A DNA stretch of 64,000 nucleotides from Verrucomicrobium sp. (lineage in GTDB: Bacteria > Verrucomicrobiota > Verrucomicrobiia > Methylacidiphilales > GAS474), in assembly GCA_028283855.1 (NCBI GenBank), contig JAPWJX010000003.1:186001-250000 (forward strand). Direction: 5' to 3'. Position numbers and translations under genes: made by a program. Each line of letters opens with the position of its first letter. Positions within the stretch are counted from its first letter, which is position 1. Below are positions 1 to 64,000 of this stretch, piece after piece. The notes under the pieces were generated by a model. It saw only the letters and a list, made by a program, of their open reading frames with translations, searched no databases and was not told the DNA's origin.

Positions 1-42
1 GGATTAGGTTGCGCAACGCCGCAAAGCGGCTAGGTTGACCGG
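1..42. other. Short palindromes upstream of the first gene
   Basis: The left edge holds a 10-base palindrome GTTGCGCAAC (8-17) and a 5-base-pair hairpin GCCGC-aaa-GCGGC just after it, with TAGGTTG occurring twice (5-11 and 31-37). It could be the end of an upstream terminator or a regulatory repeat; the window edge prevents a decision. Confidence 0.25.
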
Positions 43-696
43 ATGCGTAAGTCTTTCTACCTGGCCCTGGCTCTCGCCGCCGGCCTCATTCTGAGCGCCC
101 ACGCGGGCGACGATTCCAAGGTTCTGGCCACCCAGACCTCCAACGAGCGGATGGACGGCTTCTTTGCCGGCGTCCAGGGCGGCGCCGACTTCTCCGGCGA
201 CATCCACACCAGCACCGGTGCCGACATCAGCAGCAACACCCTGGCCCTGGGCGGTATCAAGGGCGGCTACGTCTGGAACCGTCTCCCCATCCTCAACTGG
301 AAGAACTTCACCAACCGCATCGAACTGGAAGCCGACTGGAGCGGCGACCACCGCGCCCTGGGCGCCACGGGCTTCAGCCAGAACAACGCCATCGTCCTCA
401 TCAACCAGTCGGTCGGCTACCAGATCGGCAAGTTTGAGCCCTACGTCGGCGGTTCCGTCGGCTTCATCAACACCTGGGTGAGCGGCGGCGGCTTCGGCAA
501 CTCCTCCGACATCTCCCTGGCCTACGGCCCCCTGGCCGGTCTGCGCTACAATATCGACGCCCACTGGCAGGTCTACGGCGAGTACAAGTATCTCTTCAGC
601 GACGACAAGAGCTACTCGTCCTCCACCGGCGCCACGATCAACACCCACACCGGCCACGACCAGCTCGCCACGGCCGGCGTGAGCTACTTCTTCTAA
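43..696 (+). CDS. Outer-membrane beta-barrel protein
   Basis: 217 residues. A clean signal peptide (MRKSFY, a hydrophobic core, cut after about residue 21 at AHA|GDD) exports it, and the mature part alternates hydrophobic and polar residues with many Gly, Tyr and Trp as in small 8-stranded porin/opacity-type barrels. The last residue is Phe (VSYFF), the usual BAM signal for outer-membrane insertion. The segment LAYGPLAGLRYNID near residues 160-175 matches the barrel strands of this family. The function is structural or unknown; no ligand can be named. An intrinsic terminator follows at once, so it is probably transcribed alone. Confidence 0.85.
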   Translation: MRKSFYLALALAAGLILSAHAGDDSKVLATQTSNERMDGFFAGVQGGADFSGDIHTSTGADISSNTLALGGIKGGYVWNRLPILNWKNFTNRIELEADWSGDHRALGATGFSQNNAIVLINQSVGYQIGKFEPYVGGSVGFINTWVSGGGFGNSSDISLAYGPLAGLRYNIDAHWQVYGEYKYLFSDDKSYSSSTGATINTHTGHDQLATAGVSYFF

Positions 697-716
697 GCCG
701 ATCCCCGAATCGAGCT

Positions 717-757
717 AGCCCCAGACTGCCCTTTGCGGCAGCCTGGGGCTTCTTTTT
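717..757 (+). terminator. Strong intrinsic terminator abutting the next start codon
   Basis: AGCCCCAG-a-CTGCC pairs with GGCAG-c-CTGGGGCT around a CTTTGC loop and is followed by TCTTTTTT. It ends the beta-barrel transcript. The U-tract finishes only three bases before the ATG of the ABC-F gene at 761, leaving no room for a separate ribosome-binding site. Confidence 0.85.
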
Positions 758-760
758 TCC

Positions 761-2698
<1,938 letters not shown>

Positions 2699-2707
2699 CT
2701 TAGCGCC

Positions 2708-2866
2708 ATGGCGAAGCCCAAGCTGCGGTTCGGCCTGGAGAACGAGGTCATCCTGGCCGTCTTTCTCTTCTATATGGCGATGACGGCCGTCCTCCTCTAC
2801 GTCCACTTCCGGAAGCCCGCTCCCCAGGCGCCTGATCCGGCCCCGCACCCGTCCGCCCAGCCATGA
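2708..2866 (+). CDS. 52-residue single-span membrane microprotein
   Basis: Starts at ATG 2708, nine bases after the ABC-F stop, and ends in a TGA that overlaps the corA ATG (ATGA at 2863-2866). The product has a basic N-terminus (MAKPKLRFG), one hydrophobic span at about residues 14-34 (ILAVFLFYMAMTAVLLYV) and a Pro/Ala-rich tail. I do not recognise a family. The stop-start overlap predicts translational coupling with CorA, so a small partner of the transporter is possible but not shown. Codon use is GC-rich in third positions, like the neighbours. Confidence 0.6.
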   Translation: MAKPKLRFGLENEVILAVFLFYMAMTAVLLYVHFRKPAPQAPDPAPHPSAQP

Positions 2867-3834
2867 TCAAAACCGTCTTCGTCCGCGGCGGCCAGGTCGA
2901 CGTCCGCGAGGGGCTGGCCCCCGACGACCAGGCCGCCTCCACCGTCTGGATCCACGCCGTCACCCCCTCCAAGGAGGAGCTGGAATCCCTCCGCCACGCC
3001 TACGGCCTGGACGTCACCCACCCCATCGAGGGCATCCGCGAGGACGCCGACATCATCCACATCCCCGCCCGGCTTCTCACCGTCGCGGAGGGGGCGCGCC
3101 CCGTCTTGCGGCGCGTCCGCTTCCTCCTGGGGGAGCGGATCGTCGCCACCCTCGACGAGGGTCCCGGCTCCGCCGCCTTCGACAAGGCGCTTCAGCGCCT
3201 GCAGCACAAGCCGAGCCTGGGCGAGAATCCCCGCGCGCTCTTCCGCCTCATCCTCCAGGCGCTCAACGAGTCGGGCGAGCAGCTCATCGACAAGATCAGC
3301 GCCGGGCTGACCCATGACAGCGCGGCCATCACCGCCCTTTCCGGCACCCTCCAGCGGCACGGGAAAGAAGTCGGCGTCGCCGACCTGACCGACCTCATCA
3401 TGCGCCTCAACGCCAAGGAGGAGCTCGTCTCCCAATGCCTGGAGCGGCAGCTTTTCCTGGCCCGCGCCGCGCGGCGGCTGGAGGGGGCGATCGACGACGA
3501 GCGGGAACCCGTCCTGGCCCGCCTGGCCTCCGAGCTGATCTCCGACATCGAGGGAGTGCAGCAGCACGCCGCGCACGAGCACAACCGCGTCTACTACCTC
3601 CAGGAGGCCCTCAACGCCTCCCTCAACGTGAAGCAGAACCAGATCGTGAAGATCTTCACCATCCTCTCCGCCATCTTCATGCCACCCACGCTCATCGCCT
3701 CCATCTACGGCATGAACTGGGTCCACATGCCGGAGCTGGGCTGGAACGGGGGCTTCCTCTATTCCATCCTCTTCATGTTCGTCTCCGCCGTGCTGCCCCT
3801 GGTCTACATCAAGCGGCGCGGCTGGCTTCGCTAA
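2863..3834 (+). CDS. corA: CorA-family magnesium/divalent metal transporter
   Basis: 323 residues. A long acidic and helical cytoplasmic domain is followed by two C-terminal membrane helices; the first ends in the family-defining YGMNW (GMN at about 283-285), the selectivity filter of the pentameric pore. The second helix (FLYSILFMFVSAVLPLVYI) is followed by a basic tail (KRRGWLR). Family members move Mg2+, sometimes Co2+ or Ni2+, across the inner membrane; the zinc-exporting ZntB branch shares the fold. The start codon overlaps the stop of the preceding 52-residue membrane protein. Confidence 0.92.
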   Translation: MIKTVFVRGGQVDVREGLAPDDQAASTVWIHAVTPSKEELESLRHAYGLDVTHPIEGIREDADIIHIPARLLTVAEGARPVLRRVRFLLGERIVATLDEGPGSAAFDKALQRLQHKPSLGENPRALFRLILQALNESGEQLIDKISAGLTHDSAAITALSGTLQRHGKEVGVADLTDLIMRLNAKEELVSQCLERQLFLARAARRLEGAIDDEREPVLARLASELISDIEGVQQHAAHEHNRVYYLQEALNASLNVKQNQIVKIFTILSAIFMPPTLIASIYGMNWVHMPELGWNGGFLYSILFMFVSAVLPLVYIKRRGWLR

Positions 3835-3844
3835 ACCTCCCCCC

Positions 3845-4426
3845 ATGCACCTGGCCTTGTTCGAGCACTTCACCCGCACGTTCATCCCCATCTTCGTCGC
3901 CATCGACTCGATCGGCCTGGCCGCCGTCTTCCTGGCCATGAGCCAGGGGACCACGGAGAAGCGCCGCCGCCTCATTGCCACCCAGGCCACCTGGACGGGC
4001 GGGGGCGTCGCCCTCCTCTTCCTTTTCCTGGGGCGGAGCATCTTCTCCTTCGTCGGCGTCACGGTCGGGGACTTCCAGATCGCCGGCGGGCTCATCCTCT
4101 TCATGCTCGCCGCGCGGGACATGGTCCGACCCGCCGCGGAAAAGCCGGCGGAGGTGGCGGAAGACTTCGGCGTGGTCCCCTTGGGCATGCCGCTCATCGC
4201 CGGGCCCGCCCTCATCGCCACCCTGCTCCTGCTGGCGCAGGTGGAGGGGCTCCTCATGACCCTCATCGCCCTGGTGCTCAACCTCGGCGTGGTGGCGCTG
4301 GCCTTCGCCTACTGCCGCACGCTGGAGCAGTGGATCGGCGGCACCGGCATGCGCGCCGTCTCCAAGATCATCTCCCTGCTCCTGGCCGCCATCGCGGTGA
4401 GCATGATCCGCCACGGATGGACGTAA
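3845..4426 (+). CDS. MarC-family integral membrane protein
   Basis: 193 residues with about six hydrophobic segments. The N-terminal stretch FVAIDSIGLAAVFLAMSQGTTEKRRR and the central PLGMPLIAGPALIATLLLL are typical of the MarC family, whose transported substrate is unknown despite the name. It lies ten bases after corA in the same direction and is probably in the same operon. A second, longer MarC paralogue is at 60161-60835. Confidence 0.85.
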   Translation: MHLALFEHFTRTFIPIFVAIDSIGLAAVFLAMSQGTTEKRRRLIATQATWTGGGVALLFLFLGRSIFSFVGVTVGDFQIAGGLILFMLAARDMVRPAAEKPAEVAEDFGVVPLGMPLIAGPALIATLLLLAQVEGLLMTLIALVLNLGVVALAFAYCRTLEQWIGGTGMRAVSKIISLLLAAIAVSMIRHGWT

Positions 4427-4451
4427 GCCAGGACTGGGATTACCTTGCCCC

Positions 4452-5057
4452 ATGAGAACGGCTTTCTTTCTCCTGGGACTCCTTTTGGCCTGCGCCGCGG
4501 CGGAGGCCGCCTCCCTTCCCGCCGGAGCCACGCGCGCCGGGGACGGCTACGCGCTGACCGTCTACTTCACCCCGCTGGAATCGGGCTACACGGAGGCGGC
4601 CGGCTTCCGCTACCCCTCCATGCGGATCAACGCCGTGGGCCGCCGCCTCTCCCCGGACTTCATTCACGCCGTGGAAATGGAAGGCTGCGGCCGCCTGAGC
4701 CGCCCGGCCAAGGGGAAGGGCTACCTCCGCTCCGACGGCTCCTGGCAGCTGGCCTCCGCGCCGGTGGGAATCTCCGGGCGGCGGCTGGTGCCGCGCGTCT
4801 CCTGCGCGGTGGGCGCGGGCAGCGGCCTGAAATCGGGAGACTGGATCGTCCTGCGCTCCCCCTCCCTCCCCGCCTCCGTCCAGGGCCACGCCTGGCGGGT
4901 GGACGACCGGGGCGGCGGCGTCGGCGCGCGGCAGATCGACCTCTATTGGGGAGAGGACGTCTCCAAGGGGCCGGGGCGCCTTCTCACCCAGGCGGCGGGT
5001 TCCCCTTTGAGTTCCGCCCGGAACGTCACGGTCTACAAGGTGCCGCCGCCGCAATAA
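4452..5057 (+). CDS. Secreted 3D-domain-like protein (double-psi beta-barrel)
   Basis: 201 residues. The signal peptide is MRTAFFLLGLLLACAAAEA with cleavage near residue 19-20. The body resembles the 3D (Asp-Asp-Asp) domain of MltA-type and Rpf-related cell-wall proteins: an N-terminal YFTPLESGYTEAAG segment and a C-terminal WRVDDRGGGVGARQIDLYWGED. In that family the paired aspartates form a polysaccharide-binding or lytic active site, so a periplasmic role on peptidoglycan is plausible. The assignment rests on motif recall and is only moderate. A TACCTT hexamer five bases before the ATG suggests a leaderless transcript. Confidence 0.6.
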   Translation: MRTAFFLLGLLLACAAAEAASLPAGATRAGDGYALTVYFTPLESGYTEAAGFRYPSMRINAVGRRLSPDFIHAVEMEGCGRLSRPAKGKGYLRSDGSWQLASAPVGISGRRLVPRVSCAVGAGSGLKSGDWIVLRSPSLPASVQGHAWRVDDRGGGVGARQIDLYWGEDVSKGPGRLLTQAAGSPLSSARNVTVYKVPPPQ

Positions 5058-5097
5058 AAGGTCGCATCCCGGCGACCGATCGGCGAAGAAGGGAAGG

Positions 5098-5700
5098 ATG
5101 ATCGACTACGCCGAGATCAACCGCCGCGCCCTGGACATCGTCCCCAAGCGGGAGGTCCTCTACCTCAGCGGCCCCATGAGCCACTGCAAGAGCGAGGCGC
5201 ACATGACGGAGATCGACCAGAACTTCGCCATGTTCAACGCGATGGAAGCCCACTTCACGGCGCGCGGCCACCGGGTCCTGAACCCCGCCCGGATCGAGGC
5301 CTGCCTGCGGGACGATCCCGAGGCCCAGGCCGACCCGACCCGCCTTTGGCAGGCCTGCCTCAAGAAAGACCTCTACGCGATGATCCACGTGGGCGTCACC
5401 CGCATCGTTTTTCTGCCGCCCGCCCATACCGCCCACTCCACCCTGGAAAAGCCCCACCTGCGCTCCTGGGAGGACTCGAGCGGGGCCTGCCTGGAGGTCT
5501 TCTTCGGCCTGAAGCTGGGCTGCGCCTTTTCCCGCGCCGTGCCGGACGGCCGGAACGGCTGGGAGCTGGAGGAGATGCGGCATGAGGAAGTCCGCGCCAT
5601 CCTGGCCCACTCCCAGACCTTCGCCGAATTGCAGCGGGGCTACGACGCGCCCTTCGTCCCGCAGGGCGGCCAGGCCCTGGTGCCTCAGGTCAGGCTTTGA
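5098..5700 (+). CDS. DUF4406-like nucleoside 2-deoxyribosyltransferase-fold protein
   Basis: 200 residues. VLYLSGPMSHC near the N-terminus, followed by NFAMFNAMEAHFTARGHRVLNPARIEA, matches the DUF4406 pattern (a GPM loop, then an alpha helix and a GYxVxNP strand) of the deoxyribosyltransferase-like fold. It is longer than the usual 90-130-residue member, with an extra C-terminal region. No reaction can be assigned. The 3-prime end overlaps the convergent aminotransferase gene by 11 bases. The start ATG follows GAAGGATG-type purines. Confidence 0.65.
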   Translation: MIDYAEINRRALDIVPKREVLYLSGPMSHCKSEAHMTEIDQNFAMFNAMEAHFTARGHRVLNPARIEACLRDDPEAQADPTRLWQACLKKDLYAMIHVGVTRIVFLPPAHTAHSTLEKPHLRSWEDSSGACLEVFFGLKLGCAFSRAVPDGRNGWELEEMRHEEVRAILAHSQTFAELQRGYDAPFVPQGGQALVPQVRL

Positions 5701-6844
5701 AATAGGCGGCCAGCCGCCGCCCCGCCTCCCGCAACGTCTCCTCCTTCTTGGCGAAGTGGAGGCGCAGGAGGTGATGGACCGGCTCCCGGAAGAAGCTCGA
5801 CCCCGGCACCCCCGCCACGCCCGCCTTTTCCGTCAGGACGCGGGAAGCGGTCACGTCGTCGGAAAATCCCAGCGCGCCGATGTCCAGCAGGACGTAGTAG
5901 GCCCCCTGCGGCTCGGCCACGGAAAGGCCCGCGCCCCGCAGGAGGTCCAGGAAGAGGGCCCGCTTGGCCGCGTAATCCTCCCGCAGCTTTTGGTAATAGC
6001 CGTCGCCGAATTCGAGGGCGGTGACCGCCGCCTCCTGAAGCGGCGCGGCCGCGCCGACGGTGAGGAAGTCGTGCACCTTCCGCGCGGCGGCGATGACCTT
6101 CTCATGCGCCATGACGTAGCCCAGCCGCCAGCCGGTGATGGAGTAGGTCTTGGAAAGGGAGCCGCAGGTGATCGCCCGCTCGAACATTCCCGGCAGCGCG
6201 GCGAAGTAGGTGTGCTCGTGCGGGGCGTAGACGATGTGCTCGTAGACTTCGTCCAGGATGACGTAGGCGTCGTGCCGCGCCGCCAGCTCCGCGATCTGGA
6301 GCAGCTCCTCCCGCGTGAAGACCTTCCCCGTGGGATTGGACGGATTGCAGACGACGATCGCCTTGGCCCCTTGGGCGAAGGCGCGGGCCAGCTCCTCCGG
6401 GTCGAAGCCGAAGCCGGGCGGCCGCAGCGGGACGTAGATCGGCTCCGCCCCGCAGAGGATCGCGTCGGCGGCGTAATTCTCGTAAAAAGGGGAGAAGACC
6501 ACCACCTTGTCCCCCGGATTGCAGGCGGTCATCATGGCCACCATCATCGCCTCCGTGCCGCCGCAGGTGACCACCAGGTGGCGCTCCGGGTCGACGTCGA
6601 GGCCGGTAAAGCGCGCCATCTTCCGCGCCAGCGCCGCCCGGAAGCGGGCGGAACCCCAGGTGATCGAATACTGGTGGAACGGCCCGCGCCCGGCGCGCTC
6701 CAACGCCTCCAATAGCTCCGCCGGCGGGTCGAAATCGGGGAAGCCCTGCGCCAGGTTGACGGCGTCGTGGCGCTGCGCCAGCCGGGTCATCTCCCGGATA
6801 ACCGATTCGGTGAACTGCTCCAGGCGGCGGGCGGGAACGGGCAT
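5690..6844 (-). CDS. PLP-dependent class I/II aminotransferase (methionine/kynurenine type)
   Basis: 384 residues when started at ATG 6844 (MPVPARRLEQFTESV); the frame stays open further upstream but only as antisense to the next gene. VNLAQGFPDFDPP near the N-terminus is typical of the methionine/kynurenine aminotransferase and cysteine-conjugate beta-lyase subgroup of fold type I. The PLP lysine lies in SLSKTYSITGWRLGY (about residue 231), with NPSNPTGKVF and the C-terminal Arg region also present. It transfers an amino group between an amino acid and a 2-oxo acid in the cytoplasm; the exact substrate is not predictable. It is divergent from the next gene. Confidence 0.9.
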   Translation of the reverse strand: MPVPARRLEQFTESVIREMTRLAQRHDAVNLAQGFPDFDPPAELLEALERAGRGPFHQYSITWGSARFRAALARKMARFTGLDVDPERHLVVTCGGTEAMMVAMMTACNPGDKVVVFSPFYENYAADAILCGAEPIYVPLRPPGFGFDPEELARAFAQGAKAIVVCNPSNPTGKVFTREELLQIAELAARHDAYVILDEVYEHIVYAPHEHTYFAALPGMFERAITCGSLSKTYSITGWRLGYVMAHEKVIAAARKVHDFLTVGAAAPLQEAAVTALEFGDGYYQKLREDYAAKRALFLDLLRGAGLSVAEPQGAYYVLLDIGALGFSDDVTASRVLTEKAGVAGVPGSSFFREPVHHLLRLHFAKKEETLREAGRRLAAYFKA

Positions 6845-6916
6845 AGCCTCCACGTTCCCACGCCGCGCGGAAGCCTCCAGCAAAAAGCTGGCCCGGTGTG
6901 GTAGCCTCCCGGGAGC

Positions 6917-7471
6917 ATGAAATGGATTTGGCGCGGCGTTCTCCTCTGCCTGGCCGCCATGGCGGCCATCGCCGTGGATGGCCTGACCGACCGGCCCGGC
7001 CCGGCGGAGACGGCCCTGGTCCTGGGCACCGGCGGCATCCGGCCGGACGGCACGCCGTCCGAGCGGCTCCGCGCCCGCCTGGACCGCGCGGCGGAGGCCG
7101 ACCGCGCCCGCCCCTTCCGCTTCCTCATCGTCAGCGGGCGCTCCGCCTCCCCAGGCCCGGACGAGGCGGAGGTGATGGCCGCCTACCTGGAGCGCCGGGG
7201 CGTCCCCGCCGCGCGGCTGATCCTGGACCACCACGGGGAGACGACGTGGGCCTCCGCCCGCTTCACCGCCGCCTTCCTCCAGGCCCGCGGACTGCGCGGC
7301 GCCACCGTGATCACCCAATACTTTCACATTCCCCGCGCGCGGATGGCGCTGGAACGGATGGGCGTCTCCCCGGTCTATTCCCTTCATGCCCACCGGATTG
7401 AGTGGCACGACGCCCCCCTCCTGGCGCGGGAAGTGGCGGCATGGATCGACTACCGCTTTCGCACCCCCTAA
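6917..7471 (+). CDS. YdcF/SanA-like DUF218 envelope protein
   Basis: 184 residues: an N-terminal hydrophobic segment (signal anchor, residues 3-17) and a DUF218 domain. The motifs are ALVLGTGGIRPDG, the RFLIVSGR strand-loop, ARLILDHHGETTWASA and TVITQYFHIPRARM, in the order of the YdcF/ElyC/SanA family. Members sit at the inner membrane and affect cell-envelope polymer synthesis or vancomycin sensitivity; the catalytic role is not settled. A TAGCCT hexamer nine bases before the ATG may be the -10 box. Confidence 0.85.
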   Translation: MKWIWRGVLLCLAAMAAIAVDGLTDRPGPAETALVLGTGGIRPDGTPSERLRARLDRAAEADRARPFRFLIVSGRSASPGPDEAEVMAAYLERRGVPAARLILDHHGETTWASARFTAAFLQARGLRGATVITQYFHIPRARMALERMGVSPVYSLHAHRIEWHDAPLLAREVAAWIDYRFRTP

Positions 7472-7491
7472 AGGCGTGTTAGATTTCCCGC

Positions 7492-8844
7492 ATGGGAAAA
7501 CTTTTGCGCATCGTCGGGATCCTCCTCGTCGTTCTCGTCCTCGGCCTCGTCGCCGCCTCCTTCGCCCTCAACGCCTACCTGAATTCCGCCAGCTTCCGCG
7601 GCTGGATGGAGGCGAAGACGGGCGAGACGCTCGGCACTCCGGTGAAGGTGGAGGACTTCCACTTCTCCCTCTTCCAGGGCTTCGTGATGAAAGGCGTCAC
7701 CGTCCCCGCCCCGGCGCAGTTCCCCGGCCAGCCGCTCTTCGCGGCGAAGAGCTTCGAATTCCGCTATAGCCCCGCCGCCCTGCTGGCCGGAAAGGTGGAG
7801 ATCACGAAGGTGGTCCTGGCCACCCCCGCCCTCTCCCTGCACCAGGCCGCCGACGGCAGCTCCAACGCCACGGCGTCCAAGGCGGAGACCAAGCCCGCCG
7901 CCTCCCAGGAAGCCCCCTCGACCGGCCTCCCCCTGGCCGTCCACATCGACAAGCTTTCCGTCACCGACGGCAGCGCCGAGGTCTACAAGGCGGACGGCTC
8001 CGCCACCGCCCTCGTGAAAGACGCGGACCTCGAGTCCAGCCTGAGCCTGGTGGGGACCGACGCGGCCCTCGACGGCTCTTTCTCCGTGAAGACGATCACC
8101 CTCCCGGGCCTGATCGTGATCGACGACCTCCGTTCCCCCTTCACGCTCAAGGACAAGCACTTCACCCTTTCCCATATCCAGGGCGGCTGCGCGGGCGGCA
8201 GCCTGGACGGCGACGGCGCGCTCGACCTGAACCAGGCCGCCACCCTTCCCTTCACGCTCAACCTGAAGGGGAAGGACCTGGACCTGCAAAAGCTGGCGGA
8301 AGGCGCCACGGGCCGCTCCCTTCCCGTCTCCGGCAAGGTGCAGGCGCAGATCGCCACCGTCGTGCCGCTCTCCGACCCCATGACGCTGACGGGCAAAGGC
8401 CACACGGAGATCACCGACGTCAAGCTGCCCTCCAACCCCGTCTTCCAGCTCCTGGGCACCGCGCTGAACCTGCCGGAGCTGGCCGGCGGCAGCTTCCAGC
8501 TGGCCTCCTCCGACTTCGCCCTGGGCGGCCGGGCCGTCACCCTCTCCAACCTGATGCTCCAAGGCCCGCTGGTGAAGATCACCGGCGGCGGCAAGATCAC
8601 CTTCGACCAGAATTACGACCTGACGCTGGTCCTCGTCCTCGACCCCAAGGCCGTGGAAAAGCTGCCCAAGGAAAGCCAGGGCGCCCTCACCTCCAACAGC
8701 GACGGCACCTTCCAGACGCCCTCCTTCCGCGTCTACGGAAAGCCCGGCGCCATGCAGACCGACCTGCTCCAGCAGCTCCTGAAGAAAGCCGCCGGAGAAG
8801 CGGTGCAGAAGAAACTCGGCGGCGCGCTCAAGAAGCTGTTCTAA
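7492..8844 (+). CDS. AsmA-like envelope protein (bridge-type lipid-transport superfamily)
   Basis: 450 residues with an N-terminal membrane anchor (residues 4-25, LLRIVGILLVVLVLGLVAA) and a long periplasmic beta-rich part. Residues 30-75 (SFRGWMEAKTGETLGTPVKVEDFHFSLFQG) look like the AsmA N-terminal repeat, and the C-terminal half (GKITFDQNYDLTLVLVLDPK) matches the AsmA-C module. Relatives form hydrophobic grooves that shuttle phospholipid between membranes. This one is short for the family and might be a minor paralogue. TAGATT lies six bases before the ATG. The gene ends by overlapping the convergent neighbour by 17 bases. Confidence 0.75.
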   Translation: MGKLLRIVGILLVVLVLGLVAASFALNAYLNSASFRGWMEAKTGETLGTPVKVEDFHFSLFQGFVMKGVTVPAPAQFPGQPLFAAKSFEFRYSPAALLAGKVEITKVVLATPALSLHQAADGSSNATASKAETKPAASQEAPSTGLPLAVHIDKLSVTDGSAEVYKADGSATALVKDADLESSLSLVGTDAALDGSFSVKTITLPGLIVIDDLRSPFTLKDKHFTLSHIQGGCAGGSLDGDGALDLNQAATLPFTLNLKGKDLDLQKLAEGATGRSLPVSGKVQAQIATVVPLSDPMTLTGKGHTEITDVKLPSNPVFQLLGTALNLPELAGGSFQLASSDFALGGRAVTLSNLMLQGPLVKITGGGKITFDQNYDLTLVLVLDPKAVEKLPKESQGALTSNSDGTFQTPSFRVYGKPGAMQTDLLQQLLKKAAGEAVQKKLGGALKKLF

Positions 8845-9514
8845 AGTCGGGATACGCCGCCACGCGGTGAACCCACGCGTGGCCCCGCTCCGCCTCGCCA
8901 AAGGGGGCGACGGCCCACTCCCACGCCAGGGGCGCGGGAGGCAGGGCCGCGCCCTCCAACAAATCCAGCCGGGCCGCCTCCCGCCCGTCCCACGCGCGGC
9001 GCAGCCGCTCCGTGTCAGCAATCAGGCAGACGCGGCCCCGGCAGCCGCGCAGCGCCTCCAAATGCCGCAGGACCGCCCCCTGCCCGCCGGGGAAAAGCGG
9101 CAGCTGGGAAAGGACATTGGCGGAGACGATCCAATCGGCCGTCTCCCTCCAGGGCTCCAAGGCGCCGGGGCGGGAGAGATCGGCCGTCGCCAGGCGGACG
9201 TTGCCCAGCCGCCGCGCGCGGAGACGGACCGGCCACAGGTGGACGATATCGACCAAGACGACCTCCCGGAACGCGGCGGAGAGGGCGGGCAGGTCGACGT
9301 CCCGCGCCAGGCCGGAGCCCAGGACCACCGCCCGCTCCCGCCGCGCCGCATCCCGCCAGGAGGCGGCGCACGCCTCCCGGCTGCGCGCGTAATGGGGCTC
9401 CCACGCGGCGCGGCAGCGGCGCTCCCGCGACCACAGGGAAACCGCCGCCGCCAGATGGCGGCGATGGCCGCGCGGGCAGGGCGTGGCCAGGAAATGGATG
9501 AACTCCGCCAGCAT
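8828..9514 (-). CDS. SAM-methyltransferase-like protein
   Basis: 228 residues from ATG 9514; a GTG at 9577 would add 21 residues but would almost touch the divergent ATG at 9580. A Rossmann pattern is visible: AVVLGSGLARDVDLPALS (motif I), VVLVDIVHLWPVRLRARRL (strand 2), RLATADLS, and a motif IV-like ADWIVSANVLSQLPLFP. This suggests a class I SAM-binding fold, but no close family comes to mind and the substrate is unknown. It may be a non-catalytic relative. Confidence 0.65.
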   Translation of the reverse strand: MLAEFIHFLATPCPRGHRRHLAAAVSLWSRERRCRAAWEPHYARSREACAASWRDAARRERAVVLGSGLARDVDLPALSAAFREVVLVDIVHLWPVRLRARRLGNVRLATADLSRPGALEPWRETADWIVSANVLSQLPLFPGGQGAVLRHLEALRGCRGRVCLIADTERLRRAWDGREAARLDLLEGAALPPAPLAWEWAVAPFGEAERGHAWVHRVAAYPDFRTAS

Positions 9515-9545
9515 GGGAAGAAAAGGTTGGCTGCCGGAAGCGCCG

Positions 9546-9574
9546 TTGACAAACCGGCGGTTGGGTTGAGATTG
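9546..9574 (+). promoter_or_regulatory. Putative promoter of the YihY gene
   Basis: A perfect TTGACA (9546-9551) is followed after 17 bases by a weak -10-like GAGATT (9569-9574). The predicted transcript start would fall almost on the ATG at 9580, so the message may be leaderless. Confidence 0.4.
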
Positions 9575-9579
9575 CACCC

Positions 9580-10446
9580 ATGAAAACCGCGCGCGCCTTC
9601 CCCGGCTGGATCGCCCTCCTCAAGGAGAGCGCCGCCTCCTGGAACGCCCACCACGCGCCGAAGATGGGCGCCGCGCTGGCCTACTACACCGCCTTTTCCC
9701 TGGCCCCCCTCATCACCCTGGTCCTCTCCCTGGCCTCCATCGCCGTGAAGCGGGACGTGGCGGCGCGCGGGATGGTGGAACAGATCAGCAACCTCGTCGG
9801 CGCGTCGGGGGGAGAAGTGGTGCAGGAGATCCTCCGCCACGCGGGGACGATCCACGCCCTTTCCTGGGGCACGGCGGTCAGCCTCCTGCTCCTCTTGGTG
9901 AGCGCCTCCGGCGCCTTCGGCGAGCTGCAGGAGTCGCTCAACCTGATCTGGGAAGTCCCCCCGGAAAAGCACGCCGGCTGGCGCGCCCTGGTGAAGGAGA
10001 GGCTCCTTTCCTTCTCCATGGTCTTCGTCCTCGGCTTCTTCATGCTCACCTCCCTCCTCGTCTCCACCTTCGTCGCCGCGGCAAGCCGGACGCTGGCCAA
10101 GCACGTCTCCATCGTGGGCGCGGAGGCGCTCAACAACCTGGTTTCCCTGGCGGTCATCACCGCCCTCTTCGCCACCCTCTACCGGACGCTGCCCGCCGTC
10201 CGGCTGGCCTGGCGGGACGTCCTACCCGGGGCGCTCCTGGCCGCCTTCCTCTTCATCGTGGGGAAGTTCCTCCTGGGGTGGTACGTGGCCCACAGCTCCT
10301 TTTCGAGCAGCTACGGGGCGGCCGGATCGTTCGTCGTGATCCTTTTCTGGGTCTTCTACTCGGCCCAGATCCTCTACTTCGGCGCGGAATTTACCCGCAC
10401 CTGGGCCCGCCACCGGGGCGCGGGGAAGCGCGCGGCCGCGCGCTAG
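9580..10446 (+). CDS. YihY/BrkB-family inner-membrane protein
   Basis: 288 residues with six hydrophobic segments. KMGAALAYYTAFSLAPLITL near residues 28-47 is the family signature, followed by GTAVSLLLLLVSASGAFGELQESLNLIW and the C-terminal GAAGSFVVILFWVFYSAQILYFGAEFTR. The family (formerly mislabelled RNase BN) has no firmly known function; exporter-like roles have been proposed. It ends shortly before a small gene on the other strand. Confidence 0.9.
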   Translation: MKTARAFPGWIALLKESAASWNAHHAPKMGAALAYYTAFSLAPLITLVLSLASIAVKRDVAARGMVEQISNLVGASGGEVVQEILRHAGTIHALSWGTAVSLLLLLVSASGAFGELQESLNLIWEVPPEKHAGWRALVKERLLSFSMVFVLGFFMLTSLLVSTFVAAASRTLAKHVSIVGAEALNNLVSLAVITALFATLYRTLPAVRLAWRDVLPGALLAAFLFIVGKFLLGWYVAHSSFSSSYGAAGSFVVILFWVFYSAQILYFGAEFTRTWARHRGAGKRAAAR

Positions 10447-10482
10447 CGGGCCGCCGGAAAAACAAAAAGGGAGGGGGAGAGA

Positions 10483-10600
10483 CTACGCCTTGGCTTTCGC
10501 CGGCTTGGCGGGCAGCGGCCTTGGCGGCGGCCAGGCGCTCCGTCTTCTTGCGGCGAGCGGCGCGCTTATGAACATTATTCCGACCTTTGGCGTGTCCCAT
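10483..10600 (-). pseudogene. Lys/Ala-rich basic mini-protein gene with an apparent one-base frameshift
   Basis: From ATG 10600 the frame reads MGHAKGRNNVHKRAARRKK and then TERLAAAKAAA. It then changes to an unrelated run that extends into antisense of yihY (to 10391). Removing one G from the GGG at 10510-10512 (one C in the mRNA) lets the Lys/Ala composition continue as AKPAKAKA, ending at a TAG at 10483-10485, for 38 residues. That is what a histone-H1-like or small basic ribosome-associated protein would look like. I cannot tell a sequencing error from a real lesion. It follows pqiA by 48 bases on the same strand; the family is unknown. Confidence 0.45.
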
Positions 10601-10613
10601 AGGGGGTCTACAA

Positions 10614-10634
10614 CACCCGCTTTTCGGCGGGGTG
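10614..10634 (-). terminator. Weak hairpin after pqiA
   Basis: On the minus strand CACCCCGC-cgaaaa-GCGGGTG folds 14 bases after the pqiA stop and is followed by TTGT. It is a partial terminator or mRNA-stabilising hairpin between pqiA and the Lys/Ala-rich mini-gene. Confidence 0.4.
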
Positions 10635-10647
10635 CCAAGCACGTTTT

Positions 10648-11772
10648 CTAGCGCGGGACGGGCAGGTGCTCCTTGCCCAGCTTGGCGGGGGTGCTGGGGG
10701 CGCTCAGCTTTTGGCGGCCCTTCACGGTATATTGCTCGTAGGTGTAGAGAGTCGTCCCGGCGATGACGCAGGCCAGCGCGGCGCCGAGGAGGGCCGCGCC
10801 CCGGCGCCCCATCCGCCGGTCGGCGCGCGCGCCGCCGGAAACGGCGCCGGAATGGTTCAGCAGCTCGGTCGTCGTCATGCTCAGGAGGCAGTAGCCGATG
10901 AAGTAGTAGATGCCCAGGCAGGCGATCGAGTTGGTCGCCTGCCGGGAGCGCAGCGCGTAGAGGGCCAGGAAAACGCCCGCCACGAAGACGTCGGCCATCG
11001 ACCACTTCCCGATGGAATGGAGAAAGCGGCCTATCTTCCGGTTCCGCTCCCGAGAATCGGAGGCCACGGCGGCGCAGGTGAGCGAGGCTTTCGTCAGCGG
11101 CGTCACCACGCTGAAGAGGAAGAGAAGGCCGCCGATGATCCAGTGGCCCGTGGTGATCAGCTCCCAGATGACGGCGACGATCCCGCGCACCTCATATTGC
11201 AGGACGAAGCTGAACGTCCCCGTGTCCATCGGCAGGCTCGGCGCCGTCCAGATCACCATGGCCGGGGCGACGATGCCGACCACGAAGAAGATGACGGAGA
11301 CGCCGGTGAGCGCGAAGAGGACGGAGCGGGCGGTGAAGCGGCGCGTCCAAAGCATGACGCCGGCGACGTAGCACGCGCTCCAGTTCAGCAGGAAACAGGA
11401 CCACCACGCCGCCGCGGCCAGGTGGCGACGGACCTGCTTGAGCAGGCCGTTGACCTCCGCATGGAGGGCCTGGTCCGCCTCTTCGTAATCGGGCAGCCGC
11501 AGCCCTTGCCGGAGCGGGGAGCCCACCAGCATGCCCAGGATGGGATGTTTTTCCCGGTAGCGGTGGAGGGCCTGCGCCCCCTCGTTCTGCAGGCTGTACC
11601 GCTGAAGGATCTGGATGAACGCGCCCGTGGCCCCCTGCGTCTCGGCCGTCGCCTTCCAGGCGGAGGGCACGGCTCCCAACAGATACAGAAGGAAGAGCAG
11701 GGAAAGGCTCAGGCGGCTGGGAAGGAGGGCGGCGGGCTTTTCTTTCACAGGAGCGCCTAGAAAATAACCCAC
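10648..11772 (-). CDS. Paraquat-inducible protein A (PqiA)-like membrane protein
   Basis: 374 residues from a GTG at 11772; a later GTG at 11747 is also possible. There is an N-terminal hydrophobic segment and then four or more membrane helices. The pattern FSVVTPLTKASLTC, followed by IGKWSMADVFVAGVFLAL, is characteristic of PqiA domains, which partner MCE-type PqiB proteins in lipid trafficking. No MCE gene is adjacent. The region at residues 45-110 between the first and second helices is an unusual, charged periplasmic insert. Assignment is good for the domain and weak for function. Confidence 0.75.
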   Translation of the reverse strand: MGYFLGAPVKEKPAALLPSRLSLSLLFLLYLLGAVPSAWKATAETQGATGAFIQILQRYSLQNEGAQALHRYREKHPILGMLVGSPLRQGLRLPDYEEADQALHAEVNGLLKQVRRHLAAAAWWSCFLLNWSACYVAGVMLWTRRFTARSVLFALTGVSVIFFVVGIVAPAMVIWTAPSLPMDTGTFSFVLQYEVRGIVAVIWELITTGHWIIGGLLFLFSVVTPLTKASLTCAAVASDSRERNRKIGRFLHSIGKWSMADVFVAGVFLALYALRSRQATNSIACLGIYYFIGYCLLSMTTTELLNHSGAVSGGARADRRMGRRGAALLGAALACVIAGTTLYTYEQYTVKGRQKLSAPSTPAKLGKEHLPVPR

Positions 11773-11828
11773 CCCGGAGGAAAAGATAACGGAAAGCGCC
11801 GCTTTTTAGTCGCCGCCGCGCAAAAAAG

Positions 11829-11834
11829 TATTAT
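11829..11834 (+). promoter_or_regulatory. Probable -10 box of the hybrid kinase gene
   Basis: TATTAT lies in an AT-rich pocket 23 bases before the ATG of the kinase. A convincing -35 is not seen (TTTAGT at 11805-11810 is the best candidate). Confidence 0.35.
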
Positions 11835-11857
11835 GTTTTGGTTAACATTTGTTTCCT

Positions 11858-14500
<2,643 letters not shown>

Positions 14501-14507
14501 ACCGGCC

Positions 14508-15167
14508 CTATCGGGCGAAGGAGGCGGGAACCTCCCCGGCGCGGATCGCCCGGTCCAGCTCCTTGTGCCCGCGCCAGTCGATCAGGTTCAGATCGGGCCG
14601 GGCGGAGGCGTATTCCCGGTAAAGGGCCACCGCCATCGGGTCTTCCAAGATCGCCACGTCGCGGATGCCGTTTTCCCCGGAGCGGAGGATCGGCTCCGTG
14701 CTCGGCGCGTTCGTCACGTCGCCGATGACCACGCGGGTGAAGTTGCAGCGGTGCTTGATCTGCGCGCAGCAGACCTCGCACGGCGTCAGCGTAGTGAACA
14801 TGGTCAGCGGGCGGAAGTCGACGGGGCCGCGGCCCAGGAGCCTCGCCACCCGGCCCGCGTCGCGCAGGGCCATCGTCTCCCCGTGGGTCGTCGAGTCGTT
14901 CTCCTGGCCCAGGGTATTGTGCCCCTTGCCGACGATCTGGCGGTCGGCGTCGATGATGACGCCGCCGATCGGGCAGCCCCCCTCCTGGTAGGACTTCCGC
15001 GCCAGCAGCGTGCCGATGCGCATGAAGTCCTTCTCCTCCAGCTTGCGGAAGAAGGCGGGGGCGACCAGCTTCGGCAAATATTCGGTGGGAAGGTGGGCGA
15101 TCGCGTTGAGCACCGCGTCTTCCACGGGCGTGGCCTGCGTCACGAAAAAGGGGATGGGCGTGGGCAT
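14508..15167 (-). CDS. Zinc-dependent nucleobase/nucleoside deaminase
   Basis: 219 residues with the cytidine/deoxycytidylate deaminase signature: HGE (THGETMAL, about residue 92) supplying the zinc His and proton-shuttling Glu, and PCEVCC (about 127) supplying two zinc cysteines. GGCPIGGVIIDADRQIVGKGHN upstream is the usual first strand pair. Family members deaminate cytosine, guanine or tRNA adenosine. The extra N-terminal 55 residues and the long C-terminal part are unusual for TadA, so a free-base deaminase is more likely. It is convergent with the kinase gene. Confidence 0.85.
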   Translation of the reverse strand: MPTPIPFFVTQATPVEDAVLNAIAHLPTEYLPKLVAPAFFRKLEEKDFMRIGTLLARKSYQEGGCPIGGVIIDADRQIVGKGHNTLGQENDSTTHGETMALRDAGRVARLLGRGPVDFRPLTMFTTLTPCEVCCAQIKHRCNFTRVVIGDVTNAPSTEPILRSGENGIRDVAILEDPMAVALYREYASARPDLNLIDWRGHKELDRAIRAGEVPASFAR

Positions 15168-15259
15168 AAGCCCATGCTGCCAAGCCCTCCGCGCGGGGCA
15201 ACGCCAAAGCCGCCATTCCCAGGCGCGCCCTTTCCGGCTTTAATGGGCCCCCCGCCCGC

Positions 15260-16177
15260 ATGACCGCCCCGCTCCCGGACCTCCGCATCGGCTGCTCCTC
15301 CTGGCTCGACCCGGAATTCATCGTCCATTGGTATCCGCGGGAGGTGAAGGCAGACGAACGCCTGGCCTGGTACGCGGACCACTTCGACTACGTGGAGGTG
15401 AACAGCTCCTTCTACGCCGTGCCGGAGAAAACGACGGCGGCCAAATGGGCCCGGCAGACACCCGCCGACTTCCTCTTCGACGCCAAGCTCCACCGCGCCC
15501 TTTCCCGCCACATCACCCCCGCCGGCTCCCTGCCGCCCGCCCTGCGCCCCGCGCGCGGCGACGCGGAGACGCCCATCCGGCTAGACCGCGCGCTGGAACG
15601 GGACTTGGCGCAGTGGACGCGGGAACAGTTCGAGCCGCTGACGGAGGCAGGCCGCCTCGGCGCGTTCCTGCTGCAATTGGCGCCCCACTTCACCCCGCAA
15701 TGGAACCGGCTGGAGGAGCTAGACGGCCTGATCGAGGACCTCTCCCCCCTGCCGCTGGCCGTCGAGGTCCGCCACCGGGGATGGCTGGCCCCGGGACGGC
15801 GGGAGCACACCCTCTCCTTTCTGGCCGCGCGGGGAATCACCCTGGTCAGCGTCGACACGCCCCCGATCGATCACGACACAGCCCTGCCCCCGGACGACCA
15901 CGTGACCCAGCCGGAGCTGGCCTACCTACGCCTCCACGGGCGGAACCGGACCGGCTTCGTGGAGGGGAAGACGGTGGCGGAGCGCTTCAACTGGCGCTAC
16001 GAGGAGGCGGAGCTGGACGGCCTGACCGCGCGGATCGCCGCCCTGGCCAAGCGGGCGAAGAAAGTCCGCGTCGCCGCGAACAACAACTGCAAGGACTACG
16101 CCCCGCGCGCCGCCCTGGCGCTGCGGCAAAAGCTGGGCCTCCCGCCGCGCCGCCCCCGCCAGGGCGCGCTGCTTTAA
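15260..16177 (+). CDS. DUF72 family TIM-barrel-like protein
   Basis: 305 residues. RIGCSSWLDPEFIVHWYP followed by LAWYADHFDYVEVNSSFYAVPEKTTAAKW is the DUF72 (YecE-like) opening. AFLLQLAPHFTP, PLAVEVRHRGWL and ELAYLRLHGRN follow in the canonical order, ending with NNNCKDYAPRAAL. The family is widespread in bacteria and has a TIM-barrel-like fold; no reaction is established. Its stop lies two bases before the convergent dehydrogenase gene. Confidence 0.93.
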   Translation: MTAPLPDLRIGCSSWLDPEFIVHWYPREVKADERLAWYADHFDYVEVNSSFYAVPEKTTAAKWARQTPADFLFDAKLHRALSRHITPAGSLPPALRPARGDAETPIRLDRALERDLAQWTREQFEPLTEAGRLGAFLLQLAPHFTPQWNRLEELDGLIEDLSPLPLAVEVRHRGWLAPGRREHTLSFLAARGITLVSVDTPPIDHDTALPPDDHVTQPELAYLRLHGRNRTGFVEGKTVAERFNWRYEEAELDGLTARIAALAKRAKKVRVAANNNCKDYAPRAALALRQKLGLPPRRPRQGALL

Positions 16178-16179
16178 AG

Positions 16180-17814
16180 TCAGCCCAGGTAATCGGCGCG
16201 CAGATAGCGGGAGAGGCGGCCCGCGACGATCTGCTGGAGCAGCCCGCGGCCCTCCGGATCATCCTTCCCAGCGACCAGGGAGCGGATGGAAAAGCTGCGC
16301 AGGGCCGCGCTGATGGAGAGGGTCCCCTCCGCCGAATCCTTCCTCCCCGCGAAGGGGAGCGTGTCCGGCCCGCGCTGGCACTGGGCGTTGAGATTGATCC
16401 GGCAGACCTGGTTGGCCAAAAGATCGATCAGGCCCGCGATCTTCTCCGCATCGCGCCCGAAGAGGCTCACCTGCTGGCCGGAGGAGGAGGCCGTCACGTA
16501 GGCCAGGAACTCCTCCTCGTCCTTGTAAGGGCAGACCGGCACCACCGGGCCGAATTGCTCCACGTCATAGACCTTCATCCCGGGAGCCACGGGATAGAGC
16601 ACCGCCGGACGGAAGAGGGAGGCCGCCGCCTGCCCGCCGCCGGGATTGACCACCCGGGCGCCGCGCTCCACGGCGTCCCGGACGTAGGCGGCCATCGCCT
16701 CCGCCTTGCCATGGCCCGGCAGGGGCGTGATGCGCGCGCCGGGCTCCCACGGCATGCCCAAAGGCAGCGCGGCGACCGCGGCGGAGAATTTCTCCAGGAA
16801 CGGCCCGGCGACCGACTCGTGCACGAAGAGGATCTTCAGCGCGGTGCACCGCTGGCCGTTGTAACTCAGCGCGCCGGAGACGCACTCCCGCACCGCCACG
16901 TCCAGGTCGGCGTCCGCCATCACCAGGGCCGGGTTCTTCGCGTCGAGGCCCAGGACGCCCCGCAGCCGATGGGGGCGGGGATGCTGCTTCTTGAGCGTCG
17001 TGGCCGCCTTGCTGGAGCCGATGAAGGCCAGGACGTCGACCGCCCCGGACTGCATAAGCGGCGGGGTGATCTCCGGCCCGCTGCCGTAGATGAAATTGAC
17101 CACGCCGGGCGGAAAGCTCTCCGCAAAGGCCTGGAGCAGCGGCTGGTGGATGAGGGAGCCCAGGCGCGGCGGCTTCACCAGCACCACGTTTCCCATGATG
17201 AGGGCGGGCAGGAGCGTGGTGTACGTCTCGTTCAACGGGTAATTGAAAGGCCCCATGGAAAGCACCACCCCCAGCGGCGCGCGGCGCACCTGGGCCACCA
17301 CCCCGCCGTCGACGGCGAAGCGGGAGTAGTCCCGGTCCATCGCCTTGAGCGCCTCCACCGTCCGGCCGATGTACTCGACCGTGCGGTCGAATTCCTTGCG
17401 GCTGTCTTCCAGCGTCTTGCCGATTTCCCACATGAGAAGGCGGACCACTTCCTCCCGGGCCTCCCGCATCCGGGCCGTGAATTTTTCCACCGCCGCGATG
17501 CGCTCCGCCACGGAGCGCGTGGGCCAATCGCCACGGCCCTCGTCCCAGGCGCGGCGGCAGGATTCCAGCGCCGCCAGCACCGCCGCCTCGTCCATCGCGG
17601 GCACGCGGCCCACCACGGGCCGCACCAGGGCGTCCCCCTCCCGCACGGAAAAAGCGGCCGGAACCTCCGCCAGCGGCCCCTCCCAGGCCCGCACCCGTCC
17701 GTCCAGGAGGTAGAGCCGCTCATAGGCCGCCGCCTGCGGCCGGTGCTCGGCGGGAATCGCTTCCCGGGCGGGGAACAGGGCGGCCAAGTCTGCGGCGATC
17801 GGGTCCGTGGTCAT
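16180..17814 (-). CDS. GapN-like NADP-dependent glyceraldehyde-3-phosphate dehydrogenase (ALDH family)
   Basis: 544 residues of aldehyde dehydrogenase fold. The catalytic Cys is in NGQRCTA (about residue 322); the cofactor region has GPFNYPLNE and FIGSSKAA. The overall pattern resembles the non-phosphorylating GapN group, which oxidises glyceraldehyde-3-phosphate directly to 3-phosphoglycerate with NADPH production. Where most ALDHs have the general-base Glu (E-L-G-G-K), this protein reads G-L-D-A-K-N-P, so the base is missing or moved. GapN is the best call, but substrate identity is uncertain. Confidence 0.75.
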   Translation of the reverse strand: MTTDPIAADLAALFPAREAIPAEHRPQAAAYERLYLLDGRVRAWEGPLAEVPAAFSVREGDALVRPVVGRVPAMDEAAVLAALESCRRAWDEGRGDWPTRSVAERIAAVEKFTARMREAREEVVRLLMWEIGKTLEDSRKEFDRTVEYIGRTVEALKAMDRDYSRFAVDGGVVAQVRRAPLGVVLSMGPFNYPLNETYTTLLPALIMGNVVLVKPPRLGSLIHQPLLQAFAESFPPGVVNFIYGSGPEITPPLMQSGAVDVLAFIGSSKAATTLKKQHPRPHRLRGVLGLDAKNPALVMADADLDVAVRECVSGALSYNGQRCTALKILFVHESVAGPFLEKFSAAVAALPLGMPWEPGARITPLPGHGKAEAMAAYVRDAVERGARVVNPGGGQAAASLFRPAVLYPVAPGMKVYDVEQFGPVVPVCPYKDEEEFLAYVTASSSGQQVSLFGRDAEKIAGLIDLLANQVCRINLNAQCQRGPDTLPFAGRKDSAEGTLSISAALRSFSIRSLVAGKDDPEGRGLLQQIVAGRLSRYLRADYLG

Positions 17815-17872
17815 GCTCCCATTAAAAGCCCTGCCGCCCCCGGGGCAATAGCCGTCCCCCTCTTTTTCCGCC

Positions 17873-18436
17873 CTAATCAGCCAGGATGATTCGCGCCATT
17901 TCCTTGTTCACGTCGGCCACCCGCACATCCCCCGTGGCGTGGGCCATCACGGTGGCCCCCACCATGAGGCTGGCGATGCGGGGGACAAAGGCCTTGTAAT
18001 CCTTGGGCCGAAGCGGCTTAAGCAAGCCGACCACCAGCTTTTCCGTCCGCTGAAAATGCTCCCGCACGCACCCGGCCAATACGGGATCGGCGGCCCCCTC
18101 CGGGCCGAAGTCGGAAAGGCCCCGGATAAAGCAGCAGCCGAAAAAATCGGGCTCGGCAAACCACTCCTTAAGCCCGTCAAACAGCCCCAGGACGCGCTCC
18201 AGCGGCGATTTTCCAGGGGCGGACGCATGGCGCTCCAGCCGCGCAATCCACACCTCGTCCCTTTCGCGGAAAAACTCGGCCAGGAGCGCCGTCTTCGAGG
18301 GGAAATGGTGATAGAAAGTGCGCTTGGCAACGCCCGATTCGGCGATGATCTGGTCGACCCCCACATGCGGGCCGCCCGCGTTGAAAAGCCGCCGGGCGGC
18401 GGCCCGGATCCGTTCCCGGGGAGAAAGTTTTTCCAT
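17873..18436 (-). CDS. TetR/AcrR-family repressor
   Basis: 187 residues. The N-terminal helix-turn-helix is GVDQIIAESGVAKRTFYHHFPSKTALLAEFF (residues about 23-53), which is canonical TetR; the C-terminal part is an all-helical ligand-binding domain resembling the YcdC/LmrA type. It is divergent from the AhpD-like gene, with two identical-architecture operators in the 146-base gap, so it very likely represses itself and the genes at 18583-19612. Confidence 0.9.
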   Translation of the reverse strand: MEKLSPRERIRAAARRLFNAGGPHVGVDQIIAESGVAKRTFYHHFPSKTALLAEFFRERDEVWIARLERHASAPGKSPLERVLGLFDGLKEWFAEPDFFGCCFIRGLSDFGPEGAADPVLAGCVREHFQRTEKLVVGLLKPLRPKDYKAFVPRIASLMVGATVMAHATGDVRVADVNKEMARIILAD

Positions 18437-18472
18437 AAATATCCTGCTGATTACGAAGGAAATCTAACCCAC

Positions 18473-18490
18473 GTAGACAACTCTGTCTAC
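18473..18490. promoter_or_regulatory. TetR operator 1
   Basis: GTAGAC-aactct-GTCTAC is a perfect inverted repeat with a 6-base spacer, 37 bases upstream of the tetR ATG. It has the same half-sites and spacing as operator 2. Confidence 0.8.
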
Positions 18491-18497
18491 TTTTTCG

Positions 18498-18526
18498 TTG
18501 CCAAGGTAGACAGGTTAGTCTACCTT
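18498..18526 (+). promoter_or_regulatory. Promoter with embedded TetR operator 2
   Basis: TTGCCA (18498-18503) and TACCTT (18521-18526) are 17 bases apart and form a good sigma70-type promoter for the AhpD-like gene. AAGGTAGAC-aggtta-GTCTACCTT (18503-18526) is a perfect 9-base-arm inverted repeat filling the spacer and the -10, so a bound repressor would block polymerase directly. Confidence 0.8.
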
Positions 18527-18582
18527 GAACCCATAACCCCGGCCGCCCGAAAGACGGCCGCAACCCCGAAAGGAAAAACATC

Positions 18583-19122
18583 ATGTCCCGCATCGCCCAA
18601 ATCACCCCCGAACAAGCCACCGGCCAGACGGCCCAGATCTACGGCTCCATCCAAAAGCAGCTCGGCGGAGTCCCGAATATCTTCCAAGCCCTCGGCGCCC
18701 ATCCGCAGGCCCTGGCCGCCTTCCTGAACCTTCACTCAGGCCTAACCACCCTCTCCGGCGCGGACAAGGAAGCGCTGGCCCTTATCGTGGCGGAAGAAAA
18801 CGGCTGCGACTACTGCCTGGCCGCCCACACCTTCCTGGGCCGGAAGCACGGCCTCTCCACGGAAGAAACCCTGGTGATCCGCCAGGGCGGCGCCACCGAT
18901 CCGAAGCGCAACGCCCTCATCCGGATGGCTCGCGAGATCGTCGATCGAAAAGGCCGCGTCTCCGACGAGGCTTACCAGGCCTACCTCGACGCGGGCTACA
19001 CGGAAGCCCAGGTGCCGGAAGTGCTCCTTGCCGTCGTGGAGAACCTCTTCACGAACTACTTCAACAACCTGAACGGCACGGCGATCGACTTCCCCGCCGC
19101 CCCCGCCCTCACCCACGCCTAA
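18583..19122 (+). CDS. AhpD-like carboxymuconolactone decarboxylase family protein
   Basis: 179 residues. The CMD-core motif [19 protein letters not shown] (about 66-84) contains the CxxC and downstream His of AhpD-type alkylhydroperoxidases, which form a reactive disulfide. The rest ([39 protein letters not shown]) follows the peroxidase-related subfamily. It probably detoxifies hydroperoxides or electrophiles in the cytoplasm under TetR control. AAAGGA before the ATG is a good ribosome-binding site. Confidence 0.88.
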
Positions 19123-19132
19123 CCGGGACGCC

Positions 19133-19612
19133 ATGAATCCGACCGAAGCCGGGCGGCCTCCCCTGCCGCCCTTTACCCTGGAAACGGCGGCGGAGAAGGT
19201 CCGCCTGGCCGAGGACGCATGGAACAGCCGCGACCCCGTGCGGGTTTCCCTGGCCTACACGCCGGACAGCACCTGGCGCAACCGCGCCGAGTTCCTGACG
19301 GGCCGGGAAGAGATCGTCCGCTTCCTCAAACGGAAGTGGGCGCGGGAACTGGACTACCGCCTGATCAAGGAACTGTGGGGTTTCCGCGAAAACCGCATGG
19401 CCGTCCGTTTCTCCTACGAATGGCGGGACGACGCGGGCAACTGGTTCCGCTCCCACGGCAACGAGCTGTGGGAATTCGCCCCCAACGGCCAAATGGCCCG
19501 CCGCCTGGCCAGCATCAACGACCATCCCATCGCCGCCGCGGAACGGAAATTCCACTGGCCCTTGGGCCGCCGCCCGGACGGGCACCCCGGCCTCTCCGCA
19601 ATGGGGCTGTAA
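19133..19612 (+). CDS. DUF1348 NTF2-like protein
   Basis: 159 residues of SnoaL/NTF2-like cone fold, DUF1348 subfamily: [26 protein letters not shown], then [38 protein letters not shown] and the closing [14 protein letters not shown]. No catalytic role is known for this subfamily. It starts ten bases after the AhpD-like gene and is almost certainly in the same TetR-controlled operon, which hints at a stress role. Confidence 0.88.
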
Positions 19613-19710
19613 GCCCCCCAGGCGGCCCGCCGCCCCCTGGCGCGTTTTGCAAGCGATTTGGCGCGTTCCGCCAATGACGGCCCCCTTGGACGGGGGTATG
19701 GTATGGATGC

Positions 19711-21722
<2,012 letters not shown>

Positions 21723-21744
21723 CCCGTCCCCCCCCACCCCCATC

Positions 21745-22824
21745 ATGTCCCATCCCCGCACCTATTCCGCCAAGGCCTACTCCGCCGCCGACTCCAAATC
21801 CCCGCTGGCCTCCAGCCAAATTCCCCGCCGCGAGCCGGGCGATTTCGACGTGCAGATCGAAATCCTCTTCTGCGGCGTCTGCCACTCCGACCTCCACTAC
21901 GCGCGCAACGAGTGGAGCGAATTCCTCCCCACCTCCTACCCCTGCGTGCCCGGCCACGAAATCGTGGGCCGCGTGGCCAAGGTGGGGCCGAAGGTCACCA
22001 AGTTCAAAGCGGGCGACCTGGCGGGCGTGGGCTGCATGGTGGACGCCGACATGGCGGCCTGTCCCCACTGCCGCGCCGGCAACGAGCAGTATTCCCCCAC
22101 CCAGCTCATGACCTACGGCTCGCCGGACGACCGGCAGCTGGGGCTCCCCACCTACGGCGGCTACTCGGAAAGCATCGTGGTGACGGAACACTTCGTCCTG
22201 CGCATTCCCGGCAACCTGGAGCTGGCCGCCGTCGCCCCGCTGCTTTGCGCCGGCATCACCACCTACTCCCCGCTGCGGCACTGGAAAGTCGGCCCCGGCA
22301 AGAAAGTCGGCGTCGTCGGCATCGGCGGCCTGGGGCACATGGGCGTGAAATTCGCGCGGGCCTTCGGCGCGCACGTCGTCGTCTTCACCACCTCCCCCGG
22401 GAAAAAGGACGACGCCGTCCGCCTCGGCGCCCATGAAGTCGTCGTCTCCAAGGACGCCGCGGAAATGGCCAAGCACGCCGGCACCTTCGACTTCATCCTG
22501 GATTGCGTCTCCGCCGAGCACGACATCAACGCCTACCTCAACCTCCTCAAGCCGGAAGGGAACCTCACCCTGGTCGGCGCGCCGGAGAAGCCGCTCCCCG
22601 TGGCCGCGTTCTCCCTCCTCATGGGACGGAAAAGCCTTTCCGGCTCCCCCATCGGCAGCATCCGGGAAACCCAGGAGATGCTCGACTTCTGCAGCGAGCA
22701 CGGCATCACGGCCGACGTGGAAGTGATCCCCATCCAAAAAATCAACGAAGCCTACGAGCGGCTGCTCAAAGGAGACGTGAAATACCGTTTTTCCATCGAC
22801 ATGGCCTCCTTGAAGGCGGAGTAA
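21745..22824 (+). CDS. Zinc-type alcohol dehydrogenase (YahK/cinnamyl-alcohol type) with a degenerate structural zinc site
   Basis: 359 residues of MDR fold. Catalytic-zinc ligands are present: CGVCHSDLH (about 42-50), PGHEIVG (about 70) and the Cys of LLCAGITTYSPL. NADP binding is GIGGLGHMGVKFARAFG. The structural-zinc loop is damaged: the usual four cysteines (D-S-C-x-x-C-x-x-C ... E-Q-Y-C) are reduced to two, reading VDADMAACPHC ... EQYS. The protein is otherwise intact and in frame, so it may fold without the structural zinc. It reduces aldehydes with NADPH, probably alongside the neighbouring aldo/keto reductase. Confidence 0.9.
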   Translation: MSHPRTYSAKAYSAADSKSPLASSQIPRREPGDFDVQIEILFCGVCHSDLHYARNEWSEFLPTSYPCVPGHEIVGRVAKVGPKVTKFKAGDLAGVGCMVDADMAACPHCRAGNEQYSPTQLMTYGSPDDRQLGLPTYGGYSESIVVTEHFVLRIPGNLELAAVAPLLCAGITTYSPLRHWKVGPGKKVGVVGIGGLGHMGVKFARAFGAHVVVFTTSPGKKDDAVRLGAHEVVVSKDAAEMAKHAGTFDFILDCVSAEHDINAYLNLLKPEGNLTLVGAPEKPLPVAAFSLLMGRKSLSGSPIGSIRETQEMLDFCSEHGITADVEVIPIQKINEAYERLLKGDVKYRFSIDMASLKAE

Positions 22825-22830
22825 TCCCAT

Positions 22831-23226
22831 ATGGACATCCAACGCAGCGGCACCCCGCCCTCCACGCAAGGCCCCGCCGATTGGTTCACCGGCACCGTCC
22901 GCATCGACCCGCTCTTTCCCGCGCAGGAGCCCGCCCGGACCGCGGGGAACAGCGTCACCTTCGAACCCGGCGCCCGCACCGTCTGGCACACCCATCCGCT
23001 GGGCCAGACGCTGATCGTCACCGCGGGCCGCGGCCTGGCCCAGCGCTGGGGCGGCCCCGTGGAGGAAATCCGGCCGGGAGACGTCGTTCGCTTCGCCCCC
23101 GGCGAAAAGCACTGGCACGGCGCATCCCCCGCCACGGCGATGACCCACATCGCCATCCAAGAGCAGCTCGACGGGAAAGTCGTCGACTGGCTCGAGCCGG
23201 TGAGCGACACGCAGTATCCGCGGTAA
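22831..23226 (+). CDS. Cupin-domain protein
   Basis: 131 residues. A single cupin barrel with the metal motif [16 protein letters not shown] (about 51-66) and the second motif [16 protein letters not shown] (about 86-101). Members of this small group resemble carboxymuconolactone-associated cupins and bind a divalent metal; enzyme activity is not predictable. It lies seven bases after the alcohol dehydrogenase and is the last gene of that operon. Confidence 0.85.
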
Positions 23227-23272
23227 GCGGCGCGGCCTTGAGGGGGGGATGGGGCGCGGCCCCACCCCTCCC

Positions 23273-25408
<2,136 letters not shown>

Positions 25409-25429
25409 GGCCCGGGCAATCGCCCTCCG

Positions 25430-25470
25430 CCAAAGCAAAAACCGCCGACAGGCAAGGCCTGCGGCGGTTG
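25430..25470 (-). terminator. Intrinsic terminator of the RRM protein gene
   Basis: On the minus strand AACCGCCGCAGGC-ctt-GCCTGTCGGCGG is followed by TTTTTGCTTT, a long GC hairpin with a U-tract 30 bases after the RRM stop. It would also hinder read-through from galK. Confidence 0.8.
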
Positions 25471-25499
25471 ACGCACTGCGGAAGTAAAAGCTTGGAAGC

Positions 25500-25763
25500 T
25501 TAGAACCGGCGCGAGCGGGACTCCATCGGCCGGGCCTCGTTCACGGTCAGGTTGCGGCCGCCGACGGCCTTGCCGTTCAGAGCCGTCACCGCGGCCTGGC
25601 CGGCCTCGGCGTTGCCCATGGTGACAAAAGCGAAGCCGCGGGGGCGCATCGTGTCCCGGTCCATCACCACGGCGACTTCGTTGACATTGCCGTAGGGGGC
25701 GAAGAGGTCGCGCAGGTCGCTTTCCGTGGTCTGGTAGGAGATATTTCCGACGTATAATTTCAT
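25500..25763 (-). CDS. RRM-type RNA-binding protein
   Basis: 87 residues from ATG 25763: MKLYVGNISYQTTESDLRDLF contains RNP2 (LYVGNI) and RGFAFVTM is RNP1, making a single RNA recognition motif followed by a short Arg-rich tail (ESRSRRF). These small proteins, common in cyanobacteria and in Verrucomicrobia- and Planctomycetes-type genomes, bind single-stranded RNA and are often cold-induced. The 5-prime region (25764-25830) can form two small hairpins (GAGGT/ACCTC at 25778-25793 and GCGCCG/CGGCGC at 25809-25822), consistent with a structured leader. Confidence 0.93.
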   Translation of the reverse strand: MKLYVGNISYQTTESDLRDLFAPYGNVNEVAVVMDRDTMRPRGFAFVTMGNAEAGQAAVTALNGKAVGGRNLTVNEARPMESRSRRF

Positions 25764-25997
25764 TTTCTTGTTTGGTTGAGGTTTGACGACCTCGCCGACG
25801 AATGAAGAGCGCCGTGCGGCGCAAGAACCTTGGGGAGCGGACAGGAAACCCTGGAGCAACTATCGGGCTTCAGAAGGAAGCGATGGATCGATGCCCTCCA
25901 GCCTCGCCCGGGTTGCGGACAATGTAAAGGCTTACTTCCGGCTCCCCTCATAGACAACCGCCGGGAACAGGGCGATAATACCCCCCATCCCGCCCCC

Positions 25998-27731
25998 ATG
26001 ACCGTCTCCGAATCGATCCGCACCCCCCCGCGCCTGGCCGCCCTGCGGGAGTCCGCCCTGATGGATAGCCCCGTGGAGGAAGCGTTCGACCGCCATACCC
26101 GCCTGGCGGCGAAGCTGCTGCAAGCGCCCGTCTCCCTGATCGGTTTCCTCGACTCCGGCCGGATCTTTTTCAAGAGCCAGAAGGGGCTGCCCGCGCCCTA
26201 CGCGGAACGGCGGGAAGCCCCGCTTTCCCAGACATTTTGCCGTTACGTGATCCATACCGGAGAGCCTCTCATCGTCGGAGACGCCCGCGTCCATCCCCTG
26301 GTGAAAGACGATCCTGCCATCGCCGAATTTGACTCCGTCGCCTACCTCGGCTTTCCCCTTTACGGCGCGGGCGACCAGGTCCTGGGCTCCTTCTGCGTGA
26401 TCGACAGCCGTCCCCGTTCATGGACGTCGGAGGAGATCGGGATCATGAGGGACCTGGCCGCCTCCATCGCCACGGAGATCAAGCTGCGCGCCCATACCCT
26501 TCAGGACGCGCGGACGCAGAGGGAAATCACCGACAACCAATCGCTGGTGAGCAGCGCCAACACCGCCCGCGGCATCGCGGAAAACGCCAATCTGGCCAAG
26601 TCCGACTTCCTGGCGAACATGAGCCACGAGCTGCGCACCCCGATCAACGCGATCGTGGGACTGGCCGCGCTGCTCGCGGAAAATCCCACCCCGGAAAAGG
26701 CACGGCAGCTGTCCGGCACCCTCCAGATCAGCGCCGGCGCCCTCCTCGTCCTGGTCAACGACCTGCTGGACATCTCCAAGATCGAATCCCGCGCCATCCA
26801 GATCGAGAGCATCCCCTTTCAATTCACGGCCCTGATCCCGCAGATCATCAGCATCATGCAGGTGCGGACCAAGGAAAAGGGACTGGAACTGGCCGTCGAT
26901 TACGACGGCGTCGCGGAAAAAAGCTTCCAGGGGGATCCACACCGCATCCGCCAGATCGTCCTCAACCTTTGCAGCAACGCGGTAAAATTCACCGAGCGGG
27001 GGCGGATCGACATCCGCTTCAGCCAGGAACCCGCAGAAAAAGCCGGGCAGGAGATCGTCGTCATCTCCGTCGTCGACACGGGCATCGGCATCGAACCCGC
27101 CGAAATCGAAAAGATCTTCGAGAAATTCACCCAGGCCAACTCCTCCATCACCCGCCGCTTCGGCGGCAGCGGCCTGGGCCTGGCGATCACCCGCATGCTG
27201 ACGGAAATCATGGGCGGCACCATCCGGGTGGAAAGCACCCCGGGCAGCGGCTCCGCCTTCACGGTCCGCCTGCCCCTGGCGGTGCTGGAAAACTCCACGC
27301 AAAAGGAAGCTCCCCACCCCTCCCTCTCCACCCCCATCGCCTTCTCCGCCGGGCAGCGCCCGCAAATCCTCCTCGTCGAGGATTACGCCCCGGCCGCCTA
27401 CATCGAGTCCATGTATTTGGACACCTGGGGATTCGCCTGCACCGTGGTCGACAACGGCAAGGACGCCGTGCGGCGCGCCACCCAGGAAAGTTACCTCGTC
27501 ATCCTTATGGACGTGCAAATGGCGGGTTGGAACGGCTTCGAAGCCACCCGCCTCATCCGGGCGCACGAGCGGGAGGCGGGCAAGCCCCACGCGCACATCA
27601 TCGGCGTCACCGCCCACGCCTTTGCCGGAGACCGGGAACGCTGCCTGGCGGCGGGCATGGACGACTATCTCTCCAAGCCCTTCGACCCCAGCGCCCTGCG
27701 GGCCAAGCTGGCCGCCCTGCAAGCCGGGTAA
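25998..27731 (+). CDS. Soluble hybrid histidine kinase: GAF-HisKA-HATPase-receiver
   Basis: 577 residues from ATG 25998, no membrane helix. A GAF domain (about 20-165; [56 protein letters not shown]) precedes HisKA with [10 protein letters not shown] (His about 210), then HATPase with [10 protein letters not shown] (about 323) and [11 protein letters not shown] receiver follows with [11 protein letters not shown] (about 458) and the acceptor Asp in [11 protein letters not shown] (about 504). It senses a cytoplasmic signal through GAF. No DNA-binding partner is adjacent. The preceding 234 bases hold its promoter region and the divergent RRM leader. Confidence 0.92.
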
Positions 27732-27767
27732 GCGGTTCTCCCCGCCGGAAACGTGATATCCTTGAGG

Positions 27768-27965
27768 ATGAAGACAAACGCCTATCCCTTCCAAAGCCTC
27801 CCCCAATCCGGGAAAATCCTCAATCTGGACCATATCATCCTGATTGAGCCGACCACCTCCTACGCCCACGCCGCGGACGCCTGCACCATTTACCTGACCG
27901 GCGGGCAAATTCTCACCGGCGAAGACGCCCGGCACATTTATATCTTGGTAAAAGGGCTTTGCTAA
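27768..27965 (+). CDS. Small hypothetical protein
   Basis: 65 residues from ATG 27768, preceded by TTGAGG. The product (MKTNAYPFQSLPQSGK, then LDHIILIEPTTSYAHAADACTIYLTGGQILTG) resembles the beta-rich core of a LytTR-like DNA-binding fragment in its YLTGGQ turn, but it is too short and I do not claim that family. It sits 36 bases after the hybrid kinase in the same direction and could be its small accessory. Base composition is somewhat lower in GC than the neighbours. Confidence 0.5.
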   Translation: MKTNAYPFQSLPQSGKILNLDHIILIEPTTSYAHAADACTIYLTGGQILTGEDARHIYILVKGLC

Positions 27966-28122
27966 GGGCGCCTGTTGGGAAGGAGTTGTTCAAGAAATCG
28001 CCGTTCGCCTGGCCGCTGTAGCCGATAGTCGCCGTGACGGTCGCGGTCGGCATGGCCTGGAGGCCCGCGCCAAAAGCGGCGGCATCGGTCTGGTAAAAGT
28101 CGAGCCCCCGACCCGGAAAGGG
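27966..28122 (-). pseudogene. Possible remnant of a larger gene (minus strand)
   Basis: Read on the minus strand, this stretch encodes a protein-like segment (GLDFYQTDAAAFGAGL, then ATVTATIGYSGQANGDFLNN) without a plausible start, and it runs on into antisense of the 65-residue gene. Composition and codon use look coding-like, suggesting the tail of a lost surface or phage-like protein. Evidence is composition only. Confidence 0.25.
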
Positions 28123-28131
28123 CGAAAGGGG

Positions 28132-28149
28132 AGCGCGGCAAGCCGCGCT
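28132..28149 (+). terminator. Hairpin with U-tract on the plus strand
   Basis: AGCGCGGC-aa-GCCGCGCT is followed by TTTTA. It would end transcription from the kinase side and lies at the stop codon of the convergent FkbM gene. Confidence 0.6.
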
Positions 28150-28150
28150 T

Positions 28151-29047
28151 TTAGGCCGCCGGCTCCTTTGGCAAGGCCACCAAATTCTGGAACTCGAAGA
28201 AATTCGTGGAGAAAAGATCGCCCGGATCGAGGGCCAGGATGCCCTGCGGCAAAAGACGCCCAAAGGAATGGCGCGGGAGAAGGGCGGCGAAATCCTGGAA
28301 GAAAGAACGGGCAATCACATTCATCCGGTTGAACTCGAAGTGAACCACCTTGATGCGGTTCTCCGCTATCAAACGCGCCGCGCCCTGCAAAACCTTGAGC
28401 TCGGCGCCCTCCGTGTCGATCTTCAGCAGATCGATATGCTCGATGCCCTCCTCGGCGCACACCGTGTCGAGGGTCCGGATCTCCACCTCCACGGCAGTGA
28501 CGGGCTTTTTCCAGTGCACGGAAAAGACCTCCGGAAAAAGAGAGGCGTGCGCGGTCGACTTCTCGTTGCACGACGGGTCGTAATCGTAAAGGGGCAGGCG
28601 ACCCGGCTGATCCCCCAGGGCGATGTTGCGGATCGTGACATTCTGCCGCCCGGCGGCAACCTCCTGCAGCTTGGCAAAGCTGCGCGGAGCGGGCTCATAG
28701 CTGAACAGGCGCGCGTCGGGACGGGCCCGCAGGACAACCTGGACGAAATCCCCCTCGTTGCCCCCCACGTCGACAACCGTCGGGGCCGGCGCGCCGGCGT
28801 TCACCGCCCAGGCCTTCAGAAACCACTCCAGGCCGTTGATCGCGTCATCCTGGTAATTGAGAATGCCCAAGCCGCGCATGCCGAGGTCGACCAACAGGCG
28901 GTTGAACCCGATCAAATCGGGCCTGCCGAAACGCTCAGCCCATTCCCGGTCCAAAAGGCCTCGCAGCTTCGCCCCCCCGTCATTCGCGCCAAGCGCGTCG
29001 GCCAGGAGAGCTAGGGGATGCTGGGGAGGAAGGGAGGCTAGGCTCAT
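28151..29047 (-). CDS. FkbM-family methyltransferase
   Basis: 298 residues from ATG 29047. The SAM-binding motif is TVVDVGGNEGDFVQVVL (about 90-106), with SYEPAPRSFAKLQ next and the FkbM hallmark HIDLLKIDTEGAELKVLQGA. Members O-methylate sugars or polyketides. With two glycosyltransferases next door, methylation of a surface glycan is likely. The frame is open far upstream of this ATG, but that part is antisense to the glycosyltransferase gene. Confidence 0.88.
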   Translation of the reverse strand: MSLASLPPQHPLALLADALGANDGGAKLRGLLDREWAERFGRPDLIGFNRLLVDLGMRGLGILNYQDDAINGLEWFLKAWAVNAGAPAPTVVDVGGNEGDFVQVVLRARPDARLFSYEPAPRSFAKLQEVAAGRQNVTIRNIALGDQPGRLPLYDYDPSCNEKSTAHASLFPEVFSVHWKKPVTAVEVEIRTLDTVCAEEGIEHIDLLKIDTEGAELKVLQGAARLIAENRIKVVHFEFNRMNVIARSFFQDFAALLPRHSFGRLLPQGILALDPGDLFSTNFFEFQNLVALPKEPAA

Positions 29048-29091
29048 GCGGGGGGCTTGATACGGAAAACCTAACCCCCTCAACTTCCCCA

Positions 29092-29134
29092 GGCAAGACA
29101 ACCCAGGCTTCGCCCATTTTGTCCTTGTCTTGCC
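29092..29134. repeat. Perfect 10-base inverted repeat in a divergent promoter gap (element A)
   Basis: GGCAAGACAA (29092-29101) and TTGTCTTGCC (29125-29134) are exact complements around 23 bases. The same GGCAAGACAA word starts the structured element at 31757. It lies between the fkbM gene and the divergent glycosyltransferase gene, so it may be an operator or a mobile small repeat. Confidence 0.65.
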
Positions 29135-29182
29135 CGGGAGGCAGGGAGAACCTGCGAAACCCTGGCGATGGGCGCACCAATC

Positions 29183-30400
29183 ATGCCCGATTCCTTCGAG
29201 ACACCCGTCGCCGTCCTCATCTACAACCGCCCTGACAAGACGGCGCGCATCCTGGAACGGCTCTCCCAGGTCCAGCCCCGGCGCCTCCTGGTGGTGGCCG
29301 ACGGCCCCAACCCGGCAAAACCCGACGACGCCGAAAAGACCGCCCGCACCCGCGCCCTCTTCGACTCCCTGCCCTGGGACTGCGAGGTGCAACGGGAATT
29401 CTCCGACACCAACCTGGGCTGCAAGCGGCGCGTCTCCTCCGGCATCGACTGGGTCTTCCGCCAAGTGGAGGAAGCCATCCTGATAGAGGACGACATCCTG
29501 GCCGAGCCCTCCTTCTTCGAATTCTGCCGGGAAATGCTGGCCCGCTACCGGGATGACGAGCGCATCGGCACCATCACCGGCTGCAACTTCCAGAACCGGC
29601 GCAAACGCGGTCCCTACAGCTACTACTTCTCCATTTTCCCCCACATCTGGGGCTGGGCCACCTGGCGGCGCGTCTGGAAGCGCTACGACGTCGACATGAA
29701 ACTCTGGCCCGAGATTCGCGCCAGCGGCCTCCTCCTCGACCTCCTGCAGGACGAAGCCGCCACCGCCCACTGGGTGAAAGAATTCGACCGGGGATACGAA
29801 GGGCGGATCGACACCTGGGACATCCAGCTCCTCTTGAGCTGCTGGCAGCACAGCCAGCTGACCATCACGCCGGAAGTGAACCTCACCTGCAACATCGGCT
29901 TCGGCGCCGAGGCGACCCACACCCGCCACGCCCACCATATCCACGCCGACATCCCCACCAGGCCGATGGAATTCCCCCTGCGGCATCCGCCCTACATGAT
30001 GCCCGACTTCGAAGCGGCAAGCTGGACCTTCCTGCCGGACGGCTGGATGCCCGAGCAAGCCATCCTGCGCCGGGAACGCTACCGGACCGGCCGATCCGGC
30101 ATTGCCGGCATGATGCCCGAACGAGAAGCGGACACCCCCGCAGGCCTCGTGGCGCGGGCAGAGGCCCTCCTGCGCCGGCAGGACGTTTCCAACGCCTTTT
30201 ACCTCCTCACACGGGCCAGCGCCTGGGGACAGCCGGTCCGCGACTTGGAACGGCTGCGCGCCGTCTGCTACTTCTCCTTCAACCGGTGGCAGCCGGGCCT
30301 CGAATCCCTCAAGGCAGAATTGGCGCGCTTTCCGGACAATGCGGAGGCGGCCCAGATGCTGCACGCCGCCGCCGGCCTCCTGACCCAGCCGCCGGCTTAA
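29183..30400 (+). CDS. GT2-like glycosyltransferase with C-terminal helical extension
   Basis: 405 residues from ATG 29183 (an ATG at 29168 would add five). GT-A-type: VAVLIYNRPDKTARILERL, LLVVADGPN, a DxD-like EEAILIEDDILAEPSFF, and HIWGWATWRRVW. These match the HlpA-like bacterial glycosyltransferases distantly related to N-acetylglucosaminyltransferase I. Residues 320-400 are TPR-like helices (ALLRRQDVSNAFYLLTRASAWGQP). It probably builds a surface or secreted glycan together with the neighbouring GT4 and FkbM proteins. Confidence 0.82.
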   Translation: MPDSFETPVAVLIYNRPDKTARILERLSQVQPRRLLVVADGPNPAKPDDAEKTARTRALFDSLPWDCEVQREFSDTNLGCKRRVSSGIDWVFRQVEEAILIEDDILAEPSFFEFCREMLARYRDDERIGTITGCNFQNRRKRGPYSYYFSIFPHIWGWATWRRVWKRYDVDMKLWPEIRASGLLLDLLQDEAATAHWVKEFDRGYEGRIDTWDIQLLLSCWQHSQLTITPEVNLTCNIGFGAEATHTRHAHHIHADIPTRPMEFPLRHPPYMMPDFEAASWTFLPDGWMPEQAILRRERYRTGRSGIAGMMPEREADTPAGLVARAEALLRRQDVSNAFYLLTRASAWGQPVRDLERLRAVCYFSFNRWQPGLESLKAELARFPDNAEAAQMLHAAAGLLTQPPA

Positions 30401-30568
30401 TTATTCGCCCCCCCTCAAAAAAAGCGGCGCGGGCGCGCAGCAGATACCGCACCTGCTCCGGCCGCGGCGCGCCCACCGGCAACTCCGGACGGGCCATCGG
30501 CGGCACCGGCCCGCCGCCCCCCAGCCGCGCCCTTTGGCGGAACAGCCCCGCCACCGCCCGCCCATAAT
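30401..30568. other. Gap between convergent glycosyltransferase genes
   Basis: 168 bases, very GC-rich. The minus strand stays open in one frame with a Pro/Arg-rich reading but has no start of its own; it might be a former C-terminal extension of the GT4 gene. No terminator hairpin was recognised. Confidence 0.3.
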
Positions 30569-31735
30569 CTAACGGCGGCACCGGTAAACCTCCTCCAAGT
30601 GGCGGCGGGCAATCGTATCCCAGGCCAGCGCCCGGCACGTCGCCGCCTGCTCCGCCAGCAGGCGGGCGAGCGCCGGCTCCCCGTGCGCCAGCTGCCCCTC
30701 CAGCTCCAGCAGCTTCAGCGCCAGCGCCATCGGCGAGCGCGGCGGCACCAGCGTCAGCCCCCCGTGCCGCGCCTGGAACTCCAGGAACGACGGAATCGCC
30801 GAGCAAACCACCGGCCTCCCCCGCCCGATCACGTTGGAAAGCGCCCCCGACATCGAAAAAAACTCCCCGTGATAATCATTCACAAAAATATCGGCCCGGG
30901 CAAAGGCCGCCTCCTTCTCCTCCTGGGAGAGAAACCCCGTCACCGTAATCCGGTCAATCAGGTCCGGCGCCCCCGGGGCCAGCCGCGCCACCTTCCGCGC
31001 CATTCGGTCCAGGATCGGCTGCGCGTCCTCCGGATGGAGCCCGCCCGCCACCGTAAGCCGGAACCGCGGCGGCAAAAGCGCCAGCGCCTCAATCACCTCC
31101 AAAATCCCCTTCGTTTCCTTCAGAAAGCCGAAGCAGCAGAGTTCGATGCCCTCCCGCTTCCTCCCCTCCGGCACGGCCGCCGCCGCAGCGGTCCCGGGCC
31201 GGAAATCCCCCAACGCATGCTCCACGTGAAAAATCCGCCCGGGCGCAAACCCCAAATCCCCCAACCGCGCGCACCCCTCCGCCGTATGCGCCACCACCGC
31301 CGCTGCCATCGGCCCCCGGCGGTTCAGTTGCCGCGCCAGCCGCTGCCAGCCGAAATTGGCCTGGTGGCGCGGCAGGTAAAACTTATGCCACGGCGAGCGC
31401 CCCGCCTGCTCCACCGTGTGAAACGTCACCGCCACCCGCTGCCGCGAAAGCCGCCGGACCAGCCACCCCAACACCGCAATATTCCGGTTCGAGCCGAAGA
31501 ACGCGTGCTCATGCTGCACGTGGACCACATCGGCCCCAGCGCACCGCTCCGCGAGGGATTCATAATAGCGCCCCACCGCCTCCGCCGACCGCCCCCGCAC
31601 CGAGGCCAAGTCGATCGGCTCCACCTCCACCGCCGCCCCCGCCGCGACGAGGCTCCGGGAGAGATTCTCCGCATACGTCGCCACCCCGCACGCGATCCCA
31701 TAGGTGGAGATGAGCCGGATTCTCATGCGCGCCAT
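30569..31735 (-). CDS. GT-B glycosyltransferase (GT4-like)
   Basis: 388 residues (ATG 31735; ATG 31726 is equally possible). The N-terminal domain begins IRLISTYGIACGVATYAENLSRSL with the donor-glycosyltransferase GVATY loop, then DVVHVQHEHAFFGSN. The C-terminal domain has LCCFGFLKETKGILEVIEAL and ITVTGFLSQEEKEAAFARADIFVNDY, ending with GEFFSMSGALSNVIGRGRPVVCS, the nucleotide-sugar region of GT4. It transfers a sugar from a nucleotide sugar to an unknown acceptor. Confidence 0.85.
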   Translation of the reverse strand: MARMRIRLISTYGIACGVATYAENLSRSLVAAGAAVEVEPIDLASVRGRSAEAVGRYYESLAERCAGADVVHVQHEHAFFGSNRNIAVLGWLVRRLSRQRVAVTFHTVEQAGRSPWHKFYLPRHQANFGWQRLARQLNRRGPMAAAVVAHTAEGCARLGDLGFAPGRIFHVEHALGDFRPGTAAAAAVPEGRKREGIELCCFGFLKETKGILEVIEALALLPPRFRLTVAGGLHPEDAQPILDRMARKVARLAPGAPDLIDRITVTGFLSQEEKEAAFARADIFVNDYHGEFFSMSGALSNVIGRGRPVVCSAIPSFLEFQARHGGLTLVPPRSPMALALKLLELEGQLAHGEPALARLLAEQAATCRALAWDTIARRHLEEVYRCRR

Positions 31736-31756
31736 TCAATACGCCCCGACCCATAA

Positions 31757-31814
31757 GGCAAGACAAAAGCCGCATATATGCGGCTCCACCTAAAAAGAAG
31801 GGTGGCAGTCTTGC
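31757..31814. repeat. Nested inverted repeats able to form a three-way junction (element B)
   Basis: An outer stem GCAAGAC (31758-31764) with GTCTTGC (31808-31814) encloses a perfect 18-base palindrome AGCCGCATATATGCGGCT (31768-31785) and a second hairpin CCACC-N10-GGTGG (31786-31805). The right outer arm ends three bases before the GTG of the XRE regulator, so the element overlaps its promoter or leader. The left arm shares GGCAAGACAA with element A at 29092. Confidence 0.7.
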
Positions 31815-31817
31815 AAT

Positions 31818-32090
31818 GTGGATCCCCGCAAACAGCTCGGCCTCAACGTGGCGCGCCTCCGCCACCTCGCCGACATGACCCAGGAAGAGCTATGCGAAGC
31901 CGCCGAGATCGACCGCTCCTACCTCCAGCGCATCGAAACGGGGCGGATGAACCCCTCTTTCCAAGTCCTCTACAAGATCGGCAAAGCCCTCCACGCCTCC
32001 TGGAACGAGCTTTTGTTCCAGATCGACCTCCACCCCCGCCCCCAAAGCTTGCGGGAAGATTCACCCACCTCTCGCCGCCGCAAAAGATAG
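31818..32090 (+). CDS. XRE-family helix-turn-helix regulator
   Basis: 90 residues from GTG 31818. The HTH_3 domain covers residues 5-65: LGLNVARLRHLADMTQEELCEAAEIDRSYLQRIETGRMNPS, followed by FQVLYKIGKALHASWNELLF. It resembles the small controller-type regulators of restriction-modification and other accessory loci, but no such genes follow. The basic tail is SRRRKR. The start has no Shine-Dalgarno sequence, and element B directly abuts it, suggesting autoregulation. Confidence 0.85.
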   Translation: MDPRKQLGLNVARLRHLADMTQEELCEAAEIDRSYLQRIETGRMNPSFQVLYKIGKALHASWNELLFQIDLHPRPQSLREDSPTSRRRKR

Positions 32091-32107
32091 CGAGCTCTTA
32101 GTCTCAC

Positions 32108-33478
32108 TTAGGAGTTGAATTCAGCGATAGGGCGCCACTGCTGATTGGCAGAGTCCCAAAATAGCGTTCCTTCTTGAAGCTGATTCAGTCGCACCCACTC
32201 CGCAATAACTGGCTTCTCATAAGGCCCATAGCTCGCCTGGCCGAATCCCAAATAAACTCCTGGATCGGCATTGGCTACCATTCTTTGTACCTGCGATTTT
32301 GCTTCGATTGTCTGCGCTTCTTGCTCAGCAAGCCGAGCTACACGCTTCCGCTCGTTTTCCCTTAAGACTTGAAGCGCCTGCTTAAAGGTGTCCAAAGCCT
32401 GCTTCAGGTAGCCAGCAGCAATGAATTGAGAAAAGCACAATGTCTCATCCAAGCCATAACCGCTAGTGATATGAAGAGTGGAATATTCCACAACAGGCAA
32501 CTCAGGATTATAGCTAAAACGCCTATCAGGACCTCCGCCTTTGTTCACATAGCGCCAAGTCCTATCAACAATCTTTCCATCAGCGGGTGCCCGCCTCACT
32601 ATAATCCGCCGCAAATCCGCCTCTAATTCCAAGGAATCAAATAAGACCGCCCCATACGTCTCATTTGATCTGATCAAAATGCGGTCTGGGAAAAAATAAT
32701 AGTCAATCTGCTCCGTAGAAAGGCGATACGGAGTTACATTAGCTTTAATTCGCGGCGGCAAGGAAAAGCCGAAAGAAACGCTTCTCGTATCAAGCTCCGC
32801 CGAAGCTCCCGCATGATACTTGCGCTCCGGCATATCGATCCGGCCCCTAGCCCGGATATATTGAAACTCTTTGCAGCGACTTACGGTTTCCAGAGCTTGG
32901 CGAAGTGCGTGATAATTCGCCGCAGCCTGATCACTCAAATCAAACATCAAAACCGCCTCTAACCGGCTCAAATCCACATAATAGGCCCCAATCCAGGCAG
33001 GAATAAACATCCAGAGAATCGCTGTCACTAATGGTTTGGGAACTGAAGACTCAGGATAAAAAATGGCGGTTATCCCTGCTCCTCCGAGAATCAGGGCCAC
33101 CCATAACCAAAGCGTCTTTACCCAGCTTATCCGCCTCGCCCGCTCATTGAGCTCGTTTAAAAGCTGTATCGACGAGGCATCCTGCAAAGCAGCCATGTCC
33201 ACCCGCCTCGCTTCCGCCATTTGGAGAGCGTGCGAATATGAACCTGCGTAATCGGAAGGGGTCTTTCGGGAAGGATCGACGGCGATGCGATTTGGCCTTG
33301 TGGAAGAAGGAAGATACGTGCGGTACTGGAAGCCTTCGGCCCCCATGGAAATGTAAGTTCCGCGAGGGCCCGTGCCGACCCGCAAACCCTTGATTCCCGT
33401 CGAAAACCCTGATCCTGAAGTGGATAGATTAAATCTAAAGGGCCCAACCCGAACCGATTTACGAAAAGTGAATCCCAT
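32108..33478 (-). CDS. DUF4236 membrane protein, AT-rich and probably acquired
   Basis: 456 residues. The N-terminal 55 residues are the DUF4236 domain (MGFTFRKSVRVGPFRFNLSTSG, then GPRGTYISMGAEGFQYR). Two membrane helices lie at about 122-170 (LWLWVALILGGAGITAIFY and TAILWMFIPAWIGAYYV). A long soluble region follows, and the last 40 residues (YEKPVIAEWVRLNQLQEGTLFWDSANQQWRPI) resemble a GYF-2-like module. The function is unknown. The gene is clearly less GC-rich (roughly half G+C) with different codon use, and its ATG is only 19 bases from the 3-prime end of tRNA-Tyr, as in an insertion beside a tRNA. Confidence 0.8.
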   Translation of the reverse strand: MGFTFRKSVRVGPFRFNLSTSGSGFSTGIKGLRVGTGPRGTYISMGAEGFQYRTYLPSSTRPNRIAVDPSRKTPSDYAGSYSHALQMAEARRVDMAALQDASSIQLLNELNERARRISWVKTLWLWVALILGGAGITAIFYPESSVPKPLVTAILWMFIPAWIGAYYVDLSRLEAVLMFDLSDQAAANYHALRQALETVSRCKEFQYIRARGRIDMPERKYHAGASAELDTRSVSFGFSLPPRIKANVTPYRLSTEQIDYYFFPDRILIRSNETYGAVLFDSLELEADLRRIIVRRAPADGKIVDRTWRYVNKGGGPDRRFSYNPELPVVEYSTLHITSGYGLDETLCFSQFIAAGYLKQALDTFKQALQVLRENERKRVARLAEQEAQTIEAKSQVQRMVANADPGVYLGFGQASYGPYEKPVIAEWVRLNQLQEGTLFWDSANQQWRPIAEFNS

Positions 33479-33497
33479 CCCGCTACCAAGGAGAAAT

Positions 33498-33580
33498 TGG
33501 GCAGGACAGGATTCGAACCTGTGAAGGCGTAAGCCAGCGGATTTACAGTCCGCCCCGGTTGGCCACTTCGGTACCTACCC
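33498..33580 (-). tRNA. tRNA-Tyr (anticodon GTA)
   Basis: On the minus strand the acceptor GGGTAGG (from 33580) pairs with CCTGCCC, with discriminator A at 33498. The anticodon loop is CTGTAAA, giving GTA; a long variable arm (class II) and a T-arm GGTTCGAATCC follow. CCA is not encoded. The DUF4236 gene follows 19 bases downstream on the same strand. Confidence 0.95.
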
Positions 33581-33595
33581 GTATTGGAACCGCAC

Positions 33596-33623
33596 ACCCT
33601 ATCGCCTTTGGCCGGGGGGTCAA
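33596..33623 (-). promoter_or_regulatory. Promoter of tRNA-Tyr
   Basis: Minus strand: TTGACC (33623-33618), a 16-base spacer and TAGGGT (33601-33596), ending 15 bases before the tRNA 5-prime end. Confidence 0.65.
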
Positions 33624-33647
33624 TGCTCTTTTGGGTCGGACGGCGGG

Positions 33648-33664
33648 TCGGGAAATAGCCGAAT
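33648..33664. repeat. AATAGCCGAAT intergenic element, copy 1
   Basis: TCGG-gaaatag-CCGA followed by AT: a small hairpin with a 7-base loop sharing AATAGCCGAAT (33654-33664) with copies at 37413 and 42726. It lies between the tRNA-Tyr promoter and the aminomutase promoter. Confidence 0.5.
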
Positions 33665-33721
33665 TACGTAAAACATGAACTATTCCATCAGAGAAGGGGC
33701 TTTTTCCGCCCGGCCCCTTCC

Positions 33722-33749
33722 TTGACAAGGCCCCGGCCTCCTTTACGTT
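33722..33749 (+). promoter_or_regulatory. Promoter of the aminomutase gene
   Basis: TTGACA (33722-33727), a 16-base spacer and TACGTT (33744-33749). The predicted start is only a few bases before the GTG at 33763. Confidence 0.65.
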
Positions 33750-33762
33750 AACCCATCCGCCC

Positions 33763-34974
33763 GTGAATACGACCGCACCCCGCGATCCGCGCCGCGATTT
33801 TTCTCCCGCCCCCCGCCAGGGCTGGGAGCACGTTTCCGACGCCGATTGGAATGACTGGAGCTGGCAGCTCCGCAACCGCCTGACGACGCTCCGCCAGATT
33901 GAGGAGCGGCTCCCCCTGACCGAATCGGAGCGGGAGGGGATCGTCCAGGCTTCCGTCCGGAAGCTGGCGGTGGCGGTGACGCCCCACTTTTTCTCCCTGA
34001 TCGACCGGGAGGACCCGAATTGCCCGATCCGCCGCCAGGTCATTCCCCGGAAGGAGGAGCTGGATTACCACGCGCACGAGATGTCCGATCCCTGCGGGGA
34101 GAATCACGACATGGTGGCCCCGGGGCTGGTGCACCGTTATCCGGACCGGGTGCTCTTCCTGGTGACGGACCGCTGCGCGGCCTATTGCCGCTACTGCACG
34201 CGCTCCCGGCTGGTGAGCGGGGTGGGGGAGCAGGAGCTGGAGGTCGATTTCGAGGAGGCGCTGGCCTATCTGCGCGCCCACACGGAGGTGCGGGACGTGC
34301 TGCTTTCCGGCGGCGATCCGCTGCTCCTGTCCGACGGGAAGCTGCGCGGGCTCCTGTCCAAGCTGCGGGAGATTCCGCACATCGAGATCGTCCGCATCGG
34401 CTCCCGGGTTCCCATTTTCCTGCCGCAGCGGATCACGCCGGAGCTGTGCGCGATGCTGCGGGAGTTCCACCCGCTGTGGATCAACGTCCACACGAACCAT
34501 CCGCGCGAGCTGACGACGGAGGTGCGCGACGCGCTGGGCCGCCTTTCCGACGCGGGGGTGCCGATGGGGAACCAGGCGGTGCTGCTGAAGGATGTGAACG
34601 ATGACGCGGATGTGCTGCGGATTCTTTCCCAAAAGCTGATCCGCTGCCGGGTGCGCCCTTATTACCTTTACCAGTGCGACCTGATCCAGGGCAGCCAGCA
34701 TCTGCGGGTGCCGGTGTCCAAGGGGCTGGAGCTGATGGAGCAGCTGCGCGGCCACACGACGGGCTTTTCCGTGCCGCAGTACGTGGTGGACGGGCCGGGC
34801 GGCGGCGGGAAGATCCCGCTCAATCCCCAGTATATCATCGCCCGCACGGGGGAGAGTGTGCTGCTGCGCAATTTCAAGGGGGAGATTTACGAGTACACGG
34901 AGGGGAACCCCTCCGCCTCCCGGACGATCACCCCGCCGATCCGGCACGATTTGGTCGCCGCCGACGCGTCTTAG
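33763..34974 (+). CDS. Lysine 2,3-aminomutase family radical SAM enzyme
   Basis: 403 residues from GTG 33763. The radical-SAM cluster motif is DRCAAYCRYCTRSR (Cys 138, 142, 145). VLLSGGDPLLLSD is the GGDP-type SAM region, and the QGSQHLRVPVSKGLELMEQLRGHTTGF segment carries the substrate and PLP contacts of KamA. The PLP Lys is expected near GGGGKIPLNPQYI. The N-terminal WNDWSWQLRNRL favours true lysine 2,3-aminomutase (about 410 residues) over the shorter EF-P modifier EpmB (about 340). It interconverts L-lysine and beta-lysine using 4Fe-4S, SAM and PLP. Confidence 0.9.
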   Translation: MNTTAPRDPRRDFSPAPRQGWEHVSDADWNDWSWQLRNRLTTLRQIEERLPLTESEREGIVQASVRKLAVAVTPHFFSLIDREDPNCPIRRQVIPRKEELDYHAHEMSDPCGENHDMVAPGLVHRYPDRVLFLVTDRCAAYCRYCTRSRLVSGVGEQELEVDFEEALAYLRAHTEVRDVLLSGGDPLLLSDGKLRGLLSKLREIPHIEIVRIGSRVPIFLPQRITPELCAMLREFHPLWINVHTNHPRELTTEVRDALGRLSDAGVPMGNQAVLLKDVNDDADVLRILSQKLIRCRVRPYYLYQCDLIQGSQHLRVPVSKGLELMEQLRGHTTGFSVPQYVVDGPGGGGKIPLNPQYIIARTGESVLLRNFKGEIYEYTEGNPSASRTITPPIRHDLVAADAS

Positions 34975-34980
34975 GAAACG

Positions 34981-36150
34981 GTGGACGGCACGGTTCATTT
35001 GGGCGCGGGATCGCGCCACCGCATCCGGGAGGGGCATCCCTGGGTTTTCCGCAACGAGATCGGCCGCGTGGAGGGGAGTCCCCCCGACGGCGGCACGGTG
35101 CTAATCCGGGACGCGAAGGGGAAGCCGCTGGGCTCCGGCCTGTACAACAGCAAGTCGCAGATCACGGTCCGCCGCTACAGCACGGGGACGCAGGAGCTGG
35201 ACCGGGGCTTTATTTCCCGCCTGTTGGACGAGGCGCTGGCCTACCGCGCGGCGCTGGGCAGCCCCTTTCCCGCGCAGCGGCTTTTTTGGTCGGAATCGGA
35301 CGGGCTGCCGGGGCTGATCCTGGACCGGTACGGGGACGCGCTGGTGCTGCAGACGCTGACGGCGGCGACGGCGCGGCTGGAGCCGCTGATCGTGGAGCTG
35401 GCGGTGGAGAAGACGGGCGCGCGCGCGGTGGTGGCGCGGAATGACGTCCACGTCCGCGCGCTGGAAGGGCTGCCGCAGGAGAAGAAGGTTCTTTCCGGCC
35501 ATTACGAGCCGCCGACGCCGCTTTCGATCCTGGGCGTCGACCTGGAGATCGACCTTTTGGCGGGGCAGAAGACGGGCCTCTACCTGGACCAGCTGGAGAA
35601 TCACGCGGCGGTGCTGGCCCATGCGCCGGGCCGCCGGATTTTGGACTGTTTTTGCAACCAGGGGCTCTTTGCCCTGGCGGCGCGGCGGGCGGGGGCTTCC
35701 CTGTGCGACGCGCTGGACCAGTCGGCGGAGGAGATCGGCCGCGGCCGGAAGGCGGCGGAGAAGGCGGCCCTCTCCGTCGGCTGGATCGAGGCGAACGCCT
35801 TCGACTGGCTGCGGGAGGCGGAGCGCGCCGGGAAGCAATACGATCTCATCGTCCTGGACCCGCCCCCTTTTGCCCGCGGGAAGGACCAGCTGGCGGCCGC
35901 CCGCCGGGGCTACCATGAGCTGCACGTCCGCGCGCTGCGGATGCTGCCGCGCGGAGGCCTGCTGGCCAGCTACGCCTGCTCCCACCACATGGGGCGGGAG
36001 ATGTGGCGGGAGATGCTGACGGAGGCGGCCCAGGACGTGGGCTGCTCTCTGCGTCTGGTTTCGGCGCTGGGGCAGGGGCGGGACCACCCGGTCCTCCTGC
36101 ACGTGCCGGAGACCGAATATTTGAAGGGCTTTTTGGTGGAGAAGCGGTAG
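34981..36150 (+). CDS. RlmI-like class I rRNA (cytosine-C5) methyltransferase
   Basis: 389 residues from GTG 34981, preceded by AGGAAAC. An N-terminal PUA domain (IREGHPWVFRNEIGRV, then GTVLIRDAKGKPLGSGLYNSKSQITVR) is followed by a Rossmann methyltransferase. Motif I is around RILDCFCNQGLFALAARRAGA; the catalytic motif IV is DLIVLDPPPFARGKDQ; SYACSHHMGREMW contains the conserved Ser-Cys. RlmI methylates C1962 of 23S rRNA in E. coli. The gene follows kamA by six bases. Confidence 0.9.
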   Translation: MDGTVHLGAGSRHRIREGHPWVFRNEIGRVEGSPPDGGTVLIRDAKGKPLGSGLYNSKSQITVRRYSTGTQELDRGFISRLLDEALAYRAALGSPFPAQRLFWSESDGLPGLILDRYGDALVLQTLTAATARLEPLIVELAVEKTGARAVVARNDVHVRALEGLPQEKKVLSGHYEPPTPLSILGVDLEIDLLAGQKTGLYLDQLENHAAVLAHAPGRRILDCFCNQGLFALAARRAGASLCDALDQSAEEIGRGRKAAEKAALSVGWIEANAFDWLREAERAGKQYDLIVLDPPPFARGKDQLAAARRGYHELHVRALRMLPRGGLLASYACSHHMGREMWREMLTEAAQDVGCSLRLVSALGQGRDHPVLLHVPETEYLKGFLVEKR

Positions 36151-36159
36151 TACGGCTCC

Positions 36160-36891
36160 ATGGAGCTGCCGGTCCTTTTGCCCACCTCCGCCCAGAGCGA
36201 GACTTTCGCCGGGATCACGTACCATTTGGACGGGAACCTCGTCCCCGCGCTGACGATCCTTTTGGACGGGGAGCGGTCCGTCTACTTCGAGCATCACATC
36301 CTGCTCTGGAAGCACCAGGACGTGAAGATCTCCATCAAGCCGATGAAGGGGGCGCTGCAGCGGATGTTCGCCGGGATGCAGGTCTTCGTCACGGAGGCCT
36401 ACGGCAAGGGGCAGGTGGCCCTTTCCCGCGACGGCCCGGGGCAGCTCTTTGCCCTGCACCTGAAGGAGGGGGAGGAGATCCACGTGCGGGAGCACCAGTT
36501 CGTCGCCGCCACGGAGAACATCGAATACACGTTCGAGTGGGTGACGGGCCTTTCCAACATCCTCTTCGGCAAGAGCGGCTTCTTCGTCGACAAGTTCCGC
36601 GCCCGCTCGGGCGACGGGATCCTCTGGCTGCACGGCTACGGCAACGTCTTCGAGAAGAGCCTGGCGGCGGGCGAGTCGATCGACGTGGAGCCGGGGGCCT
36701 GGCTTTACAAGAGCCCGGAGACGGAGATGAGCACCAACCTGCAGAAGCTGATGGTCGGCTTCGTCGCCGGGACCAGCATGATGATGAACCGCTTCACCGG
36801 CCCGGGCTGCGTGGCGATCCAGACGATGCCGCCGCCCTCCCCGGAGCCGCCCCCGCCGCCGCCCGCCAACACCGCGGAAAAGTCCCGGTAG
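36160..36891 (+). CDS. AIM24-family protein
   Basis: 243 residues of the tryptophan-RNA-binding-attenuator-like AIM24 fold: GVEYHL-type opening (FAGITYHLDGNLVPALTILL), ESVYFEHHILLWKHQDV-like region, and GDGILWLHGYGNVFEKSLAAGESIDVEPGAWL, which is the hallmark turn. The C-terminal 20 residues are Pro-rich and probably disordered. The function of bacterial AIM24 proteins is unknown. It is in the same direction as and ten bases after the methyltransferase. Confidence 0.88.
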   Translation: MELPVLLPTSAQSETFAGITYHLDGNLVPALTILLDGERSVYFEHHILLWKHQDVKISIKPMKGALQRMFAGMQVFVTEAYGKGQVALSRDGPGQLFALHLKEGEEIHVREHQFVAATENIEYTFEWVTGLSNILFGKSGFFVDKFRARSGDGILWLHGYGNVFEKSLAAGESIDVEPGAWLYKSPETEMSTNLQKLMVGFVAGTSMMMNRFTGPGCVAIQTMPPPSPEPPPPPPANTAEKSR

Positions 36892-36921
36892 CGGGAAGCC
36901 CGTTTTGGGTTACCTTGGGGA

Positions 36922-37395
36922 ATGAGACCGCTGCCGTTCCTGGCCCTTCTTTTCCTGGCCGCCGCGCTGCCCCTTCCCGCGCAAATCGCCGGGGACACCA
37001 TTGAGAAAAGGGCGGCCAACGACGCCATGACCCCCTGGCTGCAGGAGGTGGACCAGGGGGCCTACGCCCAGGCGTGGGAGGAGAGTTCCGCCCAACTGAA
37101 GAAAGACGCCAACAAGGAGACCTGGATCGCCTCCATCCAGGCGCTGCGCGAGCCGTTGGGGAAAAGCCTGAACCGCAATCTGGCCTCCACCCTCCTGAAA
37201 GCCGCCACGGCGCCGGTGCCCGGCACCGCCCTGACCCAGGTGACGGGAGAGACGGTGGTGGCGCAGTACGACTCCTCGTTCGAGAACGTCAAATACGCCC
37301 TGGAGACGGTCACCTTCACGAAGGATCCGGAAGGGGTCTGGCGCGCCGTCTCCTACACGGTGCAGCCGAAGTCCGATCCGGACGCCCAACCCTAA
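36922..37395 (+). CDS. Secreted DUF4019 protein
   Basis: 157 residues with a signal peptide (MRPLPFLALLFLAAALPLPA, cleavage about 20). DUF4019 pattern: WLQEVDQGAYAQAWEESSAQLKKDANKETWIASIQALREPLGK and, near the end, TVVAQYDSSFENVKYALETVTFTKDPEGVWRAVSY. A small alpha/beta periplasmic protein of unknown role. TACCTT five bases before the ATG repeats the arrangement seen at the 3D-domain gene (4441). Confidence 0.85.
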   Translation: MRPLPFLALLFLAAALPLPAQIAGDTIEKRAANDAMTPWLQEVDQGAYAQAWEESSAQLKKDANKETWIASIQALREPLGKSLNRNLASTLLKAATAPVPGTALTQVTGETVVAQYDSSFENVKYALETVTFTKDPEGVWRAVSYTVQPKSDPDAQP

Positions 37396-37412
37396 TTTGG
37401 GGCTCCCCTTTC

Positions 37413-37430
37413 TTCGGAAAATAGCCGAAT
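37413..37430. repeat. AATAGCCGAAT intergenic element, copy 2
   Basis: TTCGG-aaaatag-CCGAA plus T: a 5-base-pair hairpin with a 7-base loop sharing AATAGCCGAAT (37420-37430). It lies nine bases before the 55-residue open frame. Confidence 0.5.
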
Positions 37431-37438
37431 AAAGGGGT

Positions 37439-37606
37439 ATGGCCGATTCCACCCCCGCCCCCCAGCCCGCCCGCACCGTGCCGTCCCGGCCCGATCGGAG
37501 CGAGCACCTGACCCTTCCCGGCCGGTTCCCCTCCACATTGGAGCGGATGCGCTGGCACCTGGTGATGAAGCCCGCCCCGGAAAAGGACGGCGGGCGCTCC
37601 AAGTAA
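37439..37606 (+). CDS. Possible 55-residue protein
   Basis: ATG 37439 preceded by AAAGGGGT, ending in TAA 37604-37606, five bases before the convergent aldo/keto reductase stop. The product is MADSTPAPQPARTVPS followed by a basic, Arg-rich body with a RFPSTLERMRWHLVMKP segment. No family is recognised; it could be a small nucleic-acid-binding protein or a chance frame. GC-rich third positions support coding. Confidence 0.4.
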   Translation: MADSTPAPQPARTVPSRPDRSEHLTLPGRFPSTLERMRWHLVMKPAPEKDGGRSK

Positions 37607-37611
37607 GCCGC

Positions 37612-38613
37612 CTAGCGGTGGACAACCTGCATCCCTGACGCCGAGTAGCGGGTCCCCGCCACGGCGGCGGGCGCGGCGATGGCGTCGATCCGTTCCAGCT
37701 CCGTGGGGCTGAGAGTCAACTGAAGCGCGCCCAGGTTTTCCGCCAGGTACTTCCGGCGCTTCGTGCCCGGGATGGGCAGGAGATCCTCTCCCTGGGCCAG
37801 CACCCAGGCCAGCGCCAGCTGCGCGGGCGTGCACCCCTTTTCCTGCGCGATCCGGCCGAGGTGCTCGACCAGGTCGAGGTTCTTGCGGAAATTCTCCCCC
37901 TGGAAGCGGGGCATGTCCTTGCGGCGGTCGTCTGCGGCAAAGTCTTCCGGCTTGCGGATCTGGCCCGTCAGAAAGCCGCGGCCCAGCGGGCTGTAGGGGA
38001 CGAACTTGATCCCCAGCTCCCGGCACAGGGGCAGGACGTGCTCCTCCGGATCCCGGCTCCAAAGGGAGTATTCCGTCTGCAGGGCAGAGATGGGGTGGAC
38101 GGCATGGGCGCGGCGGATCGTTTCCGGCGCGGCTTCCGAAAGGCCCAGGAGGCGGACCTTGCCCGCCTGCACCAGCTCCGCCATCGCGCCCACGGTCTCC
38201 TCGATCGGCGTCTCCGGATCGACGCGGTGCTGGTAGTAAAGGTCGATGTGGTCGACGCCCAGCCGCTTGAGGGAGGCGTCGCAGGCCTGGCGGACGTATT
38301 CCGGACGGCCGGAAATGGCGCGCCACTCGGGCCGGGCCGGATCGCGGACGATGCCGAACTTCGTCGCCAGGACGACGCGGTCCCGCTTGCCCCAGGCCTT
38401 CAGGGCCTTGCCCACCAGCTCCTCGTTGTGGCCCAGGCCGTACATGTCGGCGGTGTCGATGAAGTCGACCCCCTGCGCGAAGGCCTCCGCCAGGGTGGCC
38501 AGGGCCTCCGCCTCGTCCCGCTCCCCGTAGAACTCCGACATCCCCATGCAGCCGAGGCCGAGGGGGTAGACTTCAAAGGGACCGAGGCGGCGTCTGGCAG
38601 GGGAAAAACTCAT
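37612..38613 (-). CDS. Aldo/keto reductase (second paralogue)
   Basis: 333 residues, NADPH-dependent TIM barrel: [18 protein letters not shown] (catalytic Asp and Tyr), LATKFGIV (Lys), [16 protein letters not shown] (His), and the C-terminal [19 protein letters not shown]. It is about as close to the 20739 gene as typical AKR13 paralogues are to each other. The substrate is unknown. It is transcribed alone, divergent from the autotransporter. Confidence 0.92.
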
Positions 38614-38702
38614 AAAACCAGGCTACCTCCTTCCGGCCATTTGTCATCTGGGCAATCGGACGCGGCGGTGCTACAACCCTCTCCTCCCTGGGGAAAAACG
38701 GC

Positions 38703-41700
38703 ATGCGTGGAGCACTCACCTTTCTGACCGTTTTTCTCCTTTCCGCGGCCTCCCTTCCCGCGGTGACCAATCCCACCCCGGTCGTCTCCTCCGCCGACTC
38801 GGTCACCGTCTCCGATCCCGGCAGCACCATCACCTTCTGGAAATCCCAGACCGCCCTGACCGGCAACCAGATCACCGCCGCGGAAGCCCTCATCGCCCTC
38901 TCCCCCAGCGACGCCCGGATCATCGCCCTGGCGACGGACAACGGCGCCGCCTCCATCAACTACATCGACGCGGCGGGCGTCAGCGACTTCGCCTCCACCG
39001 CGCGGGCGATCGGTTCCGACACGCTGACGATGGTAAAGACGACCGGCGCGGCGGGCGCGCCCACCAGCGGCACCTTCAATCCCGGCCTGACGGAGGACGA
39101 CAACGTCGTCATCCAGGCCAAGGGCTTCCTCTACATCCCGGCGGGGACCTGGACCCTCACCGTCAAATCGGACGACGCCAACCGCCTGATCGTCGGCGGC
39201 GGGGCCACCGTGGTCACCGAATACGACGCGCCCCGCTCCGCCGCCTACGGGAACAACCAGGGCGGGGTGATCGACAGCGTCATCACCGTCACGGTTTCCG
39301 GCTACTATCCCTATGAGCTGATCGGCGTGCAGGACGGCGGGAACACGGTCCTCCAGCTCACCTCCGTCTCCGGCTCCCATCCGCAGCCGACCAACGGCGG
39401 CAACGGCTCCCTGCCCGCGGGCTCCGTCCTGGTGGGAGACACCGCCAACGGCGGCCTGGCCGTCTACCAGAACATGACGAACACCTACTCCGCCGCCAGC
39501 GGCACGCAGGTGGAGACGAACACCATCGGCCTGGTCGCCGACGCCGTGACCATCGTGAAGACCAACGGCGGCACGCTGGTCCTGGCCCCCTCCGCCGGAA
39601 CCACCAACGTCTATTCCGGCGACACGCTGGTGCGGGGCGGCGCGCTGGAAGGGGTCGACGGCGTCGGCCTCTCCGCCGCCAGCAACCTGGTCCTGGACGG
39701 CGGCGTCTACCAAGGCTCCGGCACCTTCTCCCGCGCCGTGGGCACCAACGCCGGGGAGGTAAGCTGGGGGGCGGACGGCGGCGGCTTCTCCGCGCGCGGC
39801 GGCACGCTGGACGTGGCGCTGGGCGGCGGCACCGGCCAGGTCACCTGGGGGAGCGGCGGCTTCGTCCCCGCCGGGAGCGCCCTCCTCTTCGGCTCCGCCC
39901 AGGCCGATTCCCTGGTCCGCTTTGAGAACGACGTCGACCTGGGCGGCGCCGCGCGGACCGTCCTGGTCACGGCGGGCGCGGGCGGCGACGCGGCCGAGAT
40001 GAGCGGCGTCCTTTCCGACGGCGCCCTGCAGGTGGGCGACGGAAGCCACGGCGGCATTCTGATCCTCACCGGGGCGAACACCTACTCCGGGGGCACCTCC
40101 GTCTCCGGCGGCACGCTCGTCGTCGCCAACACGTCGGGCAGCGGCACGGGCAGCGGCGCGGTCGACGTGCTGGCAGGCACCCTGCGCGGGACCGGCACCG
40201 TGGGGGGGGCCGTTTCCGTCTACGCCGGCGGCACGCTGGCCGCGGGCACCGCCGCCGCCACCGGCGTCCTGACGGTGAACGGAAACCTTTCCCTGGCTTC
40301 CGGCAGCACCACCACCCTGCGCCTCAACGGCACCTCCGCCGGCACCGGCTACGACCAGATCCGCGTCGGCGGCACGGCGGCCTTCGGCGGCACGCTCGAC
40401 CTCGACTTCGGCTTCGTCCCCACGGTGGGGCAGAGCTTCACCCTCTTCGACGCCTCCGCCTACAGCGGCGCCTTCGGCACGATCGATCCCTCCCTTTCCC
40501 TGCGCTACAGTTTTGCCGACGGCGTCCTGACCATCCTGGGCTTCCGCACCTCCTTCGTCCCCTACGCGCTGACGCCCAACCAAAAGGCCGTCGCCGCCGC
40601 GCTCGACACCGTCCTGGACGATTCCCGGGCGCAGTCCCTCGTCAGCAGCCTCGACGGCGTTGCCGACAACCAGCTGCCCGCCGCCTTCGACCAAATTTCC
40701 CCGCAGCCGCTCCTGGCCGTGCCGCAGATCCTCTTCGGCAACACGCGCGCCGCCCTGGGCGACATCGACCAGCACCTCTCCGACCTGCGCGCGGGCGTCA
40801 CGGGGCTCTCCCTCTCCCAGCTCAACTTCTTCGACGGGCAGATCCCGCTCAACGCCCTCATCGCCGGGAGCGACGCGCTGCCGCCCTCCGGCGTGAAGGC
40901 CTTCCGCCCCACGCCGGACAATCCCTGGAGCTTCTTCCTCTCCGGCGGGGGAGACTTCGGCCAAATGGAGCCGGGCGGCGAGGCGGCCCGCTCCACCTTC
41001 TCCGGCGGCCGCTTCACCGCGGGGGCCGATTACCGCCTGAGCCGGGAGACGGTGGCCGGCCTCTATGCGGGCTACGACGGGACCGACGCGAAACTGGGCG
41101 GCGGCAGCGGCGCGGACGACGACGCGGCGCGCTTCGGCGCCTACGGAAGCTGGAAGGACGCCGGGGGGGACTGGCTGGGCGCCTCCTTCGGCGGCGCCTA
41201 CCACTGGCTCGACACCTCCCGCGCCGCCTACGGCGGCACCGCCTCCGGCCAGACGGGCGGCACGGAACTGAACGGCTCCCTGCGCTACGGCCACGACTTC
41301 CCCTGCGGCCCCTGGACGATCACGCCCACCGCCGCCCTCACCTACGCCAGCCTGAACTTCGGCGCCTACGACGAAAGCGGCTCCCTGGCCCCCCTCTCCA
41401 TCCGGGAGGAGAGCGCCTCCTCCTGCCGGAGCGAGCTGGGCTGGACCGTGCAGCGGGAGTTCCTGGTCCGGGGCGTCCGGCTGCGGCCCTACGTCCGGGC
41501 GGGCTGGGAGCACGAGTTCCTCGACACCGGACAGGCCCTCACCGCCCATCTGGCCTCCGGAGCGGGCGCGCCCTTCACCGTCACCGCCAACAGCTTGGGC
41601 CAGGAAAGCGCCTCCTTTGGCGCGGGGATCAGCGCCACCTTCACGGAATCCCTTTCCGGCCAGCTTTCCTACGCCGGAGAGGCGGGAAACCGCTTCCAGG

Positions 41701-41738
41701 ACCACACCCTCAGCGCGGCGCTGCGGGTCTTGTTTTAA
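38703..41738 (+). CDS. Autotransporter with PA14-like domain
   Basis: 1011 residues. Signal peptide about 1-20. Residues about 40-220 resemble a PA14-type lectin fold (SGTFNPGLTEDDNVVIQAKG, FLYIPAGTWTLTVKSDDANRLIVGG). Residues about 300-600 are passenger repeats, including the autotransporter-associated LTGANTYSGGTSVSGGTLVV and SGGTL-type turns, with a beta-helix composition. The barrel occupies about 740-1011 (SFGGAYHWLDTSRAAYGG, RPYVRAGWEHEFLD) and ends in RVLF with terminal Phe. It is a surface protein, probably glycan-binding. It does not carry an obvious protease or autocleavage motif. Confidence 0.9.
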   Translation: MRGALTFLTVFLLSAASLPAVTNPTPVVSSADSVTVSDPGSTITFWKSQTALTGNQITAAEALIALSPSDARIIALATDNGAASINYIDAAGVSDFASTARAIGSDTLTMVKTTGAAGAPTSGTFNPGLTEDDNVVIQAKGFLYIPAGTWTLTVKSDDANRLIVGGGATVVTEYDAPRSAAYGNNQGGVIDSVITVTVSGYYPYELIGVQDGGNTVLQLTSVSGSHPQPTNGGNGSLPAGSVLVGDTANGGLAVYQNMTNTYSAASGTQVETNTIGLVADAVTIVKTNGGTLVLAPSAGTTNVYSGDTLVRGGALEGVDGVGLSAASNLVLDGGVYQGSGTFSRAVGTNAGEVSWGADGGGFSARGGTLDVALGGGTGQVTWGSGGFVPAGSALLFGSAQADSLVRFENDVDLGGAARTVLVTAGAGGDAAEMSGVLSDGALQVGDGSHGGILILTGANTYSGGTSVSGGTLVVANTSGSGTGSGAVDVLAGTLRGTGTVGGAVSVYAGGTLAAGTAAATGVLTVNGNLSLASGSTTTLRLNGTSAGTGYDQIRVGGTAAFGGTLDLDFGFVPTVGQSFTLFDASAYSGAFGTIDPSLSLRYSFADGVLTILGFRTSFVPYALTPNQKAVAAALDTVLDDSRAQSLVSSLDGVADNQLPAAFDQISPQPLLAVPQILFGNTRAALGDIDQHLSDLRAGVTGLSLSQLNFFDGQIPLNALIAGSDALPPSGVKAFRPTPDNPWSFFLSGGGDFGQMEPGGEAARSTFSGGRFTAGADYRLSRETVAGLYAGYDGTDAKLGGGSGADDDAARFGAYGSWKDAGGDWLGASFGGAYHWLDTSRAAYGGTASGQTGGTELNGSLRYGHDFPCGPWTITPTAALTYASLNFGAYDESGSLAPLSIREESASSCRSELGWTVQREFLVRGVRLRPYVRAGWEHEFLDTGQALTAHLASGAGAPFTVTANSLGQESASFGAGISATFTESLSGQLSYAGEAGNRFQDHTLSAALRVLF

Positions 41739-41766
41739 ACAAAGTCCGGGGTAGGTTACGGGCGCC

Positions 41767-42711
41767 ATGAATATCCTGGGCATCGACATCGGCGGGACCA
41801 AGTGCGCCGTCAGCCGCCTGCGGGAAGACGGCCGCGTGGAGGAAGCGGCCCGCTTCCCCACCACCACCCGCGCCCAGACCCTCTCCCGCATCTACGAGGA
41901 GCTGGAGCTCCTCCGGCCCGGCAGCGCGCCCCTCATCGGCATTTCCTGCGGCGGCCCGCTCGACTCCCGCAAGGGCCTCATCCTCTCCCCGCCCAACCTG
42001 CCCGGCTGGGACCGCGTGGCCATCTGCGACGAGCTGACGCGCCGCTTCGGCGGGCGGGCCTTCCTCCTGAACGACGCCAACGCCTGCGCACTGGCGGAAT
42101 GGCAGTTCGGCGCCGGGCGCGGCTGCCGCAACATGATCTTCCTGACCGCCGGGACCGGCATGGGCGCCGGGCTCATCCTGGACGGCCGCCTTTACGAAGG
42201 GGCCAGCGGCGACGCGGGCGAGGTGGGCCACCTCCGGCTGGCGGACGACGGCCCCGTCGGCTTCGGCAAGGCGGGCTCCTTCGAGGGCTTTTGCAGCGGC
42301 GGCGGCATCGCCCGCCTGGCCCGGATGCGCCTGGCGGAAGAGACGGTGCTGCCGGACTGGGCCATCCCCATCGACGAGCTTTCCGCCAAGGACGTGACGG
42401 AGGCCGCCGCGCGGGGCGACGCCCTGGCCGGGCAGGTCCTGGCCGAATCGGGCCGCCGCCTGGGCCAGGCCCTGGCCTTCCTCATCGACATCCTCAACCC
42501 GGAGCGGATCGTCCTGGGCGGCCTCTTTCCCCGCTGCGGCGACCTCCTGATGCCCCACGTCCGGCCCGTCCTGGAAAAGGAAGCGCTCCAGACGGCCCTG
42601 CAGGCCTGCGTCCTGGTGCCCGCCGAGCTGGGGGAGACCATCGGCAGCCACGGCGCGATCGCCGCCGCGCTCTACGCCTCCGGCCTGGGGACGCTCTTTC
42701 CCTCCCGCTGA
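41767..42711 (+). CDS. ROK-family sugar kinase
   Basis: 314 residues. ILGIDIGGTKCAVSRL is the phosphate-1 motif, LLNDANACALAEWQFGAGRG carries the catalytic Asp, TAGTGMGAGLILDGRLYEGASGDAGEVGHLRL is the ROK signature, and FCSGGGIARLA follows. The usual CxCGxxGC zinc motif is absent here (FGKAGSFEGFCSGGG), so the zinc site is reduced. It probably phosphorylates glucose or an aminosugar; no HTH domain is present, so it is a kinase, not a regulator. TAGGTT precedes the ATG by nine bases. Confidence 0.88.
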   Translation: MNILGIDIGGTKCAVSRLREDGRVEEAARFPTTTRAQTLSRIYEELELLRPGSAPLIGISCGGPLDSRKGLILSPPNLPGWDRVAICDELTRRFGGRAFLLNDANACALAEWQFGAGRGCRNMIFLTAGTGMGAGLILDGRLYEGASGDAGEVGHLRLADDGPVGFGKAGSFEGFCSGGGIARLARMRLAEETVLPDWAIPIDELSAKDVTEAAARGDALAGQVLAESGRRLGQALAFLIDILNPERIVLGGLFPRCGDLLMPHVRPVLEKEALQTALQACVLVPAELGETIGSHGAIAAALYASGLGTLFPSR

Positions 42712-42725
42712 TTTTTCCGGGGTAC

Positions 42726-42746
42726 TTCGGCCCGGAATAGCCGAAT
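42726..42746. repeat. AATAGCCGAAT intergenic element, copy 3
   Basis: TTCGG, ten bases, CCGAA: the same AATAGCCGAAT word (42736-42746) with a longer loop, between the convergent ROK and hydrolase genes. As there is no promoter here, the element is not simply a promoter motif. Confidence 0.5.
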
Positions 42747-42759
42747 CATTTAAATGGTC

Positions 42760-43431
42760 TTACCGGGTCAGGCATTGCAGGAACCAGTCCCGGGCCTTGG
42801 CGGCGACTTGCTCCAGCGCGCCGGGCTCGGGGAAGAGGTGGGTCGCCCCCTCGACCGTCTCCAGCCGCGCCTCCGGCAGCCGCTCCACCGCCTCCCGGTT
42901 CATCTGCACGAGGGGCTGGTCCCAAGCCCCGGCCAAAAGCAGCACGGGCGCCTTCACCTGGTGCAGGATGGGCAGGGCCAGGTCGGTACGGGCGCTGCGG
43001 CCGACGACCGCGCGGACGCGTCCCGGACGCTCCGCCGCCGCCCAGAGGGCCGCCGTGCCTCCGGTGCTGGCGCCGAAAAGGCCAATGGGCAGAGGCAGCC
43101 GCAGGCCATTCCACTCTTCCTGCCCGTCGAGCCAACCCAGGGCTCCCCGCAGCCGGGCCGTGAGGAGCGGGATGTCGAACCGGTATTGATGCGTCTCCGC
43201 CTCCTCCGCCCGCTCTTCGGGCGTGAGCAGGTCGAAAAGCAGGACCGCCAGGCCCGCCTCCTCCAGCGTCTCCGCCAGGAAGCGGTTGCCCGGGCTTTGG
43301 CGGGTGCTCCCCGCCCCATGGGCGAAAATAACGAGGCCAGCCGCCCCCTCCGGCACGGCGATCTCTCCCTCGATGCGCGTGTCGGCCACGTCAAAGGAAA
43401 CCGGGTGGATGGACAGAACACTCATAAGCAT
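42760..43431 (-). CDS. Alpha/beta hydrolase (dienelactone-hydrolase-like)
   Basis: 223 residues from ATG 43431 (43443 and 43425 are alternatives). GLVIFAHGAGSTRQSPGNRFLAETL contains the oxyanion-type HGAGS. The nucleophile elbow GLFGASTGGTAAL has Ser in GASTGG. VLLLAGAWDQPLVQMNREAVERLP supplies the Asp, and EGATHLFPEPGAL the His. A cytoplasmic serine hydrolase with a dienelactone-hydrolase-like order; the substrate is unknown. A 13-base palindrome lies upstream at 43478. Confidence 0.85.
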   Translation of the reverse strand: MLMSVLSIHPVSFDVADTRIEGEIAVPEGAAGLVIFAHGAGSTRQSPGNRFLAETLEEAGLAVLLFDLLTPEERAEEAETHQYRFDIPLLTARLRGALGWLDGQEEWNGLRLPLPIGLFGASTGGTAALWAAAERPGRVRAVVGRSARTDLALPILHQVKAPVLLLAGAWDQPLVQMNREAVERLPEARLETVEGATHLFPEPGALEQVAAKARDWFLQCLTR

Positions 43432-43477
43432 GAAAGGCCGCAAGAGGCGTGCCAGGCCCTCCCATTTGAAACAACCG

Positions 43478-43490
43478 ATTGATAATCAAT
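43478..43490. promoter_or_regulatory. AT-rich palindrome upstream of the hydrolase
   Basis: ATTGAT-a-ATCAAT is a perfect odd-length palindrome 47 bases upstream of the hydrolase ATG in an otherwise GC-rich genome. Its GATAATCA core recalls half a Fur box, but the match is poor. The rest of the gap up to 43611 is AT-rich relative to the genome, without a recognised promoter. Confidence 0.3.
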
Positions 43491-43611
43491 AATTAAAGAT
43501 AGAGGCTCCTTCCGCGAAACTCTCCCCGCCTTGCAAAACACGAACGCCGCCGTTTTTTTTGAAACAAACCCGCCCTTGAGCATCATTCCTGCTTAAACCT
43601 GCCCCCTTTCT

Positions 43612-46140
43612 ATGAAAGTCCTGAGCACCTCCGCCGTCGAAGTCCTGGCCCGCGCCCGGATGATTGCCAACGCCGCCTTCGACACCTTCTCCATCCATCC
43701 GGAGGCGCTCCTTCTTTCCGTCATCCAGCATGAGGCGCCGGAAGGGCAGGCCCCGTCCGTCGCCCAGCGGTTCCTGGAAGCGGCCGGCGGCTATGACAAG
43801 TTCCACGCCGCGGTCGTCGATCAGCTCGCGCAGAACCCCCTGGAAGTCCCGGAACAGCTGGCCCAGCTCAACGTCTCCAACGAACAGTTCTTCCTCACCC
43901 CGGAAGCGTTCAGCATCATCAGCGCCCTCCCCATCGAAAACCCGGAAAACGGCACGGTCACCGCGCGCCACCTCTTCCTGGGCACCCTCAGCGCCCCCTT
44001 CCCCGTCATCCAGCAGACGCTGGAAAACGTCGGCGTCGACCCGGACCCCTACCTGGCCGACCTGCTCGTGGAACTGGCCCAAAACGCTCCCGACGCCTCG
44101 TCGCTCATCCCGCAGGAAGCCGCCCAGCCGGAAGCGGGCGGCCTGCGGAAGGACAACTCCCTGCTGGAAGTCTTCGGCACCAACCTCTCCAAAAAAGCCC
44201 AGGCCGGGGAGCTGCCCCCCTTCGTCGGCCGCCGGGAGGAGATGAACCACATCCTCGACACGCTGCGGCGGACGGGAAAGAGCAACCCCCTCCTGGTCGG
44301 CGCTCCCGGCGTCGGCAAGACCGCCCTGGTCGAGGGCCTCGCCCAGAAAATCGCCGCCGGCGACGTGCCCGCCTCCTTGAAAAACCGGGAAGTCATCCTC
44401 ATCGACCCCGTCCGCTTCCTGGCCGGGGACAATGACGTGGCCACCCTCCAGCTCCGCATGAAGAGCCTGGCGGAAGAGGCCCAGAAGAAGAACGCCCTCC
44501 TGGTCTTCGACAACCTGGGCGGCCTCCTGCCCGCGGGCAACTCCCTGCACGTCACCCACCTCCTCGAAAAAGCCTTCGGCGAGCACAGCTCCCCCTTCCT
44601 GGCCACCATCAGCCAGGAGGACTACAAGCGCTTCCAGAGCGAGAAGGCCATCTCCCGCCTCTTCCAGGTCCAGGACCTCAAGCCCCTGAGCGAGGCCGAC
44701 ACCGTCGAAGCCCTGCAAACCCGCCGCGCCAAGCTGGAGGCCCACCACGGCGTCCAGCTGACCGACGATGCCCTCCGCACCGCCGCGCGCGACGCCAAGA
44801 ACCACGTGCGCGAGCGCTTCCTGCCCGACTCCGCCATCGACCTGGTCGACGAGACCTGCAGCCGCGTGGCCCGCGCCGCCGAAGACGGCAGCGGAAAGAG
44901 CCACGTCGACGGCAACGACATCCAGGCCACCCTTTCCGATTGGACCGGCGTCCCGCCGGAGAGGATCAACCCCGACGACCTGGCCCGCCTCCAGCACCTG
45001 GAAGGGAATCTCAACACCCGCATCATCGAGCAGGGGGAAGCCACCCACGCCCTGGCCAGCGCCATCCGGCGCGCCCGAGCGGGGCTGAAGGACCCGAAGG
45101 AACCCATCGGCTCCTTCCTCTTCCCGGGGCCCACCGGCGCCGGAAAGACGGAAGCGGCCCGCGCGCTGGCCCTGGAACTCTTCGGCGACGAAAAGGCCGT
45201 CGTCCGCTTCGACATGAGCGAGTACATGACCGACCACGCCGCCACGAACCTCATCGGCTCGCCCATCGGCTACCAGGGCGCGGATCAGGGAGGCCGCCTG
45301 ACGCAGGCCGTCCGGCGCAAGCCCTACAGCGTCGTCCTCCTGGACGAGATCGAGAAAGCCCACCCCTCCGTCTACAACCTCCTGCTCCAGGTCCTGGAAG
45401 ACGGGCGGCTGACCGACAACCTCGGCACGGCCGACTTCAGCAACACCGTCATCATCATGACCACCAACGCGGGGGTCAAAACGAGGGACGCGGCGAAGGA
45501 GCCCCTGGGCTTCCGAAAAGAACAGGCCGCCCAGGCCAAGTCCCCCGAGGTCCAGGCCGCCGATTACGAAAAGAAGAAGGAAACCTTCCTCGAAAACCTG
45601 AAAAAGAGCGGGGTCTTCCCGCCGGAATTCCTCAACCGCACCGAAACCGTCGTCTTCAACTCCCTGTCCAAGGACGCGATCCAGCAGATCGTCCCCCTGC
45701 GCCTGGCCAAGTTAAACCAGCTGCTGGAGGCAAAAGGCCTGAAGGTGGAGCTTTCCCCCGAAGCCTCGCAATTCCTGGCCGACAAGGGCTACGACAAGGA
45801 ATACAACGCCCGCCCGCTCAAGCGCGTCATGAAGAAGTATCTGGAAGACCCCCTGGCCGACCAGATCATCGACGGAAAGCTGCGCGGCCCGCTGACCATC
45901 CAGGTGGGCCTCAACGAAGGCCGCCTCACCTTCGACACCGGCGCGGAAAAGACCCCCGCCGGTCCGGCGCAGCAGGCGCCGGCCCTGGCCTGGCGTCCGC
46001 CCGTGGGCGAGCTGCTGGCCTCCGGCCTGCCCGGCGCCGCGCGCGTCGCCGGACCCAATCCGGTCCTGCCCACGGCCTCCGCCGAAAAAACGGCGGCCGA
46101 GCCGCAGAACCAGGACCGGACCAAGTCGGACCGGAACTAG
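43612..46140 (+). CDS. ClpA/ClpC-like AAA+ unfoldase with a degenerate first ATPase ring
   Basis: 842 residues. A Clp-N domain (about 1-145) is followed by two AAA+ modules without the long ClpB coiled coil. D1: Walker A GAPGVGKT (231-238) is intact. The Walker B stretch reads LLVFDNLGG (D300, N301) where the family has D-E, and the arginine-finger region is AISRLFQ (346-352) instead of the ERRFQ type. D2: Walker A GPTGAGKT (506-513) and Walker B VVLLDEIEKAHP (D578, E579) are normal. D1 can probably bind but not hydrolyse ATP. No clear IGF/IGL ClpP-docking loop was seen, so partnership with a protease is uncertain. The C-terminal 50 residues are Pro/Ala-rich. Confidence 0.85.
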   Translation: MKVLSTSAVEVLARARMIANAAFDTFSIHPEALLLSVIQHEAPEGQAPSVAQRFLEAAGGYDKFHAAVVDQLAQNPLEVPEQLAQLNVSNEQFFLTPEAFSIISALPIENPENGTVTARHLFLGTLSAPFPVIQQTLENVGVDPDPYLADLLVELAQNAPDASSLIPQEAAQPEAGGLRKDNSLLEVFGTNLSKKAQAGELPPFVGRREEMNHILDTLRRTGKSNPLLVGAPGVGKTALVEGLAQKIAAGDVPASLKNREVILIDPVRFLAGDNDVATLQLRMKSLAEEAQKKNALLVFDNLGGLLPAGNSLHVTHLLEKAFGEHSSPFLATISQEDYKRFQSEKAISRLFQVQDLKPLSEADTVEALQTRRAKLEAHHGVQLTDDALRTAARDAKNHVRERFLPDSAIDLVDETCSRVARAAEDGSGKSHVDGNDIQATLSDWTGVPPERINPDDLARLQHLEGNLNTRIIEQGEATHALASAIRRARAGLKDPKEPIGSFLFPGPTGAGKTEAARALALELFGDEKAVVRFDMSEYMTDHAATNLIGSPIGYQGADQGGRLTQAVRRKPYSVVLLDEIEKAHPSVYNLLLQVLEDGRLTDNLGTADFSNTVIIMTTNAGVKTRDAAKEPLGFRKEQAAQAKSPEVQAADYEKKKETFLENLKKSGVFPPEFLNRTETVVFNSLSKDAIQQIVPLRLAKLNQLLEAKGLKVELSPEASQFLADKGYDKEYNARPLKRVMKKYLEDPLADQIIDGKLRGPLTIQVGLNEGRLTFDTGAEKTPAGPAQQAPALAWRPPVGELLASGLPGAARVAGPNPVLPTASAEKTAAEPQNQDRTKSDRN

Positions 46141-46150
46141 GACCGCCCGC

Positions 46151-46573
46151 TTAGGCGATCGTCAGCGTCACCGGAATGTTGTTCCGGGTGGCGTGGGAGT
46201 AGGGGCAGACCACGTGGGCCTTGGCCACCAGGTCTTCCACCGTGGCGCGCTCCACGCCGGGGACGGCGATGGTCAGCTCCACCTCGATGCCGAAGCCCTG
46301 CTTGTCGTCCCGCTCGCCGATGCCGACCTTGCCGGTCACCGTCGTCTCCGCCGGGATCTTTACCCCCGCCTTGCCGCCGACGAACTTCAGCGCGCCGAGG
46401 AAACAAGCGGAATAGCCCGCCGCGAAAAGCTGTTCCGGATTGGTGCCGGAACCGCCCGCGCCGCCCAGCTCGCGCGGGGTGGAAAGAGTGACGGAGAGAT
46501 GGCCGTCGACGGTTTCGGACTTGCCTTCGCGGCCGCCGGTGGAGGTCGCCTGGGTGGAATAGAGGACGTTCAT
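46151..46573 (-). CDS. Ohr-type organic hydroperoxide resistance protein
   Basis: 140 residues of OsmC/Ohr fold. The two redox cysteines are Cys57 ([14 protein letters not shown]) and Cys123 ([20 protein letters not shown]), spaced as in Ohr. The N-terminal [17 protein letters not shown] is the Ohr rather than OsmC form. It reduces organic and fatty-acid hydroperoxides using lipoylated partners. No MarR-type OhrR regulator is adjacent. Confidence 0.93.
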
Positions 46574-46625
46574 GGTAAGGGGGATGATGGGGAGGTTTTG
46601 GGAAAGGCGTCCAGCCTAGACAGGC

Positions 46626-49600
46626 TTAAACATGCGCCGCGGGGGACTCCAAAGACGGCACGGGAACATGCCGTCCCCGGCCCGTCAGGCGCTTCTCCAA
46701 GCCGCGCAAGAGGATATAAAAGACCGGCGTCAGGAAGAGGCCGAAGAGGGTGACGCCCAGCATGCCGGAAAAGACCGCCACGCCCATGGCGTGCCGCATC
46801 TCCGCCCCCGCCCCTTCCGAGATGACCAGCGGCACGACGCCCATGATGAAGGCGAAGGAGGTCATGAGGATGGGGCGCAGGCGCAGGCGCGCCGCCTCGA
46901 CGGCCGCCTCCACCGTCTCCCGTCCGTGGTGCTCCAGCTCCCGGGCGAACTCGACGATGAGGATGGCGTTCTTACACGCCAGGCCCGCCAGAACGAAGAG
47001 GCCGATCTGGGTGAAGATGTTGTTGTCCCCGCGGGAGAGCCAGACGCCGACGATGGCGGAGAGCAGGCAAAGCGGGACGATGAGGATGACGGCCAGCGGC
47101 AGGAAGAAGCTCTCATACTTCGCCGCCAGCACCAGGAAGACCAGGAGCACGCAGATGGGGAAGACGATGAGGGCGGTGTTCCCCGCCAGGATCTGCTGGT
47201 AGGTCAGCTCCGTCCACTCAAAGTCCATCCCCTTCGGCAGGGTCTCCTTGAGAATGCGGGTGATGGCCGCCTGCGCCTGGCCGGTGGAGTAGCCGGGGGC
47301 GGGGCCGCCGTTCAGGTCGGCGGAGCGGTAGGCGTTATAGCGCATGGCGCTCTCCGGCCCGGTCGAGTCGCTGGTATGGAGAAGCGCCCCCAGGGGGACC
47401 ATTTCCCCGCGCGCGTTGCGGGTCTTCAGCCGCAAAATGTCGTCCGGCTGGGAGCGGTAGTCCTTGTCCGCCTGGGCGATCACCTGGTAGGTGCGGCCGA
47501 ATTTGTTGAAGTCGTTGATGTAATAGGAGCCCAGGTAGATCTGCATGGTGTCGAAGACGTCCTGCACGCCCACGCCCAACTGCTCCGCCTTGATCCGGTC
47601 CACGTCGGCGTAGAGCTGCGGGGTGTTGATCTGGTAGCTGGTGAAGATGCCCGCCAGCTCCGGCGCCTGCCGCGCCTTGTCGACGACCTGCTTCATCGCC
47701 CCGTCGAGCGCCTCGTAGCCCAGATCGCCGCGGTCCTCCACCTGCAGCTTGAAGCCGCCGATGGTGCCCAGGCCCTGCACGGGCGGGGGCGGGAAGATGA
47801 CGACGAAGGCGTTCTTGATGCCGTTGAACTTCGCCTGCAATTTCTGCGCGATGGCCGCGCCGGAAAGGGAGGGATCCATCCGCTCCTCGAAAGGCTGGAG
47901 GCCGATGAAGGCGATGCCCGCGCTGGAACTGTTGATAAAGCCGTTGATGGAAAGGCCGGGGAACTGGATGGCGTTGCGGACGCCCGGCTCCTTGAGCGCG
48001 ATGTCCCCCATCTCCCGGATGACCTTTTCCGTACGCTCCAGGTTGGCCCCGTCCGGCAGCTGGGCGAAGCAGACCAGATAGGCCTTGTCCTGCATGGGGA
48101 CGAAGCCCGGCGGCACGGCCTGGAAGGCGAAGTAGGTGGAGCCGAGGAGGACGGCGTAGACGGCCAGGGCCGCCGCCTTCCGCCCCGCGATGCCGCCCAC
48201 CCCGCGCCCGTAGCGGACGGAGCTGCGCTCGAAGAGGCCGTTGAACCGGCGGAAGAAGGGGCCGAAGATCCGGTCCAAAAACACGGTGAAACGGTCCTTC
48301 GGCTCGTGCGCGCCCTTGAGAAGGATGGCGGCCAGGGCCGGGCTCAAGGTCAGGGAGTTGAAGGCGGAAATGACGGTGGAAAACGCGATGGTGAGGGCAA
48401 ACTGCCGGTAGAACTGCCCCGTCAGCCCGGTGATGAAGGCGATGGGAACGAAGACCGCGCAAAGGACCAGCGTGATGGCGATGATGGGACTGGTCACCTC
48501 CCCCATCGCCTTGACGGTGGCGTCGTGCGGGGAGAGGCCCTCGTGGATATTCCGCTCCACGTTTTCGACGACGACGATCGCGTCGTCGACGACGATGCCG
48601 ATGGCCAGCACCAGGCCGAAGAGGGAGAGGGCGTTGATCGATCCGTGGAAGGCCAGCATCACCGCCGCGGTGCCGATGATGGAGACCGGCACGGCCAGGA
48701 GCGGAATGACGGAGGCGCGCCACGTCTGAAGGAAGAGGATCACGACCAGGACGACCATGACCAGGGCCTCCACCAGGGTGTGAAGGACCGCCTTGATCGA
48801 GTCGCGGACGAAGACGGTGGGATCGTAGACGATCGAGTATTCGACGCCCTCGGGGAAACTCTTCTTCAGCTCCTCCATGGTGGCGCGGACCTGGTTGGAG
48901 ATGTTGATGGCGTTGGAGCCGGGCAGCTGGAAGATGGGCACGGCCACGGCGTCCTTGTTGTCCAGGAGGGAGCGCAGGCCGTATTCGGCGGCGTCGATCT
49001 CGATGCGGGCCACGTCCCGCAGGCGCGTCACCACGCCGTCCGGGCTGCGCTTGATAACCATTTCGCCGAACTGCTCGGGGTCCTGGAGGCGCCCCTCCAC
49101 ATTGACGGGGATCTGCAGCTCCGTTCCCTTCCGGTACGGCGGGCCGCCGATGACGCCGGCGGAGGCCTGGACGTTCTGGTTGCGGATGGCGGCGACGACC
49201 TCGCCGGCGGTCAGTCCGCGCTCCGCCACCTTTTCCGGGTTGAGCCAGACGCGCATGGCGTAGTCGCCGGAGCCAAAGAGCTGGACGCGGCCGACGCCCT
49301 GGATTTTGGAAAGCTGGTCCTTCACGTTCAGCACCGCGTAGTTGCGCAGGTAGAGCATGTCGTAGCGGCCGCTGGGGGAGGAAAGGTGGACCACCATGGT
49401 GAGGTCCGGGGAGCTCTTCACCGTGACGACGCCGATGCGCTGGGTCACCTCCGGCAGGCGGGGGAGGGCCTGGTTGACGCGGTTCTGCACCAGCTGCTGG
49501 GCCAGGTTCGCATCGGTTCCCAGCTTGAAGGTGATGGTGAGGGTCAGGGTGCCGTCGCTGGCCGCCTGGGAGAACATGTAGAGCATGTCCTCCACGCCGT

Positions 49601-49814
49601 TGATCTGCTCCTCCAGCGGCGTGGCGACCGTCTCCGCGATCGTCTTCGGGTTGGCCCCGGGGAACTGCGCCGTGACGACGACGGTGGCGGGCACCACCTC
49701 CGGATACTCGGAGATGGGCAGCTGGAAGAGGGCCAGGAGACCGGCCAGGAAGATGATGAAGGAGATGACTCCCGCAAAGATCGGCCGGTCGATGAAGAAG
49801 CGGGAGAGATTCAT
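46626..49814 (-). CDS. RND-family multidrug efflux permease (AcrB/MexB, HAE1)
   Basis: 1062 residues, with the N-terminal MNLSRFFIDRPIFAGVISFIIFLAG of HAE1 pumps and 12 expected helices. The porter-domain text (NGVEDMLYMFSQAASDGTLTLTITFKLG) and GIVVDDAIVVVENVERN are diagnostic; the latter contains the DD proton-relay pair of TM4. The pump expels drugs and amphiphiles using the proton gradient. The membrane-fusion gene immediately upstream overlaps it by one base. No TolC-type channel gene lies in the operon, so a distant one must be used. Confidence 0.96.
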   Translation of the reverse strand: MNLSRFFIDRPIFAGVISFIIFLAGLLALFQLPISEYPEVVPATVVVTAQFPGANPKTIAETVATPLEEQINGVEDMLYMFSQAASDGTLTLTITFKLGTDANLAQQLVQNRVNQALPRLPEVTQRIGVVTVKSSPDLTMVVHLSSPSGRYDMLYLRNYAVLNVKDQLSKIQGVGRVQLFGSGDYAMRVWLNPEKVAERGLTAGEVVAAIRNQNVQASAGVIGGPPYRKGTELQIPVNVEGRLQDPEQFGEMVIKRSPDGVVTRLRDVARIEIDAAEYGLRSLLDNKDAVAVPIFQLPGSNAINISNQVRATMEELKKSFPEGVEYSIVYDPTVFVRDSIKAVLHTLVEALVMVVLVVILFLQTWRASVIPLLAVPVSIIGTAAVMLAFHGSINALSLFGLVLAIGIVVDDAIVVVENVERNIHEGLSPHDATVKAMGEVTSPIIAITLVLCAVFVPIAFITGLTGQFYRQFALTIAFSTVISAFNSLTLSPALAAILLKGAHEPKDRFTVFLDRIFGPFFRRFNGLFERSSVRYGRGVGGIAGRKAAALAVYAVLLGSTYFAFQAVPPGFVPMQDKAYLVCFAQLPDGANLERTEKVIREMGDIALKEPGVRNAIQFPGLSINGFINSSSAGIAFIGLQPFEERMDPSLSGAAIAQKLQAKFNGIKNAFVVIFPPPPVQGLGTIGGFKLQVEDRGDLGYEALDGAMKQVVDKARQAPELAGIFTSYQINTPQLYADVDRIKAEQLGVGVQDVFDTMQIYLGSYYINDFNKFGRTYQVIAQADKDYRSQPDDILRLKTRNARGEMVPLGALLHTSDSTGPESAMRYNAYRSADLNGGPAPGYSTGQAQAAITRILKETLPKGMDFEWTELTYQQILAGNTALIVFPICVLLVFLVLAAKYESFFLPLAVILIVPLCLLSAIVGVWLSRGDNNIFTQIGLFVLAGLACKNAILIVEFARELEHHGRETVEAAVEAARLRLRPILMTSFAFIMGVVPLVISEGAGAEMRHAMGVAVFSGMLGVTLFGLFLTPVFYILLRGLEKRLTGRGRHVPVPSLESPAAHV

Positions 49815-51094
49815 TATTCGACGGAGATGGCGGGTTGGCGGTGGGCGGCCAGGAGGTCCTCTTCCTTCTTCTCCCCGGCGGGCGCGGGCTGCTCCTGCGG
49901 CGCCACGGCGGCGCCGGGACGGACGCGCTGGATGCCGTCGACGATCACGCGGTCGCCGGCCTGCAGGCCCTTCTCCACCACGCGGCGGTCCCCGGCCTTC
50001 TTGCCCAGGACGACTTCCCGATAGACGACCTTGTTGGAGGCGTCGACGACGTAGACGAACTTGTGGCTCTGGTCGGAGGAGACGGCCCGCTCCGGCACCA
50101 GGATGGCGGAAAGCTCCCGCGCCCCGGCCAGGCGGACGGAGACGAACATGCCGGGCAGCAGCGTGCCGTCCTCGTTCTCAAACCGGGCCCGGGCGCGGAT
50201 GGTGCCGGAGGCGGTGTCCAGGCGGTTGTCGAAGCTCTGGATGAAGCCGTCGTAGACGCGGCCGCTGCCCTGAAGGACCAGCTGGACGGGAATCTTCTGC
50301 TCCTGAGCGTTGCCGCGCGCGGCGGCGCGGATCGAGTCGAGGTAGGTCTGCTCGTCGACCTCGAAGTCGGCGTAGATGCCGTCCTTGGAGGCGACGGAGG
50401 TGAGCACCGGCGCGGCGGGGCCGCGCTCCACCAGGTTGCCCACCGTCAGCTCCGCGCGGCTGACGCGGCCGGAGATGGGCGCCTTCACGTAGGCGTGGTC
50501 CAGGTCGATGCGGGCGTTCTTCAGCTCCGCCTCGGCGGCTTCCAATTCCGCGCTGCCGGACTTGCGGGCGCTGTCGGCCTGGTCGTACTCCCGCTGGGAG
50601 ATCGCCTCCGTGTGGACCAGGGTGGCGGCGCGCTCCTGATCGGCCTTGGCGAAGGCCAGGTTGGCCTGCGCGGTGGCGACGCGCGCCTCGGCACGGGAGG
50701 CGGCGGCCTCATAGGGGCCGGGATCGATGACGAAGAGGATGTCCCCCGCCTTCACGCTCTGGCCGTCCTCGAAGCGGACCTCCGTGATGCGGCCGCTGAC
50801 CTCGGGCCGGATCTCGGCGTAATCGACGGCGTGGAGGCGGCCGGAGAACTGGCTCCAGATGCGCAGGTTCTTTTCCGCCATGGTCTGGACGACGACGGGG
50901 GTCGGCGGCGGCGCGGCGGGCGCGGGGGCGGCCTCATGGCCGTGGAACCAATAGGCGCCGCCTGCCAGGAGAAGGACGGCGGCCCCGATCCATCCCGCGC
51001 GGGCGGAAGAGGCGGGGCGGGCGGGCTCGGCCGCCGAAGTATGGGCGTGAGCGTGGGCGCGGGGGGCGTGCAGGTCGCGGACGGGAGGGATCAT
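49814..51094 (-). CDS. RND efflux periplasmic adaptor (membrane-fusion protein)
   Basis: 426 residues from ATG 51094, chosen because GGAG lies nine bases upstream. An N-terminal His/Ala-rich cytoplasmic stretch precedes one membrane anchor (about 36-53), then the lipoyl halves (RPEVSGRITEVRFEDGQSVKAGD and APISGRVSRAELTVGN), a coiled-coil hairpin (about 115-180) and beta-barrel/proximal domains (AILVPERAVSSDQSHKFVYVV). It is the AcrA-type link between the pump and the outer-membrane channel. It is anchored by a helix rather than by a lipoprotein cysteine. Confidence 0.94.
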   Translation of the reverse strand: MIPPVRDLHAPRAHAHAHTSAAEPARPASSARAGWIGAAVLLLAGGAYWFHGHEAAPAPAAPPPTPVVVQTMAEKNLRIWSQFSGRLHAVDYAEIRPEVSGRITEVRFEDGQSVKAGDILFVIDPGPYEAAASRAEARVATAQANLAFAKADQERAATLVHTEAISQREYDQADSARKSGSAELEAAEAELKNARIDLDHAYVKAPISGRVSRAELTVGNLVERGPAAPVLTSVASKDGIYADFEVDEQTYLDSIRAAARGNAQEQKIPVQLVLQGSGRVYDGFIQSFDNRLDTASGTIRARARFENEDGTLLPGMFVSVRLAGARELSAILVPERAVSSDQSHKFVYVVDASNKVVYREVVLGKKAGDRRVVEKGLQAGDRVIVDGIQRVRPGAAVAPQEQPAPAGEKKEEDLLAAHRQPAISVE

Positions 51095-51126
51095 GGGTGG
51101 GACTCCGTTGAGGTGGGGATGGGGTT

Positions 51127-51297
51127 TCATTCGACCCAGAGGCTGGGGTGCGCGGCGGCGGCCGACCGAACGACGATGGGCTGCCACAGCACGTGCTCCG
51201 GACGGACCACGCTCAGCGCGCGGGGCGCGGCGGGCTCGTGGGAGGAGATGTATTCGCGAACGCGGGACTCGACGAATTTCGAATAGAGTTTCTTCAT
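51127..51297 (-). CDS. 56-residue leader protein of the efflux operon
   Basis: ATG 51297 has GGAGAAAAC just upstream, a proper ribosome-binding site. The product MKKLYSKFVESRVREYISSHEP continues with an Ala/Val/Pro-rich tail ending SLWVE. It is basic at first, with no signal peptide or membrane span. It lies 32 bases upstream of the adaptor gene and after operator O1, so it is the first gene of the pump transcript. No family is recognised; it may be a regulator or a translated leader. Confidence 0.55.
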   Translation of the reverse strand: MKKLYSKFVESRVREYISSHEPAAPRALSVVRPEHVLWQPIVVRSAAAAHPSLWVE

Positions 51298-51347
51298 GAG
51301 TTTTCTCCGAATGGAGGGTTTGCGTTTCATTGCTTGGAGGGAGTGGG

Positions 51348-51363
51348 TAGACCGGTCGGTACA
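51348..51363. promoter_or_regulatory. TetR operator O1 (pump operon)
   Basis: TAGACCG-gt-CGGTACA: the left half is identical to O2, the right half has two changes. It lies 50 bases upstream of the 56-residue gene, next to a TACTGT that can serve as -10 on the minus strand. Confidence 0.7.
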
Positions 51364-51391
51364 GTATCGCTACAAAAAAAATTTAAGCGGA

Positions 51392-52009
51392 TTAGGCCGC
51401 GGCCGGCTCCTCTTCCCGCAGGCCCAAAAGGCGGAACATGCCGGGGCGGACGCGGTCGAGAGCGCTGGGGTTGTTCTCTATCTTGGCATGCAGGATGACG
51501 CCGTCGACGAAGTCGAAGAGCTGGCGGCCCAGGAGGGCGGGGTCTTCTTCCTTGGCGACGAGGCCTTCCGCCTGCGCCGTACGGATCATCCCGGCGAAGT
51601 AGCGGACGACCCCTTCCGCCATCTGGCCCGCCTTGTGGCGGATCATGTCGTCCTGGGTGCTCACCTCGGAGCCGACGGAGGCAAAGGGACAGCCGCACAT
51701 CTTGCCGAAGGTGCGGAATTTCTCCCGCTGGTCCTCCGCCAGGAAGACGCAGTATTTCTCGAGCTGCTCCCGGGCGCTAAAGCGGGCGGAGAAGATGCCG
51801 TCCAAGAGGGGCTTCTTATGCTCCCAAGCGGCGTCAAAGCAGGCTGCGGCCAGGGCCGCCTTGGAGGGGAAGGCGAAGTAGAAGCTGCCCTTGGTGACGC
51901 CGGCCTGCTTGCAGATCTCGTCGACGCCCACCGAGCCATAGCTCTGCTCCCAGATCAGCCGCATGGCGACCTCAAGAAGCTTATGCTTGGTCTCGTTCTC
52001 GCGCTTCAT
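51392..52009 (-). CDS. TetR/AcrR-family regulator of the efflux locus
   Basis: 205 residues. The HTH is GSVGVDEICKQAGVTKGSFYFAFPSKAALAAACF (about 25-58). CGCPFASVGSE in the C-terminal domain (about 115-125) contains two closely spaced cysteines, as in several redox- or electrophile-sensing TetR proteins of the NemR/YxaF type. The gene lies between the detoxification genes and the pump operon on the same strand, with matching operators on both sides, so autorepression and control of the pump are likely. Confidence 0.9.
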   Translation of the reverse strand: MKRENETKHKLLEVAMRLIWEQSYGSVGVDEICKQAGVTKGSFYFAFPSKAALAAACFDAAWEHKKPLLDGIFSARFSAREQLEKYCVFLAEDQREKFRTFGKMCGCPFASVGSEVSTQDDMIRHKAGQMAEGVVRYFAGMIRTAQAEGLVAKEEDPALLGRQLFDFVDGVILHAKIENNPSALDRVRPGMFRLLGLREEEPAAA

Positions 52010-52022
52010 GAGGTCACCATAC

Positions 52023-52038
52023 TAGACCGAGCGGTCTA
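52023..52038. promoter_or_regulatory. TetR operator O2 (autoregulatory)
   Basis: TAGACCG-ag-CGGTCTA is a perfect inverted repeat with a 2-base spacer, 13 bases upstream of the TetR ATG. It shares its half-site with O1 at 51348. Confidence 0.8.
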
Positions 52039-52058
52039 TTGCAACTGGAAAGTTGCGG

Positions 52059-52517
52059 TTAGGCCGTTTTCTCGCCGATCACCTTGTCGAGGGAGAAGCG
52101 GCCGGCCCCCTGGATCACCAGGGCCAGGGTGAGGCCGAAGACGAGGAGGAAGTATTCGATCCCCTCCCCCTTCTGGGCGTTCATCCAGTTCATGAAGAAG
52201 CCGTTCTGCCAGTGCACCAGGGTCATGGCGACGAACATGTTCACGAAAAGGGCCAGCGCCGCCAGGCGGGTGAAGAACCCGAAGAGGAGGGCGAAGGGAG
52301 CCAGGAACTCGGTCAGGATCGGCAGGACGGCCAGCGCGTAGGGCAGGCCCATCTGCGTCGTGAAGAAGCCGACGGTGTTGTGGAAGCCGAAGCCGCCGTA
52401 CCAGCCGAGGACCTTCTGCGCCCCGTGGGGGAAGAAGACGACGGCCAGGGAGAGCCGCAGGAAGAGCGGCGCGGTGAGGGCGGGAGTGGCGGTGAGGGTG
52501 TGGAGGAGTTTTTTCAT
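52059..52517 (-). CDS. DoxX-family membrane protein
   Basis: 152 residues with four hydrophobic segments. LFLRLSLAVVFFPHGAQKVLGWYGGFG is the DoxX opening, and LAVLPILTEFLAPFALLFGFFTRLAALAL the second helix pair. DoxX members are found with oxidoreductases in sulfur and quinone metabolism; the biochemical role is open. It is the third gene of the pirin-azoreductase-DoxX group. Confidence 0.88.
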   Translation of the reverse strand: MKKLLHTLTATPALTAPLFLRLSLAVVFFPHGAQKVLGWYGGFGFHNTVGFFTTQMGLPYALAVLPILTEFLAPFALLFGFFTRLAALALFVNMFVAMTLVHWQNGFFMNWMNAQKGEGIEYFLLVFGLTLALVIQGAGRFSLDKVIGEKTA

Positions 52518-52548
52518 GAGAGGGGTGGTTAGAAGGAGTCTTTAGGAT

Positions 52549-53166
52549 TTAGAACGCGGCGGCCAAAGCGCCAGCCTTTTGCGTCGCGGCGGCGAGGGCC
52601 TCCGGACCGCCGAGGGTCGGCTCGACGAAGAAGTCCTGCACGTCGGTGACGCCGATGAAGCCGAGGACCTGCTTGAGGTAGGCGCTCTGCGCGTCGTAAC
52701 CCTCCGCGCCGGTGCCGGGACCGTAGGCGCCGCCGCGGGCGTAGACGGCCAGGGCCTTCTTCCCGGTCACCAGGCCGGTGTAGCCGGTTTCCGGGGAATA
52801 GGAAAAGGTCAGGCCCGGCTGGACGACGATGTCGATCCACTGCTTGAGCTTGTAGGGGATGCCGAAGTTCCACATTGGCAGGGAAAAGACATATTGGTCG
52901 GCGGCCTTCAGCTGGTCGGCCAGGGCGGTGACGGCGGCCCAGGCCCGCGCCTGCTCCGGCGTGTGCGGCTGGCCGTGGAGGATGGCGTATTTGCCTTCCA
53001 GGGCGGGTCCGTCGAACTCGGGCAGGTTGGCCTGCCAGAGGTCGAGGGTCTCGACGGTGGCGCCGGGCCGGGCGGCCAGGCGGGCTTCGAGGAACTTCTC
53101 CGCGACGGCGCGGGAGGCGGAACGCGCCCCGCGCGGCGAGGCGACGATATGGAGGATCTTGGACAT
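52549..53166 (-). CDS. FMN-dependent NADH:quinone reductase/azoreductase (AzoR-like)
   Basis: 205 residues from ATG 53166. Flavodoxin-like: KILHIVASPRGARSASRAVAEKFL contains the FMN phosphate loop (S-P-R-x-x-x-S), MWNFGIPYKLKQWIDIVVQPGLTFSY is the conserved substrate/flavin segment, and ARGGAYGPG follows. AzoR reduces quinones by two electrons and azo compounds incidentally. Its position after pirin and before DoxX fits a quinone/electrophile defence role. Confidence 0.92.
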   Translation of the reverse strand: MSKILHIVASPRGARSASRAVAEKFLEARLAARPGATVETLDLWQANLPEFDGPALEGKYAILHGQPHTPEQARAWAAVTALADQLKAADQYVFSLPMWNFGIPYKLKQWIDIVVQPGLTFSYSPETGYTGLVTGKKALAVYARGGAYGPGTGAEGYDAQSAYLKQVLGFIGVTDVQDFFVEPTLGGPEALAAATQKAGALAAAF

Positions 53167-53186
53167 ATGAGTTTTCCGGTTTTGGT

Positions 53187-53882
53187 TTAGTTGAGGTCGA
53201 AGAAAAGGAAGTGGGCGGGACCGGAAGCGGCCAGTTCGGCAGCCGCCTCCCCGCTCAGGGCGGCGGCGTCGCCCGGCTCCAGGTGGACGCCGTTGACCTC
53301 CAGGCCCCCTTCGATGAGCTGGACCCAGCCATGGCGGCCCGCGGCCAGGGGCTGGCGCAGCCGCCCGCCCGCCTCCAACCGGCCCACGTAGAGGTCGACA
53401 TCCTGGTGGAGGGAAAGGGAACCCTCCCGGCCCTCCTTGGAGGCGGCCAGGTGGAGCCGTCCCGCCGGGGCCTGGGCGAAGGACTTTTCCCCGTAGGCGG
53501 GAGCGACGCCCTTCTTGTCCGGCACGATCCAGATCTGGAGGAAGTGGACCGGCTCGGCCGCGGAATCGTTCAGCTCGCTGTGGGAGATGCCCTTGCCCGC
53601 GCTGATGCGCTGCACCTCTCCCCGGCGCATGACGGCGGTGTTCCCCATCGAGTCCCGGTGGCGCAGCGCGCCGTCGACGACGTAGCTGATGATCTCCATG
53701 TCCCGGTGCGGATGGGTGCCGAAGCCCCGCGCCGGCGCCACGCGGTCCTCGTTGATGACGCGTAAGGCGCGGAAGCCGGCGTGCTCCGGGTCGAAGTAGT
53801 CGGCAAAGCTGAAGGTGTGGCGGGAGTCGAGCCAGCCGTGGTCGGCGTGGCCGCGCTCCCCGGACTTGCGGATCGTGATCAT
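53187..53882 (-). CDS. Pirin-family bicupin (quercetinase-like)
   Basis: 231 residues from ATG 53882 (ATG 53894 would add four). ITIRKSGERGHADHGWLDSRHTFSFADYFDP is the pirin opening. The metal cupin has FGTHPHRDMEIISYVVDG (His-x-His) and GISHSELNDS; the second cupin is degenerate. It is a cytoplasmic metalloprotein; E. coli YhhW has quercetin 2,3-dioxygenase activity. It is the first gene of the group divergent from LysR. Confidence 0.93.
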   Translation of the reverse strand: MITIRKSGERGHADHGWLDSRHTFSFADYFDPEHAGFRALRVINEDRVAPARGFGTHPHRDMEIISYVVDGALRHRDSMGNTAVMRRGEVQRISAGKGISHSELNDSAAEPVHFLQIWIVPDKKGVAPAYGEKSFAQAPAGRLHLAASKEGREGSLSLHQDVDLYVGRLEAGGRLRQPLAAGRHGWVQLIEGGLEVNGVHLEPGDAAALSGEAAAELAASGPAHFLFFDLN

Positions 53883-53969
53883 GGAAATATCCATAGTCCG
53901 CCGCGGGAAAATCCCCAAAGACCATGTTGCTTGGCTAACGATGCCTTTTGGGTATGCTCGGTCCCAGCC

Positions 53970-54854
53970 ATGGAACTGCGCCACCTGCGCTACTTCGTCG
54001 TCGTCGCGGAGGAGCAGAACGTCACCCGCGCCGCCGCGCGGCTGCACGTCTCCCAGCCCCCGCTCAGCCGCCAGATCCGGGACCTGGAGGAGGAGCTGGG
54101 CGTCCCGCTTTTCCATCGGACGGCCAAGTCCGTCTCCCTCACGGAGGCCGGGAAGGTCTTCCTGGCGGAGGCCCGCTCCGTCCTTTTCCAGGCGGACAAG
54201 GCCATGGAGGCGGCCCGCGCCGCCGCGCGGAACAGCCAGGGCGCGCTGCGGATCGGCTACGCCCCCTCCCTCACCGTCGACCTGCTGCCGCAGGCCTTGC
54301 GCCGGTTCGAGGAAACCCACCCCCGCGTCTGCATGACCCTGCTGGACCTCACCAGCGAAGAGTGCCGCCAGAAGTTGGCCGCCGGGAAAGTAGACCTGGC
54401 CCTCACCGTCCGCCCGCCGAGGGGCGCGCTCAAGGGCTTCCGCTTCGAGGAGCTGGCGCGCCACGAGACCTGCTGCGCCCTCTCCCTGCGCCATCCGCTG
54501 GCGGCGCGGCGCTCCCTCCCCTGGCGGCTGCTGGAAAAAGAGCGCCTCATCATCTACGCGCGGGAGGATTACCCCGAATACCTGGAGCACCTGCTGCGGC
54601 TCTGCCGGGAAAACGGCTTCACCCCGCTCCTGGGAGAGGAGCAGGACGGCGTCAGCGGCCTGCTCACCGCCGTGGAGGCGGGGCGGGGCGTCGCCATCGT
54701 CTCCGGCGGCGTCCGCGCCCTGGCGGGAAAGCGGGTGAAGATCCTCCCCCTGACGCCGAAGGCCGACCCGATCCTCGTCGGCGCGGTCTATCGGGAAAAT
54801 CCCCCGCCCCTCGTCCGGGATTTTCTCAAGGCCCTGTCCGGCAAGGCGGGCTAG
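53970..54854 (+). CDS. LysR-family regulator
   Basis: 294 residues from ATG 53970. Winged HTH: LRHLRYFVVVAEEQNVTRAAARLHVSQPPLSRQIRDLEEELGVPLF (2-47), then a linker helix and a periplasmic-binding-like effector domain (ALRIGYAPSLTVDLLPQALRRF). It is divergent from pirin; the 87-base gap contains CCCAAAG ... CTTTTGGG arms that could be a LysR site. It probably activates pirin, azoR and doxX in response to a quinone-like effector. Confidence 0.93.
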   Translation: MELRHLRYFVVVAEEQNVTRAAARLHVSQPPLSRQIRDLEEELGVPLFHRTAKSVSLTEAGKVFLAEARSVLFQADKAMEAARAAARNSQGALRIGYAPSLTVDLLPQALRRFEETHPRVCMTLLDLTSEECRQKLAAGKVDLALTVRPPRGALKGFRFEELARHETCCALSLRHPLAARRSLPWRLLEKERLIIYAREDYPEYLEHLLRLCRENGFTPLLGEEQDGVSGLLTAVEAGRGVAIVSGGVRALAGKRVKILPLTPKADPILVGAVYRENPPPLVRDFLKALSGKAG

Positions 54855-55699
54855 CCCGCCTCCGGATAATCGGCGCCCACCGTCACCTCCCGCCAGGCGG
54901 AGAACTCCTCCTGCATCTGGGCGAACTTTTCCTGGACCTTCTCGTAGGCGAAGCGGCCCAGCAGCAGGCGGCGGGGCGGCTTCGGAGCCGTCACCGCCTG
55001 GACGATGGCCAGGGCGGCGCGGACCGGATCGCCCGCCTGGTTGCCGTGGCGCGTGTCCAGGGCGGCGCGCGCCTTGCCCGCCGTCTCCGCGTAGTCGGCG
55101 ATGACCTCCTTGGCCCGGACCAGGGAATCGCCCAGGAAGTTGGTGCGGAACGGGCCCGGCTCCACCAGGGTGACGCCGACGCCCAGCGGCGCCGCCTCCG
55201 CCGCCAGCGAGTCGGAAAGCCCCTCCAGGGCGAATTTCGTCGCGCAGTAAATGCCCGCCCCCGGCACGCCGACCAAGCCGCCGAAGGAGGAAAGATTCAC
55301 GATATGGCCCGCCTTCCGCTGCCGCATGGAGGGAAGGACCGCCCGCGTGAGCCGCAGAAGGCCGAAGACGTTGATTTCAAACACGGCCTGGGCCTCCTCG
55401 TCGGAAACCTCCTCCACCGCGCCGTAGATGCCGTACCCGGCGTTGTTGACCAGGACATCGATCCGGCCGAAGCGCTCCAGCGCCGCCCGCACCGTCCCGG
55501 CGATGGAGGCCGGATCGCGCAGGTCCAGGGACACGGCCAGAAGGCGGTCCGCCGCCTGGGGGAAAGCCGCGGCGACTTCCGCCGGCTTGCGGGAGGTGGC
55601 CACGACCGCGTCGCCGCGGTCCAGGGCGGCCCGCACCAGCTCCAGGCCGAAGCCCTGGGAAGTGCCCGTGACGAACCAAACTTTTTGAGGGGAAGACAT
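54851..55699 (-). CDS. Short-chain dehydrogenase/reductase
   Basis: 282 residues from ATG 55699. Classical SDR: TGTSQGFG near the N-terminus (TGxxxGxG), NNAGYGIYG, catalytic Ser in VNLSSFGG and the YCATK catalytic pair, then VEPGPFRTNF. It is an NADP(H)-dependent oxidoreductase of unknown substrate. The C-terminal 60 residues (RRLLLGRFAYEKVQEKF) match the group often annotated as oxidoreductase of unknown function. The stop overlaps the lysR stop by a few bases. Confidence 0.92.
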   Translation of the reverse strand: MSSPQKVWFVTGTSQGFGLELVRAALDRGDAVVATSRKPAEVAAAFPQAADRLLAVSLDLRDPASIAGTVRAALERFGRIDVLVNNAGYGIYGAVEEVSDEEAQAVFEINVFGLLRLTRAVLPSMRQRKAGHIVNLSSFGGLVGVPGAGIYCATKFALEGLSDSLAAEAAPLGVGVTLVEPGPFRTNFLGDSLVRAKEVIADYAETAGKARAALDTRHGNQAGDPVRAALAIVQAVTAPKPPRRLLLGRFAYEKVQEKFAQMQEEFSAWREVTVGADYPEAG

Positions 55700-55742
55700 G
55701 CCGTCCACTATAGACGATCGGGGCCGTTTACACACCTGCGTT

Positions 55743-56732
55743 TCACGCGTCGGTCCGGGGCGTGATCCAGAGATGGACCAGCCGGTGCCCGCGCAGCACG
55801 GTCAGCCGGGACACCTTCTCCGGCTCACGCAGGACCAGCAGCCGGTGCAGCTCGTGGACGCTGGTCAGCTCCTCGTGGTCCAGCCAGACCAGCACATCGT
55901 TCGTCTCCACCCCGGCGGCAACCGCGGCGGAGCCGGGAGCCACCCCGTAGACCAGGATGCCCGTCCGCTGCCGGATCTTATGGAAGCGGGCCACCTTCTC
56001 ATGGATGGGGACGTCCTGCCCGGCCACGCCGATGCGGCCGCGCCGGATGCGCCCCTCCTTGATCAGCCAGCTGACGATGAACTCCGCCGTCTTGCTTCCG
56101 ATGGCGAAGCAGATGCCCTGCGCCGCGGCGATGATCGCCGTGTTCACGCCGATCACCCGCCCCCGCGCGTCCAGGAGAGGGCCGCCGGAATTGCCGGGGT
56201 TGAGCGCCGCGTCGGTCTGGATCACGTTGTCGATCAGGCGCCCGGTGCGGGCGGGAAAAGTCCGCCCCAGGGCGCTGACGATGCCCGCCGTCACCGTGTT
56301 GTCAAAGCCCAGGGGATTGCCGATGGCGATGGCGATCTGGCCCACCCGCACCTCCTCCGAGTCGGCGAAGGCGATGTAGGGCAGCTCAGGAGGGTCGACG
56401 CGCAGGACGGCCAGGTCGGTGTCGGGATCGTCCCCCACCACCTCCGCGCGGGAAACCCGCCCGTCGGAAAGCTGCACGCGGAGCCGCTCCGCTCCGTGAA
56501 CCACATGGCTGTTCGTCACCGCCAGCCCGTCCGGGGAAATGAGGAAGCCCGAACCGCTGCCGCCCTGCCCCCGGGCGGCATGGGCCTGGATGTGGACCAC
56601 GGCAGGGCCGGCCTGCCGCACGGTCTGGACCACCGCGCGGGAATAGGCGTCCAGCAGCGCCCCGTCGGGCAGGGCCTGCGCGGGATGGGGCCGGTCCTCC
56701 CCGGACCGGTCGCTGGCGGGTTGGATGCTCAT
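55743..56732 (-). CDS. HtrA/DegP-like serine protease (S1C) with PDZ
   Basis: 329 residues. The triad is intact: His76 (TNSHVVHG), Asp106 (DTDLAVLRV), Ser182 (NPGNSGGPLLD). One PDZ domain follows (about 235-320; RTGILVYGVAPGSAAVAAGVETNDVLVWLDH). No signal peptide or membrane anchor is visible at the annotated start, so it is either cytoplasmic or its start lies elsewhere. Members are protein quality-control proteases or chaperones. Confidence 0.9.
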   Translation of the reverse strand: MSIQPASDRSGEDRPHPAQALPDGALLDAYSRAVVQTVRQAGPAVVHIQAHAARGQGGSGSGFLISPDGLAVTNSHVVHGAERLRVQLSDGRVSRAEVVGDDPDTDLAVLRVDPPELPYIAFADSEEVRVGQIAIAIGNPLGFDNTVTAGIVSALGRTFPARTGRLIDNVIQTDAALNPGNSGGPLLDARGRVIGVNTAIIAAAQGICFAIGSKTAEFIVSWLIKEGRIRRGRIGVAGQDVPIHEKVARFHKIRQRTGILVYGVAPGSAAVAAGVETNDVLVWLDHEELTSVHELHRLLVLREPEKVSRLTVLRGHRLVHLWITPRTDA

Positions 56733-56838
56733 GGTACAAACAAAGCACCGTTCGCCGATTTGTCCAATAGATCGTTACTTACGAACAAATAGCGGCGCTG
56801 AAGGCGCAGCCGTCTTTCCTGGGGTTAAAAAAGGGGGG

Positions 56839-56878
56839 ATTTGCGCTGTTCTTCGAACAGCGGGTGAAGGGAATCGAA
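56839..56878. repeat. Upstream copy of a 40-base repeat containing the tRNA-Gly 3-prime end
   Basis: Identical to 56973-57012: 20 bases of the tRNA-Gly (T-loop through acceptor and discriminator) plus 20 bases of its downstream hairpin. The two copies are 134 bases apart. A T-loop-to-end duplication is the signature of tyrosine-integrase attachment sites. Confidence 0.75.
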
Positions 56879-56921
56879 TTGGGCTCCCGCCCCTGCGGTT
56901 ACTTTTCCCTTTCTTGAGATT

Positions 56922-56939
56922 TTTGCGCTGCCGCGCAAA
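56922..56939. repeat. Hairpin between the two tRNA-end copies
   Basis: TTTGCGC-tgcc-GCGCAAA, a 7-base-pair perfect hairpin. Its left part repeats the TTTGCGCTG found in both 40-base copies, as if a third, partial copy. Confidence 0.5.
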
Positions 56940-56972
56940 GGGCAGTCTCGTCCCTCGGGTTCGAGGGAGGAA

Positions 56973-57012
56973 ATTTGCGCTGTTCTTCGAACAGCGGGTG
57001 AAGGGAATCGAA
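56973..57012. repeat. tRNA-proximal copy of the 40-base repeat
   Basis: Covers the 3-prime 20 bases of tRNA-Gly and the adjoining hairpin CGCTGTTC-ttc-GAACAGCG, which on the minus strand can terminate tRNA transcription (followed by CAAATTT). Confidence 0.75.
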
Positions 57013-57063
57013 CCCTCGTCTCAGGCTTGGGAAGCCCGCATTCTACCATTGAACCACACCCGC
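56993..57063 (-). tRNA. tRNA-Gly (anticodon CCC)
   Basis: Minus strand: acceptor GCGGGTG pairs with CACCCGC, discriminator T. The D-arm is GGTTCAATGGTAGAA, the anticodon stem CGGGC/GCCTG has one G-T pair, the loop is TTCCCAA giving CCC, and the T-arm is GAGGGTTCGATTCCC. CCA is not encoded. Confidence 0.93.
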
Positions 57064-57136
57064 GCGCTTTGGACCGAATGACCTTACCCGCCCCCCCGCC
57101 GCAATCCAGCACGAAAAAATGTGCTAGAATGAAGCC

Positions 57137-57493
57137 ATGGCCCGCAGGTTCGTCAGCGCTCCCTTGCAGCCCGCCTCACCCGGCTTCGACGCGGGGGCGA
57201 TGGCCCGCGGGGAACCCGGCCTGCCCCTTTCCTTCCTCTGGGAAGAGCGGACGCTGACGATCGCCGAGGTGCTGGAACGCGGCCGCGCCTACGGGGACTG
57301 CACCCACGGCAGCGGGGAGCGCTACCTGCGCCGCCACAGCTGGCGGGTGCGAACGACGGACGGGGCCCTGGCGGAAATTTACTTCCAGCGCAGCTTCGGC
57401 CGCTCCCGCTTCCAGGGAAAGGCCCGCTGGTGGCTGCGCTGGATCGAGGAAAAGGAGAAGGCCTCGCCCCCGGAACCCAAGGGGCTATATTAG
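57137..57493 (+). CDS. DUF6504-like small protein
   Basis: 118 residues. A basic start ([14 protein letters not shown]), then [52 protein letters not shown], and a closing [14 protein letters not shown]. The W-E-x-R-x-x ... HSWRV ... A-E-I-Y-F ... WWL-x-W-I pattern fits DUF6504, whose members contain a small beta-barrel; function unknown. TAGAAT lies six bases before the ATG. The gene is four bases upstream of gpmA and probably cotranscribed with it. Confidence 0.7.
57486..57491 (+). promoter_or_regulatory. Possible -10 box directly before gpmA
   Basis: TATATT lies six bases before the ATG at 57498 inside the end of the preceding gene, consistent with an additional leaderless transcript. Confidence 0.35.
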
Positions 57494-57497
57494 ACCC

Positions 57498-58190
57498 ATG
57501 CCCCAGCTCGTCCTCATCCGCCACGGCGAATCGACTTGGAATAAGGAAAACCGCTTCACCGGCTGGACCGACGTGGACCTGACGGAAAAAGGCCTGGAAG
57601 AGGCCCGCCAGGCCGGCCGCATCCTGCATCGGGAGGGATTCTCCTTCGACCTGGCCTTCAGCTCGGTCCTCAAGCGCGGCATCCACACACTCTGGGAGGT
57701 GCTGGACAAGATGGACCAGGTATGGATTCCCGCCGTTTACGATTGGCGGCTGAACGAGCGCCATTACGGCGCCCTGACCGGCCTGAACAAGGCGGAGACG
57801 GCGGAACGCCACGGCGCGGAGCAGGTCCACCGCTGGCGGCGCGGCTACGCGGACCGGCCGCCCGCCCTCTCCCCGGACGATCCCCGCGCCAGCTACACCG
57901 ACCCGCGCTACCGGGACGTGCCCCGGGAGCGGATCCCCCTGACGGAGTCCCTGGAAGACACGGTCGCCCGCGTCCTGCCCTGCTGGGAGGAGCGCATCGC
58001 CCCCGCTCTGCGGGAGGGGAAGCGGGTGGTGATCGCCGGGCACAACAACTCGATGCGCGCCCTCATCAAGCACCTGGACCACGTTTCCGACCAGGACATC
58101 TCCGCCCTGGAGCTGCCGAATGGCGTGCCGCTGGTCTACGAGCTGAACGAGCGCCTGGAATCCCAAGGGCGGCGCTACCTGCGGGAATAG
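57498..58190 (+). CDS. gpmA: 2,3-bisphosphoglycerate-dependent phosphoglycerate mutase
   Basis: 230 residues. [29 protein letters not shown] places the phospho-His at residue 9; [16 protein letters not shown] and [21 protein letters not shown] supply the other catalytic residues (Glu and second His). It interconverts 2- and 3-phosphoglycerate in glycolysis. Length (230) is that of dPGM enzymes. Confidence 0.95.
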
Positions 58191-58191
58191 C

Positions 58192-58770
58192 TCAAAAGGT
58201 GGAGCTGCCGCGCCACTTGGTGAACTTGCGGGCGCGGTCGACGGTCTTTCCGTTGGTGAGGAAGATCCCCTCCCCGCAGTAATGGAGGGTGGGCGGATAC
58301 TTCGGCGCGGGGGCGGCGTGGGCCTTCACCACCTCGAAGATGAAGAAGTTATACTTCGCCACCAGCCGCGCGTCGGCCACGCGGCACTCGAAGCTGGCGA
58401 CGCACTCCCGGATGAGCGGCGCGCCGACGCGGGCGGCCTTTTCCGGCGTGAGGCCGAAGCGCTCGAACTTGTCGACCTCGTCCCCGTCGCAGTTGCCGAT
58501 GCCGACGACCTGGTCGACCATGGCGGCGGTGGGCACGTTGATCACGCACTCCCGGCTGCGGCGGATCATGTCGAAGCTGACGTTGCCCCCGGCGATGACG
58601 CAGCCGACGAGCGCGGGGGAAAACTCCATCATCGTGTGCCAGCCCATCGTCATCACGTTGCGCCGCCCTTTCCAGGCGGAGGTCACCAGGACGACCGGCC
58701 CGGGCTCCAGGTAGCGGCGGATCTTGTGGGTGGGGAAGTCCTTCTTCGCGTAGGCTTTCAGGCGGGGCAT
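58192..58770 (-). CDS. Flavin-reductase-like FMN-binding protein
   Basis: 192 residues of the split-barrel flavin reductase family: GPVVLVTSAWKGRRNVMTMGWHTMMEFSPALVGCVIAG is the FMN-binding segment, followed by ECVINVPTAAMVDQVVGIGNCDGDEVDKFERFGLT and VFECRVADARLV-like strands. It probably binds FMN and reduces it or another acceptor using NAD(P)H. It lies convergent to gpmA and divergent from the next gene. Confidence 0.9.
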   Translation of the reverse strand: MPRLKAYAKKDFPTHKIRRYLEPGPVVLVTSAWKGRRNVMTMGWHTMMEFSPALVGCVIAGGNVSFDMIRRSRECVINVPTAAMVDQVVGIGNCDGDEVDKFERFGLTPEKAARVGAPLIRECVASFECRVADARLVAKYNFFIFEVVKAHAAPAPKYPPTLHYCGEGIFLTNGKTVDRARKFTKWRGSSTF

Positions 58771-58816
58771 AGGAGGAAAGATAGCACCGCCGGGCGCAAT
58801 TTGCTTGGATAGAGGG

Positions 58817-60112
58817 ATGCCCCGCTATTTCAACGGCGTGATCGGCGAGCTGGCCGCCGGCCGCTGGCGCGACGCCACCGGCAAGGCCTGGACGATCCCC
58901 GTGGAGAAAGTCGCCATCGCCGACAGCCTGGAGGGAGAGGAGGCCGCCCTGGTCCTCCCGCTCCACGCGGGGAAAAGGATCACCGTCGTCAGCGGCCCCC
59001 ACACGCACGAGGCGCTCGGCGCCCGCGTGGCCCGCGCCCTGGGGGCCAAGGAATTCGTCTGGCGGAACCCCCGCTGCACGGGCGAGGGGGTGGAGGAGCT
59101 GATGGCCGCCGTGGCCGACGCGGAGGCACTCGTCGCCGTCGGTTCCGGGACGATCGGCGACAGCGTCAAATACGGCGCCTTCCTGACAAAGCGGGACTAC
59201 TCCGTCTTCGCCACCTCCCCGATGAACGCCTACACGGCGCCGACCGCCTCCGTCTCCTTCGACGGGTTCAAAAAGTCGCTCTCCTGCCGCGCGGCGCGCG
59301 GGGTCTTCGTCGACCTGGCCGTGCTGGCCCGGTGCCCGCGCCGGCTGGTCGCCGCCGCCTTTGCCGACGCGCCCGCCTCCCGCACCGTCTCCCAGGTCGA
59401 CTGGCTCCTCTCCCACCTCCTCCTGGGCACGCCCTACCTGGAGGCTCCCTACGACCTGCTCTCCGCCGACGAGCCGCTCCTCATGGCCAACGCGGGCCGC
59501 CTGGCCGCCGACGCGGAGACGCTGGCCGCCCTGGCGCGCGCCTGCGCGGCCGTCGGCGTCGGCACCTCCATCGCCGGCACCACGCACCCCAGCTCGATGG
59601 GGGAGCACCTCATCTCCCACTACATCGACATGTTCGCCGGAAAAGACCACCCCGGCAGCTCCCACGGGGAGCAGGTGGCCGTCGCCTCCCTCACCCTCTC
59701 CCGCCTGCAGAACCGGATGCTGGAGAGCGAGGCGCCCCCCGTCCTGCGGCCCGCCGCCGTCCCGGAAGCGGAGCTGCGCCGCCGCTTCGGCCCCACCGCG
59801 GAGACGATGATCGCGGAAGCCGCCAAGAAAGCCCACGCCGCCGCAGCCCAGACCGAGGCCGCCAACACCCTCCTGCGGGAAAAGTGGCCGGAGTTCCGCG
59901 CCCGGCTCCGCGGCGTCCTGGTCCCCTACCCGGAACTCCACGCCGCGATGAAGGCCGCCGGGTGCCCCCTCTCCGCCGCCGACCTGGGGCTCAAGCCGGA
60001 GTTCTACCGGGACGCCGTCCGTTTCAGCCGCTTCATCCGCGACCGCTATTCCTTCCTGGACCTCGCGGCGGAGAGCGGCCTTCTGGAATCCTTCATCGCG
60101 GAAACCGAATAA
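58817..60112 (+). CDS. sn-glycerol-1-phosphate dehydrogenase homologue (AraM/EgsA family)
   Basis: 431 residues from ATG 58817 (a TTG at 58805 is possible). NAD(P) motif VAVGSGTIGDSVKYG (107-120), FATSPMNAYTAPTASVSFDGFKKSL and the metal site: Asp184 (FADAPASRTVSQVDWLLSHLLLG), His264 (MGEHLISHYIDM) and His283 (HGEQVAVASL). The family makes G1P from dihydroxyacetone phosphate, the backbone of archaeal-type lipids; bacterial members (AraM in Bacillus) make other G1P products. The C-terminal 120-residue helical part is longer than in archaea. Confidence 0.88.
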   Translation: MPRYFNGVIGELAAGRWRDATGKAWTIPVEKVAIADSLEGEEAALVLPLHAGKRITVVSGPHTHEALGARVARALGAKEFVWRNPRCTGEGVEELMAAVADAEALVAVGSGTIGDSVKYGAFLTKRDYSVFATSPMNAYTAPTASVSFDGFKKSLSCRAARGVFVDLAVLARCPRRLVAAAFADAPASRTVSQVDWLLSHLLLGTPYLEAPYDLLSADEPLLMANAGRLAADAETLAALARACAAVGVGTSIAGTTHPSSMGEHLISHYIDMFAGKDHPGSSHGEQVAVASLTLSRLQNRMLESEAPPVLRPAAVPEAELRRRFGPTAETMIAEAAKKAHAAAAQTEAANTLLREKWPEFRARLRGVLVPYPELHAAMKAAGCPLSAADLGLKPEFYRDAVRFSRFIRDRYSFLDLAAESGLLESFIAETE

Positions 60113-60160
60113 GGTGGCGCGGCGGGCGTTCTTGGCTCATCGTCCTTCCCCCCTTTTCCC

Positions 60161-60835
60161 ATGAGCAGCCTGCTGTTGAAAAACTTCCTCGTCGTCTACG
60201 CCGCCCTCTTTCCCATCGTCAACCCGCTGGGGAACGCCCCCATCTTCCTGGAAGTGACGCGCCACTGCTCCCCGGCCCTGCGCTACAAGCTGGCCTGGCG
60301 CGTCACCCTGGGCAGCTTCCTCCTCCTGCTGGCCTCCCTCTTCCTGGGCTCGCACGTGCTGGAATTCTTCGGCATCACGCTGCCGGTCGTCCGCGTCGCG
60401 GGCGGCCTCGTCGTGGCCACCGTCGGCTGGAGCCTGCTCAACCAAGGCCCCAGCCCGGATGACGCCGACGCGGGCGCTCCCCGGCGGCTGGACGACGCCA
60501 AGGTGGCCCGCCAGGTCTTTTACCCGCTGACCATGCCGCTGACCGTCGGCCCCGGCTCCATCGCCACCGCCATCGCGCTGGGCAGCCAGAAGCCGCTGGC
60601 CCACGCCGGGCTCCAATCCTTCGTCCTGGAGGCGGTGGCCGCCATCGGGGCCCTCGCCGCCGTCGCCGCCACCATCTACTTCTCCTACCGCTTCGCCGAC
60701 CGGCTGGAGCGCGTCCTGGGGCCCAACGGCACCAACGTGCTGGTCCGCCTCTTCGCCTTCGTCCTCCTGTGCATCGGCGCGCAGATCATGTGGGCCGGCG
60801 CCGCCGAGCTGATCGAGCAGGCCAAGCATTTCTAA
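60161..60835 (+). CDS. MarC-family membrane protein (second paralogue)
   Basis: 224 residues with six hydrophobic spans. LLKNFLVVYAALFPIVNPLGNAPIFLEVTR is the MarC opening; FYPLTMPLTVGPGSIATAIALGS and LIEQAKHF complete it. It is distinct from the shorter MarC at 3845 and closer to the YchE/MarC core. The substrate is unknown. Confidence 0.92.
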   Translation: MSSLLLKNFLVVYAALFPIVNPLGNAPIFLEVTRHCSPALRYKLAWRVTLGSFLLLLASLFLGSHVLEFFGITLPVVRVAGGLVVATVGWSLLNQGPSPDDADAGAPRRLDDAKVARQVFYPLTMPLTVGPGSIATAIALGSQKPLAHAGLQSFVLEAVAAIGALAAVAATIYFSYRFADRLERVLGPNGTNVLVRLFAFVLLCIGAQIMWAGAAELIEQAKHF

Positions 60836-60898
60836 ACCCGCCCCGGGCGAGCAATCCGCCTTGAGTCGGCCCCCGGCTGCCGCCAGTCTGGAGGGCCC

Positions 60899-63364
60899 AT
60901 GAAGACGCTCTCCCTCGACGGCCGCTGGAACCTTCGCAGCCGCTCCGGTGCATGGTCCGCGCCCGCCCGGGTCCCCGGCGACACCCACAGCGCCCTCCTG
61001 GCCGCGGGGAAGATTCCCGACCCGTTCCAGGGCCTGAACGAGCTGGCCGTCCAGCCCCTCCACCAGGAGGACTGGATCTACGAGCGGACCTTCACCCTGC
61101 CCCCCTCCTGGCTGGAGGAGGACTCGATCCTCCTGGAAGCCGACGGCCTCGACACCGTCGCCCGCATTTTCCTCAACGGGCGCCCCCTGGCCCGCACGGC
61201 CAACGCCTTCCTGCGCCACCAAATCGAGGCCAAGCGCCTCCTCCGCCCGGGGAAGAACACCCTGCGCGTCGAGATCGCCTCGCCGGAAAAGGCCGCCCGC
61301 GCGGAGGCCGCCCGCCTCCCCTACCCGGTTCCCCACACCAGCGCGCCGATCCAGTCCCCCCACCGCAACCTCCTGCGCAAGCCCCAGTGCCACGGCGGCT
61401 GGGATTGGGGCCCCTGCCTCATGGTCTCCGGCATCGGCGGGATGCGGCTGCGCGCCTCCACCGGCGCGCGGATCGAGGGGCTCCGCGTCACTCAGCGGCA
61501 CGGCCGCGCGGGCGGGCCGGTCGTCGTCACCGTGGAGGCGGAGGTCTTCGCCCACCGGGCCCACACGGCGGACGTCTCCTTCGCTCTCGGCACGCGGAAA
61601 GAAACCGGCCGCGCCGTTCTGAAAGCCGGGCGGAACCTCGTCACCCGCCGCCTGCGCGTGGAAAAGCCGCGCCTCTGGTGGCCCAACGGCCACGGCGCGC
61701 AGCCGCTCTACCCGCTCGTCGTCCGCGTCGGCGCGGACGAGGCGCGGGAGCGCATCGGCCTGCGGACCCTCCGCGTCGAGAACCGCGAGGACAAGAACGG
61801 CCTCTCCCTCACCTTCGTCGTCAACGGGCGGCCCCTCTTCGCCAAGGGGGCCAACTGGATCCCCGCCGACGCGCTGCCCCAGCGGGAAACCCGCGCCGCG
61901 TGGGAAGACTGCCTCTCCAGCGCCGCCGAGGCGCACATGAACATGATCCGCGTCTGGGGCGGCGGCCGCTACGAGGACGACGCCTTCTACGACCTCTGCG
62001 ACGAGAAGGGCCTGCTGGTCTGGCAGGACTTCATGTTCTCCTGCGCCACCTACCCGGGCACCCCCGCCTTCCTGGAGAACGTCCGGGAAGAGGCCCGCTG
62101 GCAGGTCCGCCGCCTGCGCAACCGCGCCTGCCTGGCCCTCTGGTGCGGGAACAACGAGGACCTCGGCGCCCTCACCTGGTACCCGGAAAGCCGGGAGAAT
62201 CGGGACCGCTACCTCGTCGACTACGACCGGCTGAACGAGGGGGTCCTGGGCGCCGCCGTGCGGGAACTCGACCCCGAGCGCCTCTTCTGGCCCAGCAGCC
62301 CGTGCGGCGGCCCGGGCGACTACTCCGACTGCTGGCACGACGATACCCGGGGCGACATGCACTTCTGGAGCGTCTGGCACGAGGGGAAGCCCTTCGAGGC
62401 CTATCTGGATATCCGGCCCCGCTTCTGCTCCGAGTTCGGCTACCAATCCTTCCCCTCCCCGTCCGGCATCGCCGCCTACGCGCCGCGCGACCAGTGGAAC
62501 GTCACCTCCCCGGTGATGGAGCACCACCAGCGCAACGCCGCCGGGAACACGCGGATCACGGAGAACATGACCCGCTACTTCCGCCTGCCGGAAGGGTTCG
62601 AGAATTTCCTCTACCTCAGCCAGGTGCAGCAGGCACTGGCCATCCGCACCGCCGTGGAGCACTTCCGCCGCCTGCGGCCCGTCTGCATGGGCGCGCTCTA
62701 CTGGCAGCTCAACGACCTCTGGCCCGTCGCCTCCTGGTCGTCGCTCGAATACGGCGGCAAGTGGAAGCTCCTCCACTACGCGGCCAAGCGCTTCTTCGCC
62801 CCCGTCCTGCCCACCGCCGTGGCCGCGGCGAACGGCGCGATCGAGATCTGGGCCGATAACGACACCGCCGAGGCCCTCCCCGCCGCCGTCCGCGTCCGGG
62901 CGATTGGGTTTTCCGGCAAAGCGCTGAAGACCGTCCGCTTCCGCGCGCGGCTCAAGGCGGGGGCGAGCGCGCGGCTGCGCTCCTTCACCCGCGCCGCCCT
63001 CCTGGGCACGGCGGCGGACGAGGCGGCCTTCCTGGCCGTGGAAATCGCCGCGGGCGGGAAGACCACCCGCAACGAGCTTTTCCTGGCGCCCTACAAGCGG
63101 TGCGCGCTGGAGAAGCCCCGCATCGCCCTGGCGGTGCGGGCGGAAAAGGGCGGCTTCGCCGTCTCCCTCAAGGCGGACAAGCCCGCCTTCTTCGTGACCC
63201 TCGACCCGCAGGCGCTCCCCGGCCACTTCGACGACAACGCGATCACCCTCCTGCCGGGCGAGACGCGCGTGCTCCGCTTCCGGACGAAGGGGGCGAAGGC
63301 CGTGACGCTGGCCGCGTTCCGCAAGGCGCTCACCCTGCGGCACCTGCGGGACACGTATGCCTAA
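60899..63364 (+). CDS. Beta-mannosidase, glycoside hydrolase family 2
   Basis: 821 residues with no signal peptide, so cytoplasmic. Sugar-binding jelly roll (1-180; [24 protein letters not shown]), Ig-like, and a TIM barrel with acid/base Glu420 ([10 protein letters not shown]) and nucleophile Glu512 ([13 protein letters not shown]). [19 protein letters not shown] and [11 protein letters not shown]-like segments match GH2 beta-mannosidases. It removes terminal beta-mannose from imported oligosaccharides; the symporter at the right edge could be the supplier. Confidence 0.93.
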
Positions 63365-63367
63365 AGC

Positions 63368-64000
63368 CTAGGCGTCTTTCTTCTTCAGCGCCGCCTCGTC
63401 CAGATTCCGATGGGCGTGGACGGTGCCGTCGTCCAGCGGATTGACGTGCTCCGCCTTCAGGTGGCGAAAGAGGGCCCGCATATCCCGCAGGCCGCCCCAG
63501 GTGAACCAGACGCCGGTGACGCAGGCGAAGAAGACCGGCAGCCCCAGGCCGACGACGTGGTAATAAGCCGCCCAGGTCTCGTTCCTCCACGGCGCCACGA
63601 CGTTCCAAACCGTCCCCACGACGAAGACGGTGAACCAAAAGAGGCTCCAGCTGAAGAGGCCCCCGGCGATCCAGCGGTCTCCCCGGGTGAAGTTCTCGTC
63701 CATGCCGATCAGCTTCCCCAGGTGGCTCTCCTTCCGCCGCGGCGTGGGCGCCTCCCCCAGCTCCGGCTTAAGTGCGGCGTAGGGCCCGCGATGGAGCATC
63801 CGCTCCAGGTTGAAGTCCTGCCGGCAGGTCAGGAGGGAAACGCCGACGTAGCATCCGATGGCGATGAGGGAGGAAAAGAAGGCGATCTGGATGCCGTTAA
63901 GGAAAAAGTGGTGGCCGTGCGCCGCGGCGACCTGCTGGCAGACGATGCCGCCGAAGGAAAGCGCCGAGCCGACGACAAAGGCGCACCACGCCCCGGCGGC
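63368..64000 (-). CDS. Sodium:solute symporter family transporter (partial)
   Basis: The gene runs off the right edge; only the C-terminal about 210 residues are visible. Hydrophobic helices (GIQIAFFSSLIAIGCYVGVSLL, IAGGLFSWSLFWFTVFVVGTVW, VVGLGLPVFFACVTGVWFTWGG) alternate with a cytoplasmic loop containing FNLERMLHRGPYA, a signature of the SSS/SGLT-type symporters of Verrucomicrobia and Planctomycetes. It ends four bases from the convergent beta-mannosidase stop. Sugar import is the likely role. Confidence 0.8.
   Translation of the reverse strand, partial: AAGAWCAFVVGSALSFGGIVCQQVAAAHGHHFFLNGIQIAFFSSLIAIGCYVGVSLLTCRQDFNLERMLHRGPYAALKPELGEAPTPRRKESHLGKLIGMDENFTRGDRWIAGGLFSWSLFWFTVFVVGTVWNVVAPWRNETWAAYYHVVGLGLPVFFACVTGVWFTWGGLRDMRALFRHLKAEHVNPLDDGTVHAHRNLDEAALKKKDA

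Follow-up and report, generated by a model that had tools for sequence, protein, structure and literature searches.

Small XRE-type autoregulators and the present locus

The C proteins of restriction-modification (R-M) systems, such as C.BclI, C.AhdI, C.Esp1396I and C.Csp231I, are small XRE proteins with a single domain. They bind palindromes located immediately before the genes that encode them, and the transcripts of these C genes are commonly leaderless (PMC4824078). A leaderless repressor gene that has a dimer operator near its -35 region and faces a divergent gene is also found for PaaR2 of prophage CP-933P and for lambda CI at OR2/PRM, where CI bound at OR2, close to -35, activates the leaderless PRM (PMC8630535). 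Furthermore, palindromes upstream of the regulators' own genes are already known in bulk from XRE palindromic motif clusters, for which 9 of 10 tested pairs were bound in EMSA, and autoregulation via palindromes is common among XRE proteins (PMC12565409); a term search of the text of that report found no leaderless genes, start-codon distance or Verrucomicrobia.

The XRE protein of interest is encoded in the window, which is the whole stretch of 64,000 nucleotides of Verrucomicrobium sp. DNA that was analysed. It is likewise a small single-domain protein, for which the C proteins are the closest solved structures, PDB matches including C.BclI (9.5e-11) and C.AhdI (2.8e-10), and it matches the PADLOC entry Control_protein (8.8e-10). 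A palindrome just upstream of the protein's own gene is common to the C proteins and the switch proposed below, in which the gene would probably be leaderless as well, and the recognition-helix position of the base-reading residue in the C proteins matches that in the XRE family. Unlike the R-M C genes, however, the window gene has no restriction or modification gene among its immediate neighbours, which are glycosyltransferase, DUF4236, lysine-2,3-aminomutase-like and RNA-methyltransferase-like genes, and it has one proposed operator, whereas the C genes have two in tandem (C-boxes). The half-sites also differ, being GCCGCAT here and GACT or CTAAG in the C-protein systems. No second operator was found in the window, both half-site matches within 3 kb belonging to the one palindrome. 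Because there was no R-M gene among the neighbours checked and no second operator, the gene was not classified as that of an R-M C protein. Compared with lambda and PaaR2, which have three or four operators, the window gene is without such a set, and its product of 90 aa is without the S24-type C-terminal domain; no phage genes were found adjoining it.

The upstream element had been described in the sequence-only reading as a 7-bp outer stem, an 18-base perfect palindrome and a 5-bp hairpin that are packed in 57 bases, with the last base 3 bases before the GTG at 31818, and the coordinates agree with this description (Table 1). The palindrome, which is centred 41.5 bp upstream of the GTG, is well beyond chance, because the 18-mer, allowing up to 3 mismatches, has one occurrence in the window (chance 0.01), and because GCCGCATNNATGCGGC has exactly one occurrence in the 2.56-Mb genome. 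Genome sites with 1-2 mismatches numbered 29 per strand, including the exact one, versus 14 for a reversed-pattern control. A mobile repeat was considered and rejected, as the element is single copy in its own genome and a search of two genomes of the same genus yielded none.

Table 1. Features of the element and of the adjoining genes, in window coordinates
Feature	Position	Strand	Remarks
Divergent glycosyltransferase gene	30569-31735	-	Start at 31735 or 31726; possible second target of the same operator
Outer stem, left arm	31758-31764	+	7 bp with the right arm; pairing not kept in relatives
CAA (TTG on the minus strand)	31759-31761	+	9-12 bp left of the palindrome in 18/24 relatives
A-tract on the left palindrome edge	31765-31768	+	Kept in the XRE family: A12 and A14 invariant, A13 nearly so
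Perfect 18-bp palindrome AGCCGCATATATGCGGCT	31768-31785	.	Half-site GCCGCAT; 2-bp centre 31776/31777; proposed XRE operator
Expected -35 position, GCTCCA	31783-31788	+	Poor match; overlaps the right edge of the palindrome; placed by geometry
Small hairpin CCACCT...GGGTGG	31786-31805	+	Arms 31786-31791 and 31800-31805; 5 Watson-Crick pairs and 1 G-U; pairing not kept in relatives
-10-like box CAGTCT, preceded by TGG	31806-31811	+	6 nt before the GTG; family form CAnnnT
Outer stem, right arm	31808-31814	+	Overlaps the -10-like box; pairing not kept in relatives
XRE/HTH_3 regulator gene, 90 aa	31818-32090	+	HTH_3 E 2.7e-12; GTG start is the putative transcription start
Convergent gene, N-terminal DUF4236 domain	32108-33478	-

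Conservation of the palindrome and of its distance from the start codon

XRE relatives were gathered from the order and class of the window, first by protein and then by profile, and their assignment to Verrucomicrobiota was judged from one named relative. A phylum-wide search at E 1e-23 returned the window's own gene only, and the relatives were given by a class-level sample; tblastn of the XRE protein found no close homologues on genome contigs and one weak match on viral contigs. The identical 18-mer was found upstream of the XRE gene of L007, a locus from the window's order, the leader of which is the same as that of L198, a record named Verrucomicrobium. The upstream regions of L084-L087 contain GCCGCATNNATGCGGC, the palindrome variants being GCCGCATATATGCGGC in L084, GCCGCATTTATGCGGC in L085 and L087, and GCCGCATGGATGCGGC in L086, and the other relatives have GCGCGCTATAGCGCGC, GCGAGCTACAGCTCGC, GCCATCTATAGATGGC and similar palindromes.

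In the core relatives (n = 24), the palindrome centre was located 41-44 bp before the start codon, with the imperfect palindromes of L009, L023, L088 and L302 located by eye. An unbiased inverted-repeat scan of 100 bp upstream, which included subfamilies with quite different palindromes, indicated that 39 of 58 nonredundant relatives have the centre of their best inverted repeat between -44.5 and -40.5 (shuffle mean 2.9, maximum 6; binomial p 6e-35), a set that contains the core members from which the idea of a position lock arose. Among the more distant members, which were scanned first, about 21 of 37 were at -40.5 to -44.5, and the best repeat of control genes was at that position in 11 of 133 (8%). 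Related bacteria keep such a palindrome at the same spacing upstream of the start codon, and its sequence varies along with the DNA-reading helix of the regulator. The bare motif is not diagnostic, since the palindrome with AAA in front is common elsewhere, with at least 119 contig stretches from genomes containing it, and of the 246 pattern occurrences inspected only 1 was followed by an XRE relative.

Distant XRE subfamilies have palindromes of their own, mostly at the same -42/-43 position, such as CACGAGG..CCTCGTG (L090, L091, L093 and L095), ACGTCCG..CGGACG (L071 and L072) and ACCAACG..CGTTGGT (L016 and L057). A degenerate second copy, AAAGCGGATTATATGCGGC, was also observed about 37 bp upstream of the palindrome in L005/L006, and is perhaps a second operator.

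According to the sequence-only reading, the element would, as RNA, form a three-way junction containing the whole leader, with covariation among homologous leaders as the check and unconserved pairing in relatives as the refuting outcome. In an alignment of 15 leaders, the proportion of paired cells was 92% for the palindrome, 47% for the hairpin and 38% for the outer stem. With fixed registers, which were anchored on the palindrome and the start codon with a slack of 3 bases, the palindrome formed 5.8 of 7 pairs versus 2.8 in shuffled sequences, the outer stem 4.2 of 7 versus 3.7, and the hairpin 3.8 of 6 versus 4.0, and the RNAalifold consensus consisted of the palindrome alone, with the outer stem and hairpin absent. 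The pairing of the palindrome was, therefore, borne out in the homologous leaders, whereas that of the outer stem and hairpin was at chance level. Because only the palindrome pairing is kept in relatives, the three-way junction is a property of the window sequence alone, in which the outer stem and hairpin exist but lack conservation. The left arm of the outer stem had appeared to be conserved (GCAAG), but this is actually the CAA element left of the palindrome, which is unpaired with the right side.

Promoter, recognition helix and the proposed switch

Of the 24 core members, 21 have a CAnnnT box that ends 5-8 nt before the start (shuffle mean 1.6), as do 12 of 164 control starts. CAnnnT includes the A and T that are the most important in a -10 element. 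The anti-Shine-Dalgarno pairing of the family was -1.45 kcal/mol versus -1.69 kcal/mol for shuffles, the first starts of the other window genes averaging -4.4, and the start codon was GTG in 45 of 58 XRE family members, far above other genes. The -10-like box, the general lack of a Shine-Dalgarno in the family and the GTG starts together suggest a leaderless mRNA, so that transcription probably starts at or next to the GTG, and the operator would then be at -41.5/-42.5. Only for the window gene is a short leader possible, since AAGGGTGG (-6.2 kcal/mol) may be a Shine-Dalgarno there, though at a long distance. No consensus sigma-70 promoter was called in the element region, and this absence fits a weak promoter in need of help. 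If the transcription start is assumed to be the start codon, the putative operator is near -42 as in the lambda PRM type, at -41.5 here and at -40.5 to -44.5 in the 39 of 58 relatives; the position of OR2 in lambda is -42.

The recognition helix of the window XRE protein is EIDRSYLQRIE. Across the family, the third half-site base was G in 13 of 13 xRR proteins, which have Arg after the helix Arg, and in 0 of 11 proteins that have Ser, Gly or Thr there (Fisher 4e-7), although the residue and the base each change 3 times on the protein tree, so that the independent evidence is about 3 events, and an independent-pairs test of the residue-base match had too few pairs to reach significance. In C.Esp1396I, T36, which was matched by eye alignment to the residue after the helix Arg, contacts an operator base, and T36A abolishes binding (PMC4041747). 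An operator base that tracks the recognition helix would be expected for a co-evolving dimer operator, and an RNA stem would be without reason to do so.

It is highly probable, from the sequence comparisons, that the palindrome is the operator of the adjacent XRE protein, that is, a single -41.5 site at a weak, probably leaderless promoter, with autoregulation likely. We infer that an XRE dimer would bind by reading both GCCGCAT half-sites via its recognition helix (DRSYLQR), and that a weak promoter, with a poor -35 at the palindrome edge, CAGTCT as the -10 and TGG before it, would start transcription at or next to the GTG. Initiation on the resulting leaderless xre mRNA would be without dependence on a Shine-Dalgarno. 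From its -41.5 site the dimer would be in contact range of RNA polymerase, like lambda CI at OR2 of PRM, and the predicted outcome is autoregulation, either by activation of its own weak promoter, which is somewhat favoured, or by occlusion of the -35 region, resulting in repression.

The divergent gene, here that of the glycosyltransferase, would be a candidate second target of the operator, and the CAA to the left of the palindrome possibly serves as the -35 of a divergent promoter. In about 20 of the 24 core loci, an approximate count by simple ORF picking, the upstream neighbour was divergently oriented, and the divergent neighbours vary, including response-regulator receivers and surface proteins as well as the glycosyltransferase. 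A response-regulator receiver domain was found in the divergent neighbours of L007, L008 and L085 (just below the Pfam cut-off in L085), and those of other loci are DUF2726, GYF_2 or surface/lipoprotein-like genes.

Sign of regulation, RNA readings and meaning for the family

The operator could also be purely repressive, a sub-case that differs from the operator reading only in the sign of regulation, where the dimer would block the xre -35 region, and perhaps the divergent promoter too, with no contact-based activation. The same conservation evidence applies to this sub-case, the palindrome adjoins the -35 position, and repression of their own genes is described for many XRE proteins (PMC12565409), but an activator-dependent promoter is better suited by the exact -41.5/-42.5 lock, the conserved weak C-initial -10 and the absence of a consensus promoter. 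Pure repression is, in our estimation, a real possibility but a somewhat doubtful one. Activation would be slightly favoured over repression because of the operator position and the conserved weak -10, and since class II activators bind at this -41.5 position, shut-off is at best as likely as activation. The earlier suggestion of a regulator site in DNA that shuts off its own promoter is, therefore, strengthened with respect to the site, for which both the position lock and the agreement between operator base and recognition helix speak, whereas the shut-off is no likelier than activation.

Alternatively, the palindrome could work at the RNA level, as a leader hairpin that governs how the xre mRNA is translated or degraded. 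The alignment column pairs 17-28, 18-27 and 19-26 covary, with both sides changing, but the symmetry of a dimer operator would yield identical covariation, resembling that of a stem, and there is one exact arm sequence per recognition-helix class (GCCGCAT NN ATGCGGC in most DRS proteins). Furthermore, the -10-like box is between the palindrome and the start codon in 21 of 24 relatives, so that the element would be upstream of the transcript. A leader hairpin is, hence, improbable. It is very improbable that the palindrome, lying between the divergent genes, is a hairpin that terminates transcription: there is a TTTT after the hairpin on the minus strand, and the palindrome class is at apparently unrelated places in many genomes, as in the contig stretches noted above, but no terminator was called in the element region, no co-directional gene runs into the element on either strand, and the palindrome is locked to the xre start codon. 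A riboswitch-like element formed by the complete RNA three-way junction is hardly credible, since its stable fold (31740-31830, -38.8 kcal/mol, z -5.51, with 0 of 200 shuffles equally stable) stands against the chance-level pairing of the outer stem and hairpin in relatives and their lack in the consensus fold, an Rfam search that gave nothing at the element up to E 5 (the sole match, ar14 at E 2.3, being inside the xre gene and far below its cut-off) and its not being found in two same-genus genomes.

With the palindrome read as an operator, we tentatively propose, as a plausible extension, that a diversified Verrucomicrobiota family of stand-alone XRE regulators may form private lambda-PRM-like leaderless self-activating switches with one -42 palindrome each, in which operator and helix would change together and the divergent gene would often be thrown too. 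Among the open-access papers searched, none was found to describe how this XRE family combines a start-codon lock with a leaderless layout, and the transcription signals of the host bacterial group have been little studied. The apparent RNA oddity becomes a test bed, a regulator family whose operators are readable at a constant spacing from the start codon, so that genome sequences by themselves could yield the rules of protein-DNA recognition. A further suggestion is that the logic of PRM and the C proteins, a weak leaderless promoter with an operator at -42, may be in use outside phages and restriction systems.
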